The notes under the pieces: model-generated
Told to the model about the DNA's origin: nothing
What the model saw: only the letters and a program-made list of their open reading frames with translations
The model's database searches: none
Position numbers and translations under genes: made by a program
In this document: in pieces, positions 1-64,000 of the stretch
Numbering within the stretch: the stretch's first letter is position 1
Layout: each line of letters opens with the position of its first letter
Origin: Enterobacter mori LMG 25706
Lineage (GTDB): Bacteria; Pseudomonadota; Gammaproteobacteria; Enterobacterales; Enterobacteriaceae
Assembly (NCBI RefSeq): GCF_000211415.1
Contig: NZ_GL890776.1
Location: forward strand, 199,906-263,905
Direction: 5' to 3'
DNA: 64,000 bases

Positions 1-100
1 CAAAAAGAGCGCACAAAGCGCCATAACGTTTCTCAGAAGTCATCAATACTTATCCCTTAAGCATGTGAGCAATCCCTCTTTTGTTATCAAGGAGAAAGTA

Positions 101-1495
101 ATGACCACGGTACGCCATGAGAAAGACTCGATGGGCGCCATCGACGTCCCCGCCGACAAGCTATGGGGCGCGCAAACCCAGCGTTCGCTGGAGCATTTCC
201 GAATCTCGACTGAAAAAATGCCCGTCTCGTTGATTCAGGCACTGGCGCTGACCAAACGCGCCGCCGCCAAAGTGAATCAGGATTTAGGCCTGCTGGCTGC
301 CGATAAAGCGACGGCCATCATCGACGCTGCCGATGAAGTGCTTGCGGGCAAGCATCCCGACGAATTCCCCCTCGCCATCTGGCAGACCGGTTCCGGCACC
401 CAGAGCAATATGAACATGAACGAAGTGCTGGCGAACCGGGCGAGTGAACTGCTGGGCGGCGTGCGCGGCATGGAGCGTAAGGTTCACCCGAACGATGACG
501 TCAACAAAAGCCAGAGTTCTAACGACGTCTTTCCGACGGCAATGCACGTGGCGGCGGTGATTGCTATCCGCGAGCAGCTTATCCCGCAGCTCAACGTGCT
601 CAAAACCACGCTCAACGAGAAAGCGCAGGCCTTCCGCGACATCGTTAAAATCGGCCGTACGCACCTGCAGGACGCCACGCCCCTGACGCTCGGGCAGGAG
701 ATTTCCGGCTGGGTGGCGATGCTGGAACATAACCTGAAGCACATCGACCATAGCCTGCCGCATCTGGCGGAGCTGGCGCTCGGCGGTACGGCGGTGGGTA
801 CCGGGTTAAATACTCATCCGGAATATGCGGTGCGCGTGGCTGAAGAGCTGGCAAGCATCACCGGACAGCCGTTCGTCACGGCGCCCAATAAGTTCGAAGC
901 GCTGGCGACCTGTGACGCACTGGTCCATACCCACGGCGCGCTGAAAGGGCTGGCGGCATCATTAATGAAAATCGCCAACGACGTGCGCTGGCTGGCCTCG
1001 GGTCCACGCTGCGGCATCGGTGAAATCAGCATCCCGGAAAACGAGCCGGGCAGCTCCATCATGCCGGGTAAAGTCAACCCGACCCAGTGCGAAGCCATGA
1101 CCATGCTCTGTTGTCAGGTGTTGGGCAACGACGTGGCCGTCAACCTGGGCGGCGCGTCCGGCAACTTCGAGCTGAACGTCTATCGCCCGATGGTGATCCA
1201 CAACGTTCTGCAATCGATTCGTCTGCTGGCGGACGGGATGGAGAGCTTTAACGAGCATTGTGCGGTAGGGATTGAGCCGAATCGCGAGCGTATCAGCCAG
1301 CTGCTCAATGAATCCCTGATGCTGGTGACGGCGCTAAATACCCATATTGGCTACGACAAAGCCGCCGAGATCGCTAAAAAAGCGCATAAAGAGGGGCTGA
1401 CGCTGAAAGCCTCCGCCCTGGCGCTGGGCTATCTGACGGAGGCTGAGTTTGACGCCTGGGTTCGCCCGGAGGCGATGGTCGGCAGTCTGAAATAA
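101..1495 (+). CDS. fumC: Fumarate hydratase class II (fumarase C)
   Basis: Iron-independent fumarase of the TCA cycle, interconverting fumarate and L-malate in the cytosol as a homotetramer. The 464-residue product follows E. coli FumC along its whole length. The fumarate lyase signature [11 protein letters not shown] lies near residues 316-326 and the active-site segment [11 protein letters not shown] near 182-192. An upstream in-frame GTG at 65 would add 12 residues, but the ATG at 101 has AAGGAG 7-12 bases before it and matches the family N-terminus. The gene converges on tus with no gap between the two stop codons. In E. coli FumC is the oxidant-induced, SoxS-controlled isozyme; I did not identify a SoxS box in the 100 bases available upstream. 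Confidence 0.97.
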
Positions 1496-2425
1496 TCATC
1501 CCGCCACATACAGGTGCAGCCGTGGAATAATCAGCTGTAGCGGCTGCGCCTGAGGTCTGTAACGGTGCTGGACATTGTCCGCATCGTAATTCAAAAGCTC
1601 ACCAATATCCGGCACCATGGCCCCCTGATCGGCATCAAAGAGCGCAATCAGCGGCGTTGGGCAGGCATACTGCACCTGCTTTTGCTGCCCGGAATACCAG
1701 ACGCGGGCAATAGGCTGCACCTTCACCGGGCGTTTTATCTTGAGGCGCGTGTCCGCCGGTAGCGAGGCGATGCTGTGATACTCCTGCTCCAGACGCTCAA
1801 TCCACTGCTCGCGAGACCATGGGGCAACCGTACGCGGTGCTTTCAGGCTTTTCTCAAGCTGCGCCAGAATCTCATCCCGGGTGAAGTTTTTAATGATGTG
1901 CTTATTCGCCCAGCCGAAGCGCAGCGTGGCGGGGTGACGCAGTACCGTCAGCGTGCGATAGGCATTCAGGGTAATCAGCCCCGGAAGCTGACGGTGCACC
2001 CACTCAAACCGGGCGGCAGGGGCGAGGCCCGACTCTTCGGTGACGATCTTTTCAAATGCCGCTTTCAGGGTGTTGATATGGGTAGTCTGGCCTTCCAGCG
2101 TTTCACGCATTGTCGCATCGGTTTGCAGGCAGATCACGCCAGGCAGACGCACGGCCGCCTTGCTGCTGCGATGTTCTGACTGCTGCTGGATAAAAAGATG
2201 GCGATAGTGCTTCATCGCCAGCTCAAATGCGGCGCTGCCGATGTGCTGTTCAACTTCGATGGTATTCAGCGGGTCGTGTTCCGCCCCTTTGGCTACATCA
2301 GGCAGAGTAAAGACGCGCGCGGCCAGCAGGCGGCAGGTTTGCAAGCGTTCTGTCAGGGTAAGTAGCTCGTGTTCTATTTCGCGAAAGGTACTTTTCAGCC
2401 TTTCGATGAGATCGTAGGTCGCCAT
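1496..2425 (-). CDS. tus: DNA replication terminus site-binding protein Tus
   Basis: Monomeric DNA-binding protein that sits on Ter sites and stops the replicative helicase from one side only. The 309-residue product matches E. coli Tus across its length, including the conserved blocks [47 protein letters not shown] and the tail [10 protein letters not shown]. The start is placed at MATYDL by alignment with E. coli MARYDL; an ATG four codons earlier (2437) lies inside the Ter site and is less likely. The promoter-proximal Ter site means Tus probably represses its own gene, as known in E. coli. It follows rstB in the same direction and ends against fumC. Confidence 0.96.
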
Positions 2426-2436
2426 AAACACACTCA

Positions 2437-2455
2437 TTAGTTACAACATACTTAT
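2437..2455 (-). promoter_or_regulatory. Ter replication-arrest site (TerB equivalent)
   Basis: On the minus strand this reads ATAAGTATGTTGTAACTAA, identical over these bases to the core of E. coli TerB, and it sits 12 bases before the tus start codon as TerB does. The conserved G at position 6 of the TerB numbering, whose partner cytosine forms the Tus lock, is present on the right-hand side. Forks moving from high to low coordinates should therefore be blocked and forks moving left to right should pass. Confidence 0.93.
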
Positions 2456-2498
2456 CATATAGCACAGCACGCCGGGTCAGGCCAGCGTGCGGTTTAGG

Positions 2499-3797
2499 TC
2501 AGGCAGGAATGGGAAGGGCGATGTTATGGTATACCGGCCAGCTAAAGCAGAAGCGCGCGCCGCCAAGTTTGCTCTCCTCACAATGTACCGTGCCGCCCAT
2601 CGCCTGGGCGATAGAGTAGACGATCGCCAGCCCAAGGCCACAGCCTCCGGTGGCGCGATCGCGGCTGGGGTCGAGGCGGACAAAGGGTTCAAAAACGGTT
2701 TCTCGTGCTTCCGGGGAAATTCCCGGCCCGTCATCCTCTACGGTCAGGCTCGCCTGATTGCCCTGCAAATCCAGGCCAATCCGCAGTGTACTCTCGCTGT
2801 AGCGCATGGCGTTATTCATCAGGTTATCCAGCACGCGCTCCATCAGGCGCATATCCAGCGCGCCGTAATCCCCCGGCGTCCCCGCCGTTAAAAGCGTGCG
2901 TTGGGGATTAACGCTCTGCACATCATCAATATGCGCCTGTAACCAGACGGGCAGATCCAGCGTGCTGAGGTTAAGCTCGTTTTGCGGACGGTCGAGGCGC
3001 GCGTAGGTCAGCAGCTCCTCAATCAGCGCTTCAAGCTGGCCAATGTCGCGATTCAGCGCCTGGTTCTCCGCCTCGGTCAGGTTCTCACTCATCTCCAGCC
3101 GATAGCGCAGGCGAACCAGCGGGGTACGCAACTCGTGAGCAATTCCGTCGATCAGCTGTTTCTTGCTGGCAATCAAGGCGTTAATGTTATCGGCCATCTG
3201 GTTAAACGCAATGCCGAGGCGATCGAAACTGGAACCGCTGTCGAAATGAATCCGCTCGGTAAGATGACCCTCACCAAAACGCTGCGCGGCAGATTCCAGT
3301 TTCAGCATGTCCTGCCAGTGTGGGCGCATCCAGATAAACACCGGAAAAGCCAGTGAAATGGCAATAAACGCCAGCAGGGCGAGGTCCAACAGGCGCATCT
3401 GATGCAGATAATACAGATAAGGCACCGGCCCGACGGCCAGTACGTAATGGCTGCGAGGAATACGCTGGATAAAGGTGTACTTTTCATCCAGCGCCACAAT
3501 GTCCCCGTCACGCAAACGTTGCAGGGTGGGGGCATCTAACTCGAAATCTTTCAATGGCTCGATGCGCAGATCGAATGACAGATTTAAATCCAGCTCTTTA
3601 AGGGTTTTCGCCCAGTCGTGCGGGGGAATTTCGCGCAGCTCGCTACGCATCAGATAGAGCGAGCTTTTCATCAGATCGTCCAGCGACTGCCTGCCCGCAC
3701 GTTCGGCGGTGAATTTATAGACCAGCCCGACCAGCATGGTCATCACCAGGAAGCAGACAAACAGCAAAAGATAAAACTGCACAAACAGCTTTTTCAT
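2499..3797 (-). CDS. rstB: Sensor histidine kinase RstB
   Basis: Inner-membrane sensor kinase of the RstBA two-component system, 432 residues. An N-terminal membrane segment (about 7-27), a periplasmic part, a second membrane segment (about 134-154) and a HAMP linker are followed by the dimerisation and phosphoacceptor motif GIAHELRTPLVRLR (His near 220), the N box NLMNNAMRYS, the G1 box DDGPGIS and the G2 box GGCGLGLAI. As I recall, in E. coli rstB follows rstA almost directly. Here 0.6 kb with a terminator, a possible promoter and a small gene separates rstA (4419-5135) from rstB, so kinase and regulator may be expressed independently. Confidence 0.95.
   Translation of the reverse strand: MKKLFVQFYLLLFVCFLVMTMLVGLVYKFTAERAGRQSLDDLMKSSLYLMRSELREIPPHDWAKTLKELDLNLSFDLRIEPLKDFELDAPTLQRLRDGDIVALDEKYTFIQRIPRSHYVLAVGPVPYLYYLHQMRLLDLALLAFIAISLAFPVFIWMRPHWQDMLKLESAAQRFGEGHLTERIHFDSGSSFDRLGIAFNQMADNINALIASKKQLIDGIAHELRTPLVRLRYRLEMSENLTEAENQALNRDIGQLEALIEELLTYARLDRPQNELNLSTLDLPVWLQAHIDDVQSVNPQRTLLTAGTPGDYGALDMRLMERVLDNLMNNAMRYSESTLRIGLDLQGNQASLTVEDDGPGISPEARETVFEPFVRLDPSRDRATGGCGLGLAIVYSIAQAMGGTVHCEESKLGGARFCFSWPVYHNIALPIPA
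2511..2518 (+). other. KOPS octamer
   Basis: GGGAAGGG fits the FtsK-orienting consensus GGGNAGGG. It lies inside the 3' end of rstB on the opposite strand and points to the right. Confidence 0.6.
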
Positions 3798-3833
3798 TGA
3801 ATCTCACCGAAAAAACAATACATGCAGAATATA

Positions 3834-3860
3834 CATGAAAAAACCCACGGTGTTTTCATG
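3834..3860. other. Inverted repeat before rstB
   Basis: Two 12-base arms (3834-3845 and 3849-3860) pair with one mismatch around a 3-base centre, CATG at both outer ends. It lies 37 bases upstream of rstB and downstream of the small gene at 3906. No run of T follows it on the rstB strand, so it is not a standard terminator; it could be an operator or an RNA hairpin that separates rstB from the small gene. Confidence 0.55.
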
Positions 3861-3905
3861 TCTCTTTAGCGTGTGGAAAGCGTCATCTCTGTCGGGCAGA
3901 GCGCA

Positions 3906-4166
3906 TTACATCGCACGCGCACTTTTTTTTACCTTGGCGATGAGTGTTTCCGTTACGGCCAGGCCTTCCGCAATATGCATATCAATCACGGCAGTCCCAA
4001 ATTCGTTAATTAAATCCAGAAGTATTTCGTAAGACTGGATGAGCTCAAGGAGGTCAAAGAGCGCTTTTTGATCGGCGCGTGAGGGGGAGGAATGGCTAAG
4101 CGCAGCCTGATTAACAATCCATTCAAGATTGGTTTTGATGGCTTCTACCTGATTGTAGCTATACAT
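3906..4166 (-). CDS. Small unknown protein lying between rstA and rstB
   Basis: I do not recognise this 86-residue protein. It looks helical and soluble, with leucine-rich stretches (ALFDLLELIQSYEILLDLI near 39-57) and a basic tail (KVKKSARAM); there is no signal peptide or membrane segment. The start ATG at 4166 has only a distant GAGG. A plausible sigma-70 promoter lies at 4292-4319, after the rstA terminator, and would transcribe this gene and perhaps rstB. Its position inside what is an rstAB operon in E. coli suggests an insertion or a lineage-specific accessory factor. It could also be a spurious frame, but it is long relative to the gap and well placed after a promoter. Confidence 0.6.
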   Translation of the reverse strand: MYSYNQVEAIKTNLEWIVNQAALSHSSPSRADQKALFDLLELIQSYEILLDLINEFGTAVIDMHIAEGLAVTETLIAKVKKSARAM

Positions 4167-4291
4167 ATTTCATGGGCTTAAATCCTCATTTCAAGATTTT
4201 ATGGGAGAGGTAGCGTGAGAGCTTCACGGTGAAAAAGAGTCTGTATATAGACGGGGCGGTACTGGCTGTAGAAAGGATGGGTGGAAATTTA

Positions 4292-4319
4292 ATTATGGGA
4301 TAGTTCGCGCGCTTAGCAA
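4292..4319 (-). promoter_or_regulatory. Possible sigma-70 promoter between rstA and the small gene
   Basis: On the minus strand a -35-like TTGCTA (4319-4314) and a -10-like CATAAT (4297-4292) are separated by 16 bases. The promoter lies just after the rstA terminator and about 125 bases before the small gene at 4166, so it could drive that gene and rstB independently of rstA. Call rests on sequence match only. Confidence 0.4.
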
Positions 4320-4340
4320 GTTAATTGTTGCGCAAACGGA

Positions 4341-4393
4341 TAAATAAAAGCGCGAAGGCGAGGGCATCGCTGTGTAATGCCTTCATTTCGCGC
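4341..4393 (-). terminator. Intrinsic terminator after rstA
   Basis: On the minus strand, 25 bases after the rstA stop, outer arms GCGCGAA and TTCGCGC with an inner GAAGGC/GCCTTC pairing form a hairpin that is followed by TTTTATTTA. It separates rstA from the small gene and rstB. Confidence 0.65.
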
Positions 4394-4418
4394 ATGTTAT
4401 GCTAACCGGATAACGGAA

Positions 4419-5135
4419 TCACGTTTCCCAGGCGTGCGGGGCGAACAGATAACCTTTATTACGCACGGTTTTAATGCGGTATGGCTCGGTGGCATTATCC
4501 TGCAGTTTTTTACGCAGACGCGAAATCGCGACGTCCACGCTGCGGTCCATTCCGTCATAGCTGACGCCGCGCAGGTTTTTCAGCAGGGCATCGCGGTCCA
4601 TGATCTGTCCAGCATGCGTTGCCAGCTCCCACAGCAGGTCAAAGTCTGCGGTGGAGAGAGCGATAAGCTCCCCTGAGAGCAGCACCTGGCGGTTAATGGG
4701 ATCAATAGACAGCGTACCGAAGCGCATCGCTTTGTGCGGCGTCAGAGACGGCGCGGGCGTTTCGCGTTCGCTGCTGGCGCGCTGGCGCAAATGAAGTCTC
4801 AGCCGGGCCAGCAGAACAGCTGGCGGCGTGGTTTTGAGAATGTAGTCGTTAGCGCCCATCTCCAGCGACAGAATATGGTTCATGTCGCTGTCCAGAGAGG
4901 TCAACAGCACGATAGGGCCCTCCCACCGGGCGCGCAGGTCACGGCAGAGCGTCATGCCATCTTTACCGGGCAGCATGATGTCCAGCAGCACCAGATCCGG
5001 GTTTTCGCGTAGCACAACCTCTTCAGCGCGATCGCCGCGAGGCTCAACGATGACGTCCATATCGTGTTTACCCAGATAAGCGGCGATCAATTGTCCCACT
5101 TCGGGTTCATCTTCTACATAAACAATCTTATTCAT
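4419..5135 (-). CDS. rstA: OmpR-family response regulator RstA
   Basis: Cytosolic DNA-binding response regulator paired with RstB, 238 residues. The receiver domain (about 1-115) has the acidic pair VEDEPE, the phosphoacceptor Asp in LVLLDIMLPGKDG (about 52) and the switch Thr/Ser in LLTSLDSD; the conserved Lys is in YILKTTPP. The C-terminal winged helix ends in VDVAISRLRKKL and IKTVRNKGYLF. The start MNKIVYVED matches E. coli MNTIVFVED; an in-frame ATG 12 codons earlier is ignored. A PhoP-type box lies 28-62 bases upstream. In E. coli RstA activates asr, and an RstA-like box precedes asr in this window (48988-49001). Confidence 0.96.
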   Translation of the reverse strand: MNKIVYVEDEPEVGQLIAAYLGKHDMDVIVEPRGDRAEEVVLRENPDLVLLDIMLPGKDGMTLCRDLRARWEGPIVLLTSLDSDMNHILSLEMGANDYILKTTPPAVLLARLRLHLRQRASSERETPAPSLTPHKAMRFGTLSIDPINRQVLLSGELIALSTADFDLLWELATHAGQIMDRDALLKNLRGVSYDGMDRSVDVAISRLRKKLQDNATEPYRIKTVRNKGYLFAPHAWET

Positions 5136-5162
5136 ACTGCGTCTGTTATCGCGAAAAAAGCC

Positions 5163-5197
5163 AACATACACCGCACAACCTTAACCTTCCATTAATC
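5163..5197 (-). promoter_or_regulatory. PhoP-type box and -10 element of the rstA promoter
   Basis: On the minus strand GATTAA (5197-5192), five bases, then GGTTAA (5186-5181) form a direct repeat like the PhoP box (G/T)GTTTA-N5-(G/T)GTTTA. Twelve bases further is a -10-like TATGTT (5168-5163), the spacing typical of PhoP-activated promoters. PhoP control of rstA is known in E. coli. Confidence 0.6.
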
Positions 5198-5263
5198 TTT
5201 CAAAATTAAGGCCAGTTCCGTTATTCTGCCTCATATTGTTTCTTGATTGTTATGGAAAAAATG

Positions 5264-5599
5264 ATGGGGCTGCTGATTAAAGCCGCGCTGGGTGCGCTGG
5301 TGGTGCTGTTGATTGGGGTGCTGGCGAAAACGAAGAATTACTACATTGCCGGGTTGATTCCGCTTTTTCCGACCTTTGCGCTCATTGCGCACTACATCGT
5401 TGCGTCCGAGCGTGGCATTGAAGCGCTGCGGGCCACCATTGTGTTCGGAATGTGGTCCATCATCCCGTATTTTCTCTACCTGCTGTCGCTGTGGTACTTC
5501 ACCGGTTTTATGCGGATTCCGCTGGCGCTGGGCGGGGCAGTGGTCTGCTGGAGCCTCAGCGCCTGGGTCTTGATCTTCTTCTGGAGCCGCTTTCACTAG
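5264..5599 (+). CDS. ydgC: Inner membrane protein YdgC (GlpM family)
   Basis: A 111-residue integral membrane protein with four hydrophobic segments (about 4-19, 25-44, 60-81 and 88-107); its biochemical role is not established. It is nearly identical to E. coli YdgC in the N-terminal half (IKAALGALVVLLIGVLAKTK). Of the possible starts (TTG 5243, ATG 5252, 5261, 5264) the one at 5264 gives the E. coli length and N-terminus MGL; none has a strong Shine-Dalgarno sequence. It is divergent from rstA, and its TAG stop shares bases with the stop codon of convergent folM (CTAG at 5596-5599). Confidence 0.9.
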   Translation: MGLLIKAALGALVVLLIGVLAKTKNYYIAGLIPLFPTFALIAHYIVASERGIEALRATIVFGMWSIIPYFLYLLSLWYFTGFMRIPLALGGAVVCWSLSAWVLIFFWSRFH

Positions 5600-6318
5600 C
5601 GAAGCGGGCGTCCTCCGTCCACGGAGAAGGTTCTGCCCGTAACGTAGCAGCTGGTGAGCAGGTAATCGATAAGGTCGATCACCTCTTTCTCGCCCGGGGC
5701 GATTTTCATCAGTGATTTATTCAGCGCCTGCTGGCGATACTCGGCATCATCGTGTTCGTTAAACAATATCATCGCCGGGGCGATGGCGTTCACTTTGACC
5801 TCGGGGGCCAGCTTGCGGGCAAACGAGCGCGTCATGTTATCCAGCGCGGCCTTGCTGGCCGCATAGGCGATGTGCTTGTCGCTGCCGCGCTCCACCACAT
5901 AATCGGTGAAATGAATAATGTCACCCGCGGCATGCCCGTGCCCGCGCAGTAGGTCTTGCAATGCATGGTTCAGCAAATAGGGCGCATTGACGTGGATTTG
6001 CAGCATGCAGGAGAGCGTTTCGCTCAGCGGTGTCGCAGGCGTTTCGGCCTGCCATGCGCTGGCGTTATGAATAATGGCGCGCAGCCCGCTGGTGGTAGAT
6101 TTCACCTTCTCCGCGAAAGCAAGAATACCCTCATCGGTTGAAAAATCGGCCTGAATACAGATCGCGCCGGCTTTACGCAATCCCTCAATCGAAGGGTATT
6201 CACTGCGGTAGCTGACGATAACCGGATGGCGAAGGTTGAGAAAGTGATGGGCAAGGGCGAGGCCGATACGGCGGCCTCCACCGGTGATCAATATTGGGCG
6301 TTGCTGTGCATTTCCCAT
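5596..6318 (-). CDS. folM: Dihydromonapterin reductase FolM
   Basis: Short-chain dehydrogenase, 240 residues as in E. coli, that reduces dihydromonapterin to tetrahydromonapterin with NADPH and has minor dihydrofolate reductase activity. Visible motifs are the cofactor-binding ITGGGRRIGLAL near residues 10-21, the NASAW segment near 86 and the catalytic YAASKAAL (Tyr near 155), with the substrate-side FTDYVVERGSDKHIA before it. It is cytosolic. It lies 39 bases downstream of arcD in the same direction and overlaps the stop of ydgC by four bases. Confidence 0.94.
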   Translation of the reverse strand: MGNAQQRPILITGGGRRIGLALAHHFLNLRHPVIVSYRSEYPSIEGLRKAGAICIQADFSTDEGILAFAEKVKSTTSGLRAIIHNASAWQAETPATPLSETLSCMLQIHVNAPYLLNHALQDLLRGHGHAAGDIIHFTDYVVERGSDKHIAYAASKAALDNMTRSFARKLAPEVKVNAIAPAMILFNEHDDAEYRQQALNKSLMKIAPGEKEVIDLIDYLLTSCYVTGRTFSVDGGRPLR

Positions 6319-6357
6319 CGTATTCTCCTTTTCAGTTCAACAATGGGAAAGGCGATG

Positions 6358-7740
6358 CTATCCCATTAACATCCACGTGGCCGGTACGGCAGCAATCAGT
6401 AACAACCCGATCGCGGCCATTTCACGGCGCTTGAGGGCGTTCTCCAGCTGATGCGTGCGACGTGCATAGATAAACACCAGCAGACCCGGCGCATACAACA
6501 CCACCGACAGCAGCAGATGCATAGGCCCGGAAGCATACAACAACCACAGACCGTAAATACAGGCGCCGACACCGACAATGTAATGCGCCGGGCGCGTCGC
6601 GATTTTTAACAAATACGCACCCACTAAGAAATAGGGTACCAGAATCATTTCAGAGGCGATGGTCAGCAGGGTGTTATAGTCCGAACCTGTGAGCCAGATC
6701 AGCACCAGACAGACCTGTACGCTGATGTTGGTGAGCCAGAGTGAGGCCGACGGCGCATTGTTTTTATTCTGGCGGGCAAACAGGCGAGGAAACGCCTTGT
6801 GCGTGGCGGCCAGGAACGGTACTTCTGCCGCCATGATGGTCCAGCTCAGGTAAGCGCCACACACGGAAACGATAAGCCCCGCAGCAATCACCACATCTCC
6901 CCACGGGCCGAGCATTTTCACCATCAGCCCAGCCATCGACGGATTACGCATTTCTGCCAGTTCAGGGCGCGCCACCACGCCCAGCGACAGCAGCGTCACC
7001 AGCAGATAGACCCCCAGCGCCGCCAGCACGGCCAACAGCGCGGCGCGGCCGACATCGCGCTTATTACGCGCCCGGGCCGAAACCACGACGGCACCCTCAA
7101 CGCCGATGAACACCCACAGGGTGATCAGCATGGTATTTTTGACCTGCTCCCAGACGGGCACGCCCAGCGCGATACCGGTGAAGTCGAGCTTAAAGACGTC
7201 AAGACGAAACGCAATAAATGCCAGCACGACAAACAGGCCAAGCGGGACCAGTTTAGCCAGCGTCGCGACCAGGTTGATGCTGGCCGCCGTCTGGACACCG
7301 CGTAATACCAGCCAGTGCACCACCCACAGCAGTACAGATGCCCCGACAATGGATTGCCAGGTATTGCCGTCACCAAACAGGCGGAGCTCAGGGGTATCGG
7401 TAAAGAAACTGAGCGCCGAGAAGACAATCACCAGGTAGGAGACGTTCGCGATCACCGCACAAAGCCAGTAGCCCCATGCGGAACAGAAGCCAATCAGCTC
7501 CCCGAAGCCTTCGCGGGCATAGGTGAAAATGCCGCCATCCAGATCGGGGCGAATGCGGGTGAGCAGCAGCATGGCAAATGCCAGCAGCAGGATCCCGACG
7601 CCGGTGATCGCCCAGCCAATAATTAACGCGGCAGGGCTTGCGACTGCCGCCATGTTCTGCGGCAAACTGAATACACCCGCACCCAGCATTGAGCTTAAAA
7701 CGAGTGCAGTTAATGCACTCAGGCCAAGTTTCTTTTCCAT
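6358..7740 (-). CDS. arcD: Arginine:ornithine antiporter ArcD (YdgI)
   Basis: Twelve-segment inner-membrane transporter of the basic amino acid/polyamine antiporter branch of the APC superfamily, 460 residues like E. coli YdgI. The N-terminal helix-1 motif SSMLGAGVFSLPQNM (about 16-30) is the substrate-binding break conserved in these antiporters. Function as an arginine:ornithine exchanger is assigned by family and is only putative in E. coli; no arginine deiminase genes are nearby. It is transcribed toward folM and may share its transcript. Confidence 0.9.
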   Translation of the reverse strand: MEKKLGLSALTALVLSSMLGAGVFSLPQNMAAVASPAALIIGWAITGVGILLLAFAMLLLTRIRPDLDGGIFTYAREGFGELIGFCSAWGYWLCAVIANVSYLVIVFSALSFFTDTPELRLFGDGNTWQSIVGASVLLWVVHWLVLRGVQTAASINLVATLAKLVPLGLFVVLAFIAFRLDVFKLDFTGIALGVPVWEQVKNTMLITLWVFIGVEGAVVVSARARNKRDVGRAALLAVLAALGVYLLVTLLSLGVVARPELAEMRNPSMAGLMVKMLGPWGDVVIAAGLIVSVCGAYLSWTIMAAEVPFLAATHKAFPRLFARQNKNNAPSASLWLTNISVQVCLVLIWLTGSDYNTLLTIASEMILVPYFLVGAYLLKIATRPAHYIVGVGACIYGLWLLYASGPMHLLLSVVLYAPGLLVFIYARRTHQLENALKRREMAAIGLLLIAAVPATWMLMG

Positions 7741-7890
7741 TGGCTTCCTGTTATGAAAGGTCCAAATCCAGAATAATTATTTCGCACGGGCGCATAAAAA
7801 TGGTGGATCACACTAAGGCGCGGGATTTTACGGAGTGTCAGGAAAGCATGCAATGATGTGTGGCCGAAATTAGAAAAAAAGTAACAAAAA

Positions 7891-7909
7891 AGGCGGCATT
7901 ACGCCGCCT
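7891..7909 (-). terminator. Intrinsic terminator after ydgH
   Basis: On the minus strand AGGCGGC-GTAAT-GCCGCCT is followed directly by TTTTTTGTTAC, 16 bases after the ydgH stop codon. Confidence 0.85.
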
Positions 7910-7925
7910 CAGATCAACCGTTTTG

Positions 7926-8870
7926 TTACTTATACAGATCGGCGCTGATGGTCATGTTGTTACCACGTTCCTGCCACTGGCGGGTGATGTGGTAGTACTT
8001 CGCGCCTTTCTTCGCCGCGCGCTTCGCGACCTGATAAGAGACTTCCGTTCCGTTGCCGTAGTTGCCGGTAAACTTGATGCTGTCGAACGGTACCATCTGC
8101 GCGGCAGTGGCGTTGTTCAGCTCTTCAATTTTGGTTCCATCCGGCAGAGTGACGGAATAGCGTCCACCTTTGGTGGTTTGCGTTTCAAAGAAACGGCCCA
8201 CTTCAGCGCTTGGCGCTGCTGAGGTCGCGACGCCCGGAATCTCAACTTTCTTCGCTTCTTCACCGCCTTTTGCTAACGCCGCACGTCCCGCATCGGAATC
8301 AGCAGGGATAGCGTCCGGGCTTTGCAGAACGCGTTTTTTCGCATCTTCTTTATAGATGAACGCGGTAATACGCTGGTTGCCGCCCTGGTTAGCATCCACC
8401 TGACGCACGATATAGAAAGAGTAAGCTCCTTTCTGCTTCGCGGCTTTGGTGATGGCATCGTTCACTTCAGGCTGGCTGCGGTAGAAGCCCTGAACGGTAA
8501 CGGTGTCATACGGCTCAAGCGCAATCGCCTGATCTTTTGGCAGCTCAACGATGCCGTTAATCACGCGGTTTTTCTGTTCATCCGCTTTAGGCGCATTTTC
8601 TTTGTACAGCGCAATGGTGACGCGCTGGTTGCCGCTGTTGCCCTGATCGGACTGATCGAGCACATAAAACGAAGCCGCGCCTTTTTTATCAGCGGCTTTT
8701 GACGCGGCGGCAACGCCGTCGCCAATGGAGTTGTAGCGACCCACAATGACCGTCTGGTCAAAAGGTTTTAACGCTGCCGCTTGCTCCGGCGTTAACTCTG
8801 TCGCGGCATTCGCAGACAGGGCGGTCGCGGAAAGAAGTGCGGACGCCAGGAGTGTGTTCTTAAGCTTCAT
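7926..8870 (-). CDS. ydgH: Periplasmic DUF1471 triple-domain protein YdgH
   Basis: Exported protein of 314 residues, the same length as E. coli YdgH. A signal peptide (MKLKNTLLASALLSATALSANA) ends with an Ala-X-Ala-type site near residue 22. Three DUF1471/YhcN-type domains follow; each shows the related pattern Y-x-x-D/ITRQ...N-x-R/MT-I-x-A-x-L/IYK (tails at about 95, 185 and the C-terminus). The start is at 8870, with AAGGAT upstream; the extra 10 codons to 8900 have no support. DUF1471 proteins are commonly stress- or biofilm-linked, but the molecular role is unknown. It diverges from pntA. Confidence 0.93.
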   Translation of the reverse strand: MKLKNTLLASALLSATALSANAATELTPEQAAALKPFDQTVIVGRYNSIGDGVAAASKAADKKGAASFYVLDQSDQGNSGNQRVTIALYKENAPKADEQKNRVINGIVELPKDQAIALEPYDTVTVQGFYRSQPEVNDAITKAAKQKGAYSFYIVRQVDANQGGNQRITAFIYKEDAKKRVLQSPDAIPADSDAGRAALAKGGEEAKKVEIPGVATSAAPSAEVGRFFETQTTKGGRYSVTLPDGTKIEELNNATAAQMVPFDSIKFTGNYGNGTEVSYQVAKRAAKKGAKYYHITRQWQERGNNMTISADLYK

Positions 8871-10935
<2,065 letters not shown>

Positions 10936-10942
10936 GGGGTAG

Positions 10943-12334
<1,392 letters not shown>

Positions 12335-12352
12335 GTTGCGCTGAAACGAAAA

Positions 12353-12378
12353 AACCGCCGAATCCGGCGGTTTTTTTA
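12353..12378 (+). terminator. Intrinsic terminator after pntAB
   Basis: AACCGCCG-AATC-CGGCGGTT hairpin followed by seven T, 18 bases after the pntB stop. Confidence 0.9.
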
Positions 12379-12446
12379 TTGCCGGGTGGCGCTCACGCTT
12401 ACCCGGCCTACGGTTTTGTAGGCCCGGCAAGCTTGCGCCGCCGGGC
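12379..12446. repeat. REP pair (BIME-like element)
   Basis: Two imperfect palindromic units face each other: 12379-12412 (beginning TTGCCGGGTGGCGCT and ending ACCCGGCCTAC) and 12418-12446 (beginning GTAGGCCCGGC and ending GCCGCCGGGC). The sequence is typical of enterobacterial REP units and it fills the convergent gap between pntB and uspE, the usual place for them. Confidence 0.85.
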
Positions 12447-12454
12447 GTTAGGGG

Positions 12455-13405
12455 TCAATCGTCTTCCGGGTCATCCAACTCAACCGGTGTCTGGAACTCA
12501 TCCGGCTTAATGACCAGCAGGTCGCAGCGCAGATGGTCGATCACCTGTTCGGCGGTATTGCCGAGGAACGCGGCTGAAATACCGGTGCGCCCGATGGTTC
12601 CCAGTACCACAATCCCCGCCTGAAGATGTTCCGCTAAATCCGGGATCACCTCTTCAGGCAGACCTTTTTCAACGTGCGTCATTTTCTCATCAATGCTGAA
12701 TTTTTGGCGCAGCGCTTTCATCGCCAGCAGGTGCTGTCCGCGGATCGCGTCGTTATAGACGCTCGGGTCAAATTCAGGCAGCTCAATGGCAATGTTAATC
12801 GGCGTGACCGGATACGCGCCCACAAGATGCACTTCGGTGTGATTGACCTGTTCGGCAAGCTGGATGGTTTCCTTCACCAGCTTCTCGTTTAGCGAATTGT
12901 GGTAATCCTCTTCGCTCGCGAGGTTTACTGCCACGACGGCTTTTCCGCCCTCAGGCCACGGCTGGTCTTTTACCATCCAGACCGGACAAGGACATTTACG
13001 CAGCAGATGCCAGTCGGTAGGGGTGAAGATCACGGATTCCAGCTTGTCATGCTGGTGCGCCATTTTCAGCAGCAGGTCGTGCCCACCGGCGACAACTTCC
13101 TGGATAATGGCTTCGAAAGGTCGGTTATGCCAGACCACTTTGATATCAATAGGAACACCCGCTTCCAGGTAATATTTCGCCTGTTCACGGATCCACGCGG
13201 TACGCTGGCCGATCACGCCCTGACGCATCGCGGTGCGCTCGTCAGGGGACAGAAGGGTGGTCATCTCATACGAGAAGTCATAGATCGGCAAAAACGCTTT
13301 GATTTTGCCACCAATCCGTTGATGTAAATACACAGCACGTCGTAATGCTGGCTGATCGTCCTGATTCGGATCGATAGCTACCAGCATGTTTTGATACTTG
13401 GCCAT
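12455..13405 (-). CDS. uspE: Universal stress protein UspE
   Basis: Tandem universal stress protein of 316 residues, the same length as E. coli UspE (YdaA). Two Usp domains are present: the first from [11 protein letters not shown] with a nucleotide-fold start, the second ending in [24 protein letters not shown] and DLLVIKP, which carries the G-x2-G-x9-G(S/T/N)-type loop. The C-terminus is acidic (ELDDPEDD). In E. coli it is growth-arrest-induced and affects motility and adhesion. It is cytosolic and lies upstream of the same-strand fnr block, oriented away from pntB. Confidence 0.95.
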
Positions 13406-13514
13406 ACAGGTCTCCTTACTACTGTCACCACAGTCTGTAATTAAAAGAGTAACCTATATATCTTGAATGAAACAGGGGGGAGGTTTTGTCAGATCAATAA
13501 ATCATGCAAATTTA

Positions 13515-13709
13515 TCAAAGAAGCAGAACGGTCACCGTCACGGCGATAAATGCAATCAACAGCAGCACCATCACCGCTATCGCAAAGGTCGTTGAATCCT
13601 GTACATAGGTCTTTTCCTCTCCCTTCATCGGGCCGACAAGCATGATCCAGATGAATATGAAGGTGATTGAGGCAATAACGACTGAAACGAAAAATAAACT
13701 TTCTCTCAA
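13515..13709 (-). CDS. Small two-helix membrane protein, TTG start
   Basis: A 64-residue hydrophobic protein I cannot name. It has two predicted membrane helices (about 5-26 and 42-63) joined by a polar loop (GPMKGEEKTYVQDSTT). The start codon is TTG at 13709; GAGG at 13720-13717 gives a good Shine-Dalgarno spacing, and the only ATG nearby (overlapping, other frame) opens a two-codon frame. It sits between fnr and uspE, where E. coli has ynaJ, but the sequence is not YnaJ. Confidence 0.6.
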   Translation of the reverse strand: MRESLFFVSVVIASITFIFIWIMLVGPMKGEEKTYVQDSTTFAIAVMVLLLIAFIAVTVTVLLL

Positions 13710-13779
13710 ATCATAACCTCAACGGGAACGTGCCAGGCGCAGACCGGGGAGTGGGAGCGGTTGAAAAGGACAATGTAAA

Positions 13780-13819
13780 ATGCCAGTTCCGTCATCACGA
13801 AAATGTACGAAACTGGCAT
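13780..13819 (-). terminator. Probable terminator after fnr
   Basis: Arms ATGCCAGTT and AACTGGCAT (plus three further pairs after one mismatch) form a hairpin 16 bases after the fnr stop and are followed on the minus strand by TTTTAC. The tract is short, so termination may be partial. Confidence 0.5.
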
Positions 13820-13835
13820 GAATCATTCGGGGATG

Positions 13836-14588
13836 TTATGCGACGTTGCGGGCGTGCCCGGCGAGAACCGCCAGCGCTTCACCATTTTCGATGGTGATGT
13901 ACTTACCTTTAACCGCCAGCATGCCGCTTTTCTGGAAACGTCCCAGCAGACGGCTGATGGTCTCAACGGTCAGGCCCAGGTAGTTACCGATATCGCCACG
14001 CGTCATCGTCAGACGGAATTCACGCGGGGAGAAACCACGTTCCGCGAAACGGCGGGAGAGGTTGTAGATAAACGCGGCCAGGCGCTCTTCTGCATTCTTT
14101 TTGGAAAGCAGCAGGATCATGTCCTGATCGCCTTTGATCTCACCGCTCATCAGACGCATCATCTGCTGACGCAGGTTAGGCATCTTACCGGACAGATCGT
14201 CCAGGGTTTCAAACGGAATTTCGCAAACCATTGAGGTTTCAAGCGCCTGAGCAAAGCTCGGGTGATGACCCGTGCCGATAGCATCAAAGCCCACCAGGTC
14301 GCCCGCCAGATGGAAGCCGGTGATCTGCTCATCACCCTGTTCGGTGATGGTGTAGCTCTTGATGGTGCCAGAACGGATAGCATAGAGCGATTTCAGTTCG
14401 TCTCCCGCTTTAAACAGCGTCTGCCCTTTCTGAATAGGCTTTTTACGCTCGATGATATTATCAAGCTGATCGAGTTCATGCTCATTCAGGGTAAACGGGA
14501 TACAGAGCTGGCTGATGCTGCAATCCTGGCAATGGATAGCACAACCGCCAGACTGAATGCGTCGTATAATTCGCTTTTCCGGGATCAT
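13836..14588 (-). CDS. fnr: Oxygen-sensing transcription regulator FNR
   Basis: Global regulator of anaerobic metabolism, active as a [4Fe-4S] dimer without oxygen. The 250-residue product matches E. coli FNR. The iron-sulfur ligands are visible in [15 protein letters not shown] (Cys20, 23 and 29 by E. coli numbering) and in MVCEIPF (Cys122). The CRP-like effector domain is followed by the dimer helix [21 protein letters not shown] and the helix-turn-helix [24 protein letters not shown], with the E-SR motif reading TTGAT half sites. The start at MIPEKR follows E. coli; MSKP to 14600 is an optional extension. An FNR box lies 20-33 bases upstream. Confidence 0.97.
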
Positions 14589-14607
14589 AGGTTTGCTCAA
14601 GCCTTAA

Positions 14608-14621
14608 TTGATATTGGTCAA
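14608..14621 (-). promoter_or_regulatory. FNR box in the fnr promoter
   Basis: TTGATATTGGTCAA matches the FNR consensus TTGAT-N4-ATCAA at nine of ten positions and lies 20 bases before the fnr start, consistent with the known repression of fnr by FNR. Confidence 0.8.
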
Positions 14622-14771
14622 TTTTAACATCTTTTTGGTAAGTACGTAAGCCTGGCAAACCCTCAATAAGGACAAGTGGCGACATTGTGTCGCCATCTTC
14701 TTGAAATTCCACAAATTGCTTATGGATTTTTACCCTAACCGGAAGAAAATTAAGCACTAAAAGCCTGGTTT

Positions 14772-15287
14772 CTACAGCAAAAGATACCCTTCATGGCGCA
14801 GTAGCCACTCTTTTCGCTGCACGCCACCGGCATAGCCCGTCATGGTGCCGTTGCGGCCAATCACGCGGTGGCAGGGCACCACGATGCTGACCGGGTTGGA
14901 GCCGTTTGCGGCCCCCACTGCGCGCGCCGCGCCCGCACGGCCTAACTGCTCTGCGAGCTGACCATAATGCATGACCTGCCCGCACGGAATCGACCGCAGG
15001 GCCTGCCATACGTCGCGCTGAAAAGGCGTGCCTGCCGTGGCGGTTGGCAGAGTATCAATGATGCTGAGATCGCCCTCGAAGTACGCCGCAAGCTTATCGC
15101 TCAGCCCACCCGGATTGGTGGCGCTGAAACGCTCAAAACCCTCAGCGCGATAATGAATGTTCAGCAGTTCTTCCATGCGGTCGCTGTGCTCTTCCCATTC
15201 GACGGCGCGCAGATTGAACGCCTCATCGGCGATAACCCACAGCGGCCCAAGCGGCGTCGCAATCTTATCTTCGAGTAATCTCAGCAT
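14772..15287 (-). CDS. ogt: Methylated-DNA--protein-cysteine methyltransferase Ogt
   Basis: Constitutive suicide repair enzyme that takes methyl or larger alkyl groups from O6-alkylguanine and O4-alkylthymine onto its active-site cysteine. The 171-residue product matches E. coli Ogt. The active site PCHRVIG is near residues 138-144, preceded by [14 protein letters not shown], which carries the arginine finger and helix-turn-helix. The start MLRLLED agrees with E. coli; MR before it (to 15293) is optional. It lies 11 bases before the abgT stop in the same orientation, so it may be on the abg transcript. Confidence 0.95.
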
Positions 15288-15297
15288 CCTCATTCCT

Positions 15298-16824
15298 TTA
15301 GTTCAGCCTCGGGTATATTCCCGGTCCAATCGGCAGGCCGACAAGATACCACGCCACCAACATCACCAGCCATACCCCTAAAAAGATAAGCGGATAAGGC
15401 AAGACGAGCGAATAGTAGGTACCCAGTTTGGCCTCTGGTTTATAACGCTGCAGGAAGCCTAAAAACAGCGGAACAAACGGCGAAACCGGCGCCAGGGGAA
15501 TGACCGAGGAGTCTGCGATACGGAACAGGATCTGCGCAAAAGCCGGGTGGAAGCCCAGCATCATAAACATCGGCACGAAGATCGGCGCCAGAATCGACCA
15601 GATGGCGGAGCCGCTGGCGATAAACATGCACAGCAGCGATGAAAGCAGCGCCAGGCCGACAAACGCCGGTACGCCGCTTAACCCGGCCGCCTCCAGCGCG
15701 TCGGTCAGGCCCACGGCCATGAACTTGCCCATGTTGCTCCAGTTAAACATCGCCACGAACTGCGCCAGCGGGAATACCATCACAATAAAACCCGCCATCT
15801 CCTTCATCGGCTCGATCATTAGCTGCGGCAGATCGCCCTGACGGCGGATTTTGCCGGTGGCGATACCGTAGGCGAGCGAGACGACAAAGAAGAAGAGGAT
15901 AATCAGCGGCACGATGCCCTGAATAAACGGCGACGGCAGGACGGTATGTTTAACCGGATCGCGCAATATGCCGTTTTCCGGCACCACCATCAGCGCCACC
16001 AGCGCGATAAAGGCCAGCGAGACCAGGCCAGCTACGCGTAGGCCGAAGCGCTGCTCTTTGCTCAGGGTTTCCAGTTTTTCATCGCTACGGCCTTCCCATT
16101 TACCCAGCCGCGGCTCGATGATCTTATCGGTAATCAGCCCGCCAACAATCGTCAGGACAATCACCGAGCTGGCCATAAAGTACCAGTTGTCGATCACGCT
16201 GACGTGCATTGCCGCATCGATGGTTTTCGCCGCCTCCGTGCTGATGCTAGAGAGCAGCACGTCGGTGGTGACGATCAGCAGGTTAGCGGTAAATCCGCAG
16301 CCCACGCCCGCAATCGCCGACAGCAGGCCCGCAACGGGATGACGCCCGACGGCGAGGAAAATCAGCGCCCCCATCGGCGGCATGATCACCAGCGCGGCGT
16401 CGGAGGAGATATGGCTGAAGAAGGCGATAAACAGCACCATATAGCTCGCGTAGCGTGCGCTGACGTGGGAAGCCATCTTCACCATTAACGCGGGCAGCAA
16501 GCCCACGCGTTCCGCCAGCCCGGCGCCCAGCACCAGGGCCAGAATGGCGCCCAGCGGGGCGAAACCGCTGAAGTTCTTAATCACGTTGGGTAAAAACCAG
16601 TGCAGCCCGTCAACGCTGAGCAGGTTTTTCACCGCCACCAGGCTGCCGTCAGCCGGACTGCGCACGCTCACGTCAAAGGCGGAGAGTACGGCGGTGGCGA
16701 CCATCAAAATCACAATCAGATAGATAAAAAGCAGGAAAGGGTGCGGCACTTTATTGCCGATCCTCTCAACCCAGCCATAGAGCTTACCGGATGGGGAAGG
16801 CGAAGGTATGGATGACATACTCAT
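15298..16824 (-). CDS. abgT: p-Aminobenzoyl-glutamate transporter AbgT
   Basis: Inner-membrane transporter of 508 residues, like E. coli AbgT, that brings in p-aminobenzoyl-glutamate, a folate breakdown product. It is the type member of the AbgT family. Conserved membrane regions include [19 protein letters not shown] (about 136-154), where the SSD motif is family-typical, and the second hairpin ending near [17 protein letters not shown], with the PLAPVSP motif in the C-terminal repeat. It is the last gene of abgA-abgB-abgT and lies 36 bases after abgB. Confidence 0.95.
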
Positions 16825-16860
16825 GGGCGTTCCTCGGGAGTGTTGTTGTGTTGTGTTTTT

Positions 16861-18306
16861 TTATTTTAAAGGTGACGGTGTCACGCCCTGAGGGATCGGA
16901 CACACGTACGGTTTTTCTTGTAATTGTTGTTCGAACTCTTCACGGCATTTTTTCAGCAGCGCTGCGTCCTGCAGCAGATTGAGCGCGGTCGCACCCATCA
17001 CTTTTCCGGCCAGCAGCATGCCTTTGTGGGCAATGGAGGTACGCCCCTGCGCCACCAGTTGCCAGGTGTGCAGCGGCGTGCCGACGGTAAAGCAGGGGCT
17101 GAAGCACTGGGCGACTGGCATTTTCCAGCTGACATCGCCCACGTCGGTTGAACCCGCCAGCACGTTGTCGGTGATGGCATAGGGGGCGACTTCATCCACC
17201 AGCAGCGTCTCCTGATGACGACGGGCAAAGGCTTTCCCCGCGTCGCCACCCGTTGCGGCAATATTTTTCAGGCTGTTCTGCAGATCGTTGGGCGTCAGCG
17301 TGGCGCGGATCTCGCGGGCGAAGGCGCGTTCTTCCTCCGTCCAGAGCGGCGTGCCGTAGTGCTGCAGGGCGCGATACATCGCCGCCTCGAGCGTGCGGTT
17401 TGGCAGATAGCTTGAGCAGGCTTTATCAAAGCGACACTCGACGGTAGTTTCGGTCATCATCGCCGCGCCCTGGGCGATTTTCTCGATGCGTTCGTAGATT
17501 TGCTGCGCATCGGCCATCTCCGGGGCGCGGATCAGGTACAGCACCTCCGCCTGCGCCTGCACCACGTTGGGTGAAATCCCGCCGGTATCGGTAATGGCAT
17601 AATGGACGCGCGCTTTTTCAATGATGTGTTCGTTGAGGAAGTTGGTGCCGGTGGTCATCAGCGTCACGGCGTCCAGCGCGCTGCGTCCCAGATGGGGGGA
17701 GTTGGCCGCGTGCGCCGCCACGCCGTGAAAACGCCAGGCGGCCTGAATATTCGCCAGCGTGCTGACGTTGAACATCCCGGCGAAGGCTTCCGGATGCCAG
17801 GTGACGGCGGCATCAACATCATCAAACAGACCTTCGCGCACCATAAAGGTTTTCCCGGAACCGCCTTCCTCGCCGGGACAGCCATAAAAACGCACCGTTC
17901 CGCTGCCGCCGTGCTCCTCCAGCCAGCTTTTCACCGCCACCGCGCCTGCCAGCGCCGCGGTGCCCAGGAGGTTATGCCCGCAGCCGTGGCCGTTGGCCCC
18001 CGGCGTGGTGGATTGCGCCGTCGCGCAGTGCGCCTGCTGGCTTAACCCGGCCAGCGCGTCGTATTCGCCCAGCAGGGCGATAACCGGTTTCCCGCTGCCG
18101 AAGCTGGCGATAAACGCGTTGGGAATACCGCCAGCCTCGCGCGTCAGCGTGAAGCCCTCGGCCTCCAGCTCGCTGGCGAGCCGTTCGGCGGACCAGAACT
18201 CTTCAAAGCGGGTTTCAGGGCGATCCCAGATCGCGTCGGCAATATCGGTTAACGTCCGACATCGCGTGTCGATCGCATCGGCAATAAAAGCGTAGTTCTC
18301 CTGCAT
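16861..18306 (-). CDS. abgB: p-Aminobenzoyl-glutamate hydrolase subunit B
   Basis: Second subunit of the cytosolic metallohydrolase that splits p-aminobenzoyl-glutamate into p-aminobenzoate and glutamate. It belongs to the M20D peptidase family and has 481 residues as in E. coli. Metal-binding signature segments include [39 protein letters not shown] and TWHPEAFAG. The ATG at 18306 overlaps the abgA stop by one base (TAATG), which indicates translational coupling. The last codons contain an exact matS site at 16872-16884. Confidence 0.96.
16872..16884. promoter_or_regulatory. matS site (MatP binding) inside abgB
   Basis: GTGACGGTGTCAC matches the MatP consensus GTGACRNYGTCAC at every defined base. 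It is embedded in the final codons of abgB (Gly-Val-Thr-Pro-Ser-Pro). MatP organises the terminus macrodomain, in agreement with the Ter site and tus in this window. Confidence 0.85.
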
Positions 18307-19616
18307 TACACACCTCGCGTCCACGGGAAATTGAGCGCAGTTCGCGCCAGCGTTTCAATGGCGATGGCCATGACCTGCTCATCGAAGTCGAATTTTTCGT
18401 TGTGATGTCCGGCGCTCAAATCGGTGCCAAACACCATATAGGACGCCATGCCGCCGTTCTCCTGCACGCGGGCCATCATTAGCGTGGCGTCTTCGGAGCC
18501 TGCTGGCGCATTCACCTTATCGATGGCGTGAACAACCCCGGAAACCTGGCTCGCCTGTTCGCGCAGATAATCCACCCACGCCGGTGTCGGTGCGCTGGAG
18601 GTCGCGGCACCCATCAGGCGCATCTCGGCGCGCACGCCGTAGAGCGCCGCTGCGCCGGTAATGACCGCCTGCGCGCGTTCAAAGACATACTGGTTAATGG
18701 CTTCGGTTTCGCCGCGCGTTTCAACCTTGATCAGGGCATTGGCGGGCACCACGTTGCGTCCGCTGCCCGCCTGCATCACGCCGACGTTCACCCGGGAGGC
18801 CCCTTCGCTGTGCGGGGCGATGCTGTGCAGGGCGAGGGAGGCCTGCGCGGCGGCGAGCAGGGCGTTACGTCCGTCCTCCGGTTTACCGCCCGCGTGTGCG
18901 GCCACGCCGGTAAAGTTCACGTCGAACTTGGTGGTGGCCATAAAGTTATCGCTGCCGCAGATCACCGTTCCCGCAGCGACGCCGGTACCAATATGGATGG
19001 CGGTGAAATAGTCCACGTCGTCCAGCGCCCCGGCGGCAACCATGGCGCGCGCGCCGCGCGTGCCTTCTTCGGCAGGCTGGAAGATCAGCTTGAGGGTGCC
19101 GCTGAGCTGCGCTTCATTCTGCTTAAGCACCTGAGCCAGCCCCAGACCAATAGTGGTATGGCCGTCGTGCGCGCAGGCGTGCATCATCCCCGCGCTGCAG
19201 GAGGCAACCCCGTCGCGGAACGGGCGATGGCTTTCATCCAGCGCTTCGCTTAAATCAAGGGCATCCATGTCGACGCGAAACGCCAGGGTTGGACCAGGAC
19301 GCCCGGTATTGAGGGTCGCCACAATACCGGTAAACCCGCCTTCAAACGGCGCCAGCCATTTCTCAGTCGCGCCTTGCGCCCGCGCGCGGTCAAACTCATG
19401 CGCCAGGGTAGCGGCATCGGGCAACCCCATCCGGCTTTCGGCATCGACCACGTCACGACCCATCGCCAGTTCGTAACCCAGCGAGTTAAGGATTTCCGCG
19501 ACTTTCGCGGCGGTACGAAACTCTACCCAGCCAGATTCCGCGAAATGGTGAAAATCGCGACGCCATGCGCTCAGCTGCGGGGATAATGTCTGGATGTACT
19601 GCGCCAGTGTGTCCAT
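18306..19616 (-). CDS. abgA: p-Aminobenzoyl-glutamate hydrolase subunit A
   Basis: First subunit of the AbgAB hydrolase and first gene of the operon. The 436-residue M20D-family product matches E. coli AbgA. Metal-site segments are [12 protein letters not shown] (about 113-124), [18 protein letters not shown] and [17 protein letters not shown], with the distal His in [15 protein letters not shown]. coli has HACGHDGH where this protein has HACAHDGH, a small change next to a metal ligand. The start MDTLAQYI gives the E. coli length; the six codons before it are not needed. It is divergent from abgR with a 175-base gap. Confidence 0.95.
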
Positions 19617-19791
19617 ATCTGTTCCTGTCATCATTAAAATATGTGAACTGCTTCACGCTGTGATAGTTTTTACTTATCACTAACCGATTTTTCACAGTTT
19701 TAACCGTTCAGGAATTACCCTCGCACATCCCTTTCCATTAAAGTAGATGACAGTTTCTTTACTCTGATAAACAACGGTTATCGGTCGGGCT

Positions 19792-20703
19792 ATGACATTC
19801 CAGATTAAATTTCATCAAATCCGGGCGTTTGTTGAAGTCGCGCGTCAGGGCAGCATTCGCGGTGCCAGCAGGACGCTGAATCTTTCGCAACCGGCGCTGA
19901 CCAAATCCATCAAAGAGCTGGAGGAGGGCATGGCGGCGCAGCTTTTCGTGCGCAGGAGTAAGGGCGTCGCGTTGACCGAATGCGGTGAGGGCTTTTACCA
20001 GCGTGCCAGGTTGATTCTGGAAGAGCTGCGTGCGGCGCAGGATGATATCCGTCAGCGGCAGGGCGAACTGGCCGGGCAGATCAACATCGGAATGGGGGCC
20101 AGCGTTTCACGAAGCCTGATGCCCGCTGTCATCACCCGTTTTCATGCGCAACATCCGCAGGTCAAGGTGCGAATTATGGAAGGGCAACTGGTGTCGATGA
20201 TCAATGAATTACGCCAGGGTGAGCTGGATTTCACCATTAATACCTATTATCAGGGGCCTTACGACCATGAATTTACGTTTGAAAAGCTCTTTGAAAAACC
20301 GTTTGCAGTATTTTGTCGGGAAGGGCATCCGGCAACGGGGGCAACCTCTATTAATGAACTTTTGCATTATAACTGGACAATGCCGACGCCGCGGGGAAGC
20401 TATTATAAGCAATTGGAAGAGGTATTTAGCCACCGCTCGCAAATACCGCGAATAGGTGTCGTCTGTGAAACCTTTTCTTCCTGCATTAGCCTTGTCGCGC
20501 AAAGTGATTTTTTAAGCATATTGCCGCAGGAGCTAGGCTGTGACCCGCTTCTGGCGCACCGTCTGGTCATGCTGCCGGTCGTTGAGTCGCTTCCTAAAGC
20601 AACCTATTATTTAATTCAGCGCCGTGATTCACGCCAGACGCCCCTTGCCGAATCATTAATTACGCAATTCAGAAGGGAAGCGAGAAAAATAGTTGTTGCG
20701 TGA
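19792..20703 (+). CDS. abgR: LysR-family regulator AbgR
   Basis: Predicted LysR-type regulator of the divergent abgABT operon, 303 residues. The N-terminal helix-turn-helix spans about 5-64 (FHQIRAFVEVARQGSIRGASRTLNLSQPALTKSIKELEE region) and is followed by a periplasmic-binding-protein-like effector domain from about 92. The orientation and 175-base shared gap with abgA are classic for a LysR activator of the adjacent genes; p-aminobenzoyl-glutamate or a breakdown product is the likely effector, which is an inference. Confidence 0.93.
   Translation: MTFQIKFHQIRAFVEVARQGSIRGASRTLNLSQPALTKSIKELEEGMAAQLFVRRSKGVALTECGEGFYQRARLILEELRAAQDDIRQRQGELAGQINIGMGASVSRSLMPAVITRFHAQHPQVKVRIMEGQLVSMINELRQGELDFTINTYYQGPYDHEFTFEKLFEKPFAVFCREGHPATGATSINELLHYNWTMPTPRGSYYKQLEEVFSHRSQIPRIGVVCETFSSCISLVAQSDFLSILPQELGCDPLLAHRLVMLPVVESLPKATYYLIQRRDSRQTPLAESLITQFRREARKIVVA
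20318..20325 (+). other. KOPS octamer
   Basis: GGGAAGGG within abgR; points to the right. Confidence 0.55.
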
Positions 20704-21058
20704 AATACATATTATAAAAAAACAGGATCTGCCCGACATCAGACAGACCCTATAGTACACACAGCAGCACATCCTTTCGCCAGTCCTGAGTATTATATCC
20801 ATGAGACAGGTATATTTAGGTATAACATCTTTTCCGAAAAATGAAAGGCAGGCGAGTGATTGATTTTATAAAAATTTAACACAAATCACTTATTTTAACT
20901 TTACTGAAGTTTTAGTTAAGTCTGATTTAAATGTTTTTAATAATGGCTATATATATTCATCAGGATAATATGTATCTCACCCCGCATTCTGCAGGGGTGA
21001 TTGAGGCGCCTGTCTGGTGCAGGTATAGTACAAGCCCAGATGTAGCCGGAGGATTTCC
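20704..21058. other. abgR-smrA intergenic region
   Basis: A 355-base AT-rich gap. The only structure I see is a hairpin at 20978-20999 (CACCCC...GGGGTG with an inner GCA/TGC pair) in the smrA leader, 60-80 bases before its start. No gene or clear promoter motif was found. Confidence 0.5.
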
Positions 21059-21622
21059 ATGAACCCTGACGACAAATCCCTTTTTCTTGACGCCATGGAA
21101 GATGTTCAGCCCCTGAAACGCTGCACGGATATCCACTGGCAGCAAAGCCGTAATTCACGGGCTCGCCAGGACATTGATACCGAACAGCTCGACAACTTTC
21201 TGACCCTGGGTTTTCTGGAATTGCTGCCGCTCGAAGAGCCGCTGATGTTCCAGCGCGAAGGGGTTCAGCAGGGCGTTATTGATAAGCTGCGTTCCGGCAA
21301 ATATTCCCGTCAGGCCAGCTTAACCCTCTTACGTCAGCCCGCTGAACGCTGCCGCCAGATGCTGTATTCTTTTATCCGGCAGGCGAGTCGTGACGGGCTG
21401 CGCAATCTGATTATCGTGCACGGCAAAGGGAGTGAGCTGAAGTCACACCCTAATGTGGTGCGCAGCTATCTGGCGCGTTGGTTGACGGAGTTCGAGGAAG
21501 TGCAGGCATTTTGTGTCGCGCTGCCGCACCATGGCGGCAGCGGGGCTTGCTATGTTTCGCTGCGAAAATCCGACGAAGCGAAACAGGAAAACTGGGAGCG
21601 GCACGCCAAGCGCAGCCGCTAG
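21059..21622 (+). CDS. smrA: Smr-domain DNA endonuclease SmrA
   Basis: Stand-alone Smr (small MutS-related) domain protein of 187 residues, E. coli YdaL. The Smr domain occupies about 85-175, with the family motif LRNLIIVHGKGSELKSHP (the LxxHG box, E. coli-type IVHGKG, near 117-125) and the tail LPHHGGSGACYVSLR. The N-terminal region has the DLD-like segment seen in this family only weakly. SmrA nicks DNA in vitro; its cellular role is unclear. GGAGGA sits six bases before the ATG. It converges on the chemoreceptor gene with a nine-base gap. Confidence 0.93.
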   Translation: MNPDDKSLFLDAMEDVQPLKRCTDIHWQQSRNSRARQDIDTEQLDNFLTLGFLELLPLEEPLMFQREGVQQGVIDKLRSGKYSRQASLTLLRQPAERCRQMLYSFIRQASRDGLRNLIIVHGKGSELKSHPNVVRSYLARWLTEFEEVQAFCVALPHHGGSGACYVSLRKSDEAKQENWERHAKRSR

Positions 21623-21631
21623 CGGTACGGC

Positions 21632-23290
21632 TTAGAACGTTTCCCAGTGATTGTCGCCCGACGCGCTGGCCGTTGCCGGGCGCAACAGCTGCGGCGTTTT
21701 CACATTTTTGGCGCGCGGCGCGGCACTTTCCTGCACGTTCAGGCGAAATGCGGCCACGGCCTGACGCAATTGCTCGGACTGGTCTTCCAGGGCCGCTGCG
21801 GCCGTGGCGGATTCCTGCACCAGCGCGGCGTTTTGCTGCGTCACGCTGTCCATCTGCGATACGGCCAGGCTCACCTGCTCAATACCACGGCTCTGCTCGT
21901 CAGAGGCTGACGAAATCTCGCCCATAATATCGGTGACGCGGGTGACTGCGGCGACGATTTCTTTCATCGTTGCACCAGCCTCGCTCACCTGTTCAGAGCC
22001 GGTGTTGACCCGGCTGACGGAATTCTCAATCAGTCCTTTGATCTCCTTCGCCGCCTGGGCGCTGCGGCTCGCCAGCGTACGGACTTCACCGGCGACAACC
22101 GCAAAGCCACGACCTTGTTCCCCGGCGCGAGCGGCTTCCACCGCCGCGTTAAGTGCCAGAATGTTCGTCTGGAAGGCGATGCTGTCAATCACGCCGGTGA
22201 TGTGCGCAATTTGCTGCGAACTGTCGGCAATTTCGGTCATCGTGCGAACCACATTATCCACGACGTGACCGCCGCGTGCGGCTGTTTCTGAGGCATTTTT
22301 CGCCAGCAGTGTAGCCTGACGCGCGTTATCGGAGTTCTGTTTAACAGTTGCTGTCAGCTCTTCCATACTGGCGGCCGTCTCTTCCAGCGAGGCAGCTTGC
22401 TGTTCGGTACGGGCCGAGAGGTCGTTGCTCCCGGCGGCAATCTCACCCGCGCCGGTATAGATCGAATCCGTGCTCCCGCGTACGGCACTGACCGTGTTAA
22501 CCAGCGACTGCTGCATCTCATGCAGGCCTGCCGCCAGCTGTCCCATCTCATTGCGGCCAGAGATATCGACGTTTTGCGTCAGATCGCCGCCCGCGATGGT
22601 GCGGATGTGGTTCATGATGGTTTTGAGCGGTTTCAGCAGCAGGTGTTGTAAACCCTGCCAGATCACGACCAGTACGGCGATCACGGCCAGGAAAATCCCT
22701 GCCAGCGTCCACTGCATCTGCGTAAAGCTGCTCTGGTTTTCTTGTGTCGCCGCTTTAAGCAGGGTGTTGTTTTCGGCACGCCAGCGGTTATAGACCGCTT
22801 CCATCCCGTCCTGTGCCTGCTGGGCATCCAGATCACCGTAAGCCTGATAGTTGTCGGCGCGCAGATACTCAATCGACAGACGCATCACCTCGTGCATTTG
22901 ATTCCAGGATTTCTGCATCTCTTCGGTTAACGCCGCGTTTTGGCCATTAACCTGCGGCATTTTCTGCCACTCTTTGTTATAGGCTTCGGCTTTCGCCAGA
23001 GAGTCATTGGCGGTGCCTAACAGTTTGTTGATCGCCGCGAGGGACGCAGGATCGCGCTGGTTTTTCAGGTAACGGATCGCCACGCGGGTGACGGTAACGC
23101 GCGTTTTTATCAGCGTATTGACGCTGTCGCTCAGGCTCTCCTGCTGGGCATTGAGCACCCCGGAGTTCTGGAAGTTATGGCGATCGTTGCTGACGGCAGA
23201 GTAGAACAACCCTCCCGTGACAACTTGCAGCAGACAGAATATGGTGAGGGCAAAGATAATACCGGTAATTACGTGCAGATTTTTCAGCAT
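21632..23290 (-). CDS. Methyl-accepting chemotaxis protein
   Basis: Transmembrane chemoreceptor of 552 residues, similar in plan to Tsr/Tar. It has membrane helix 1 (about 8-30), a periplasmic four-helix-bundle sensor (about 35-190), membrane helix 2 (about 192-212), a HAMP domain, and the signalling hairpin whose tip [20 protein letters not shown] contacts CheA and CheW. Methylation-site helices flank it ([15 protein letters not shown] and [16 protein letters not shown]). The C-terminal pentapeptide that tethers CheR and CheB is HWETF rather than NWETF; the critical Trp and Phe are kept. The ligand is not predictable. A sigma-28 promoter lies 40-66 bases upstream. Confidence 0.94.
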
Positions 23291-23329
23291 AGCGGTCGTC
23301 CGTTAGAGAGATGCAGAGGTACATCACTA

Positions 23330-23356
23330 CTATCGTCGTATAGAATTTAAACTTTA
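23330..23356 (-). promoter_or_regulatory. Sigma-28 (FliA) promoter of the chemoreceptor gene
   Basis: On the minus strand TAAAGTTT (23356-23349), exactly 11 bases, then GACGATAG (23337-23330). The FliA consensus is TAAAGTTT-N11-GCCGATAA, so the -35 part is perfect and the -10 part matches six of eight. It places the receptor in the class 3 flagellar regulon. Confidence 0.85.
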
Positions 23357-23433
23357 ATTTAACTCGTGCTTAACTTAGGGCTCCGATCGGGAACCTGTTG
23401 TAAACCCGGATCATTTTTATGAGGAAGGTCAAC

Positions 23434-24300
23434 ATGAGCAGCATTGATAAAAGCGGAACGTACGCGCTCGGCACGCGAACGGTTAAACGACTGGGCTATG
23501 GCGCGATGCAGCTTGCCGGGCCGGGCGTGTTTGGCCCACCGAAGGATAAGCAGGCCGCGCTGGAGGTGCTCCGCGAAGCGGTGGCCGCGGGTGTGAATCA
23601 TATCGATACCAGCGATTTTTACGGCCCGCACGTGACTAACCAGCTGATCCGCGAGGCGCTTCATCCTTATCGGGACGATCTGACCATCGTGACCAAAATC
23701 GGCGCCCGCCGCGACGACAAAGGTGCCTGGCTCCCGGCCTTTTCCGCGCAGGAATTGACTCAGGCGGTGCATGATAATCTGCGCAACCTGCAGCTGGACG
23801 TACTGGATGTGGTCAATCTGCGGATTATGTTTAGCGCCCACGGTCCTGCGGAAGGATCGATCGCTGAACCGTTGTCCACGCTGGCTGAGCTACAGCAGCA
23901 GGGGCTGGTTCGCCATATTGGATTGAGCAACGTCACGGCCTCTCAGGTCGCCGAGGCGCAGAAAATGGTGCCCGTGGTGTGCGTGCAGAACATGTACAAC
24001 ATTGTGAATCGCGGTGATGATTCGCTGGTGGATACGCTTGCGCAGCAGGGGATTGCCTGGGTGCCATTCTTCCCGCTGGGCGGTTTCACGCCGCTGCAAT
24101 CTTCCGGGCTGCAGACGGTTGCGGATGCGCTGGGAGCAACGGCAATGCAGGTTGCGCTGGCGTGGCTGTTGCAACGTTCTCCGCACATCCTGCTGATCCC
24201 CGGAACGTCCTCCGTGGCGCATCTCCAGCAAAACCTTGCCGCCGGGGATCTGGTGTTACCGCCGGACGCGCTGGACACGCTGAATTCACTGGTGGATTAA
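23434..24300 (+). CDS. pdxI: Aldo/keto reductase, pyridoxal reductase PdxI (YdbC)
   Basis: NADPH-dependent aldo/keto reductase of 288 residues, close to E. coli YdbC/PdxI, which reduces pyridoxal to pyridoxine in vitamin B6 salvage. Visible features are the N-terminal LGYGAMQLAGPGVFGPP, the catalytic Asp/Tyr pair in NHIDTSDFYGPH (Tyr near 63), the Lys in IVTKIGARR and the cofactor-binding tail LLIPGTSSVAHLQQN. ATG 23434 is chosen because GAGGAAGG stands six bases before it; the ATG at 23419 overlaps that ribosome site. The gene is divergent from the chemoreceptor. Confidence 0.93.
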   Translation: MSSIDKSGTYALGTRTVKRLGYGAMQLAGPGVFGPPKDKQAALEVLREAVAAGVNHIDTSDFYGPHVTNQLIREALHPYRDDLTIVTKIGARRDDKGAWLPAFSAQELTQAVHDNLRNLQLDVLDVVNLRIMFSAHGPAEGSIAEPLSTLAELQQQGLVRHIGLSNVTASQVAEAQKMVPVVCVQNMYNIVNRGDDSLVDTLAQQGIAWVPFFPLGGFTPLQSSGLQTVADALGATAMQVALAWLLQRSPHILLIPGTSSVAHLQQNLAAGDLVLPPDALDTLNSLVD

Positions 24301-24338
24301 GCGAAAACAGAATACCGCCTGCCAGATGAAGCCCTGGC

Positions 24339-24548
24339 CTAGTCTGCCGCAGGCGTCATCGGGTTATTCTGCCGGTGAAGCGCTAACGCTTCCGCCACAA
24401 TCTCTTGCTTACTTTTGCGGGTTTCATAGGCGGTGGTTCTGATGTACTCCATCAGGTCGGGATCGATGCGGGCGCTCAACATCCTGAGATCGGCCTCCTT
24501 TGCTAAACCGCGAGCAACGCGTTTGTCGGGATAATCACGGGCTGGCAT
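24339..24548 (-). CDS. Ribbon-helix-helix-like small protein
   Basis: A 69-residue protein whose central part (RMLSARIDPDLMEYIRTTAYETRKS, then KQEIVAEALALHRQ) has the length and pattern of a ribbon-helix-helix DNA-binding fold: a short beta strand, then two amphipathic helices with the typical KSKQEIVAEAL second helix. GGAGGA lies nine bases before the ATG. Such proteins often serve as antitoxins, but I see no toxin gene beside it; pdxI converges on one side and an EAL gene diverges on the other. It is probably an orphan regulator. The exact family is not recognised. Confidence 0.75.
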   Translation of the reverse strand: MPARDYPDKRVARGLAKEADLRMLSARIDPDLMEYIRTTAYETRKSKQEIVAEALALHRQNNPMTPAAD

Positions 24549-24761
24549 AGAAAACGTCCTCCAAAAAGTCTTGTTAATTCGTGCTGTAAAATATGCATTA
24601 GTCTAAATTTAAAGTCAATCATTAGTGTTTTTATAGTGATTGATTTAGTTGAGCTCTCTAGTTAAGTCATCAATAAGTCATTAATTTAAAGATAACATGG
24701 TTATTTTTATTATTGTCGACCATGCTATTTATAATCATAACCCTGTAGGGTAGATACGTTG

Positions 24762-26286
24762 ATGCGTAACGCTTTTGTGCCTGTCGCAGCAGCAGTAGCC
24801 ATTTTTATTGCGGGTATTTTTATCCTCAATATTCAACTCTGGTATTCAGCACGGGCCGACAGTCAGTCGGGAGCCCGATACGCTGTAAGCGATATTAATG
24901 ACATTCTTAACGAGGCGCGCGTTGCCGCCCGAACGGCGACGGAAATTATCGTCAAGGGGTGCGATGCAGAAGGCCAGTATCAACTGGGTACGGAGGCAGC
25001 GCTTCAGCCACATCTCAGAACCATCGTCATCATCAGGCAGGGGCAGCCCTGGTGTTCCTCTCTGCCGGGAAATCGCGTGTTTATTGCGGCATATTAATAC
25101 ATTACCCGATACTCCCTTATTTCTTGTTCCGGCAAGCGATACGGTAAACGGGCAGCCGGTTTTGCTCTTTCAGACCCGGTTTGCAGAAAACCGTATTATT
25201 GTGACGATCAGCGATCGCCATATCCGGGATGCGTTAAGCACGCCGTTAAAGCACGTGAATTATTCATTAGCGGTGGGCGGGAGCGCAATTGACGCCTCTG
25301 GCGAACTGCACGTCACGTCTCCCGGCGAACGTCAGGCCAGACAGGTTTACTCTGAACAATACGCCTATAGCATCCGATACAACCCTGCGCCTTTTTTCAG
25401 CCCGCAAAGGCTGCTTCATCAGGGGGGCGGCATACTCCTTTTCGTACTGCTGGTTGCCGGTATCGCGGCTTATGTTCTGTATAAGTACCTGAACAAACAC
25501 ACGCTTCCTGAAGAATCACTTCGCAGTGCGATTGCGAAGAGAGAAATCATTCCGTTTTACCAGCCCGTGGTTAACGGCAGGGCGGGCACGCTGCGGGGCG
25601 TGGAAGTGCTGGCAAGATGGAAGCACCCCAAAGCGGGATATATTTCACCGGGAGCATTCATTCCGATTGCTGAAAAATCGGGGCTGATTGTTTCCCTTAC
25701 ACAAAGCCTGATGGCGCAGGTGGTGACGCAAATGAATGCCATCTCCAGTAAACTTCCGGAAGGTTTTCATATCGGGATTAACTTCAGCGCTTCCCATATC
25801 GCGATGCCAGGCTTCGTGGACGAATGCCTGAAATATAAAAATAGCTTCGTCAGAAAGGATTTAAACCATGTGATTGAGGTGACAGAGCGAGAGCCGCTGG
25901 ATATTGATGAACGCCTCGTGCAGACCCTGAACGTGCTCCATGAAAATGGTTTTGCCATTGCCCTGGATGACTTTGGCACCGGCTATTCCGGGCTCTCTTA
26001 TCTACACGATCTGCATATCGATTACATCAAGATTGACCACAGCTTCGTCAGCAGAGTCAATGAACACGAGGACTCCACCCGGATCCTCGATTGCGTATTG
26101 GATTTAGCGCGTAAGCTCTCCATCAGCATTGTGGCGGAAGGCGTTGAGACGAAAGCGCAGTTAGACTATCTCAACCGGAATAATATCGTATATCAGCAGG
26201 GATACTACTTTTTTAGACCGGTCGCCTTTACCGGGCTTATCCATATTTTGCTGTCTAAACCCAAGGTGAAGGTCATGGTGGAGTGA
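24762..26286 (+). pseudogene. CSS-motif EAL c-di-GMP phosphodiesterase, frameshifted
   Basis: Two overlapping frames together spell one membrane-bound cyclic-di-GMP phosphodiesterase of the CSS-EAL type (E. coli PdeB/PdeC/PdeN group). The first frame (24762-25097) gives an N-terminal membrane helix and the redox-sensing CSS motif (WCSSLPGNRV) and stops at TAA 25095. The second frame, shifted by one, resumes there (INTLPDTPLFL) and encodes the rest of the periplasmic domain, a second helix (about 25430-25480) and an EAL domain with EVLARWKHP, ALDDFGTGYSGLSYL and VAEGVETKAQ. Removing one base near 25092-25096 would restore a roughly 507-residue protein. It is either a real inactivating mutation or a sequencing error. 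In EAL enzymes the DDFGTG and EGVE motifs seen here carry metal and catalytic residues, so the domain itself looks intact. Confidence 0.8.
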
Positions 26287-26383
26287 CTTGTACAGGCTAT
26301 GGCTAAATTAAATCCGCTCAAACTTCAACGCGTTTGGGTTCGCCTCCGGAAATCATCTTGATCCTTGTCCATAATCCGTAATA

Positions 26384-26399
26384 CTGTATTTATATACAG
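26384..26399 (+). promoter_or_regulatory. LexA box (SOS operator) of umuDC
   Basis: CTGTATTTATATACAG fits CTGT-N8-ACAG with the alternating AT core typical of tight LexA sites, 20 bases before the umuD ATG. Confidence 0.93.
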
Positions 26400-26419
26400 T
26401 ATCTGGCGAGAAAGGCATT

Positions 26420-26854
26420 ATGGACACTCTCTTTTCTTATCACCCAAAACAAGTCATTGAATTACCTTTATTTTTAGAACGCGTCGCCTGTGGTTTCCCG
26501 AGCCCGGCGCAGGATTACGTGGAGGATCGTCTCGATCTTAACCGGCTGGCAGTGAGACACCCCAGTGCGACCTATTTTATCAAGGTGAGCGGAGACTCCA
26601 TGATTGGGGCGGGAATTAGCGATGGCGATCTGCTGGTGGTGGATCGTTCGTTAAATGCCGAACATGGGGATATCGTCGTGGCATCGGTCGCCGGTGAGTT
26701 TACGGTGAAAGAGCTACAGACCCGCCCGGTTCTGAGGCTATTGCCACATAATGTCCGCTATCAGCCGATCGCCTTTCAGTCCGAAGAGGAGCTGCAGATC
26801 TTCGGCGTCGTCACCCACACGCTCAAAACGCATAAACATGTTCGCGCTGGTTGA
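26420..26854 (+). CDS. umuD: DNA polymerase V autoproteolytic subunit UmuD
   Basis: S24-family protein that, after RecA-stimulated self-cleavage, forms UmuD'2C, the translesion DNA polymerase V. The 144-residue product keeps the cleavage site Cys24-Gly25 ([13 protein letters not shown]) and the catalytic Ser60 (SGDSM) and Lys97 (FTVKELQ) at the same numbers as in E. coli. It is five residues longer at the C-terminus (THKHVRAG) because the frame runs into umuC, with a 17-base overlap. A LexA box controls it. Confidence 0.96.
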
Positions 26855-28100
26855 TGTAAATAGCTTCTATGCTTCCTGCGAGCGGGTGTTCCGCCCCGAT
26901 CTGGAAGGGAAGCCCATCGTGGTGGTGTCCAATAACGACGGCTGCATTATTTCACTGTCGCGAGAGGCAAAGCAGTTCGGCATAAAAATGGGTGAGCCGT
27001 ATTTTAAATTCAAAGAAAAGCGCTACCCGTCGCGGGTTTACGTCTTTAGCTCGAACTATGCGCTGTATGCCGATCTCAGCAGTCGGGTCATGCAGACGCT
27101 GACCGATCTCGCTCCGGCCATTGAGATCTACTCCATTGATGAAGCATTTGTGAATGTTTCGGGTGTCAGCCACTGCCTGTCGCTGGAAACGTTCGGTCAC
27201 CAGATGCGCACGCAGGTCTTTAAAAATACGGGCTTAACCGTTGGCGTCGGTATTGCTCCGACAAAAACGCTGGCGAAGCTGGCCAACTATGCGGCGAAAC
27301 GCTGGGCCAGCACGGGCGGCGTGGTCGATCTCTCAGGCCGCGAGCGGCAGCGTAAACTGCTGGAAAAGGTTCCGGTAGAGGAGGTGTGGGGAGTAGGACG
27401 GCGCATTACGAAAAAACTGAACGCGATGGGCATTACCACGGCGCTGGAGCTGGCGGAAGCGTCATCCTGGGTCATTCGCAAACATTTTAACGTGGTAATG
27501 GAACGTACGGCGCGCGAGCTTCGCGGCGAGCCGTGCCTTGATCTGGAAGAGTTCACCCCCACTAAGCAGCAAATTATCTGTAGCCGTTCATTTGGACACC
27601 GTATTACGCAATACGAAGAGATGCACCAGGCCATTTGCGCCTACGCGGAACGCGCAGCGGAAAAACTGCGCGGCGAGCATCAATACTGTCGTTTTATCAG
27701 TGTGTTTGTGCGCACCAGCCCGCACGCTGACAACGAAATTTATTACGGCAATCAGGCTTCTGTCACCCTGATGACGCCCACCAATGACTCGCGCGATATC
27801 ATCCGCGCCGCCACGGAGGCGCTGGGGCGTATATGGCTCGACGGCTATCGCTATATGAAAGCCGGAGTCATGCTGGCGGACTTTTTCAGCAGCGGCGTCG
27901 CCCAGCTTAATTTGTTTGACGATAATCGACTGCGCGCCAACAGCGCAGCGCTGATGGAGATGATCGACAGCGTAAATCATTCCGGCAAAGGGAAGATATG
28001 GTTCGCCGGGCAGGGGATTGAGAAATCCTGGGCGATGAAGCGCGAGATGCTGTCACCGGCCTATACGACGCGGTACGCCGATTTGCCGGTGGCGAAGTAG
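26838..28100 (+). CDS. umuC: DNA polymerase V catalytic subunit UmuC
   Basis: Y-family translesion polymerase of 420 residues (E. coli 422). The catalytic acidic residues are in [14 protein letters not shown] (Asp6) and YSIDEAFV (about 100-107); [20 protein letters not shown] and the helix-hairpin-helix [19 protein letters not shown] follow. The beta-clamp-binding motif QLNLF is near residue 356. The ATG at 26838 lies inside umuD, so translation is likely coupled. In E. coli umuDC lies beside dsbB-nhaB; it does not here. Confidence 0.96.
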
Positions 28101-28112
28101 AGGAGCGTTGCG

Positions 28113-28382
28113 TTATTTCTTTTGCGTCAACCAGGTTGCCGCAGCCGTCAGCACGCCGATCCACGGCATTTGGCCCGCTCCGGCCAGGAAGTTATGGCGA
28201 TCGATGTCATCATTTTTACGGATATCAGCAAGGCGGGTCAGCGCCTCTTTTTCATCCATGGCGCCGATCTTCTCAAACTGTTTTTCAAACCCCTGAGCGG
28301 TGAGCTGAGCGGCCGCATCGGTGTTTGCGCTCTCGATCGCAATGAGGTTTGGGCCTTTTTTGAAAAAACAGTAATCCGGCAT
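28113..28382 (-). CDS. Unknown 89-residue protein convergent with umuC
   Basis: I do not recognise this protein. The N-terminal half is polar (MPDYCFFKKGPNLIAIES); the middle is rich in Asp, Glu and Lys (KIGAMDEKEALTRLADIRKNDDIDRHNFL), and the tail has a mildly hydrophobic stretch (PWIGVLTAAATWLTQKK) that might be membrane-associated. GGAG lies six bases before the ATG, which supports translation. It converges on umuC with a 12-base gap and is not under the LexA box. No function is proposed. Confidence 0.65.
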   Translation of the reverse strand: MPDYCFFKKGPNLIAIESANTDAAAQLTAQGFEKQFEKIGAMDEKEALTRLADIRKNDDIDRHNFLAGAGQMPWIGVLTAAATWLTQKK

Positions 28383-28464
28383 AAGTGCTCCAGAAAGAGG
28401 AGATACGGTAAAAACACTCTATTCCTTGCGGTTAAAAAATGCACGTGGTTTACGGCGGGAACAA

Positions 28465-29352
28465 TTAATTTTTCTTTATTATTTCAGGCAGTAACTGCTC
28501 AATCACGCTGACGACCTTTCTGACGCGCTGCGGAATAAAGCGGGCGTCGGGATAAACGGCATAGAGGAAGCGATCGGGTAACCGCCAGTCGGGCAGTATC
28601 GGTACCAGCGTGCCCGCCTGCAGCGCGCGGGCCGCGAGTGGTCGCTGCAGGCCGCCGATGCCAATGCCGGATGCCAGCGCCTGTAGCAGCGCGTCGCTGG
28701 TATTGGCACGGAAAACGGTATTCACGTTTATCTCGACCGTTTCCTCGCCACAAATCAGACGCAGGGGAGCATCCAGCGGAATACCGCTGAACCGTACGTG
28801 TGGCAGCGTCGCCAGCTCGCTGACGGCGTGTACCGCCTGAAAGCCGGGAACGGCAAACAGCGCGGCTTCAATCCGCGCCAGCACGCGAGCCGCGTGCGCC
28901 TGCGGAGGCTCACTGCTCAGCCGTATCGCAACATCCACGCCTTCCGTCACCATATCGGCAAGGCGGTCATCCAGGGAAATCATCAGCTGCAGTTCGGGAT
29001 GCAGGCGCTGCAGCCCCAGCAGATGCGGCAAAATGATCTGCCCCAGGCCGCTCGGTAACTGAACATGGACGCGTCCCTGAACGCTATGATCGACAGGATG
29101 TAAACGCCTCTCCGCTTCCCCCATGGCGTCCAGCACAAGCTGCATATCTCGCCGGTAACGTTCACCCTGTTCGGTCAACTTCATCGTACGCGTTGTACGG
29201 TGTAGCAATACCACACCCAGCGATTCCTCAAGCGCCGCGATCTGTTGACTGACGGCGGACTGCTTAATACCTGTCTGACGGGCGGCTGCAGAAAACGAGC
29301 CCGCTTCAGCGACGCGCAGAAAGGTAGAAATGGCATTGAGCTTGTTATTCAT
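28465..29352 (-). CDS. LysR-family transcriptional regulator
   Basis: A 295-residue LysR-type regulator: N-terminal helix-turn-helix (AISTFLRVAEAGSFSAAARQ to QQIAALEESLG, about 7-46) and a CrgA-like effector domain (GRVHVQLPSGLGQIILPHLL near 93). It is divergent from the PRISE-like dehydrogenase at 29450 with a 97-base shared gap and is the obvious candidate regulator of it. The effector is unknown. Confidence 0.92.
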   Translation of the reverse strand: MNNKLNAISTFLRVAEAGSFSAAARQTGIKQSAVSQQIAALEESLGVVLLHRTTRTMKLTEQGERYRRDMQLVLDAMGEAERRLHPVDHSVQGRVHVQLPSGLGQIILPHLLGLQRLHPELQLMISLDDRLADMVTEGVDVAIRLSSEPPQAHAARVLARIEAALFAVPGFQAVHAVSELATLPHVRFSGIPLDAPLRLICGEETVEINVNTVFRANTSDALLQALASGIGIGGLQRPLAARALQAGTLVPILPDWRLPDRFLYAVYPDARFIPQRVRKVVSVIEQLLPEIIKKN

Positions 29353-29449
29353 TTAATGATTCTGCTTATAAGTGCCATCTGTTTCAGGGGATATCTCCAG
29401 AAAAAATAATATATCACACTGCGTCTGTCACCCATTCCGGAGAAACACC

Positions 29450-30505
29450 ATGAATAAGATGCAGCAACACAACGTCGCCCTGGTCGCGGGGGCCAGCGGC
29501 ATTGTCGGCAGACAGCTGATCAACACGCTTCTGCACCATCAGTGGAAGGTGATCGGCCTTAGCCGCCATGCCGAGTCTCATCCTGACGGCATCCCCCTGG
29601 TGAACGTCGATTTACTGGATGCGCAGGACACTGCACGGGCGCTGCAAGCCCTGAACGGTGTCACCCACATTTTTTACAGCGCCTGGGCGAACGCGGCGAA
29701 CTGGACAGACATGGTTGAGCCGAACGTCACCATGCTGCGTAATCTGGTCAATACCCTCGAAAAAACGGCACCGCTACAGACGGTAAGCCTGATGCAGGGG
29801 TACAAAGTCTATGGTGCGCATCTTGGGCCGTTTAAAACCCCGGCGCGGGAAAGCGATCCCGGCGTACCGGGTGCCGAATTTAACGCCGCGCAGCTCACGT
29901 GGCTCAGCCAGTTTCAGCGGGGAAAACGCTGGCACTGGAATGCCATCAGGCCGGGCGTGGTGGGGAGTGCGGTACCGGGTAATGCCATGAACCTTGCGCT
30001 GAGCATCGCCCTCTACGCCTCCCTGTGCAAGGCGCTGGATTTACCGCTGCGTTTTCCCGGTTCGGAACAGACCTGGCACAGCATCGTTGATCATACCGAC
30101 GCCGGGCTGCTGGCCGAGGCAACGCTGTGGGCCGCCACGTCACCCGTGGCACAGAATCAGGCGTTCAACGTGAACAATGGCGATATCTGGCGCTGGAGCG
30201 AGCTGTGGCCGCGTATCGCACGCTGGTTTGAACTGGACTCTGCGCCGCCGGTGAGATTGTCATTTCATCAGCTGTTTAATGATTATCGCGGCGTATGGCG
30301 CGAGCTTGCCGGAGAGCGGCTGGTGGAAGCGGATATTTTGCAACTGAGCAACGGGCAGTTTGCCGATTTTGTCTTTAGCTGGAATTACGACATGTTTGGG
30401 GACGGGAGCAAGCTGCGCAGGGCGGGCTTTACGCAAATGCAGGCGACCGATGAGATGTTTTTCCGCCTGTTCGCGCAACTGAGAGCCGCGCGGATTATTC
30501 CCTGA
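29450..30505 (+). CDS. SDR oxidoreductase of the PRISE (progesterone 5-beta-reductase-like) group
   Basis: A 351-residue atypical short-chain dehydrogenase. The N-terminal dinucleotide motif GASGIVGRQL (about 14-23) and the segment QGYKVYGAHLGPFKTPARESDP (about 115-136) match the PRISE pattern GxKxYxGPF, which in plant progesterone 5-beta-reductases and iridoid synthases carries the catalytic Lys. The later NFYYxxED segment that holds the catalytic Tyr in those enzymes reads EFNAAQLTWL here, so the Tyr seems lost and ene-reductase activity cannot be assumed. GGAG precedes the ATG at 29450. The LysR gene at 28465 is divergent and probably controls it. Substrate unknown. Confidence 0.82.
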   Translation: MNKMQQHNVALVAGASGIVGRQLINTLLHHQWKVIGLSRHAESHPDGIPLVNVDLLDAQDTARALQALNGVTHIFYSAWANAANWTDMVEPNVTMLRNLVNTLEKTAPLQTVSLMQGYKVYGAHLGPFKTPARESDPGVPGAEFNAAQLTWLSQFQRGKRWHWNAIRPGVVGSAVPGNAMNLALSIALYASLCKALDLPLRFPGSEQTWHSIVDHTDAGLLAEATLWAATSPVAQNQAFNVNNGDIWRWSELWPRIARWFELDSAPPVRLSFHQLFNDYRGVWRELAGERLVEADILQLSNGQFADFVFSWNYDMFGDGSKLRRAGFTQMQATDEMFFRLFAQLRAARIIP

Positions 30506-30580
30506 CCGTAAGGGTTATTGTCATAAACGATCGGCGCGTTATACTCACGCGTTAATAAAAAGGTATAGCGGGGCAGAGGA

Positions 30581-31027
30581 ATGCACGAGAGTTTAAAAAT
30601 ACTATCAGTCGCGCTACCCCTCATTGCGTTTTTCATTCTGTTAAGCTTTTTTGTAAGACGCATTCGCCAGGCAAAACGGATCATTTCAGATCGTAACGGG
30701 ATGAAAAAGATATCTGCCAACCCCTCACTATTTGGCGGGAATGCAGGTAAAACCTGGTTTTATGATGACCAGTTTTTATATGAAGTTAAAAACAACGCCA
30801 CCCGTAAGATTGCGCTGGCTGATATCATTAAAATCGGGCCGGGGAATACCGAGATAAATAGCAGACGGGCCTGGATTGTTATTTACCGTGACGGTGCTAA
30901 TGAAAAGCAAGTGCAGTTTTATAACAATCTCACCCTCTGGAATCATAACTTCACGGCTTTTCTGGCTGCGGTGAAAACTGCCAATCCTGACGCTGTCGTT
31001 AAAGAACGCGCAATCCTCAATTTGTGA
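30581..31027 (+). CDS. Unknown single-pass membrane protein
   Basis: A 148-residue protein with one N-terminal membrane helix (about 9-27, LSVALPLIAFFILLSFFV) followed by a basic patch (RRIRQAKR) and a cytosolic domain. The C-terminal 90 residues alternate short strands (WFYDDQFLYEV, AWIVIYRDG, QVQFYNNLTLW) and end in a helix, which resembles a PH-like beta-barrel fold, but this is only an impression. ATG 30581 is the first start after an in-frame stop; its ribosome site is weak. No family recognised. Confidence 0.65.
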   Translation: MHESLKILSVALPLIAFFILLSFFVRRIRQAKRIISDRNGMKKISANPSLFGGNAGKTWFYDDQFLYEVKNNATRKIALADIIKIGPGNTEINSRRAWIVIYRDGANEKQVQFYNNLTLWNHNFTAFLAAVKTANPDAVVKERAILNL

Positions 31028-31093
31028 AAAACAACCGCAGACGGTGTACGGACGCCGCTCTTGTGCAGCGTCCATAGCATCAGAGTTAAGGGC

Positions 31094-32074
31094 TTACTCA
31101 ACCGTTAACGCATTGACGATCTCGGCCACGCTTTTCACGCTGCGGATGTTCCCAATTCCCGTGCCGAGCGCGATATAGCCTTCATCGGTGTTGCCTTCGA
31201 GCATGCCAAGACGCAGGCCCCGTAATCCACCCATCGCCTTGCCCAGCTCTTCGTTGCTTGCGCCTGCTTTATCCATCGACGCCAGTTTTTCCGCCAGCTT
31301 GCCGGGAAGAGAGCGGTAGTAATGGGGCACGGTGCGGAAAAGCAGCAAATCGAGGCCGTTGGCGGCAACAATTTTCTCTTTGACGCTCTGCGGCACGCGG
31401 CTTTCTTCCGTGCTGATAAAGACCGAACCGGCAAACACGCCTTCCGCACCCAATGCATGCGCCGCTCTGGCGGTGCGATTATCGGTAATGCCGCCCGCGG
31501 CCATCACCGGGACGTGCTTCACGGCATCGGCAATCAGCGGCACGATGGAAAAGGTGCCAAGCGCCGTTGCGGGTAAGGTACCGCCCTCATCAAAACCGGT
31601 AGCCACGATAATGTCTGCCCCCATTTCTTCTGCGAGGCGGGTGTTCTCCGGCGTTGGATTGATGTCGCGGTAGATAATGGCGATACCCGCCTCTTTTAAC
31701 TCGCTCAACAGCGCAGGAATAATGCTGCCTTCCCCATAGCCCGTATACACCACAACCCTGACGCCTTCTTCTTTCACCACCTGAAGGATCGGCCCTGTCC
31801 AGACGTCATTAACGGCCGTGGGGATCAGGTTCACGCCAAAGGGTTTCTCGGTCAGCCGTTTGGTTTTACGAATCTCCTCGCGCATTTTTTCGGCGGTCTC
31901 TTCCGGCGTGGAAACTGCGGTATCCGCGGTTAAACCGGCATTGGGTCCCAGCACGCCAAGCCCGCCAGCATTGCTGACTGCGGCAACTAAACGGGCATCC
32001 GTGAGCCAGGATAATGGCCCCTGAATAACAGGCTTTTCGATCCCCAGGATCTGACAGATACGGTTATTTTTCAT
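31094..32074 (-). CDS. Nitronate monooxygenase-family FMN enzyme
   Basis: A 326-residue TIM-barrel flavoprotein of the nitronate monooxygenase / 2-nitropropane dioxygenase family, which includes FMN-dependent NADH:quinone reductases. Visible motifs are the N-terminal EKPVIQGPLSWLTDARLVAAVSNAGGLGVLG, the phosphate-binding MAAGGITDNRTARAAHALGAEGVFAGSVF (about 194-222) and GTLPATAL. The catalytic His of class I nitronate monooxygenases is not evident, so a quinone reductase role is as likely. It is divergent from the LysR gene at 32210 (135-base gap), its likely regulator. Confidence 0.85.
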   Translation of the reverse strand: MKNNRICQILGIEKPVIQGPLSWLTDARLVAAVSNAGGLGVLGPNAGLTADTAVSTPEETAEKMREEIRKTKRLTEKPFGVNLIPTAVNDVWTGPILQVVKEEGVRVVVYTGYGEGSIIPALLSELKEAGIAIIYRDINPTPENTRLAEEMGADIIVATGFDEGGTLPATALGTFSIVPLIADAVKHVPVMAAGGITDNRTARAAHALGAEGVFAGSVFISTEESRVPQSVKEKIVAANGLDLLLFRTVPHYYRSLPGKLAEKLASMDKAGASNEELGKAMGGLRGLRLGMLEGNTDEGYIALGTGIGNIRSVKSVAEIVNALTVE

Positions 32075-32209
32075 AGCGGACTCTCCCTCTCGTTTGAATG
32101 GAGGAGAGTGTAGAACGTGGAATTGTTAGGAAAAATAGCCAAAAAGATTCATCACTGTTATAAAATTTATAACAATAATTTTATCCTGCTCGCGGCAAGA
32201 TCGTCCCTT

Positions 32210-33094
32210 ATGAACATAAACCTCTTTGAATCTATTCGAATTTTTATTGAAATTGTTGAGTCGGGGAGCTTGTCCAGGGCTGCGGAAAATCTGCAGATCC
32301 ATCGCCCGGCGGTCACTAAAGCGTTACAGCTTCTGGAGCAGCACAGCGGCACGCGTTTGCTGCAGCGAACAACGCGTCGGATTAGCCTGACGCCGGATGG
32401 CGATGCGTTTTATCGCCGGAGTAAACCCCTGCTGGCGCAGGCGGACGAATTGCTGGAGTCGTTTGGTGCTGGCCGGGCAATACACGGCCAGCTGCGTGTG
32501 GATATGCCCATCGCTTTTGCAGCGCTGCGGGTGATACCGAACCTGCCTGATTTTTATCGGCAGCATCCTGAAATCGACATCATTTTGAGCAGCTCCGATC
32601 GCCGCCGGGATATGCTGCGGGAGGGCCTGGACTGCGTGCTGCGGGTGGGCGAACTGGACGACGGTGACTATATCGCGCGAAAAGTGGGGAACATCAAAAT
32701 TACGACCTGTGCCAGTCCGGCCTGGCTGGCACAACACGGCACGCCAGAAACGCTGGATGATTTACACCAACATCAGGCCATCAACTGGGTGAATAACAAC
32801 AGCAGACAAATCCATCCGTGGACGTTTACGACGCCAGAAGGGATCGCGGAGATTACTCTGCCCGGTAAGCTTGTCGTGGATAATTCCGAAGCCTACATCG
32901 CAGCAGGTCTGGCCGGGCTGGGGTTAATGCAGGGGATGAATCTCTTTCTCCAGCCTTACATTGACCGCGGTCTTCTGGTTGAAGTTCTACCAGAGCATCG
33001 CTCTCCGGACCGCAAACTGTCGCTTCTCTACCCGCACCGGCACCTCTCCCGCAAGGTGCGGGTCTTTACCGAGTGGCTGGAGAGTCTGGTGTAA
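32210..33094 (+). CDS. LysR-family transcriptional regulator
   Basis: A 294-residue LysR-type regulator with the helix-turn-helix ESIRIFIEIVESGSLSRAAENLQIHRPAVTKALQ region at about 5-40 and a CrgA/DmlR-like effector domain (GQLRVDMPIAFAALRVIPNL near 90). The start is taken at MNINLFES; 31 codons of in-frame upstream sequence lie in the divergent promoter region. It is oriented away from the flavoenzyme gene at 31094. The 3' end overlaps the convergent MocR gene by 29 bases. Confidence 0.9.
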   Translation: MNINLFESIRIFIEIVESGSLSRAAENLQIHRPAVTKALQLLEQHSGTRLLQRTTRRISLTPDGDAFYRRSKPLLAQADELLESFGAGRAIHGQLRVDMPIAFAALRVIPNLPDFYRQHPEIDIILSSSDRRRDMLREGLDCVLRVGELDDGDYIARKVGNIKITTCASPAWLAQHGTPETLDDLHQHQAINWVNNNSRQIHPWTFTTPEGIAEITLPGKLVVDNSEAYIAAGLAGLGLMQGMNLFLQPYIDRGLLVEVLPEHRSPDRKLSLLYPHRHLSRKVRVFTEWLESLV

Positions 33095-34520
33095 AAGCAG
33101 CCAGTTCATGACACAGCGCGCCAATCTGTTCCACGGCGTTCAGCAGGCGGGGCGAGGGTTCGTTTGCGCAGTTCAGCCGCAGAAAGTGCGTTAACTCTGC
33201 GCCAGGGGAAAACAGGGGGCCAGGGCTGACGCCAATGCCCAGCGCCAGCGCGCGACGATGCACCTCCAGCGCGTTGACCTGCTGAGGCAACTCTACCCAC
33301 AGCAGGAAACCGGCTGCGGGTACGCTAACGCGCGTACCCGGTGGGAACCTGGCTTCGACTCGTGCGACGACGGCTAAAACACCCTCTGCAACCCGGCGCT
33401 TTAGCCGCCGCAGGTGGCGATCGTAGTCGCCGCTTGCGAGCATCTCGCTCGCCGCGGCTTCCAGCAGCGGGGCGCCCGCCCAGTCTCCGGCCATGCGAGC
33501 CTGTAAAACCTGCAAATGGTAGCGTCCTGGCGCAATCCAGCCGATTCGCCAGCCCGGCGCAAGCGTTTTAGACAGCGAGCTGCAGTAAATCACATTCCCG
33601 CTCTGGTCGAATGCCTTACAGGCCGGAGGTCGCTGCCCGTCACCGACCAGGTCACCGTAAACATCGTCCTCAATTAAAGGAATTTCTGCCTCTTCAAGCA
33701 GGGCAACCAGTTCCTGCTTGCGCGCGACGGGCATGCTGGCACCCAGCGGGTTTTGCACGGTGGGCGAGGCCAGAACGGCAGCGGGCCGGTGGCAGCGAAT
33801 GGCGTCCGCCAGCGGTTCCAGCAGCAGGCCTTCCACAGGATCGGTGGGGATCGCTAAAGCCTTCAGGCCTAAATCCTCCAGCAGCAGGAGCGTGCCAAAA
33901 TAAGCGGGCTGCTCAATCGCCACGACATCACCCGGCTGACACACGGCCCGAAGGGCCAGACGCAGCGCCTGCGTTGCGCCTGCGGTAATAATGAGATCGT
34001 CTGCGCCGAAACGGGCTCCCCATTGCGCAGAACGCGCGGCAATCCTGGTGCGCAAATCAACCCTTCCCGGAGGCAGGCTATAGCTCTGCCCATGCGCGTC
34101 CAGACGACGACTCGCAGAGTGCAACGCCCGCTGTAGCGCATCTCCTGGCAGCCACGCGGGATCGGGCAGGGCGGCGCCCAGCGGAACCAGACGGGCTTCT
34201 GCACTGCTGAACAGCGACCGGGCCACGGCCGACAGGGTGACAGGCACCGGACCTGGCGGGAAACGGGAAGTCTCCACGCGCGGAGGGAGGCTGGTCTGGC
34301 GGATGTAATAACCTGAACGCGGACGCGCAACGATCAGCCCTTCAGCCTCCAGGCAGCGAAGGGCCTCCAGCGCCGTCGGAAGGCTAACGTGCTCGCGTTC
34401 GGCCAGTTTACGCGCGGAGATCATCCTGTCACCGGCGCGCAGCGCGCCAGACGTCAGCGTGAGGCGCAGCATCTCGGCAATTCGACGATAGTGTGGGGAC
34501 GACTGGGACGGGGCAGACAT
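33066..34520 (-). CDS. MocR-family regulator (GntR helix-turn-helix fused to aminotransferase fold)
   Basis: A 484-residue PLP-dependent regulator. Residues about 10-78 form a GntR-type winged helix (MISARKLAEREHVSLPTALEALRCLEAEGLI); residues from about 110 form a class I aminotransferase-like domain with TAGATQALRLAL, SPTVQNPLGASMPVARKQEL, EDDVYGDL and the PLP-lysine motif SSLSKTLAPGWRIGW (Lys near 318). E. coli YdcR has the same plan. It is divergent from the N-acetyltransferase gene at 34617, probably its target. Copies of TGTTCAGG flank the gap (34528 and 34596). Confidence 0.93.
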   Translation of the reverse strand: MSAPSQSSPHYRRIAEMLRLTLTSGALRAGDRMISARKLAEREHVSLPTALEALRCLEAEGLIVARPRSGYYIRQTSLPPRVETSRFPPGPVPVTLSAVARSLFSSAEARLVPLGAALPDPAWLPGDALQRALHSASRRLDAHGQSYSLPPGRVDLRTRIAARSAQWGARFGADDLIITAGATQALRLALRAVCQPGDVVAIEQPAYFGTLLLLEDLGLKALAIPTDPVEGLLLEPLADAIRCHRPAAVLASPTVQNPLGASMPVARKQELVALLEEAEIPLIEDDVYGDLVGDGQRPPACKAFDQSGNVIYCSSLSKTLAPGWRIGWIAPGRYHLQVLQARMAGDWAGAPLLEAAASEMLASGDYDRHLRRLKRRVAEGVLAVVARVEARFPPGTRVSVPAAGFLLWVELPQQVNALEVHRRALALGIGVSPGPLFSPGAELTHFLRLNCANEPSPRLLNAVEQIGALCHELAAFTPDSPATR

Positions 34521-34616
34521 GGGTATCTGTTCAGGCTAATTTTCGATAAAACTGACTATACAGCCAATGATGTGCGCCATCTATAGTGTCCGACATGTTC
34601 AGGACAAGGAGGCATT

Positions 34617-35384
34617 ATGCACAGCGAAAACTTCAACATTTCCACCTATTTCAAACGCATAAACTATACCGGACCGGCGGGTGCCGATACGGTCACTCTG
34701 CATGCTCTTATGCGTCATCAGCTCTTTTCAGTCCCGTTTGAAAATCTGGATGTACAGGCGGGCAAAGTTGTCTCTCTGGTGCCAGACGACATTGCCGATA
34801 AGGTGCTAACGCAGGGGCGCGGCGGCTACTGCTATGAGGTGAACGGGCTTTTTGCCATGGCGCTGGAGGCGTTAGGGATACCTTACCGTTTTGTGGCGGC
34901 GCGCCCGATGTTCTACCCCGCGCGGCGGCCGAAAACCCATATGGCGCTCATCGCTGAGGTGGAGAGCCGACAGTGGCTTTGCGACCTCGGGTTCGGCAGC
35001 TACGGCATTCGCGCGCCGATGGCGCTGGACACGCTTGATGTGGAAATCACGCAGGATTTCGACACGTTCCGACTGAGCCGCAGCGCGGAGGGCGAGTACC
35101 TGCTTCAGGCGAAGGTGGAGGGGGAATGGGCTAATCAATACGGCTTTGATCTCACACCTCAGGAATGGATTGATTTCGTCCCGGCCAACTACCTTAACTC
35201 CACGCACCCGGAGGCGATCTTTGTGCAGAAGCGGGTGGTGGTGCAGCACAGCCCGGAGGGACGCCAGATTTTACTGGGCGATATGCTGAAAACCATCACC
35301 GCGAACGGCACTGAAACGCGGCAGCTGGCGGCGGAGGAAATCCGCCATGTCCTGAAAGACCGTTTTGCGCTGACCGCCGCGTAA
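34617..35384 (+). CDS. Arylamine N-acetyltransferase
   Basis: Acetyl-CoA-dependent enzyme that acetylates arylamines and hydroxyarylamines, 255 residues. The cysteine protease-like triad is visible: Cys in GRGGYCYEVNGLF (about 71), His in RRPKTHMALIAEV (about 107) and Asp in QWLCDLGFGSYG (about 122). E. coli NhoA is longer (281) and diverged, so this is a paralogue or a different NAT subtype. AAGGAGG lies six bases before the ATG. The MocR gene is divergent and may control it. Confidence 0.93.
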   Translation: MHSENFNISTYFKRINYTGPAGADTVTLHALMRHQLFSVPFENLDVQAGKVVSLVPDDIADKVLTQGRGGYCYEVNGLFAMALEALGIPYRFVAARPMFYPARRPKTHMALIAEVESRQWLCDLGFGSYGIRAPMALDTLDVEITQDFDTFRLSRSAEGEYLLQAKVEGEWANQYGFDLTPQEWIDFVPANYLNSTHPEAIFVQKRVVVQHSPEGRQILLGDMLKTITANGTETRQLAAEEIRHVLKDRFALTAA

Positions 35385-35402
35385 TCGGAGAAAGATGGGG
35401 AC

Positions 35403-38400
35403 TCAGCCCGGCCCGTCGGCTGCGGCTTTGCGCTGAGCCCCCCTCTGTAACAGCAGGCTAAACGACGCGGGTAACACGGTCAGCGTCACCAGCGTCGCAA
35501 CCAGCAGCCCGCCGATGATGGCATAGGCCATTGGCCCCCAGAAGACCTGATGAGAAATGGGGATCATGCCCAGAATGGCGGCACAGGCGGTCAGACAGAT
35601 GGGCCTGGCCCGGCGTTCCGCCGCCGCCATAATTGCGGCATCGTTTGCCATCCCCTGAGCAAGATTGCTGTCAACCTCACTAATCAATATCACCGCGTTA
35701 CGCACGATCATCCCCGCCAGGGCGATAACGCCCAGCAGCGCGACAAACCCCATCGGCGTTCCGCCGGGGAGCATAGCCAGCACGATCCCCGGTAAACCAA
35801 ACGGGGCCATCAGGAGTGCCAGCAGCATACGGGAATATCGCCGTAGCTGAAGCATCAGCAGCAACAGCATGATGACCAGCGTTACCGGAAGAACGGTAAA
35901 GACGGAGCTGTTCCCCTTATCCGATTCGGCAACCGCGCCGCCTTCTTCAATGCTGTAACCTGCGGGCAGGCTCGCGCGCAGCTTATCGACCGCCGGACGC
36001 AGCGCCGTGGATACCGCTTCAGCCTTTAGCCCCGGGGCAAGATCCGTTTGCACCGTGATAAAGGGCACGCGCTGGCGGCGCCAGATGACCGGATCGTCCA
36101 CGCCCCAGACCGGCGTCGCGACGGCGCTGAGCGGAATTTTTTTACCGTCATTCCCCTGAATCGTGAGCGAGGAGAGGGTAGCGGTGCTGTGACGTGCATT
36201 GTCCGTGGCCCGGAGCACCACGTCGACAAGGCGGTCGTTATCCCTGATGGACGTGATCACGCTGCCAGACCAGACGGTGTTCAGCGTGCGTGCGAGGCTT
36301 TCTGACGATATTCCCGCCGCCCTGGCCGCCGTCTGATTCACCTTAAGGGTAATGACCCTCTCCGGCTCTCCGGCCGTCTGGTTCACGTCACGTGAGAACG
36401 GAGACTGTCCAATCGCGTCCGTGAGACGGTTCGCAAACGCCCGAACCTGCAGATAATAAGGCCCGCTCACCCGGTATTTGATTGGCCAGCCGACGGGCGG
36501 CCCCAGCTCAAGGGGCGACACGCGCGTGATGATGTCGCTAAACTGCGTCGCCAGGATCCTGTTGAGCTGCGCATGCAGACGATCCCGCGCCTCAAGATCT
36601 TTAGCCACCACGACCATCTGGGCGATATTTTCATTTTCCAGCAGCACGTCCATCGGCAGGTAAAAACGGATGGCGCCCGACCCAATGTACGTCGAATAGC
36701 GATTGATGTTGCCGTTGCCGACCAGCGCCTTTTCCAGCTTTTCCACCTCTCTTAACGTTTCCGGCTGCGACGCGTTGGCCGGAAGCGTCAGGCTGACTAG
36801 CAACTCAGGCCTGTCCGAAGCGGGGAAAAACTCGCCCTGCATAAACGTCGTGCCGTACACGGACAGCCCCAGCGCGGAAAGGGCGAACAGCAGGGTAGCG
36901 ACTCGGTGACGCAGTGCCAGGCGTAAAAGCCGTCCGTACCCGCGCGCGATCCTTCCGGGTCCCGTCGCGTGATGTCTGACTTTTTCCGGCAGTAGCCACG
37001 TGCCCATCAGCGGTGAAAACAGGGTCGCGACAGCCCAGGAACAGAGCAGGGCAATGAGCACCACCGCAAACAGGGAAAAACAGTATTCACCGGCGCTGGA
37101 GGCCGCGAAACCAACGGGAATAAAACCGGCAATCATCACCAGAGTACCGGTGAGCATCGGGAAGGCCGTCGTTTTGAATGCATGGGTGGCCGCATGCCGA
37201 CGGGAATCACCCGCTTCCAGCCGGGAGACCATCGTTTCGACGGCGATCATGGCGTCATCCACCAGCAGCCCCAGGGCAATGATCAGCGCTCCGAGCGAGA
37301 TACGCTGAAGGCCAATACCGGCGAGCATCATGCCGGCAAACGTCATGGCGAGCACCAGCGGGATGGCCGTCGCCACCACCAGTCCGGCCCGTAAACCCAG
37401 TGAAACAAATGAAACCGCCAGCACGATAATAACGGCTTCGATAAGCACCCGGATAAACCCGCTTACCGCGTCACTGACCACCGCCGACTGATCGGCGACT
37501 TTTACCATCTCTATGCCGTGCGGAAGCCCGGCGCTGAGGGCCGCCATTCTGGCGTTCAGCGCAGCACCGAAACGCAGCATGTTGCCCGTTGGTGCCATCG
37601 ACACCGCCAGCCCGATAGCCGGTTTGCCGTTCACCCGGTAGGCCGGTGCCGGAGGCTCGGCGATTTCCCGGGTGACGGTGGCAATGTCGGTCAACGGAAT
37701 ATAGCGATTGTTAACGTGCAGCGTGACGGCACGTAAGCTCTCTTCGGTCGTGAGCGCCCCGCTGACCTTTATCGCCATGTTCTCCCGCCCGGTACGCATA
37801 ACGCCAGCCGGAACAACCGCGTTCTGCGCCCTGAGGGCGTCGGCGACGGCCTGAATATCGAGCCCCATCCCGGCCAGGCGTGCCGGAGAAAAGGCGAGAA
37901 CCCACTGCTCCTGCTGTTCGCCCAGCAGGGTGGTTTTGCCCATATCCGGCAGGGACATAAGCTCGCGACGTATTGTCTCTGCGCGATCCCGTACCTCCCG
38001 CAGGGTGAAACCTTCGGGAATAAAGGCATAAATTGTGCCGAACGTGTCATCAAACTCGTCGTCCACGGCAGGGCCCTGCACTCCTTCAGGCAGGGACGGC
38101 GCGATGTCCTGCATTTTTTTGCGAACCTGATACCAGATGTCCGGCACGCTTTGCGGGGGCGTATCGTCACGGAGGTTGACATGGATAACGGTGCGTCCAG
38201 CGCGGGTTTCACTTTCGAGATAATCCAGCCAGGGCGTTTCCTGCAGCTTTTTTTCAAGCGTATCGGTCAGCAGGCGGGTGGTATCCGCCACGGATGCCCC
38301 CGGCCACTGCGCGGAGACGACGGCCGTTTTAATGGTGAAAGCCGGATCTTCGTTACGCGGCAGCTTCTCATAGCAGAACACGCCCATCGCAATCACCAGC

Positions 38401-38480
38401 AGCATGAAAAAGCTGACCATCTGCGGGTTCTTCAGCGCCCAGGCGGAGAGGTTAAATTTGGCTTCCGGTCCTGTGTTCAT
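35403..38480 (-). CDS. RND efflux transporter, TriC-like branch
   Basis: Inner-membrane proton-driven drug exporter of 1025 residues. Membrane helix 1 opens with SAWALKNPQMVSFFMLLVIAMGVF; two large periplasmic loops follow. The proton-relay Asp pair is in LGLLVDDAMIAVE (equivalents of AcrB Asp407/408), whereas the AcrB Lys940 position is Arg (GMIVRNAVILI). The N-terminus (KLPRNEDPAFTIKTAVV...WPGAS) resembles Pseudomonas TriC rather than AcrB. It is the last gene of a likely operon regulator-kinase-adaptor-pump, overlapping the adaptor gene by four bases (ATGA). No outer-membrane channel gene is present, so TolC is presumably shared. Confidence 0.92.
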   Translation of the reverse strand: MNTGPEAKFNLSAWALKNPQMVSFFMLLVIAMGVFCYEKLPRNEDPAFTIKTAVVSAQWPGASVADTTRLLTDTLEKKLQETPWLDYLESETRAGRTVIHVNLRDDTPPQSVPDIWYQVRKKMQDIAPSLPEGVQGPAVDDEFDDTFGTIYAFIPEGFTLREVRDRAETIRRELMSLPDMGKTTLLGEQQEQWVLAFSPARLAGMGLDIQAVADALRAQNAVVPAGVMRTGRENMAIKVSGALTTEESLRAVTLHVNNRYIPLTDIATVTREIAEPPAPAYRVNGKPAIGLAVSMAPTGNMLRFGAALNARMAALSAGLPHGIEMVKVADQSAVVSDAVSGFIRVLIEAVIIVLAVSFVSLGLRAGLVVATAIPLVLAMTFAGMMLAGIGLQRISLGALIIALGLLVDDAMIAVETMVSRLEAGDSRRHAATHAFKTTAFPMLTGTLVMIAGFIPVGFAASSAGEYCFSLFAVVLIALLCSWAVATLFSPLMGTWLLPEKVRHHATGPGRIARGYGRLLRLALRHRVATLLFALSALGLSVYGTTFMQGEFFPASDRPELLVSLTLPANASQPETLREVEKLEKALVGNGNINRYSTYIGSGAIRFYLPMDVLLENENIAQMVVVAKDLEARDRLHAQLNRILATQFSDIITRVSPLELGPPVGWPIKYRVSGPYYLQVRAFANRLTDAIGQSPFSRDVNQTAGEPERVITLKVNQTAARAAGISSESLARTLNTVWSGSVITSIRDNDRLVDVVLRATDNARHSTATLSSLTIQGNDGKKIPLSAVATPVWGVDDPVIWRRQRVPFITVQTDLAPGLKAEAVSTALRPAVDKLRASLPAGYSIEEGGAVAESDKGNSSVFTVLPVTLVIMLLLLMLQLRRYSRMLLALLMAPFGLPGIVLAMLPGGTPMGFVALLGVIALAGMIVRNAVILISEVDSNLAQGMANDAAIMAAAERRARPICLTACAAILGMIPISHQVFWGPMAYAIIGGLLVATLVTLTVLPASFSLLLQRGAQRKAAADGPG

Positions 38481-39625
38481 GGCTGAACCTCTCCAGCCAT
38501 CACCGGCTCGCCGGACCGCAATGTGCTCACGCCCGCCGTGATCACCCGATCGCCCGGCTCAAGGCCGGAGGCAATCATGACGGAGGTGGCCGTATAGCTC
38601 GCGGGCACCACCGCGCGCAGCTGCGCCCGCGACTGCGGGGTAATCACAAAAACGGCCGGTTTGTCGCCTGCACGGCTCAGCGCCGAGGCGGGAAGGGTGT
38701 ACCCGTGCGGGGCTGACGATGGAAACGTGACGGTAACGCTGGCACCCAGCGCCATGGCCTCTGGCGGGTTATGCAGGGTGGCTCTGACGCGCCAGGTGCG
38801 GGTCTGGGGATCGGCCTGCGGGGTGATATCCCGCAGCGCGGCGGACGCCTGTACCGACGGGGCGCTGAGGAGGGAAACCTGTAAAACCGCCTTATCCAGA
38901 GGCGGGATCGCATCGGGGGTGGCAATATCAAACGCCACGTCGCGACCTTCTCCGGTCGCCAGCGTCAGCACGGACTGTCCATCGCTGACAACCTGCCCCG
39001 CAGAGGCGTTCACGGCCGTGATTACGCCCGCTTGTGGCGCGATCAGGCGCGTCCAGCCGAGGCTTTCGCGGGCATTTCGCCACGCGGCCTCGCTGCTTTT
39101 TAAGCGCGCGCTGGCGACAAGCCAGTCCGCACGGGCGCTGTCGAGCTGCGCGCGGGCTATCGCACCCGTTGGCATGAGCTTTTGCATTCGACTGACGTTA
39201 AGCGCGGCGACCTGCGCTGAGGCTTTAGCGCCTTCATAGTCGGCCGCTGCGCTGTCGAGCTGGTTTTGCCCGGTCGTGTTGTCAAGCGTGGCCAGCAGCT
39301 GTCCGGCAGTGACCCGGTCGCCAATATCAACGCTGCGCGTCAGTATCCGGCCCCCGGTACGAAAGCTCAGGGTCGTTTCATCGTGGGCATGGATCTCACC
39401 GGTTCTTTCCAGCGCGGGAAGAGTTTGGGCGGCCCCGACGACGACGTAGCGTACCGCTCGCACAGGGTCGGGCTTGTTTTCGTGTTTATCACCGCAGCCG
39501 GTCAGCGGAAAAATCGCCAGCGCAAGCAGCGCCAGGGGAAGAAAATACAGCCAGGAAAGGGTGCGCGCCACGCCGTACAAATGATGCAGGCAGTGGCGGA
39601 GGGAGAGAAATAATTCGTCTGACAT
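38477..39625 (-). CDS. RND periplasmic adaptor (membrane fusion) lipoprotein
   Basis: A 382-residue HlyD/AcrA-type adaptor. A hydrophobic stretch ends in the lipobox FPLTGCGDK (Cys near 44), so it should be a lipoprotein; the 26 or so residues before the hydrophobic part are longer than usual. The lipoyl half motif GDRVTAGQLLATLD and its partner GVITAVNASAGQVVSDGQSVL flank a coiled hairpin (about 112-190). The ATG at 39625 has GGAG eight bases before it; a GTG closer to the hydrophobic stretch is possible. The gene lies 78 bases after the kinase gene and overlaps the pump gene. Confidence 0.9.
   Translation of the reverse strand: MSDELFLSLRHCLHHLYGVARTLSWLYFLPLALLALAIFPLTGCGDKHENKPDPVRAVRYVVVGAAQTLPALERTGEIHAHDETTLSFRTGGRILTRSVDIGDRVTAGQLLATLDNTTGQNQLDSAAADYEGAKASAQVAALNVSRMQKLMPTGAIARAQLDSARADWLVASARLKSSEAAWRNARESLGWTRLIAPQAGVITAVNASAGQVVSDGQSVLTLATGEGRDVAFDIATPDAIPPLDKAVLQVSLLSAPSVQASAALRDITPQADPQTRTWRVRATLHNPPEAMALGASVTVTFPSSAPHGYTLPASALSRAGDKPAVFVITPQSRAQLRAVVPASYTATSVMIASGLEPGDRVITAGVSTLRSGEPVMAGEVQP
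38690..38697 (+). other. KOPS octamer
   Basis: GGGAAGGG within the adaptor gene (opposite strand); points to the right. Confidence 0.55.
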
Positions 39626-39703
39626 AACGCCGCTCCATAAAGGTAATGGCGTTATTAAATGCGCGCTACGTCGAGAAAGATTCGATGTTGTGTCAAGGCT
39701 TTA

Positions 39704-40900
39704 TCAAGAGTGGATATTTTCATTCTCGGATGGATGCCAGGGCAACAAAATGCGCACGGAGAGGCCGCCGGTTTCCGGTAATGACGCGCTAATTTCTCCG
39801 CCATGCGCCTGACAAATCGCCCGGGCGATGGACAAACCGAGGCCGCTACCGCCGGAATGCCGCGCGCGGGACTGCTCCTCGCGGCTGAAGCGTTTAAACA
39901 TTTCCGGCAAGAACTGGGGCGATACGCCCGGCCCGTCATCGGTAAATTCAAGGGTGTAATGCCCGCTGGCGTCGTGCAGCGCCACCTCAAGATGGCCGCC
40001 ATCGCGCCCGTAACGTAGTGCATTTTCCATGAGGATGGTCACGACCTGTCCCAGACGGAACGCATCGCCTCTGAAGGGGCAGCTACGCGGGTTACGAAGC
40101 GTTATCCGGAAATGATGCGCATCAGCCTGGGGCATGATCCAGGCGGCCCGCTCCTGAATCAGCTCATCCAGACAGAACGGCTGGTCCTCCAGCACGAGAT
40201 TACCCGCGTCGGCCAACGAGAGAAGGTGGAGCTCATCGGTGAGACGGCTGAGGTGCTGGAGCTGCTTCATCACCATTTCCAGCTGCGCGGGGCTGGCATC
40301 AAACACGCCGTCTAACATGCCCTGCAGACGCCCGATGGCGGCCGTCAGGGGCGAGCGTAGCTCGTGCGCCATCGCCACGTGTGAGGCGCGGAGCTCTTTT
40401 TCATAGCGAGCGAGTTGCCCCGTCATGGAGTTAAAGTCGGTCGCAAAGCTGACCATTTCCGCCGGGGCATCTTTGATAAGTTCCGCCTGACGGCCAAACT
40501 GCCCTTCGGCGACATACTTTGCCGCATCGCGAAGGCGGCTGAACTGCAGCGCCAGCGGCCGGGCGTGTTTTAGCCCCATCACCACAATAAACGGGATCAT
40601 CACCAGCACCAGCAGCGCCACCGTGACCCAGTCGGCTGAGGCGATAGACGGCGTGGAATAGCTCAGACCCCACCAGGTGTCCACAATCGTGTGGAAGCGG
40701 GCCGGATTGGCCTGCGGGTTCTGGCTAAGCGTAAGAAACTCCTGTCGGACCGCCGGCGGCATCCTGCCCATTATCCAGTAGTTCTGTACCGCATAACGTA
40801 GCCACATGCAGGTGGCAATGACGATCACGCTGCCGATGGCTAGCGCCAGGATACGCGCGCAAATCCAGCGCCACAGAGAGGAGTGCCGGTTTTTTATCAT
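39704..40900 (-). CDS. Sensor histidine kinase linked to RND efflux genes
   Basis: Inner-membrane kinase of 398 residues. Two membrane helices (about 13-35 and 91-110) enclose a short periplasmic part; a HAMP-like linker leads to the phosphoacceptor motif VAMAHELRSPLTAAIGR (His near 178), then ILMENALRYG, DDGPGVS and GGSGLGLSIARA. It overlaps its response regulator by four bases. Context and the AdeR-like partner suggest it senses antimicrobial or envelope stress, as AdeS does in Acinetobacter; this is an inference. Confidence 0.92.
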   Translation of the reverse strand: MIKNRHSSLWRWICARILALAIGSVIVIATCMWLRYAVQNYWIMGRMPPAVRQEFLTLSQNPQANPARFHTIVDTWWGLSYSTPSIASADWVTVALLVLVMIPFIVVMGLKHARPLALQFSRLRDAAKYVAEGQFGRQAELIKDAPAEMVSFATDFNSMTGQLARYEKELRASHVAMAHELRSPLTAAIGRLQGMLDGVFDASPAQLEMVMKQLQHLSRLTDELHLLSLADAGNLVLEDQPFCLDELIQERAAWIMPQADAHHFRITLRNPRSCPFRGDAFRLGQVVTILMENALRYGRDGGHLEVALHDASGHYTLEFTDDGPGVSPQFLPEMFKRFSREEQSRARHSGGSGLGLSIARAICQAHGGEISASLPETGGLSVRILLPWHPSENENIHS

Positions 40901-41592
40901 GGTTGTCTGAACCTGTAACCTACGCCGCGAACGTTGATCAGCACGCCGGAAATACCCACCGCTTCGAGTTTTTTACGCAGGTTATAAATATGCGTGTCCA
41001 CCACGCGCTCCAGCGCCTCGCTTTCCGGCAAACAGTGTTCCAGTAAATACTGGCGGGAGAACGGGTGCGCAGGAGAACGCAGCAGCGTTGCCAGAAGCGA
41101 GAATTCCGTTGGCGTAAGATCGAGCATCACAGGCGTGTCGTCGCCGTTATCCACGCTCGCCACAATGGCGGCGACATCCACCTCCAGCGTTTGCCAGCGA
41201 AGGATCTTTTCCTCTGTCTCTTTTTTACTGCTGCGCCGCAGCCCCGCCTGCACCCGCGCCACCACTTCGCCCGGATGATAAGGTTTAACAACGTAATCAT
41301 CGGCACCGTAGCGCAGGGCGCCAATGCGATCGGGGGTATCCCCCATGGCCGTAACCATGATCACCGGCACGTCGCTTTTACGACGCAGGCCCGCCAGCAC
41401 CTCGGTGCCGTTGAGCCCCGGCAGCATCACATCCAGCAGGATGAGGTCGGGTTTCCACCGCTGGGCCATATCCAGCCCGGAAAGACCGTCTCTGGTAATG
41501 GTCACGTCGTAATTTTCACGCCGTAAATAGGCTTCGAGCACGCCAGCCGCATCGGCGTCATCTTCAATAATCAGCACTCTTCTGGACAACAT
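40897..41592 (-). CDS. OmpR-family response regulator, AdeR-like
   Basis: A 231-residue regulator. The receiver has LIIEDDADA, the phosphoacceptor LILLDVMLPGLNG (about 53), MVTAMGD and VVKPYHPGEVVARVQ; the C-terminal winged helix ends with SEALERVVDTHIYNLRKKLE and VLINVRGVGYRF. The tail is strikingly like that of AdeR, the activator of the AdeABC pump of Acinetobacter baumannii, from memory. The start at MLSRRVLIIED has AAGGTGAACGG upstream; nine extra in-frame codons are ignored. It is the first gene of the efflux operon and diverges from the MipA-family gene at 41717. Confidence 0.92.
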   Translation of the reverse strand: MLSRRVLIIEDDADAAGVLEAYLRRENYDVTITRDGLSGLDMAQRWKPDLILLDVMLPGLNGTEVLAGLRRKSDVPVIMVTAMGDTPDRIGALRYGADDYVVKPYHPGEVVARVQAGLRRSSKKETEEKILRWQTLEVDVAAIVASVDNGDDTPVMLDLTPTEFSLLATLLRSPAHPFSRQYLLEHCLPESEALERVVDTHIYNLRKKLEAVGISGVLINVRGVGYRFRQP

Positions 41593-41716
41593 CCGTTCAC
41601 CTTGACCATTTCTTAACACTATCCCGACGATTCATTGATTCAGCCAAATCATACTGCGCCAACATTGTGTGGCCGCTCCTGTACCAGGAGACGCCAGCGT
41701 CTGTATGGAGAGCAGT

Positions 41717-42502
41717 ATGATAGCGATAAAAAAAGTCCTGTATATGTCCGTCCCGCTTCTGATGGTCGTGGCATCCGGCGCGCAGGCGGATGATGGCTCT
41801 GCGTCCGATTCCTTAACCGTCGGGCTGGGGGGACAGTATGCCCCGCGTTACTCAGGCTCAGACAAGCAGGTGTGGCAGGTGGTTCCTGTGCTGCAAGGGC
41901 GCAAAGGCGCTTTCTTTATTGATGCGCAAAAAGGGCTGGGATATGACCTGCAAAACGACAGCGGTTGGTATTTCGAACACACGCTGGGCTACGACTTCGG
42001 AAGGGCTGATAAAAATTCTGACTGGCGTGAGGGCGCAAACAATCTGAAAGGGATGGGGAACATTGATGCCACCCTGAATACCGGCCTTGCCGTGGGCTGG
42101 CAGGCCGCGCCCTGGCTGAGTGTGGAAGGCAAAGCGACGCTGCCGTTAACGGACAGCCAGGGAGGAAGCTATCAGGCCTCCGTTACGCTAATCCCTGTAC
42201 AAAATAACCAGGACACGGTCGCCTTTCAGTCTGCGGCCCTGTTTGGCGACAGCCGTTATCTGAATACATGGTATGGGGTCAGCGAGCAGCAGAGCCGCCG
42301 CACCGGATATCACCGCTATTCAGCGCCGGGTGGATTTTATGGCGTCGACACCAGTCTGACCTGGAGCCATCAGTTCGATGCCCACTGGGGAACGGTCCTG
42401 AGTGCGGACTATACCTGGCTTGGCGACCATGCGAATGAAAGCCCGATTGTGATGCGGCGAAATGAGGGGTCTGCAACCGCCGCAATCACCTGGACATTTT
42501 AA
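41717..42502 (+). CDS. MipA/OmpV-family outer membrane protein
   Basis: A 261-residue outer-membrane barrel protein. A signal peptide (IAIKKVLYMSVPLLMVVASGAQA) is predicted to be cleaved before DDGSASD. The mature part begins with the family motif SLTVGLGGQYAPRYSGSDK and ends with alternating strands and a terminal aromatic (AAITWTF), typical of barrels inserted by BAM. GGAGAG precedes ATG 41717; an ATG four codons earlier is also possible. It shares a 124-base gap with the AdeR-like regulator, which may control it. Two small perfect inverted repeats lie in the leader (41676-41690 and 41690-41701). Confidence 0.9.
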   Translation: MIAIKKVLYMSVPLLMVVASGAQADDGSASDSLTVGLGGQYAPRYSGSDKQVWQVVPVLQGRKGAFFIDAQKGLGYDLQNDSGWYFEHTLGYDFGRADKNSDWREGANNLKGMGNIDATLNTGLAVGWQAAPWLSVEGKATLPLTDSQGGSYQASVTLIPVQNNQDTVAFQSAALFGDSRYLNTWYGVSEQQSRRTGYHRYSAPGGFYGVDTSLTWSHQFDAHWGTVLSADYTWLGDHANESPIVMRRNEGSATAAITWTF

Positions 42503-42517
42503 CGTCGAGGTGACGGT

Positions 42518-42610
42518 ATGCGCTTATGGGATTGGCCATTTTTCAGTACGGCAGTAGTAGTGATCGCGGGGATATACGTCATAACCTACTATGTGTATGT
42601 CTATACGTGA
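42518..42610 (+). CDS. 30-residue putative membrane peptide downstream of the MipA-family gene
   Basis: A 30-codon frame starting 15 bases after the MipA-family stop, with GAGGTGACGG placed as a strong Shine-Dalgarno sequence before its ATG. The peptide starts MRLWDWPFF and continues as a single hydrophobic helix (STAVVVIAGIYVITYYVYVYT). It has the form of the small single-pass membrane proteins of enterobacteria. I do not recognise it. Tight spacing suggests co-translation with the outer-membrane protein. Confidence 0.6.
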   Translation: MRLWDWPFFSTAVVVIAGIYVITYYVYVYT

Positions 42611-42662
42611 ACCTCTCTAAGAACATCGGAGTGAGCAAAACTTGAAGAAGTAGTAACCCGCG

Positions 42663-42684
42663 AAAAAACGCCATTCCTGGCGTT
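42663..42684 (-). terminator. Intrinsic terminator after yajD
   Basis: On the minus strand AACGCCA-GGAA-TGGCGTT followed by TTTT, starting one base after the yajD stop. Confidence 0.85.
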
Positions 42685-42685
42685 G

Positions 42686-43033
42686 TTACTTCTTCTTGTT
42701 CATCATCGCTTTTAAATCGGCAAACGGGTTAAACGTGGCGACGCCCACGTCTTTTTGCGCGTCTTCACCGGCCACGACGGTAGTACCGTACTGATCCGCT
42801 TCGGTGTATTTTGAGTGCTCATGGTCATGGCAAAACAGGCACAACAGCTCCCAGTTGCTGCCATCTTCCGGGTTGTTGGTATGGTCGTGATCGATATGGT
42901 GAACCGTCAGTTCTCGCAGGTTGGAATAGACAAACTCCCGCGAGCAGCGTCCACACACCCATGGATAGATTTTTAATGCTTTTTCGCGATAACCGCTTTC
43001 CAGCCGCGCGTAGTTTTTGGGGATCAAAGCCAT
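42686..43033 (-). CDS. yajD: HNH nuclease family protein YajD
   Basis: A 115-residue HNH-type protein nearly identical to E. coli YajD. Two zinc knuckles frame the HNH core: CGRCSREF, then LTVHHIDHDHTNNPEDGSNWELLCLFCHDHEH with the catalytic HHIDHDH and CxxCHDH. The activity has not been established in E. coli. The start is MALIPKNYARL, matching E. coli MAIIPKNYARL; 15 extra codons upstream are ignored. As I recall, E. coli keeps yajD far away near tsx, so it has moved here or there. Confidence 0.94.
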   Translation of the reverse strand: MALIPKNYARLESGYREKALKIYPWVCGRCSREFVYSNLRELTVHHIDHDHTNNPEDGSNWELLCLFCHDHEHSKYTEADQYGTTVVAGEDAQKDVGVATFNPFADLKAMMNKKK

Positions 43034-43110
43034 TGCCGGTTTTACCTGTGATAAAAATAGTGTCTCAATATATCCCATCGGGTGCCGTAAAGGTAAACGC
43101 CATTGCTGTG

Positions 43111-44004
43111 TTAGAGCGAAAATGTGCCTTCAAGCGTAATCACACATTTTCCCCCTACGCGAACCACAGCCTTTCCTGACGAGGCATCGTATCCCGCGAA
43201 CAGCACGCTTGCTCGCCCCATATCAACGCCCTGACTGACGTTAAGGTTAAGCGTCGTTTTATTGCGCTGCAACGCCAGTAGCGCCGTTGCAGCGGCCGTC
43301 GCGCTGCCTGTTGCAGGATCTTCTGTCATGCGGGGAGTAAACATGCGGGCCTGGACATCGTGAGGTTCATCGGGATCCGTATCCTGGGTATAGGCATAGA
43401 GGGAGACCGCGCCATCCAGCGGTAACGTCGCGCGAAAACCCTGTAAATTCGGCACGCACCGACGAAGTGCCTCGCGAGAAGCCAGCTCGGCTATCAGGAA
43501 GGGCAGACCTACCGACGCGACAACAGGCATATGTACCTCGGTACGGATATCTTCTGCGTTCAGGGATAAGCAGGCAGCCACGCTTTCCGGGCTAACTTCA
43601 GAGCGCAAGGAGAGTACCTCTGGCACCAGGAGTTCTGCGCCGGTCACGGTATCGTTGTCACGTAGCAGGCGCACGGGCACCAGACCGGCTATTTCCTCGA
43701 AGTGCAGCGTATCAGGCTGGCGCTGATGATTCATCGCTGCGTGATGTGCCAGCACGTACGCAGTTCCAACATTCGGGTGCCCGGCGAAGGGGATCTCGCG
43801 CGAGGGCGTAAAGATTCGCACGCGTGCCGTATTGGAGGGATTGTCTGGCGGCAGAACGAACGTGGTTTCGCTGTAGCCAAATTCAACGGCGACCTGCTGC
43901 ATTTGTGCTTTGCTCATACCCTCCGCATCGAGTACGACGGCGACAGGGTTACCCAGAAACGGGGTGTCAGTAAAAACATCCGCAACAACATAGCGTCTTT
44001 TCAT
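43111..44004 (-). CDS. PhzF-family isomerase/epimerase-like protein
   Basis: A 297-residue PhzF/YddE-family protein of the diaminopimelate epimerase fold. The catalytic Glu is in [13 protein letters not shown] (about 46), followed by the anion-hole segments [18 protein letters not shown] and [17 protein letters not shown]. PhzF proteins lack the two Cys of DapF and isomerise metabolites; the substrate here is unknown, and the gene is not E. coli yddE. It is divergent from the flavin monooxygenase gene at 44200 with a 195-base shared gap. Confidence 0.9.
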
Positions 44005-44199
44005 TTTCTGTCCGGTGTAAAAGTCCTGACATAGAGTAGTAACGATAAATCAAACCGATAACCAGCCGTTTTTTACCTGACGGACCTGAAAAAAATTCAA
44101 TCAATTTATTTGAATCACTCCGTTAAATAAACGCCATTTATTCTCACCCGGTAATGCGTAAAGTAGGTACAACGCAAAGCATTATCAGGACACAGAGTC

Positions 44200-45222
44200 A
44201 TGAAAAAGATCGGGTTTTTATCCTTTGGTCACTGGACGCCGTCGCCGCAGTCCGGTACGCGCTCGGCGGCAGACACGCTGCTACAGTCCATTGATTTGGC
44301 CGTGGCGGCCGAAGAGTTGGGCGCAGACGGTGCCTATTTCCGCGTACACCACTTTGCCCGCCAGCTGAGCTCACCGTTCCCCTTACTGGCGGCGATAGGC
44401 GCAAAAACCAAACGTATTGAAATCGGTACGGGCGTGATCGACATGCGCTATGAGAACCCGATGTATATGGCGGAGGACGCGGGGGCTGCGGATCTCATTT
44501 CCGGCGGTCGTTTACAGCTTGGCATCAGCCGCGGTTCCCCGGAGCAGGTCATTGATGGCTGGCGTCATTTTGGCTATGTCCCGCAGGAAGGGGAAGATGA
44601 ATCGGATATGGCGCGCCGTCATACCGAGGTGCTGCTCGAGGTGCTGCGCGGAGAAGGATTTGCAAAACCGAATCCACAGCCGATGTTCCCGAACCCGCCA
44701 GGGTTATTGCGTCTGGAGCCGCATTCCGAAGGCTTGCGGGACCGTATCTGGTGGGGCGCGGGGTCGAATGCGACCGCGGTATGGGCCGCCACACTCGGAA
44801 TGAATTTGCAAAGCTCCACGCTGAAAGACGATGAAACCGGCGAGCCGTTTCATATTCAGCAGGCAAAACAGATCCGCGCGTATCGGCAGGCCTGGGCCGA
44901 CGCGGGGCATACCCGTCAGCCACGCGTGTCGGTCAGCCGCAGCATTTTTGCCCTGATGGATGACCGCGATCGGATGTATTTCGGTTCAAGCCGCAATGAG
45001 AGCGACAGTGTCGGTTATCTTGATGAAAAAACGCGCGCTATTTTTGGTCGCAGCTATGCCGCAGAGCCTGACGCGCTGATCGAACAGTTGAAAAAGGACG
45101 AGGCCATCGCCGAGGCGGATACGCTCTTGCTGACCGTGCCGAACCAGCTGGGCGTGGACTATAACGCACATGTTATTGAGTCCATTCTGAAGCATGTCGC
45201 ACCGGAAATGGGCTGGAGATGA
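44200..45222 (+). CDS. LLM-class flavin-dependent oxidoreductase
   Basis: A 340-residue luciferase-like monooxygenase. The N-terminal GFLSFGHWTP, the LGADGAYFRVHHFARQ segment (about 46-61), GTGVIDMRYENPMYMAEDAGAADLISGGRLQLGISRGSPEQVI (about 83-125) and SVSRSIFAL are characteristic of the family, which usually uses FMNH2 supplied by a separate reductase. The reducing partner is not obvious nearby. The gene ends in a strong terminator. Substrate unknown. Confidence 0.9.
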   Translation: MKKIGFLSFGHWTPSPQSGTRSAADTLLQSIDLAVAAEELGADGAYFRVHHFARQLSSPFPLLAAIGAKTKRIEIGTGVIDMRYENPMYMAEDAGAADLISGGRLQLGISRGSPEQVIDGWRHFGYVPQEGEDESDMARRHTEVLLEVLRGEGFAKPNPQPMFPNPPGLLRLEPHSEGLRDRIWWGAGSNATAVWAATLGMNLQSSTLKDDETGEPFHIQQAKQIRAYRQAWADAGHTRQPRVSVSRSIFALMDDRDRMYFGSSRNESDSVGYLDEKTRAIFGRSYAAEPDALIEQLKKDEAIAEADTLLLTVPNQLGVDYNAHVIESILKHVAPEMGWR

Positions 45223-45233
45223 TGTCCCGGGCA

Positions 45234-45268
45234 CTCTGGATCGCCGATTCGGCGATCCAGAGTTTGTT
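45234..45268 (+). terminator. Intrinsic terminator after the flavin oxidoreductase gene
   Basis: Perfect 12-base arms CTCTGGATCGCC and GGCGATCCAGAG around a five-base loop, followed by TTTGTT, 11 bases after the stop. The palindrome could also stop convergent tqsA. Confidence 0.88.
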
Positions 45269-45285
45269 GCAGGCCGATGGAGGGG

Positions 45286-46320
45286 CTAGCGATGATCCAT
45301 ATCGCTTAGCAGCACGGCGATGCTTTGCCCGCCCGCCGTTTGCTCCAGCCCAATCTTCACGATGATCGTCAGTGGAACAGAAAGCAGCATACCCACGGGA
45401 CCCAGCAGCCAGCCCCAGAATATCAGGGACAGGAACACCACCAGCGTGGAAAGCCCCAGCCCGCGGCCCATCATGCGTGGTTCAAGAATGTTCCCGAACA
45501 CCAGGTTGATCGCCAGATAACCCGCTAACAGAACCAGCGCATCATAAAGCCCACTGAACACCAGCGCCTGAAGAATAGGGGGGATCGCCGCCAGCACGGA
45601 ACCAATGTTAGGAATGTAGTTGAGGGCAAAGGCCAGCAATCCCCAGACGAAAGCAAAGCGGACACCCAGCGCGACGAGCATCCCCCAGACCACCAGGCCA
45701 GTCACCAGGCTGATGGCGGTTTTCAGCACCAGATAGCGTGAAACGCTGTCCAGCGCGCGCTGAATCGCCCCCATACCTTCTACCGGACGAACCATGATTT
45801 GCTGCAGCTTTGCGGGCAGTTGTGGCACTTCCAGCAGCATAAACACGACCGTCAAAAACAGCAGGAAAATGGATGTCATAGCGTTAGAGAGCTGCGCCAG
45901 CAGGCTGGTAACGAGGGTCATGGCGGCATTCGGATCGATATACTTCAGCAGTTCCTCAACCGAGACCTCAATACCTGCCCGCTGCAGCCAGGGCTCGAGT
46001 TGCAGGAGCGGGATCGCCAGCGAAGAACGGTATTTTGGTAGCGTACGCGCCAGCTCGTTCAACGATGTCCCGAGATAGGCCACCAGTAGCACCATGACAA
46101 CGATGATAATGCTGATGAGCAGCGTGATCGCCAGCACGCGGGGAACGCGTAGCCGCACCAGGCGCTGTACCAGCGGATTCAGGATCACCGCAATAAAAAG
46201 CGCCAGAATAAATGGCACAATGATGTCGGCTGCAAAACGAACGCCGGTCAATATGATTACCAGCATGCCCAGCATAATGACAATCTTCAGCCCGTTCAGG
46301 GTAATGATGGGTTTAGCCAT
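45286..46320 (-). CDS. tqsA: AI-2E family transporter TqsA
   Basis: Inner-membrane protein of 344 residues, matching E. coli TqsA (YdgG), which is reported to export the quorum-sensing signal autoinducer-2 and to affect biofilm formation. The N-terminus [20 protein letters not shown] is identical to E. coli, and conserved C-terminal blocks include [16 protein letters not shown] and [32 protein letters not shown]. About eight membrane segments are present. It is divergent from mdtJ, as in E. coli, whereas pntAB, its other E. coli neighbour, is 33 kb away here. Confidence 0.96.
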
Positions 46321-46740
46321 GGAAGTTCCTGAATAATGTTTTATTTATAATAGATGCATTATCCGAGTAAAAAAACTAACCAAAATCAAACGGAATGGGT
46401 AAAGAAATGAAAAGACTTTGAGTAAAACCCTGGCTTATGGTACAAATCTAGCGTGTTCAACTATCGAGGACAATTTTCATCCGCAAAGACGAGAAGCAAC
46501 AACGCGGATAATTGTAATTTTATGGACAATTTGTTCAGGACGTATTTTTCAACAAACACCGCTGTATTCTCCACTTCCTTCTGCCTTCTGTCTGGTGAGC
46601 AACACTGGCGCAACGCGCTGTAGTCACGTCTTCTGCCTGAGCTGGCGCCCTGCGCTTAGCTGTCTGATCTCATTTAATATTTTTTGGTTTGCTGTCCAAC
46701 GCGAGCCACGATGGATTATATTCTCAAGCAGGAGAAGAAC
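46321..46740. other. tqsA/mdtJ divergent region with long mdtJI leader
   Basis: A 420-base gap with two promoters and a long leader ahead of mdtJ. It holds the 33-codon mdtU-like frame at 46522-46623 and a pyrimidine-rich segment (46555-46600). Long untranslated stretches of this kind support Rho-dependent control, which is known for E. coli mdtJI. Confidence 0.55.
46522..46623 (+). CDS. mdtU: mdtJI leader ORF, MdtU candidate
   Basis: A 33-codon frame in the mdtJI leader, starting MDNLFRTYFSTNTAV and ending EQHWRNAL. E. coli has a leader peptide MdtU (about 34 codons) in the same place, whose translation in spermidine-rich medium prevents premature termination and raises MdtJ. Position and length agree; the ribosome site here is weak and I cannot align the sequence from memory, so the symbol is tentative. 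Confidence 0.5.
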   Translation: MDNLFRTYFSTNTAVFSTSFCLLSGEQHWRNAL

Positions 46741-47103
46741 ATGTTTTACTGGATTTTATTAGCCCTGGCTATTATCGCTGAAATTACCGGCACCCTGTCG
46801 ATGAAATGGGCAAGCGTGAGTGATGGTAATACCGGTTTTATTTTAATGCTGGTGATGATTACCCTTTCCTATATTTTCCTCTCATTTGCGGTAAAAAAAA
46901 TCGCGCTGGGTGTCGCGTATGCCCTGTGGGAAGGTATCGGTATTTTATTGATCACGCTGTTCAGTGTCATGATATTTGACGAAACCTTGTCGACAATGAA
47001 AATTGCCGGATTAACCACGCTGGTGGTAGGGATCGTGCTGATTAAATCGGGTACACGTAAACCGACGAAACAGCAGAAGGAGCAGGCTCATGCAGCAGTT
47101 TGA
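46741..47103 (+). CDS. mdtJ: Spermidine exporter subunit MdtJ
   Basis: Small multidrug resistance (SMR) family protein of 120 residues with four membrane helices; forms a heterodimer with MdtI that exports spermidine. Motifs include the helix-1 Glu in [16 protein letters not shown], then [18 protein letters not shown]. The ATG follows AGGAGAAGAAC. The gene overlaps mdtI by 14 bases, so the two are co-translated. Confidence 0.96.
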
Positions 47104-47419
47104 ATGGATCCACGCGGCCTGGCTGGCGCTGGCCATCGTGCTGGAAATCGTGGCTAACGTCTTTTTAAAATTCTCTGACGGTTTTCGCCGTAAGTTTTAT
47201 GGCTTGATGTCCATTGCCGCCGTGCTGGGGGCATTTAGCGCCCTGTCGCAGGCGGTAAAAGGGATCGACCTTTCTGTGGCCTATGCGCTGTGGGGTGGCT
47301 TCGGTATCGCCGCCACCCTGGCAGCAGGCTGGATCCTGTTCGGTCAGCGTTTGAATCACAAAGGCTGGATCGGCCTGGTTCTGCTGCTCGCAGGCATGAT
47401 TATGATAAAACTCGCCTGA
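47090..47419 (+). CDS. mdtI: Spermidine exporter subunit MdtI
   Basis: Second SMR subunit, 109 residues as in E. coli, with four membrane helices. The helix-1 Glu is in [19 protein letters not shown] and the central loop motif is [16 protein letters not shown]. The start lies inside mdtJ. A strong terminator follows. Confidence 0.96.
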
Positions 47420-47442
47420 TGTCAGTTTCGACATCCTATTCA

Positions 47443-47468
47443 GGCAGCGATATTCGCTGCCTTTTTTA
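47443..47468 (+). terminator. Intrinsic terminator after mdtI
   Basis: GGCAGCGA-TAT-TCGCTGCC followed by TTTTTTATT, 24 bases after the mdtI stop. It touches the 3' end of convergent ydgD. Confidence 0.9.
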
Positions 47469-48287
47469 TTGCTGCGCGAGCGCTTCCAGCTTGTCGCGAA
47501 AACCGGTAACCGACAGGGCACGGTTATCGGCGCGCCATCTGTCTTTGGCGGATGGGGCAGAGCTTTGAACACCAATCAACTGCCAGCCATTCTCGGTTTT
47601 CAACATCAGCGGTGACCCGCTGTCACCCGGTAGCGTATCGCACTGATGCGAGAGCACGCTGTTTTGCGCCCAGCCAGTGACCGTGCAGTCTGTATGTGTG
47701 TAGAGAGAATCAAGATGATCGACCGGGTAGCCGGATTGCGTCACTTTTCGGTCGACGGCTTTCAGTGCCGCCGTCAGCGCGGCTTTGTCACCGTCGAATA
47801 AGGGCAGGGGTGTGATACCCGATGGCGGATAACGCAGAACAATCAGCCCAAAATCCCAGGATGCGGCGGCAGGGGGCACAATCCAGCCCTCACCATCCGG
47901 TTTTAAGCGTTTACCCAGAGAGGGATCAACCCGTCCTTCAATGCCGTGGATCTCATAGCGCCAGACCCCTTTTTGCGACACAAAGCGCAGGGCGATAGCT
48001 TTATCCGGTTTACCGGCTGGCGGCATGAGAAGGCAATGACCGGCCGTCAGTGCCAGTTGAGGCGTGATTAATGTTGCGGTACATAAGTTACCGCTGGCCG
48101 TTTCCAGTTGTCCTATGGCATCCCAGGGGGCTTGCGTCGGATCGGTAACCCGCGTGCGGTCATCATGACCAAAAAAAAGGGTCTTGACCTCTTTGGCGCT
48201 GATAGCGTCTTCATCACCATCGTCCGCATGTAAGAATCCTGAAAAAAGACCAAACGTTCCCAGTAACAACACAACAGATTTACGCAT
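47466..48287 (-). CDS. ydgD: Exported trypsin-like serine protease YdgD
   Basis: A 273-residue S1-type serine endopeptidase homologue with a signal peptide ([21 protein letters not shown]). The catalytic triad is visible: His in [10 protein letters not shown] (about 77), Asp in [12 protein letters not shown] (about 146) and Ser in [16 protein letters not shown] (about 223). It is therefore probably periplasmic and active, although the substrate is unknown. E. coli YdgD has the same length. It is convergent with mdtI and lies after asr/ydgU in the same direction. Confidence 0.93.
47802..47809 (+). other. KOPS octamer
   Basis: GGGCAGGG within ydgD (opposite strand); points to the right. Confidence 0.5.
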
Positions 48288-48388
48288 ATCACACTCTGGT
48301 GGGGTAATTATGATTATTAAAAGTGAACCCTATGAAAATACTATAGACGGGACAGCGCGAAAGTGGGAGTAAAATCAGCGTGCTACAA

Positions 48389-48472
48389 TCAGGAAAGATA
48401 AAACTGGCTTGCGATGAGCGCGCATAAAATAAGCAAGATAAGAATGAGCTCAAACCGATAGCGCCGCAGCAT
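48389..48472 (-). CDS. ydgU: Small membrane protein YdgU
   Basis: A 27-residue single-pass membrane peptide: MLRRYRFELILILLILCAL then IASQFYLS. It is clearly E. coli YdgU, a 27-residue small protein found beside asr. CCGGAGGG lies five bases before the ATG. It follows the asr terminator by 14 bases, so it is translated from read-through or its own start. Being short, it is missed by usual gene callers. Function unknown; acid induction with asr is likely. Confidence 0.85.
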   Translation of the reverse strand: MLRRYRFELILILLILCALIASQFYLS

Positions 48473-48485
48473 ACGCCCTCCGGAT

Positions 48486-48520
48486 AAAAAAACGGCGCGG
48501 AACTGGTCGGTTCAGCGCCG
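48486..48520 (-). terminator. Intrinsic terminator between asr and ydgU
   Basis: On the minus strand CGGCGC and GAAC pair with GTTC and GCGCCG around CGACCA, followed by TTTTTTT. It lies 43 bases after the asr stop and just before the ydgU ribosome site; partial read-through would express ydgU. Confidence 0.85.
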
Positions 48521-48562
48521 GTTTACCAACGTGCCCCGAAGGGCGCGGTTTAGCTTGTACTC

Positions 48563-48883
48563 TTACGCAGCTGGCTGTGCAGCTGGTTTAGCAGCTTCGT
48601 GTTTTACTGCTTTTTTGTGATGCTTTTTAGCAGCCTGCGCTTTCTGCTCTACAGCAGGTTTGGTCGCTTTTTTGTGGTGCTTTTTAGCGGCCTGGGCTTT
48701 CTGCTCTGCAGCAGGTTTTGCTGCTTTGTGATGTTTCTTATGGTGAACCGCTTTGGCTGGCGCAGCGGTGGTGGTTGCAGCTGGAGCCGCAGCAGGTGTT
48801 GCGGTCGCGGTAGTTTCAGCAGCAAATGCAGCAGAAGACAGACCCATAGCAGCGGCAACAACCAGAGCTAATACTTTTTTCAT
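48563..48883 (-). CDS. asr: Acid shock protein Asr
   Basis: Exported, intrinsically disordered, basic protein of 106 residues. The signal peptide [21 protein letters not shown] is identical to that of E. coli Asr; the rest is Ala, Lys, His and Pro, with near repeats of [15 protein letters not shown] (about 60-95). It is induced by strong acid and is thought to protect periplasmic proteins. Two in-frame codons before the ATG (to 48889) are an alternative start. An RstA-like box 105 bases upstream ties it to RstA, which is encoded in this window. Confidence 0.95.
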
Positions 48884-48987
48884 TTTCATACCCTCGAATT
48901 TGGTTTTTCATTTAACCCCACTGCGGGGCCGTTGAAAGAACTATATCCCTGTAAACTCGGGGTTTCCGTGAGTGATTGGTATCGGCG

Positions 48988-49001
48988 TGTAACCGTTTGT
49001 A
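48988..49001 (-). promoter_or_regulatory. RstA box upstream of asr
   Basis: On the minus strand TACAAACGGTTACA compares with the RstA consensus TACATNTNGTTACA: ten of twelve defined bases match, including the whole GTTACA half. A -10-like TATAGT lies at 48945-48940 with a poor -35, as expected for an activated promoter. RstA activation of asr is known in E. coli. Confidence 0.7.
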
Positions 49002-49029
49002 CAATGCCGGGTTCCCCCGGCGATGTCGA

Positions 49030-50514
49030 TCACAAATAGCGCGAGGTCAGATGTTCGCGGAAGTAGCGGATATTCAGATCTTCCCCCGTCGCCTGGGTAA
49101 TCAGTTGAGAGGTGCTAAACCGGCTGCCGTGCTGCCAGACGTTCTGGCGCAGCCAGTCGAACAGCGCTGAGAAATCGCCGTCAGCAATAGACGCTTGCAG
49201 ACCCGGAAGCGCCGTTTTCGCGGCGTGGAAGAGCTGCGCAGCGTACATCGCACCCAGCGTGTACGACGGGAAATACCCAAAGCCGCCGTCGGTCCAGTGG
49301 ATATCCTGCATACAGCCGTTACGATAGTTATCTTTGGTCGATAGCCCAAGCCAGGCCTGCATTTTCTCATCCCACAGCGCCGGAATGTCGTCCACCTCAA
49401 TGTCGCCGTTGATCAACGCGCGTTCAATTTCATAGCGCAGCACCACGTGCGCCGGGTAGCTCACTTCGTCCGCATCAACGCGGATATAGCCCGGCTTCAC
49501 GCGCTGGTTCCAGGCGATAAAGTTCTCTTCGCTGAACGCAGCCTGACTGCCAAAGCGGGCGTGAACGGCAGGGAGCAGATGCTTCAGGAAGGCCTCGCTA
49601 CGCCCGAGCTGCATCTCAAAGAACAGGCTCTGAGATTCGTGGATTGCCGTTGAGCGCGCCAGCGCCACGGGCTGTCCGGCCCAGGCGCGCGGCAGGTTTT
49701 GTTCGTAACGCGCATGTCCGGTTTCGTGGATCACGCCAAACAGCGCGCTTAGCAGCTCGTCCTCGTCGTAGCGCGTGGTGATACGCACGTCTTCCGGCAC
49801 GCCGCCGCAGAACGGGTGCGCACTGACGTCCAGACGACCGCCGTTAAAATCGAAGCCGAGCATCTTCATGGCTTCCAGACCCAGCTCACGCTGCGTCGCG
49901 GTCGGGAAAGGGCCCTGCGGCGGAACGAATGACCGCTGAGCCTGTTTTTCCACGACGTTTGCCAGGAGGTCCGGCAGCCAGGATTTCATGTCGCCGAACA
50001 GCACGTCCAGACGCGCGCTCGTCATGTCTGGTTCAAAAATATCGAGCAGCGCGTCGTAGGGCGAACCCCCTTTGGCGTCGGCGCGCAGGCGGGCCTCTTC
50101 GCGGCTCAGTTTCACCACCTCTTTCAGGTTGGCGGAAAACCCCTGCCAGTCGTTGGCGGGGCGCTGAGTACGCCACGCGTGCTCGCATTTGCTGCCTGCC
50201 AGCGACTTGGCTTCCACCAGCGATTCTGGCAGCAATGTTGCTTGTTGATAATGGCGCGTCATTTCACGCAGGTTGGCCTGTTCGACATCATTCAGGTCTT
50301 CGCTTGCCGCGGCAGCCAGCCAATCACCCACTTTTTTATCGGTCAGGATCTGGTGTTGCAGGACGCTCATCTCCGCCAGCGCTTCACCGCGCGCGGTGCT
50401 GCCGCCCGGCGGCATCATGGTGAACATGTCCCAGCTGGCGATGGAGGATAGGTGGGAGAAGCGGGAGAGACGCTGGAAGGTGCGGGTGAGTTGCTGGTAG
50501 TTATTGTTTTTCAT
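49030..50514 (-). CDS. M32-family metallocarboxypeptidase
   Basis: A 494-residue zinc carboxypeptidase of the M32 (Thermus aquaticus carboxypeptidase) family. The zinc motif HETGH is in GVIHETGHARYEQNLP (about 264), with a downstream Glu in STAIHESQSLFFEMQ and the family motif VDADEVSYPAHVVLRYEIE. The N-terminal third is helical and covers the active-site groove. It is cytosolic, with no signal peptide. Not present in E. coli K-12 as far as I recall. No operon partner; the asr promoter region follows. Confidence 0.93.
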   Translation of the reverse strand: MKNNNYQQLTRTFQRLSRFSHLSSIASWDMFTMMPPGGSTARGEALAEMSVLQHQILTDKKVGDWLAAAASEDLNDVEQANLREMTRHYQQATLLPESLVEAKSLAGSKCEHAWRTQRPANDWQGFSANLKEVVKLSREEARLRADAKGGSPYDALLDIFEPDMTSARLDVLFGDMKSWLPDLLANVVEKQAQRSFVPPQGPFPTATQRELGLEAMKMLGFDFNGGRLDVSAHPFCGGVPEDVRITTRYDEDELLSALFGVIHETGHARYEQNLPRAWAGQPVALARSTAIHESQSLFFEMQLGRSEAFLKHLLPAVHARFGSQAAFSEENFIAWNQRVKPGYIRVDADEVSYPAHVVLRYEIERALINGDIEVDDIPALWDEKMQAWLGLSTKDNYRNGCMQDIHWTDGGFGYFPSYTLGAMYAAQLFHAAKTALPGLQASIADGDFSALFDWLRQNVWQHGSRFSTSQLITQATGEDLNIRYFREHLTSRYL

Positions 50515-50588
50515 GAAGTCCTCGTGTCTGAATCAGCCGATGACAAAAATTAGCATCGGCTCGATTTAAACACGAAGGACGCAGAATG

Positions 50589-51842
50589 TTAATGCAGACG
50601 TTTATGCAAACTTGCCCCCACCAGTAGCGCCGCGCACAGCATCAGCGCGATAAACCCGCCCACGCCGTTCCAGCCGTAGTTGTGCCAGAACACGCCGCCG
50701 AGCGTCCCGGCAATGCTTGATCCCAGGTAATAGCTAAACAGATACAGCGACGACGCCTGGCCCTTTGCGCGACGGGCACGCGGGCCAATCCAGCTGCTGG
50801 CGACCGAGTGGGCGGCGAAAAAGCCTGCAGAGAAGAGCAGCATTCCGGCAAAAATCAGCCACAGAGAGGAGAAGAGCGTCAGCAGAAGGCCGACCAGCAT
50901 CACCGCCGTGAAGAACAACATCACCGGGCCACGACCGTAGCGTGCGGTCATCGCTCCGGCTTTTGGCGAACTCCAGGTACCGGTGAGGTATGCCACGGAA
51001 AGTAGGCCGACCACCGCCTGGCTGAGATGCCACGGAGAAAGCATCAGGCGATAGCCAATGTAGTTAAACAGCGTGACAAACGAACCCATCAGCAGAAAAC
51101 CCATCAGGAACAGGCGCGGCAGCCCTTTATCACGCCAGTGCAGGCGGAAGTTGATAAACAGCGTTTTGGGGCGCAGGGACGCCGGGCGGAAGTGACGTGA
51201 TTCCGGCAGGATTTTCCAGAACATCAGCGCAGAGGCGAGCGCAAAGCAACCAATCACCGCCAGCGCAATGCGCCAGTTAAAGAAATCCGTAAACACCCCG
51301 CTCAGCAGGCGTCCGCTCATCCCGCCGATGGAGTTCCCGCTGATGTACAGCCCCATAGAGAAGGCGACAAAGCTCGGGTGGATCTCCTCGCTGAGGTAGG
51401 TCATCCCGACCGCAGCGACGCCGCTCAGCGATAACCCGATCAGCGCACGCATTATCAGGATACCGTGCCAGCTGGTCATCATTGTTGAAAGCAGCGTACA
51501 GACGGAGGCCAGCATCAGAGCGGTGACCATGACCTGCTTTCGGCCAATCGCATCTGAGAGCGGCCCGGTGAACAGCAGACCGACCGCCAGCATCCCGGTG
51601 GAGAGAGAAAGCGAAATACTGCTGCTGGCAGGCGACACGCCAAACTCGTGGGACAACACAGGCAGGATCGGCTGCACGCAATAGAGCAGGGCAAAGGTTG
51701 CGAGACCTGCTGAGAAAAGCGCCAGCGTGACGCGCATAAACTGAGGGGTACCACGTTTAATAAACTGCACCGGCTGAGATGCTGCAGGTAAATCATCAAT
51801 ATCATTTGCCGGAGTGATATCAATGGTAGTTGTACGACTCAC
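50589..51842 (-). CDS. ynfM: MFS transporter YnfM
   Basis: Twelve-helix major facilitator, 417 residues, the same length as E. coli YnfM, a predicted arabinose- or drug-type exporter of unknown substrate. The MFS signature GPLSDAIGRKQVMV is near 95-108. The start is GTG at 51842 (MSRTTTIDI), with AAGGAAC upstream; ATG 51896 would add 18 unsupported residues. It is divergent from ynfL with a 121-base gap. Confidence 0.94.
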   Translation of the reverse strand: MSRTTTIDITPANDIDDLPAASQPVQFIKRGTPQFMRVTLALFSAGLATFALLYCVQPILPVLSHEFGVSPASSSISLSLSTGMLAVGLLFTGPLSDAIGRKQVMVTALMLASVCTLLSTMMTSWHGILIMRALIGLSLSGVAAVGMTYLSEEIHPSFVAFSMGLYISGNSIGGMSGRLLSGVFTDFFNWRIALAVIGCFALASALMFWKILPESRHFRPASLRPKTLFINFRLHWRDKGLPRLFLMGFLLMGSFVTLFNYIGYRLMLSPWHLSQAVVGLLSVAYLTGTWSSPKAGAMTARYGRGPVMLFFTAVMLVGLLLTLFSSLWLIFAGMLLFSAGFFAAHSVASSWIGPRARRAKGQASSLYLFSYYLGSSIAGTLGGVFWHNYGWNGVGGFIALMLCAALLVGASLHKRLH

Positions 51843-51963
51843 ACATGTTCCTTGCTTAAACATCCCCGTGATTTCTGGTGACGGGTATGACCACAAGATC
51901 AGAGTAGGAAAATGTAAATATTCTGTCTAATATATTAATAATCTCAAATGATACTTTAAAAAT

Positions 51964-52869
51964 ATGAATATCGAACTGCGTCATTTACGCTACTTCGTGG
52001 CGGTAGCAGAGGAGCTGCATTTTGGCCGCGCGGCGGCGAGGCTGAACATCTCTCAGCCACCGCTCAGCCAGCAAATTCAGATCCTCGAACAGCAGGTTGG
52101 GGCGCGTCTGCTGGCGCGTACGAACCGTAGCGTGAGCCTGACCGCCGCGGGCAAGCAGTTCCTGGCCGACAGCAGGCAAATTCTGAGCATGGTGGATGAC
52201 GCCGCTGCCAGGGCGGAGCGGCTGTATCTGGGGGAGACCGGCGAACTGCGGATCGGCTTTACCTCGTCGGCGCCCTTCATCAGCGCCGTCTCTGAAACCC
52301 TCTCATCGTTCCGCCGCCATTTCCCGGACGTGCATATTCAGACCCGCGAAATAAACACCCGCGAGCAAATTTCGCCGCTCAACGAGGGGGCGCTCGACCT
52401 GGGGCTGATGCGTAATACCGCACTACCGGATACGCTGGCGTGGCAGGTTATCCTGCGCGAACCCCTGATGGCGATGATCCCGCAGGATCACCCTCTGGCG
52501 TCGCAAGCTTCCGTGACGCTGGCAGAGCTGGCAAAAGAGCCCTTTGTCTTTTTTGACCCTCAGGTCGGCACCGGTCTGTATGACGATATTTTGGGCCTGA
52601 TGCGTCGCCACGATCTCGCCCCGGTTATTACTCAGGAAGTGGGGGAGGCCATGACCATTATTGGTCTGGTTGCCGCCGGACTTGGGGTTTCTATTCTCCC
52701 GGCGTCCTTTAAGCGGGTACAATTGCAGGAAATGCGCTGGGTGGCGATTGCCGAAAAAGAGGCGGTTTCCGAGATGTGGCTGGTCTGGTCAAAACATCGC
52801 GAACAGAGTCAGGCGGCGCAGCGGTTTAAAAAGCAGCTCATTACAGCCTCGGCAGGGCGATATTTATAG
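51964..52869 (+). CDS. ynfL: LysR-family regulator YnfL
   Basis: A 301-residue LysR-type regulator close to E. coli YnfL: the N-terminus MNIELRHLRYFVAVAEELHF and the helix-turn-helix AAARLNISQPPLSQQIQ are identical. The effector domain has GLGVSILPASFKRVQL. It probably controls the divergent ynfM, by the usual LysR arrangement. The ligand is unknown. Confidence 0.94.
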   Translation: MNIELRHLRYFVAVAEELHFGRAAARLNISQPPLSQQIQILEQQVGARLLARTNRSVSLTAAGKQFLADSRQILSMVDDAAARAERLYLGETGELRIGFTSSAPFISAVSETLSSFRRHFPDVHIQTREINTREQISPLNEGALDLGLMRNTALPDTLAWQVILREPLMAMIPQDHPLASQASVTLAELAKEPFVFFDPQVGTGLYDDILGLMRRHDLAPVITQEVGEAMTIIGLVAAGLGVSILPASFKRVQLQEMRWVAIAEKEAVSEMWLVWSKHREQSQAAQRFKKQLITASAGRYL

Positions 52870-52886
52870 GGAAACTGGGGTAAAAA

Positions 52887-52902
52887 TGTGCGGTAAATCA
52901 CA
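52887..52902 (+). promoter_or_regulatory. CRP site in the mlc promoter
   Basis: TGTGCGGTAAATCACA matches TGTGA-N6-TCACA at nine of ten positions, 89 bases before the mlc GTG. CRP control of mlc is known in E. coli. Confidence 0.75.
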
Positions 52903-52990
52903 TGGCTAAGTAAATATTTGACGACGCCTGGTGAAGTGCTTCACCATAGCCAACAGTTTATTTCGAAGCTCGAAAATAAGGGAGTACGAG

Positions 52991-54211
52991 GTGGTTGCTG
53001 ATAGCCAGCCAGGGCATATTGATCAGATTAAGCAGACCAATGCAGGCGCAGTGTATCGCCTGATTGATCAGCTCGGTCCGGTTTCGCGTATCGATCTTTC
53101 GCGCCTGGCACAACTGGCACCCGCCAGTATCACCAAGATAGTTCGCGAAATGCTGGAAGCTCACCTGGTCCAGGAGACGGAAATACAGGAGCCGGGCAGC
53201 CGTGGACGTCCTGCTGTCGGGCTGGTGGTAGAAACGGAAGCATGGCACTACCTGTCATTGCGCATCAGCCGGGGGGAAATCTTCCTTGCGCTGCGCGATC
53301 TCAGCAGCAAGCTGGTGGTGGAAGACCGGCTGGAGCTCCCGCTCGATGCGGAACAACCGCTTCTTGACGCCATCCTGACCCATATCGATCACTTCTTTAT
53401 CCGCCATCAGCAGCGGCTTGAACGGTTAACGGCGATTCCTATCACCATGCCGGGTATCATTGATACCGAGAATGGCATCGTGCACCGCATGCCGTTTTAT
53501 GACAATGTCAAAGAGATGCCGCTGGGTGAGGTGCTGAAAAACCATACCGGCGTGCCCGTCTACATTCAGCATGATATCAGCGCCTGGACCATGGCGGAGG
53601 CGCTGTTTGGCGCATCTCGCGGCGCGCGCGACGTTATTCAGGTGGTGATTGATCACAACGTGGGGGCGGGGGTGATTACCGACGGTCGCCTGCTGCACGC
53701 CGGAAGCAGCAGCCTGGTGGAAATCGGTCACACGCAGGTCGACCCGTACGGTAAACGCTGCTACTGCGGGAACCACGGCTGCCTGGAGACCATTGCCAGC
53801 GTCGAAAGCGTGCTGGAGCTGGCGCAGGTGAGGCTCAGCCAGTCGATGAGCTCCTCGCTTCACGGCCAGCCGCTTACCGTGGATTCTCTCTGCGCTGCAG
53901 CCCGACAGGGGGATTTACTGGCGAAAGATATCATCACGGGCGTCGGTAACAACGTGGGCCGCATTCTCGCCATTATGGTCAATCTGTTTAACCCACAAAA
54001 AATTCTGATTGGTTCACCGCTCAGCCAGGCGGCGGAGATTCTCTTTCCGGCGATTTCTGCCTGCATCAACCAGCAGGCGCTTCCTGCGTACAGTAAAAAC
54101 ATCGCGGTCGAAAGCACCCAATTTTCGAACCAGGGAACCATGGCCGGTGCCGCGCTGGTGAAAGATGCGATGTATAACGGCTCTTTACTGATCCGTTTGT
54201 TGCAGGGTTAA
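52991..54211 (+). CDS. mlc: Glucose-responsive repressor Mlc (DgsA)
   Basis: ROK-family repressor of ptsG, manXYZ, malT and ptsHI, 406 residues like E. coli Mlc. It is inactivated by binding dephosphorylated PtsG at the membrane. The helix-turn-helix (SRIDLSRLAQLAPASITKIVREM) is near 31-53, and the ROK zinc motif is KRCYCGNHGCLETI (about 255-268). The start is GTG at 52991 (MVADSQPGHI), with GGGAG upstream, as in E. coli; the frame runs 20 codons further upstream without support. Confidence 0.96.
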   Translation: MVADSQPGHIDQIKQTNAGAVYRLIDQLGPVSRIDLSRLAQLAPASITKIVREMLEAHLVQETEIQEPGSRGRPAVGLVVETEAWHYLSLRISRGEIFLALRDLSSKLVVEDRLELPLDAEQPLLDAILTHIDHFFIRHQQRLERLTAIPITMPGIIDTENGIVHRMPFYDNVKEMPLGEVLKNHTGVPVYIQHDISAWTMAEALFGASRGARDVIQVVIDHNVGAGVITDGRLLHAGSSSLVEIGHTQVDPYGKRCYCGNHGCLETIASVESVLELAQVRLSQSMSSSLHGQPLTVDSLCAAARQGDLLAKDIITGVGNNVGRILAIMVNLFNPQKILIGSPLSQAAEILFPAISACINQQALPAYSKNIAVESTQFSNQGTMAGAALVKDAMYNGSLLIRLLQG

Positions 54212-54341
54212 CTCTTTTCCATAGATGTAAGAAATATTGCGCTATCTCAAGCCGGGTAGCGCACGCATCCCGTAGACTTCCCCCACTGAATTATTTACCT
54301 GGTTTATATTTTCGAAGCATACCCAAGAGGTGGAATGAGTC

Positions 54342-55037
54342 ATGCTTAAGCGTTTCTTTGTTACTGGTACTGATACCTCTGTCGGCAAGACCGTCGTATC
54401 CCGCGCATTGCTGCAGTCTCTGGCAGCCAGCGGTAAACGCGTGGCAGGGTACAAACCGGTCGCAAAAGGCAGTAAAGAGACGCCAGACGGATTGCGTAAT
54501 AAAGACGCCCTGGTGCTGCAAAGCGTTTCGTCCATTGAATTACCTTATCACGCGGTAAATCCTATCGCGCTAAGCGAGGATGAGAGCAGCGTGGCGCACA
54601 GCGGCCTGATCAACTACAGCCTGCTTTCCGACGGTCTGGCGAGCCTGAGCGAGAAAGTGGACCACGTTGTGGTTGAAGGCACCGGCGGCTGGCGCAGCCT
54701 GATGAATGATTTACGCCCGCTTTCCGAGTGGGTGGTGCAGGAACAACTGCCCGTGGTGATGGTGGTCGGCATTCAGGAAGGGTGCATCAACCATGCCCTC
54801 CTGACGGCACAGGCCATTGCCAATGACGGTCTGCCGCTGGTGGGCTGGGTGGCTAACCGTATTAACCCGGGGCTTGCGCACTACGCTGAAATCATCGAGG
54901 TGCTGAGCAAAAAACTCCCCGGGCCTTTAGTGGGTGAATTGCCCTACCTGCCGCGCGCCGAGCAGCGCGAATTAGCGCAGTACATCGACCTCTCTGCTTT
55001 CAGCAGTATGGGGTCCGTAGACAGAGTCGTGGCGTAA
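54342..55037 (+). CDS. bioD2: Dethiobiotin synthetase 2 (BioD2/YnfK)
   Basis: ATP-dependent dethiobiotin synthetase paralogue of 231 residues, E. coli YnfK. The P-loop-like start is [20 protein letters not shown] (about 5-24), with KPVAKGS (about 37) and the ligand segment [13 protein letters not shown] (about 107). Its role beside BioD of the bio operon is unclear. Its last 66 bases overlap the 3' end of convergent clcB. Confidence 0.94.
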
Positions 55038-56246
55038 CGTCCTCGACAGTACCGACGCGACGACGCACGCGACCAGCAAGCCGGGCAGTAAAGAATACTG
55101 CCCGGTCATTTCACAGACCATCAGTGCCGACATAATTGGCGCATGCGACGTGGCAGCCAGCAGCGTTGCCATACCTGCCAGCCCCAGCAAAATTGCCGTC
55201 TCAGCACCAGGAAACCACAGCGCAAATAGCTGCGCAAACAGCATTCCTGTCGCCATGCCGACAAATAACGTCGGTGTGAACACCCCGCCGGGCGCGCCCG
55301 AGCCGCTGCTTGCCAGTACCGCCAGCAATTTACAGATAAACACGCCTGCAATCACCGACAGCAACGGCGGGGCGAGAAGAAAAGCCTGAACCACACTGTA
55401 GCCATTCCCCCACACCTTCGGCGTCAGCAGCGACAGCAGCCCGACGATCAGCCCGCCCAGCGCCAGCTGCCACGGCGGCGAAAGCTTAAGGCGCAGAAAC
55501 AGAGCGTGGCTGTAGGCCATCAGCCACATCAGCAGCGGACCGCACAGCCCGGCCAGCAGTCCCATGCCGACAATCAGGGAATAATTTACCGCGGTGAGAC
55601 TTTCGTTGAGGTGGACCTGATAAAGGGTGTTTGCGCCGGGGCTGAGCAGGCGAGTCGTAAGCAGCGCGACCACCGCAGCAATCACCACCGGGCCGAGCGA
55701 GGCCAGCATCAGCGTGCCAAACAGGATCTCAGCGATGAACAGGCTTCCGGCTAAGGGGGCGTGGTAGGCGCTGGCCATCCCGGCGGCGGCCCCGCAGGCA
55801 ATCCACAATTTCCATTCTGATTTAGGGGTAAAGCGCCGGGCGAACAGGGAAGCCGCGAGGGCGGCAAGCAGGATCATCGCCCCTTCACGCCCGATGGCGC
55901 TGCCGCTGGCGACCACCAGCAAAGAAGCGAGTGATTTCACCAGGCTGGCACCGTAATCAAACTGTCCGTCTTCGGTTTCCAGCGCTTCCATATAATCGGT
56001 TGGCGCGTGAGGCCGCTGCGCGGTAAACCGTTGCCATCCCCAGAGCAGCAGTCCAGCAGCCAGACCGCCCAGCGCGGGCGTCAGCACCCGTCGCCAGGGC
56101 GATAATGCGGCGGCGGCGTTCACCAGGCTGCCGCTGTCGTTGCTTAAAAACAGCCACTCCAGCAGATACATGCTGTGGCGGAATACCGCAACGGCCAGCG
56201 CGGCCAACACGCCGGTGACGATGGCAATCAGGAGTCGGCGAAACAT
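54972..56246 (-). CDS. clcB: Chloride/proton channel-type transporter ClcB
   Basis: ClC-family membrane protein of 424 residues (E. coli ClcB 418). Selectivity-filter segments are visible: [11 protein letters not shown] (GREGP-like, with Ala for Pro), [18 protein letters not shown] (GxxxP loop) and the inner-gate [13 protein letters not shown]. ClcB is linked to the extreme acid resistance response in E. coli. The start MFRRLLIAI is by homology; an in-frame ATG at 56282 has no ribosome site. Confidence 0.93.
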
Positions 56247-56354
56247 CGCGGGAATGTCGGGGTAGGCGTGAAGACGTTGCATGGGTCGCGAGTCAACGGG
56301 AAAGATATAATATTGTGGCGGGAAAACGTGGGGTTAGCAAAAGGTATCCGCGCG

Positions 56355-56376
56355 AAAAAGCCGGGCGATGCCCGGC
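56355..56376 (-). terminator. Intrinsic terminator of the osm operon
   Basis: On the minus strand GCCGGGC-ATC-GCCCGGC followed by TTTTT, nine bases after the osmV stop. Confidence 0.9.
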
Positions 56377-56384
56377 CTGAAAGA

Positions 56385-57533
56385 TTAACTCTCACTATGA
56401 ATATTTAGCGCCCGGCGCGTACGCCCTGAACTCAGGTACTCGGCAATATAGTCCTGAGAAATCTCGCCGTTGTAGCGCCCGTCCTCATCCACAATCGGCA
56501 TCCAGCTGGTATTGCTCTCATACAGACGTGAAAGCACCACGCGCAGGTTGTCTTCCGCTTTGCCGGTCATGCGGAACGGATGCAGGATGTCGGCGCAGGT
56601 ACCGCTGGCGTTACGCGCTTCGCGACGCTTCACAAAGCCCAGCGGTTTGCCGTGCTCATCGACCACGGTAATCGCGCGAATGTCATTATCATCCATGGTT
56701 GAAAAGGCTTCGGGAAGCGGGGTAGAACCCCGCACCGTAATGGTCGGCTGCTGGTCGGTCACGTCTCCTGCGGATACCAGCAGCAGACGCTTCAGCGTAC
56801 GGTCCTGACCGACAAACGAGCCGACAAACTCATTCGCCGGTTTCGCCAGCAGTTCATCCGGGCTGGCGCACTGCACGATTTTCCCCTGACGGAACACCGC
56901 AATGCGGTCACCGAGCTTCAGGGCTTCGTCGATATCGTGGCTCACCAGCATGACGGTTTTTTTCAGCTTGCGCTGCATCTCCAGGAACTGGTTCTGGATC
57001 ACCTCGCGGTTGATCGGGTCCACCGCGCCGAAGGGTTCATCCATCAGCAGCACCGGAGGATCAGCCGCCAGGGCGCGGATCACGCCGATACGCTGCTGCT
57101 GGCCGCCGGACATCTCGCGCGGGTAGCGGTTGAGGAACTTATGCGGATCCATCGCCACCATATCCATCAGCTCTTCGGCGCGGGTTTTGCAGCGCGCTTT
57201 ATCCCAGCCCAGCATGCGCGGCACGACGGTGATGTTCTCTTCGATGGTCATGTTCGGAAACAGGCCAATCTGCTGGATCACGTAGCCAATGTTGCGGCGC
57301 AGGGTGACGGTGTCCATCCCGCTGGTGTCTTCACCGTTGATCAGGATTGTCCCGCTGCTCGGGGTAATAAGGCGGTTAATCATCTTCAGCGTGGTGGTTT
57401 TCCCACAGCCGGAAGGGCCGAGCAGGACGCACATTTCCCCTTCGGGCACGTTCAGGTTGACGTTATCAACGGCCTTAAAGGTCTGGCCGTGCTTCTGTGA
57501 AAATTGTTTGGTGAGGTTTTCCAGTTTTATCAT
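56385..57533 (-). CDS. osmV: Osmoprotectant ABC transporter ATPase OsmV
   Basis: ATPase of the OsmU (OsmVWXY) importer that takes up glycine betaine and choline-O-sulfate in Salmonella. The 382-residue product has Walker A GPSGCGKTT (about 37), signature MSGGQQQRIGV (about 135), Walker B VLLMDEPFGAVD (about 155), the H-loop VSHDIDEA and a C-terminal CBS-domain pair (about 255-370). The ATG at 57533 overlaps the osmW stop by one base (TAATG). Last gene of the operon. Confidence 0.94.
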   Translation of the reverse strand: MIKLENLTKQFSQKHGQTFKAVDNVNLNVPEGEMCVLLGPSGCGKTTTLKMINRLITPSSGTILINGEDTSGMDTVTLRRNIGYVIQQIGLFPNMTIEENITVVPRMLGWDKARCKTRAEELMDMVAMDPHKFLNRYPREMSGGQQQRIGVIRALAADPPVLLMDEPFGAVDPINREVIQNQFLEMQRKLKKTVMLVSHDIDEALKLGDRIAVFRQGKIVQCASPDELLAKPANEFVGSFVGQDRTLKRLLLVSAGDVTDQQPTITVRGSTPLPEAFSTMDDNDIRAITVVDEHGKPLGFVKRREARNASGTCADILHPFRMTGKAEDNLRVVLSRLYESNTSWMPIVDEDGRYNGEISQDYIAEYLSSGRTRRALNIHSES

Positions 57534-58180
57534 TATCGAATCCCCTTTGGAGTCAGAACCACCTGCAGACGGTGCAGCAGCCAGTCGAGCACAATCGCTA
57601 AAAGACAAATCATCAGCGCGCCCGCAATCAACATGCGAATATCGCTTCCGCCGATGCCATTGAGCAGCAGCAGCCCCAGACCGCCCGCGCCGATCACGGC
57701 GGCAATCGCCATCACGCCAATGTTCATCACCACAGCGGTGCGGATCCCGCCGAAAATCACCGGCAGCGCCATCGGGATCTCAACCCAGCGCAGGCGCTGC
57801 CAGAAGGTCATGCCGATGCCGCGCCCGGCTTCGCGCAGGCCAGGCGGCAGGCTGTCGAGCGCCGTATGGGTGTTACGCACAATCGGCAGTAATGAGTAGA
57901 GAAAAACAGCGGTGATTGCAGGCAGGGCACCGATACCCTGACCGATCAGCGAAAACAGAGGGATCATCAGCCCAAACAGGGCGATGGACGGAATGGTCAG
58001 CACGATGGTGGCTATCCCCAGCACCGGCGTTGCCAGCCACTTGTGGCGGACAATCAGAATGCCCAGCGGTACGCCGATGATGATGGCTAAACCTACGGCC
58101 AGCGCCACCAGCCACAGATGCTGCAGCGTCAGGGTTAAGAGGTAATCCCAGTTGTCCAGAATGTAGTGAATCGTCTCCAT
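57533..58180 (-). CDS. osmW: Osmoprotectant ABC permease OsmW
   Basis: A 215-residue BPD-type permease subunit with five or six membrane helices and the EAA-loop motif GLREAGRGIGMTFWQRLRWVEIPMALPVI (about 106-134) that docks on the ATPase. Paired with osmY as the second permease. Eight bases separate it from osmX upstream, and its stop overlaps the osmV start. Confidence 0.93.
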   Translation of the reverse strand: METIHYILDNWDYLLTLTLQHLWLVALAVGLAIIIGVPLGILIVRHKWLATPVLGIATIVLTIPSIALFGLMIPLFSLIGQGIGALPAITAVFLYSLLPIVRNTHTALDSLPPGLREAGRGIGMTFWQRLRWVEIPMALPVIFGGIRTAVVMNIGVMAIAAVIGAGGLGLLLLNGIGGSDIRMLIAGALMICLLAIVLDWLLHRLQVVLTPKGIR

Positions 58181-58188
58181 AGCGCCTC

Positions 58189-59088
58189 CTACAGCAGCTG
58201 TTTGCTACGCAGGAAATCTCGGGCGACCTGCTGCGGTGACTGATGGTCGATATCCACCTTCTTATTCAGTTCGGTGATAGCGTCGTTGTTGAGCTGGGCC
58301 GAGAGGGTGTTGAGCGCCTCTTCCAGACCGGGGTTGGCCTCCAGTGTGTCTTTACGCACCACCGGCGTCACCGCGTAGCTCGGGAAGAAGCCTTTATCGT
58401 CTTCCAGCACCTTGAGGTCGAAGCCTTTCACGCGCCCGTCGGTGGTGTAAATCAGTCCGGCATCGATAAACCCGTCGCGTACGGCGTTGTATACCAGGCC
58501 CGGGTCCATCTGGCGGATCTGTGGGCGATCCAACTCCATGTTGTAGGCCGCCTGAAGCGGCTTCATGCCGTCGCTGCGTCCGGCAAACTCCAGGTCTAAC
58601 CCCAGCAGCCAGTTTTTGTCCGGGTTGGTTTTACGGATCTGCTCAATCTTCGCCACCATCTCCGACATGGTGTTGATATGTTCCGCCTCGGCGCGCTTGC
58701 GCTGCATGGCAAAGGCATAAGTGTTGTTCATGTCGGCAGGCTTGAGCCAGACCAGACCGTGCTTCGCGTCCAGGCGTTTTACCGTCTCGTAAGACTCCTG
58801 CGGCGACATGCGCTTGTTGATGTGGTTAAAGATGATCAGCGACGTGCCGGTGTACTCCCAGGTCATGTCAATCTGCTTGTTGATCATCGCGTTGCGGGAG
58901 ATCACCGTAGCAATGTTGGTTTGCGGCTGTACCTGAAAACCTCTCTTTTGCAGGTACTGCACGGTCATTGCCGAGAGAATGTGCTGCTCGGTAAAGCTCT
59001 TGGTCGCCAGAATCAGCGGGGCCGCCATCGCCTGGCTGGTGAACAGCGCCGCGGCACACAGCGCCGTCAGGCTGGAAAACAGTCTCAT
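58189..59088 (-). CDS. osmX: Osmoprotectant-binding periplasmic protein OsmX
   Basis: A 299-residue exported binding protein of the OpuAC/QAT type. The signal peptide [22 protein letters not shown] is cleaved before APLILA. The mature part starts with [21 protein letters not shown] and contains [12 protein letters not shown], which is characteristic of glycine-betaine-class binding proteins. Third in order from the osmV end of the operon. Confidence 0.93.
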
Positions 59089-59106
59089 AAAAGCTCCTTG
59101 TTATTG

Positions 59107-59817
59107 TTATCGAGCGAGATGGGGACTCATCGCGCGACCCAGCGCCGCCAGCAGGGTATCGAGGATCAGGGCGAACAGGGCGGTGGCCGCCGCGCCGAGG
59201 ATCAGGGTCGGGAAATCGTTTAAGTAAATACCGGGGAAAATCAGCTCGCCGTAGCTGCTGGCACCAATCAGGAACGCCAGCGGCGCGGTCCCGACGTTGA
59301 TGGCGGTGGCAATGCGGATCCCCGAGAGCATGACCGGCCAGGCGGCTGGCAGCTCAACCTGACGCAGACGCTGCAATTTGGTCATTCCGATGCCGTTTGC
59401 CGCTTCCAGCAGCGACGGCGGGACCGAGCACAGCCCGGCGTAGGTGTTACGCACTATCGGCAGCAGCGAGGCGAGGAAAAGTGCGATGATGGCGGGCGTA
59501 TCGCCAATGCCAATCACCACCATCGCCAGCGCCAGAACGGCCAGCGGCGGCAGCGTGTTGCCGACGTTGAAGATTTGCATGACGTATTCGGCGATACCTC
59601 GCGCCGCAGGGCGGCTCAGCAGGATCCCGCTCGGAATACCGACCAGCAGGGCAAAGAACATCGACGAGAAAACCAGAATCATGTGCTGTTTCCCGAGATA
59701 GACCAGGTCAACCTGGCGCGCCCTGATCGTCTCCAGCCCAATGCCCCAGACGAGGAGGGCGAGAACCACGATAATGGCGCCGACAAACAGCAGCGAACGT
59801 TTGAGTAATGGGTGCAT
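59107..59817 (-). CDS. osmY: Osmoprotectant ABC permease OsmY (OsmU system)
   Basis: A 236-residue permease with six membrane segments and an EAA-loop (LLEAANGIGMTKLQRLRQVELPAAWPVM). It is the first gene of the osmYXWV transcription unit. The symbol follows the Salmonella OsmU naming and must not be confused with the unrelated E. coli periplasmic OsmY. MHPLLKRS is chosen with GGGAGA upstream; GTG or ATG starts eight codons earlier are less likely. A perfect small palindrome GCAACC-ACC-GGTTGC (59850-59864) lies in the promoter region. Confidence 0.92.
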   Translation of the reverse strand: MHPLLKRSLLFVGAIIVVLALLVWGIGLETIRARQVDLVYLGKQHMILVFSSMFFALLVGIPSGILLSRPAARGIAEYVMQIFNVGNTLPPLAVLALAMVVIGIGDTPAIIALFLASLLPIVRNTYAGLCSVPPSLLEAANGIGMTKLQRLRQVELPAAWPVMLSGIRIATAINVGTAPLAFLIGASSYGELIFPGIYLNDFPTLILGAAATALFALILDTLLAALGRAMSPHLAR

Positions 59818-59849
59818 TGCGGTGTGTCTCCCTGTGCGCATGCGTTATA

Positions 59850-59864
59850 GCAACCACCGGTTGC
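59850..59864. promoter_or_regulatory. Palindrome in the osm operon promoter
   Basis: GCAACC and GGTTGC flank three bases, 33-47 bases before the osmY start. TTGCTATA elements sit on either side in the transcribed direction. It could be an operator; the regulator is unknown. Confidence 0.4.
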
Positions 59865-59915
59865 CTGTTGTTATGCCATGTTTCGGCAGGGGTATTTCAC
59901 CTATAGCAAGCGTTT

Positions 59916-59923
59916 GGGAAGGG
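59916..59923 (+). other. KOPS octamer
   Basis: GGGAAGGG in the region between the osm operon and the DUF1275 gene; points to the right. Confidence 0.55.
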
Positions 59924-60026
59924 TTCCAGCGAAGGGGTAAAATCAGTAACCCTATGAAAACAGTGACAACCTCGGGTTAAGCCTTATGGCGTAAGGGCTG
60001 ATAGTGGTGCAGGCAGAATAGTCCTA

Positions 60027-60071
60027 AAGCGCTTTTTTAAAAGTGACACCGTCACATTTAAGAAAGCGCTT
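60027..60071. promoter_or_regulatory. matS site inside a 45-base palindrome
   Basis: The centre GTGACACCGTCAC (60043-60055) is an exact MatP site (GTGACRNYGTCAC). Around it, 21-base arms (60027-60047 and 60051-60071) pair with only two mismatches and end in AAGCGCTT, so the whole forms an unusually long palindrome around a 3-base loop. It lies between the osm operon and the DUF1275 gene. Confidence 0.85.
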
Positions 60072-60088
60072 ACACCGAATATCGATCA

Positions 60089-60832
60089 TCATCTGCATTG
60101 AGAAGCCCGAACCCGTCGAACCCGCGTCGAGACGGTGATAATTGAAACGATAGCGACCACGGCGAGCATCAACCCGAGCGCCAGCATGGCGTTAAACCCG
60201 ATCCACCTGAACAGCAGCAGTCCTGCGATACCGCCCGTGATAAACGAGAAAAGGGTGGTTAAGTGGGTTTTCAGCTGGCTTTTTTGTGCCGCCGTATCTT
60301 TGGAGTAATCCCTGCGGAGCATTGCCACCAGTACGGAGGCCAGGGATATTCCCGCGTCTGTCAGCGTCCCGGTAATATGCGTCGATCTCACCCGTCCGCT
60401 GGACAGCTGCGTGGAAGTGGAATTATGAATGCCCATCAGGCCGCACAGAAAAAGAATAATTTCTCTGTTGCTCGTGAGGGTATGAAAAAACATTTCGTAG
60501 AAGGAGACGCCGGTCAGCAATATCCCTTCGACAAAAAGGATCTGGCAAAAAACCAGCCGGACGTTATGGATAATGCCCCATATCACGATCGTGCGCGCAA
60601 TGATTGCGCCTGCGACAAAGGAGAGAATAATCGAGCCGAAAAAAATAATATCGCTCAGATCGGTGGAAGAGACTTCGCTGGATAATTGTGAGGTGTTGCC
60701 GGTCATGTGTGAGGGGAAAAAACCAAATGCGCCGAGGGCGATGGCATTCAGCAAACCTGCCGAGGTCGCCAACCAGAGAGCAAGCCGGCGATCCTCCTTA
60801 TGCGTTCGTTCTTTCTTGAGTCTAATCAGCAA
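60089..60832 (-). CDS. DUF1275 (YoaK-family) membrane protein, TTG start
   Basis: A 247-residue integral membrane protein with about six helices. The DUF1275 signatures are LNAIALGAFGFFPSHMTGNTSQL (about 27-49) and GIHNSTSTQLSSGRVRSTHITGTLTD (about 137-162). The function of the family is unknown. The start is placed at TTG 60832 because GGAGG stands six bases before it, after CTG; the longer frame to 60886 also starts with TTG but without a ribosome site. Confidence 0.85.
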   Translation of the reverse strand: MLIRLKKERTHKEDRRLALWLATSAGLLNAIALGAFGFFPSHMTGNTSQLSSEVSSTDLSDIIFFGSIILSFVAGAIIARTIVIWGIIHNVRLVFCQILFVEGILLTGVSFYEMFFHTLTSNREIILFLCGLMGIHNSTSTQLSSGRVRSTHITGTLTDAGISLASVLVAMLRRDYSKDTAAQKSQLKTHLTTLFSFITGGIAGLLLFRWIGFNAMLALGLMLAVVAIVSIITVSTRVRRVRASQCR

Positions 60833-60987
60833 GAATACCTCCAGGTTGAGCGTTGCCTGAATAGTCAGGCTAGCAAAGCGGTGCAACGGGCTGTCCAGGA
60901 TATGGCTTAATTATTATTCCCTCTGATACGTTTAAGGGTTTAGTAATTAAATAAAATATCCTTGCTCAACATGGGGTCGTAAACACT

Positions 60988-61611
60988 TTACATCATGCCG
61001 TTATTGCCGTGACGCAAAAACGCCGGGCGCTGATTGAGACGTTCAAACCAGGCCTCAATCGCGGGCACGTCGGGCTTATCAAACGGCGTCATCTTCCAGC
61101 GATTCACCGACAGCCCAAGCACCACGTCCGCAAGGGTAAACGCCTCGCCCGCTGCAAAGGCTCCGGTGCGCTGCAGCTGGTTTTCCAGAATGGTGATGCA
61201 GTGGTTCCACTCTTTTATTCCCGCAGCAATACGCCGAGGGTCGTTAAAGTCCGGGTTTTTACGCCCCAGCGCCGGGAAGACATAGCGCCAGGCGTTATTG
61301 AATTCGGTTGCCTGCCAGTCCATCCAGCGCTCAACGTTGGCGCAGGCCTGCGGCTCTGCGGGCAGCAGCGCGTGACGTCCGGCCTTGCGCACCAGATAAC
61401 GGCAGATGGCGTTGGACTCCCACAGCACGAAATCACCGTCAATCAGTACCGGCACCATGGCGTTGGGGTTCAGCGCGCGGAAGGCATCCGTTTCCGTTGA
61501 GGCAAAACCGCTGCCGTAGTCTTCCTGCTGATACTCGAGGCCTGCTTCCTCGCAGGTCCAGAGCACTTTACGAACATTGATAGAGGTGGTTTTGCCGAGG
61601 ATGTTAATCAT
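60988..61611 (-). CDS. Glutathione S-transferase family protein
   Basis: A 207-residue cytosolic protein with the thioredoxin-like N-terminal domain (MINILGKTTSINVRKVLWTCEEAGL) and helical C-terminal domain (WMDWQATEFNNAWRYVF). The glutathione-contact motif VPVLIDGDFVLWESNAICRYL (about 53-73) is intact. E. coli GstB has the same opening pattern, so it may be a dehalogenating or isomerising GST. It lies 72 bases after the start of the MFS gene, on the same strand. Substrate unknown. Confidence 0.9.
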   Translation of the reverse strand: MINILGKTTSINVRKVLWTCEEAGLEYQQEDYGSGFASTETDAFRALNPNAMVPVLIDGDFVLWESNAICRYLVRKAGRHALLPAEPQACANVERWMDWQATEFNNAWRYVFPALGRKNPDFNDPRRIAAGIKEWNHCITILENQLQRTGAFAAGEAFTLADVVLGLSVNRWKMTPFDKPDVPAIEAWFERLNQRPAFLRHGNNGMM

Positions 61612-61683
61612 GTCGCCGCTTCTCTTCAAAGTGATGAATCGTTTAAAAACAATACACCAGCGGTGAAGAAAAGCGTCAACAAA

Positions 61684-62880
61684 TCATCCGGCGAGTGATT
61701 TGTGAAGGCGCAAAAGCAGAAGCGTCAACACAACCGCGCCCAGAAGCAATATTCCGCTCAATGCAAACGTGCTCTGCCAGCCGCTATGATCGAACACCAT
61801 ACCGCCCGCCGTTGAACCGAGCGCAATGGCGAGCTGGATCACTGCGACCATTAACCCGCCACCGGCTTCGGCATCTTGCGGCAGCGTTCGCGCAATCCAT
61901 GTCCACCATCCCGTGGGAGCCGCCGTCGCCAGCATCCCCCAGAAGCTTAACAGCAGGGCAACGATCCACAGGCTGTGACCGGTCAGTATCAACACGCCTG
62001 CAATGACGGCCATCAGCAGGGGAATGGCGATTAACGTCGGGTAAAACGCCGCGTTCAGAACCATGGCAACGAGCAGTGTGCCAACAAAACCCGCGACGCC
62101 GATGGTGAGTAAAATCAGCGATAAGCCAGAGGGACTGACCTGCGTGACGGTTTCAAGAAACGGCCGCACGTAGGTAAACAGCGCAAACTGTCCCATAAAG
62201 AACAGGCCGCAGGCCAGCAGACCCACAGAGACCGCTCGCTGACGGAACAAACGAAAAACGCTTCCACGCGAGGCATCGTACTGATTCCCTTTCATACCCG
62301 GCAGGCTAAAACACTGCCAGATGAAGGCGACTATCGCTACAGGAACCAGGCACAGGAAGGCACCGCGCCAGCCAATGGTGGCGCCGAGATAGCTCCCCAG
62401 TGGGGCTGCCACCACTGTCGCCAGCGCGTTCCCTCCGTTGAATATCGCCAGCGCGCGCGATACCTGATGCTGCGGAACAAGGCGAATGGCCGTTGCGGCA
62501 GACATGGACCAGAACCCACCTATTGCGATACCGATCAGCGCGCGGCCTGTCATGTAAACCAGATAGTTTGGGGCGAAAGCGATAATCATCCCCGAGAGCG
62601 CCATCAGGATCGTCATGCCCAGCAGAAGGTGTTTGCGGTTCATATTCCCGGCAAGCCGGGAAAGGAAGAGACTGGTCAGAACCGCCAGCGCGCCGGAAAT
62701 CGCGATCCCCTGGCCAGCGAGCCCTTCTGTAACGCCCAAATCTCTGGCAAGGGGCGTGAGCAGGCTGACGGGCATAAATTCCGAGGCAATCAGGACAAAT
62801 ACGCACAGGGTCATGGCAAAAATACCGCCCCAGTGCGCACGTTCCTCATTCTGTAAGGTGGTAGGGTTCAGAGTGGACAT
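61684..62880 (-). CDS. MFS exporter, DHA1 family
   Basis: A 398-residue twelve-helix major facilitator of the drug:H+ antiporter-1 branch, similar to E. coli YdhP/YdeA-type efflux pumps. The N-terminus MSTLNPTTLQNEERAHWGG precedes helix 1 (FAMTLCVFVLIASEFMPVSLL), with the motif-C-like GVTEGLAGQGIAISGALAV and SRLAGNMNRKHLLLGMTILM. The export substrate is not predictable. It is 49 bases downstream of the hydrolase gene and may share its transcript. Confidence 0.9.
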   Translation of the reverse strand: MSTLNPTTLQNEERAHWGGIFAMTLCVFVLIASEFMPVSLLTPLARDLGVTEGLAGQGIAISGALAVLTSLFLSRLAGNMNRKHLLLGMTILMALSGMIIAFAPNYLVYMTGRALIGIAIGGFWSMSAATAIRLVPQHQVSRALAIFNGGNALATVVAAPLGSYLGATIGWRGAFLCLVPVAIVAFIWQCFSLPGMKGNQYDASRGSVFRLFRQRAVSVGLLACGLFFMGQFALFTYVRPFLETVTQVSPSGLSLILLTIGVAGFVGTLLVAMVLNAAFYPTLIAIPLLMAVIAGVLILTGHSLWIVALLLSFWGMLATAAPTGWWTWIARTLPQDAEAGGGLMVAVIQLAIALGSTAGGMVFDHSGWQSTFALSGILLLGAVVLTLLLLRLHKSLAG

Positions 62881-62929
62881 AGTCATCTTTCACGAAGCAC
62901 CGCCCGCTCAACACGGGCGGCGGAGAGGT

Positions 62930-63988
62930 TTATTTCAGGCTGGTTTTGAAGAACTGTTCAAACTGCGCGAAAGGGATCTTCCCGGCAACGTTGTCGTAGA
63001 GGTCGACATGGTTTGCGCCCGGAACAATCACCAGTTCCTTCTGCTTGCTGCCGACCGCTTTAAACGCATCTTCTGCAAAGTAGCGGGAGTGTGCCTTTTC
63101 ACCGGTTACGATAAGCGTCGGGATAGTAATTTCCCCGGCGTAGCTCAGCAGCGGCATATTCATAAAGGATAATGGCGTGGTCGCGGTCCATGCGCCGGTG
63201 GAGTTGACGGAACGCGCGTGGAAGCCGCGCGGCATGCGGTAGTAGTCATAGAACTCCTTCAGTACCGGATGCGGGTCTGCTGGCAACGCCTCTGGCAGAA
63301 TACGTTCAGCTGCCGTCACCTTGCCGTTTTCATCGACATAAATGTCATGACCGCCGTGCGCGAAGGTCCCGTTCTCAGCATCTTTCCAGCGCTGTGCGTT
63401 CAGATACTGCAGAACGGCACGGCGGTCAGACGTTGAATAGCGATCTTTCCCGTAGCCCACGCCGTGGCCCATCGCCCGGCTCATGTCATACATCACGCTG
63501 GTGGCGACCGCTTTCACGCGGGTGTCCATGGAGGCCGCATTCAGCGCCATACCGCCCCAGCCGCAGATGCCGAGAATACCAATGCGGTTACGATCAACCT
63601 CTTTCTGCAACCCCAGGAAATCCACCGCCGCGCTAAAGTCTTCGGTATTGATATCCGGAGACGCAACGTTGCGCGGCTGGCCACCGCTTTCGCCCGTATA
63701 GGACGGATCGAATGCCAGGGTCACAAACCCATTTTCCGCCAGGGTCTGCGCATACAGGCCGCTGGACTGCTCTTTGACTGCACCAAACGGCCCGCTGACC
63801 GCAATCGCCGCCAGCTTGCGGTCGCCGCGGTTTTTGGGAAGATACAGATCGCCCACCAGGGTGATCCCGTATCGGTTCTGGAAAGACACCTTACGGTGAT
63901 CGACTTTGTCACTTTCGGAAAAGGTTTTGTCCCATGTGGTCACCATCGAAACAGGTGCGTTTGGGTTGGTGGTTTCTGCATAACTCAT
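62930..63988 (-). CDS. Alpha/beta hydrolase of the YcjY/dienelactone-hydrolase-like group
   Basis: A 352-residue alpha/beta-hydrolase fold protein: oxyanion-side strand AAIAVSGPFGAVKEQSSG, the elbow GILGICGWGGMALNAASM (about 145) and the catalytic His in VIVPGANHVDLYD (about 327). In related enzymes the elbow is GICASGGYAL with Ser as nucleophile; here that residue is Trp, while Cys is two residues before it. Activity is therefore uncertain. The start ATG 63988 has GGGGTG seven bases before it, at the edge of the window; the GTG at 63997 is less likely. Confidence 0.85.
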   Translation of the reverse strand: MSYAETTNPNAPVSMVTTWDKTFSESDKVDHRKVSFQNRYGITLVGDLYLPKNRGDRKLAAIAVSGPFGAVKEQSSGLYAQTLAENGFVTLAFDPSYTGESGGQPRNVASPDINTEDFSAAVDFLGLQKEVDRNRIGILGICGWGGMALNAASMDTRVKAVATSVMYDMSRAMGHGVGYGKDRYSTSDRRAVLQYLNAQRWKDAENGTFAHGGHDIYVDENGKVTAAERILPEALPADPHPVLKEFYDYYRMPRGFHARSVNSTGAWTATTPLSFMNMPLLSYAGEITIPTLIVTGEKAHSRYFAEDAFKAVGSKQKELVIVPGANHVDLYDNVAGKIPFAQFEQFFKTSLK

Positions 63989-64000
63989 TGTTGTCACCCC

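Follow-up and report, generated by a model that had tools for sequence, protein, structure and literature searches.

Paired regulator-type boxes suggest a common two-component switch for mipA and a TriC-type pump in Enterobacter mori and related Enterobacteriaceae

A gene cluster of Enterobacter mori LMG 25706, located within a 64,000-nucleotide stretch of DNA (the window), encodes a two-component system, a periplasmic adaptor with an RND pump and, divergently, a MipA/OmpV-family protein. Two matching DNA sites in this cassette, one directed at mipA and the other at the adaptor–pump genes, suggest, as judged from sequence, that pump and barrel are both switched on by the same two-component system. 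At a probability of roughly 0.6, we read the cassette as a closed envelope-stress efflux circuit in which the kinase would sense a cationic envelope-active compound and the regulator would activate mipA and the adaptor–pump genes, with TolC as the outlet and MipA as a co-sensor.

Gene arrangement and encoded proteins

The genes for the pump, adaptor, kinase and regulator lie consecutively on one strand, with mipA and a small ORF divergent (Table 1). The coordinates, the 4-base overlaps (RND/adaptor and kinase/regulator) and the 78-base gap between kinase and adaptor agreed with a previous sequence-only reading of this DNA. Comparison with relatives suggested later starts for the regulator (ATG 41592) and for mipA (ATG 41717), and with these conserved starts both genes are separated by 124 bp. 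When the same cluster was sought in relatives, a check that the earlier reading had proposed, the order regulator–kinase–adaptor–pump was found in all 19 related loci, and the arrangement is therefore not due to chance. Divergent mipA adjoins the regulator gene in 18 of the 19 (only partially in L053, at a contig end); in the remaining one, L045, the contig ends inside the regulator gene.

Table 1. Features of the cassette, in positions of the window
Feature	Position	Strand	Basis or remark
RND permease, TriC/MexK type	35403..38480	(-)	ORF list, Pfam ACR_tran, comparison with solved chains
Periplasmic adaptor, lipoprotein by LTGC motif (Cys44)	38477..39625	(-)	ORF list, Pfam HlyD-type adaptor
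-10-like hexamer TTTAAT	39654..39659	(-)	11 bp after box 2
Box 2, predicted; four CTTGA-like half-sites, 11-bp period	39671..39708	(-)	directed at adaptor–pump; overlaps kinase stop codon
Sensor histidine kinase, BaeS/AdeS-like catalytic part, short periplasmic loop	39704..40900	(-)	Pfam HisKA/HATPase, NCBIfam
Response regulator, OmpR/PhoB family, AdeR-like	40897..41592	(-)	Pfam Response_reg/Trans_reg_C; listed ORF from 41619
Box 1, predicted; four CTTGA-like half-sites, 11-bp period	41601..41638	(+)	directed at mipA
-10-like hexamer CATACT	41650..41655	(+)	11 bp after box 1
mipA, MipA/OmpV family, predicted outer-membrane beta-barrel	41717..42502	(+)	Pfam MipA; listed ORF from GTG 41669
30-codon ORF, hydrophobic peptide	42518..42610	(+)	behind mipA; conservation patchy

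By sequence comparison, the pump is of the TriC/MexK type, as had been proposed: its closest solved chains were 6vej, which we take to be TriC (1029 bits), and MexK (874 bits), with the next best at 252 and AcrB at about 210 bits. The proton-relay Asp pair is retained, and an Arg occupies the position of AcrB K940. The adaptor carries a long N-terminal extension and is nearest to the adaptor chain of 6vej.

With its receiver and Trans_reg_C domains, the regulator belongs to the OmpR/PhoB family. AdeR, named in the earlier reading, was indeed its best NCBIfam match, but the score of 224.8 bits lies below the cut-off of 340 and the name AdeRS is unsupported. The kinase scored 189 bits against BaeS (cut-off 603) and 185.5 against AdeS (cut-off 500), the AdeS match beginning at residue 84, past most of the sensor loop. 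On these scores the pair is AdeRS/BaeRS-like, below the AdeR, AdeS and BaeS cut-offs. MipA matched PF06629 at 150.1 bits (cut-off 24.2). The small divergent peptide was rejected as a general conserved partner, with homologs in 2 of 59 other genomes and on one C. dublinensis plasmid.

Pump orthologs were detected in 29 of 295 family genomes, and the kinase in 36 of the 295, all 29 pump-bearing genomes among them. The cassette was also found on plasmids of Klebsiella, Cronobacter, Pantoea and E. coli, one of them named NDM1. In one locus (L082), an OEP-family channel gene lies near the adaptor–pump genes and mipA is only short.

Two matching boxes at mipA and at the adaptor–pump genes

Boxes 1 and 2 are alike in half-site, period, orientation to the target gene and distance to the -10-like hexamer. 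Across 27 loci, the half-site score (of 20) averaged 16.1 for box 1 (minimum 14), against 10.2 (sd 1.2, n=2700) in shuffles, and 16.3 for box 2 (minimum 11, in L055/L056), against 10.0 (sd 1.1, n=2700). Each box also led to the other: among the 11 classical-order loci scanned, a matrix built from box 2 only placed box 1 at rank two in all 11, and one built from box 1 only placed box 2 at rank two in 10, the exception being L057.

A box precedes mipA in all 32 mipA-bearing loci. Among 30 adaptor-bearing loci, the adaptor has a box of its own in 22, lies directly behind mipA in five and is without a box in two; the L147 adaptor has a 23rd candidate, just outside the scoring rule. No good box 2 was found in the Mangrovibacter-type loci L055, L056, L141 and L142. 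In the pumpless loci L144, L145 and L098, a box is still present behind the kinase gene. In rearranged loci (L163, L158-L161, L162 and L081) the boxes travel with the genes, and in one genome some 145 kb separate the kinase pair from mipA and the pump, both of which have boxes.

Since there are two copies of one box, one per target, a separate promoter for the pump is probable within what had been taken for a single operon, as is a role of mipA as co-target of the regulator; the boxes are predicted sites, assigned to the cassette regulator by position and conservation. The description of the four genes as one simple operon is thus not supported, as a conserved promoter-like element lies in the 78-base gap before the adaptor, whereas the suggestion of MipA as a regulated partner gains from the conserved box in front of its gene.

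The boxes were also sought beyond the cassette. In the genome of the window, the box pattern, itself derived from the two cassette boxes, was allowed up to three mismatches; it recovered these two without a mismatch and three other sites with 3, the latter scoring 7.1 bits or less, and the reversed pattern gave 8 matches; an earlier scan with a shorter pattern returned the cassette site and three sites at 3 mismatches, versus 10 for the reversed control. A wider regulon in this genome was rejected, given that the extra matches did not exceed the reversed-pattern control and their bit scores were low. Eight other genomes yielded 60 matches, and of the 26 that were scored, two sites outside the known cassette loci exceeded 15 bits (G324 C22, 24.8 bits; G130 C1, 19.9 bits); the ORFs downstream of both gave no clear pointer. 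Over approximately 536 kb of sequence surrounding the loci, all sites above 15 bits lay in the neighbourhood of two-component, pump, mipA or Mig-14 genes, so that the 38-bp box matrix may be usable as a tag for the regulon elsewhere.

Sensing, the role of MipA and the pump outlet

In the proposed circuit, the signal for the kinase would be a compound acting on the envelope, with a cationic antimicrobial peptide or a comparable cationic amphiphile as the most likely kind. The phosphorylated regulator would bind both boxes and act on two promoters, as the conserved DNA indicates, and the pump would export the agent or its damage products via a TolC-family channel encoded elsewhere. MipA, produced in the outer membrane under the same regulator, would most likely belong to the sensing arm, as a co-sensor or a feedback element; this step follows the ParRS precedent and is the least certain. 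In that precedent, as described for P. aeruginosa, MipA is a polymyxin-binding protein and ParRS no longer induces mexXY-oprA once mipBA is deleted; polymyxins are not a MexXY substrate, and sensing a peptide therefore need not mean exporting that peptide (PMC10936184). Likewise, the polymyxin-responsive BesRS regulon of B. thailandensis is reported to include a MipA/OmpV gene, and CrrAB, with an AdeR-type regulator, is described as activating the RND gene kexD on colistin or NOSO-502 (PMC9664853, PMC11892822).

One alternative is that MipA serves as a co-regulated effector only, for example as a cell-wall scaffold or an altered porin, while the kinase senses directly. We consider this less likely, given that mipA adjoins its own two-component system, that regulator, kinase and mipA are kept without the pump in L152, L154, L155 and L097, and that another mipA adjoins another two-component pair in the same genome; this second pair lies beside an OqxAB-looking pump and has no such boxes (best 3.4 bits). 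MipA of E. coli is a scaffold for MltA and PBP1B, in keeping with an effector role, and the box before mipA argues for co-expression only. Further, kinase and pump persist without a nearby mipA in L147 and L156, showing that an adjacent mipA is not essential. The proteins of the cluster scanned with Pfam included no MipB-like one, all belonging to other families; in the Pseudomonas precedent, which itself speaks for a co-sensor, MipB acts with MipA, a pairing reported for Pseudomonas only (PMC10936184). MipA sequence distances seemed to follow the kinase over the pump (0.88 vs. 0.76, 34 loci), but this was not taken as proof because the difference vanished without the rearranged loci L157, L162 and L158-L161 (0.65 vs. 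0.69, 28 loci).

It is likewise less likely that the system responds to metals, biocides or a self-metabolite, unrelated to cationic peptides. Substrates reported for TriC relatives would suit such a role (triclosan for TriC and MexK; benzalkonium, SDS or dyes such as rhodamine for those of Serratia), as would one plasmid copy near fluoride and heavy-metal-associated genes. Against it stand Mig-14, an antimicrobial-peptide resistance protein found beside the same boxes in variant loci, and the CrrA, ParR and AdeR systems, whose reported action with RND targets is on cationic compounds.

Within the preferred circuit, the pump outlet is likely TolC. No outer-membrane channel gene lies within the cluster, as the earlier reading had stated, and PF02321 (TolC-family) proteins are encoded elsewhere in the genome. 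The hairpin tip of the adaptor is AcrA-like, with the AcrA R and L retained in 24 of 24 loci, and the group-5 pumps SdeIJ and SdeNO of Serratia are reported to use TolC/HasF. MipA as the pump's own channel, also considered in the earlier reading, is unlikely because a small beta-barrel is predicted (modest confidence, pLDDT 65) and the adaptor has this tip; the 50 structural matches listed comprised Tsx, PcoB, NanC, OmpG and other barrels, with no TolC chain among them. That MipA replaces TolC as the exit is thus highly improbable in view of these observations and of the channel gene in L082, even if the cluster has no channel gene, mipA and the pump have the box in common and the pump lies directly behind mipA in L158-L161.

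Relation to known systems and significance

The closest known system is ParRS-mipBA-MexXY-OprA of P. aeruginosa (Janet-Maitre 2024, PMC10936184), in which, as described, a two-component system activates a MipA barrel gene and an RND pump and mipA lies near two-component genes. The cassette differs in having no MipB-like gene, in its TriC-type, in-cluster pump as opposed to the distant MexXY, and in its Enterobacteriaceae host; it is known here from sequence alone. CrrAB-KexD (E. cloacae ECL_01758-01762; PMC9664853, PMC11892822) also places an AdeR-type regulator beside an RND gene in Enterobacter, and the E. cloacae "AdeR homolog" of PMC11892822, considered as a possible cassette locus, proved to be this system instead. 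KexD, however, is reported as 49% identical to AcrB and working with AcrA and TolC, unlike the TriC-type cassette pump, and CrrAB-KexD is a separate locus with crrC, with no mention of MipA in PMC9664853. TriABC and MexJK of P. aeruginosa provide the closest solved pump and adaptor sequences, but TriABC is described with two adaptors where the cassette encodes one, and the dedicated two-component system and MipA are additions of the cassette. AdeRS-AdeABC of A. baumannii resembles the cassette in regulator family and pump target, and perhaps also in its direct-repeat site, the cassette having putative direct repeats of 11-bp period; it differs in that the cassette pair falls below the AdeR and AdeS cut-offs and AdeABC is a pump of another type. 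In A. baumannii, adeABC is divergent from adeRS, and to our knowledge that system is without MipA.

Among the literature matches listed, no paper described, for Enterobacteriaceae, a two-component system together with MipA and a TriC-type pump, and the pairing of regulator-type boxes, one at mipA and one at the adaptor–pump genes, is new here. More tentatively, at slightly less than even odds, the cassette may be a mobile feedback circuit, in which MipA would capture a cationic compound or report it to the kinase, yielding more MipA and pump via the two matched promoters, and which would be passed between Enterobacteriaceae in one piece, also via multidrug-resistance plasmids. The DNA evidence links MipA, whose family is poorly understood, with one particular regulator and pump across many genera, and the idea of MipA as a co-sensor becomes testable in one compact cluster. 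The cassette, currently annotated as five genes with separate names, is carried by plasmids of Klebsiella isolates from humans and may therefore represent a transferable inducible efflux module.

Gene order and occurrence of the cassette

In the window, which lies in a genome of 4.96 Mb, the regulator, kinase, adaptor and pump genes occupy the minus strand, and mipA and a 30-codon ORF the opposite one. The spacing put forward in the sequence-only reading (two 4-base overlaps and one 78-base gap) was borne out by the window coordinates. Relatives indicated later starts for the regulator (ATG 41592) and mipA (ATG 41717), which set the divergent gap at 124 bp; gaps of 120-130 bp were found in 26 of the 31 loci measured, the remaining five being 86, 90, 90, 135 and 276 bp. 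Relatives of the 30-codon ORF, which encodes a hydrophobic peptide, were found only in two genomes of the same genus (G010 and G018) and one plasmid of C. dublinensis. An arylamine N-acetyltransferase gene adjoins the pump in the window and in five of six close Enterobacter/Lelliottia loci (L041-L045, not L046).

The gene content of the cassette is conserved. A kinase scan of named genomes returned 17 loci, spread over Enterobacter, Lelliottia, Klebsiella, Kosakonia, Rouxiella, Hafnia, Serratia, Mangrovibacter and Phytobacter. Adding two Cronobacter plasmids brought the number to 19, and the order regulator-kinase-adaptor-pump was found in all of them. A divergent mipA was present in 18 of these (one of them partial, at a contig end), and in the remaining locus the contig stops inside the regulator. 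The outer neighbours of the window cluster are common to the Enterobacter and Lelliottia loci and are not in place in other genera. Twelve more plasmid or E. coli regions were hand-picked from match lists: in seven the five genes stood in the cassette order (K. pneumoniae plasmids in three cases, one of them named NDM1; Pantoea plasmids in two; and one plasmid and one chromosome of E. coli), two were variants (L081 and L082), and three were alphaproteobacterial regions without MipA. Of these three, two had no two-component pair next to the pump, and one had a different pair. On the NDM1-named plasmid (L080) and the E. coli chromosome (L084), the same cassette variant lies beside fluoride exporter and enolase genes, and a fluoride riboswitch is also annotated at the chromosomal site.

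In the family sample, the pump is nested within the kinase carriers. The kinase was detected at E <= 1e-75 in 36 of 295 family genomes (the window's own included) and 24 of 154 genera; at E <= 1e-60, among 274 genomes of the class, it was detected only in the window's own genome. Pump orthologs (at least 55% identity, E <= 1e-250) occurred in 29 of the 295 genomes, all within the 36 kinase carriers, and none was found at this E-value in the other 259. A second, more distant pump (45-47%) was also present in three of these genomes; at the two such loci inspected (L164 and L165), it is accompanied by two adaptors and a putative channel-like gene, and no box above 15 bits was found. The genus g92 has decaying cassettes, with a stop within the kinase in L131, and no full regulator match and shortened spacing in L132 and L133.

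Paired candidate control sites and their movement

Alignment revealed a conserved block in the divergent gap (box 1) and a second one, identical in design, in the kinase-adaptor gap (box 2).

Coordinates of candidate control sites and accompanying genes
Feature	Location	Strand	Description
Box 1	window 41601-41638	plus	four CTTGA-like half-sites, 11-bp period, directed at mipA
Box 2	window 39671-39708	minus	four CTTGA-like half-sites, 11-bp period, directed at adaptor
48-51 residue hydrophobic protein	L097 ~7340-7486	minus	directly after regulator box
48-51 residue hydrophobic protein	L082 ~3130-3285	plus	directly after regulator box
30-codon ORF	window 42518-42610		3' of mipA
Arylamine N-acetyltransferase gene	window 34617-35384		convergent with pump

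The TATAAT match was maximal 11 bp past the last half-site of both boxes (4.15 of 6 for box 1 in 27 loci; 4.52 of 6 for box 2 in 25 loci, with L055 and L056 excluded). Out of a possible half-site score of 20, the means in 27 loci were 16.1 (minimum 14) for box 1 and 16.3 (minimum 11) for box 2; in shuffled gaps (2700 trials), at least 15 was reached in 0.15% and 0.11%, respectively. A matrix derived from box 2 alone placed box 1 second in 11 of 11 classical loci scanned, and one from box 1 alone placed box 2 second in 10 of 11 (the exception being L057). Box 2 and the stop codon of the kinase overlap. In 19 of 27 loci, box 2 stops 46 bp short of where the adaptor begins; a good box 2 was absent from the Mangrovibacter-type loci L055, L056, L141 and L142. 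The box 1 half-site closest to the regulator overlaps the ribosome-binding region of that gene, so part of the box 1 conservation could serve translation.

The boxes move with mipA and with the pump. Natural REARRANGEMENTS were used as controls, and 36 loci (the window, L129-L162 and L163; the kinase-positive genome G019, represented by a short locus only, was excluded) were scored at 15 bits, employing a matrix from 16 loci (14 named loci, the window and one further genome), some of which share their species with scored loci. mipA was present in 32 of the 36 loci (fragmented in L133 and L148), with a box directed at it in all 32. In the four loci that lack mipA (L136, L145, L147 and L156), the regulator upstream gap held no box. 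The adaptor was present in 30 loci and had its own box in 22; in L147 the adaptor box exists outside the distance rule, in L158-L162 the adaptor follows mipA after 41-76 bp and is headed by the mipA box, and in L141 and L142 it has no box. Among loci with no pump near the kinase, the box behind the kinase was also missing in L136, L152, L154 and L155, and was retained in L144, which has an apparent remnant stump of the adaptor gene, in L145 and, outside the 36-locus set, in L098. Seven boxes were unassigned by the rule, all beside two-component, pump or Mig-14 genes, and none was found elsewhere in the 535,754 bases scanned. In genome G079, the regulator-kinase pair is solitary (L136), and mipA and the adaptor-pump genes lie ~145 kb off, back to back, with a box each. 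A Salmonella IncHI2A plasmid carries a truncated mipA 3' of the pump, and a box has been kept with it.

Box-like sites away from the cassette were also seen at L196 3330 (24.8 bits) and L197 4377 (19.9 bits), in a genus where the cassette lacks a pump. At 4856-13085 of L070 (C5:264500-281500 of the window's genome), a second mipA is divergent from another regulator-kinase pair and adjoins an RND operon and a small regulator that resemble OqxAB-OqxR; CTTGA boxes were absent at this locus.

In L097, which has no pump, and in L082, a K. pneumoniae plasmid, the box behind the kinase precedes the small hydrophobic protein, and a Mig-14 gene adjoins (PF07395, 204 bits each). L097 has a third, weaker box (16.8 bits) ahead of Mig-14, and a profile built from the two Mig-14 proteins matched L153 and L157 as well. 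The L097 copy of the hydrophobic protein has an N-terminus similar to the N-terminal extension of the adaptor. According to a review, Mig-14 raises antimicrobial-peptide resistance in Salmonella and E. coli; its position beside the boxes hints at peptides as the signal, short of proof.

Protein families and comparison with ParRS-mipBA

The cassette components belong to known families. The best solved chains for the pump were 6vej (1029 bits), presumably TriC, and MexK (874 bits), the next chain scoring 252 bits and AcrB ~210; the TM4 Asp pair is conserved, and the AcrB K940 position is Arg in 14 of 14 cassette pumps aligned. The adaptor, whose nearest match was the 6vej adaptor chain (365 bits), has a lipobox-like LTGC with Cys44 as last residue and a long N-terminal extension, present in most of 24 loci compared. 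At its hairpin tip, the Arg and Leu of AcrA, which we take to be TolC-docking residues, are retained in 24 of 24 aligned loci, the third position being Ser or Ala. PF02321 (TolC-family) proteins are encoded elsewhere in the genome. The top NCBIfam model for the regulator was AdeR, at 224.8 bits below its cut-off of 340, and those for the kinase were BaeS (189, cut-off 603) and then AdeS (185.5, cut-off 500), also below cut-off, the AdeS match starting at residue 84, past most of the sensor loop. MipA was above the PF06629 cut-off (150 bits); its predicted model was mostly strands (mean pLDDT 65), and the 50 structural matches listed comprised Tsx, PcoB, NanC, OmpG and other barrels (TM-scores ~0.2-0.54), with no TolC chain among them.

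The closest tested precedent is ParRS-mipBA of P. aeruginosa, where MipA is reported to bind polymyxins, mipBA is under ParRS and mipBA deletion abolishes mexXY-oprA induction (PMC10936184). The same study reports a two-component system adjoining mipA in most loci screened (50 homologs asked for), and the pairing as such is therefore not new. A MipA/OmpV gene is reported to belong to the BesRS regulon of B. thailandensis, which responds to polymyxin. The cassette differs from ParRS-mipBA in having no MipB-like gene in the cluster and a pump of another type, and was thus classed as a variant that probably works like that system rather than a member of it. No description of the five-gene cassette or of its box pair was found among the papers listed by searches of the open-access literature. 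In the most likely circuit, the signal would be a cationic envelope-active agent, in the sensing of which MipA would take part; the regulator would bind both boxes and activate, and TolC would be the exit of the pump.
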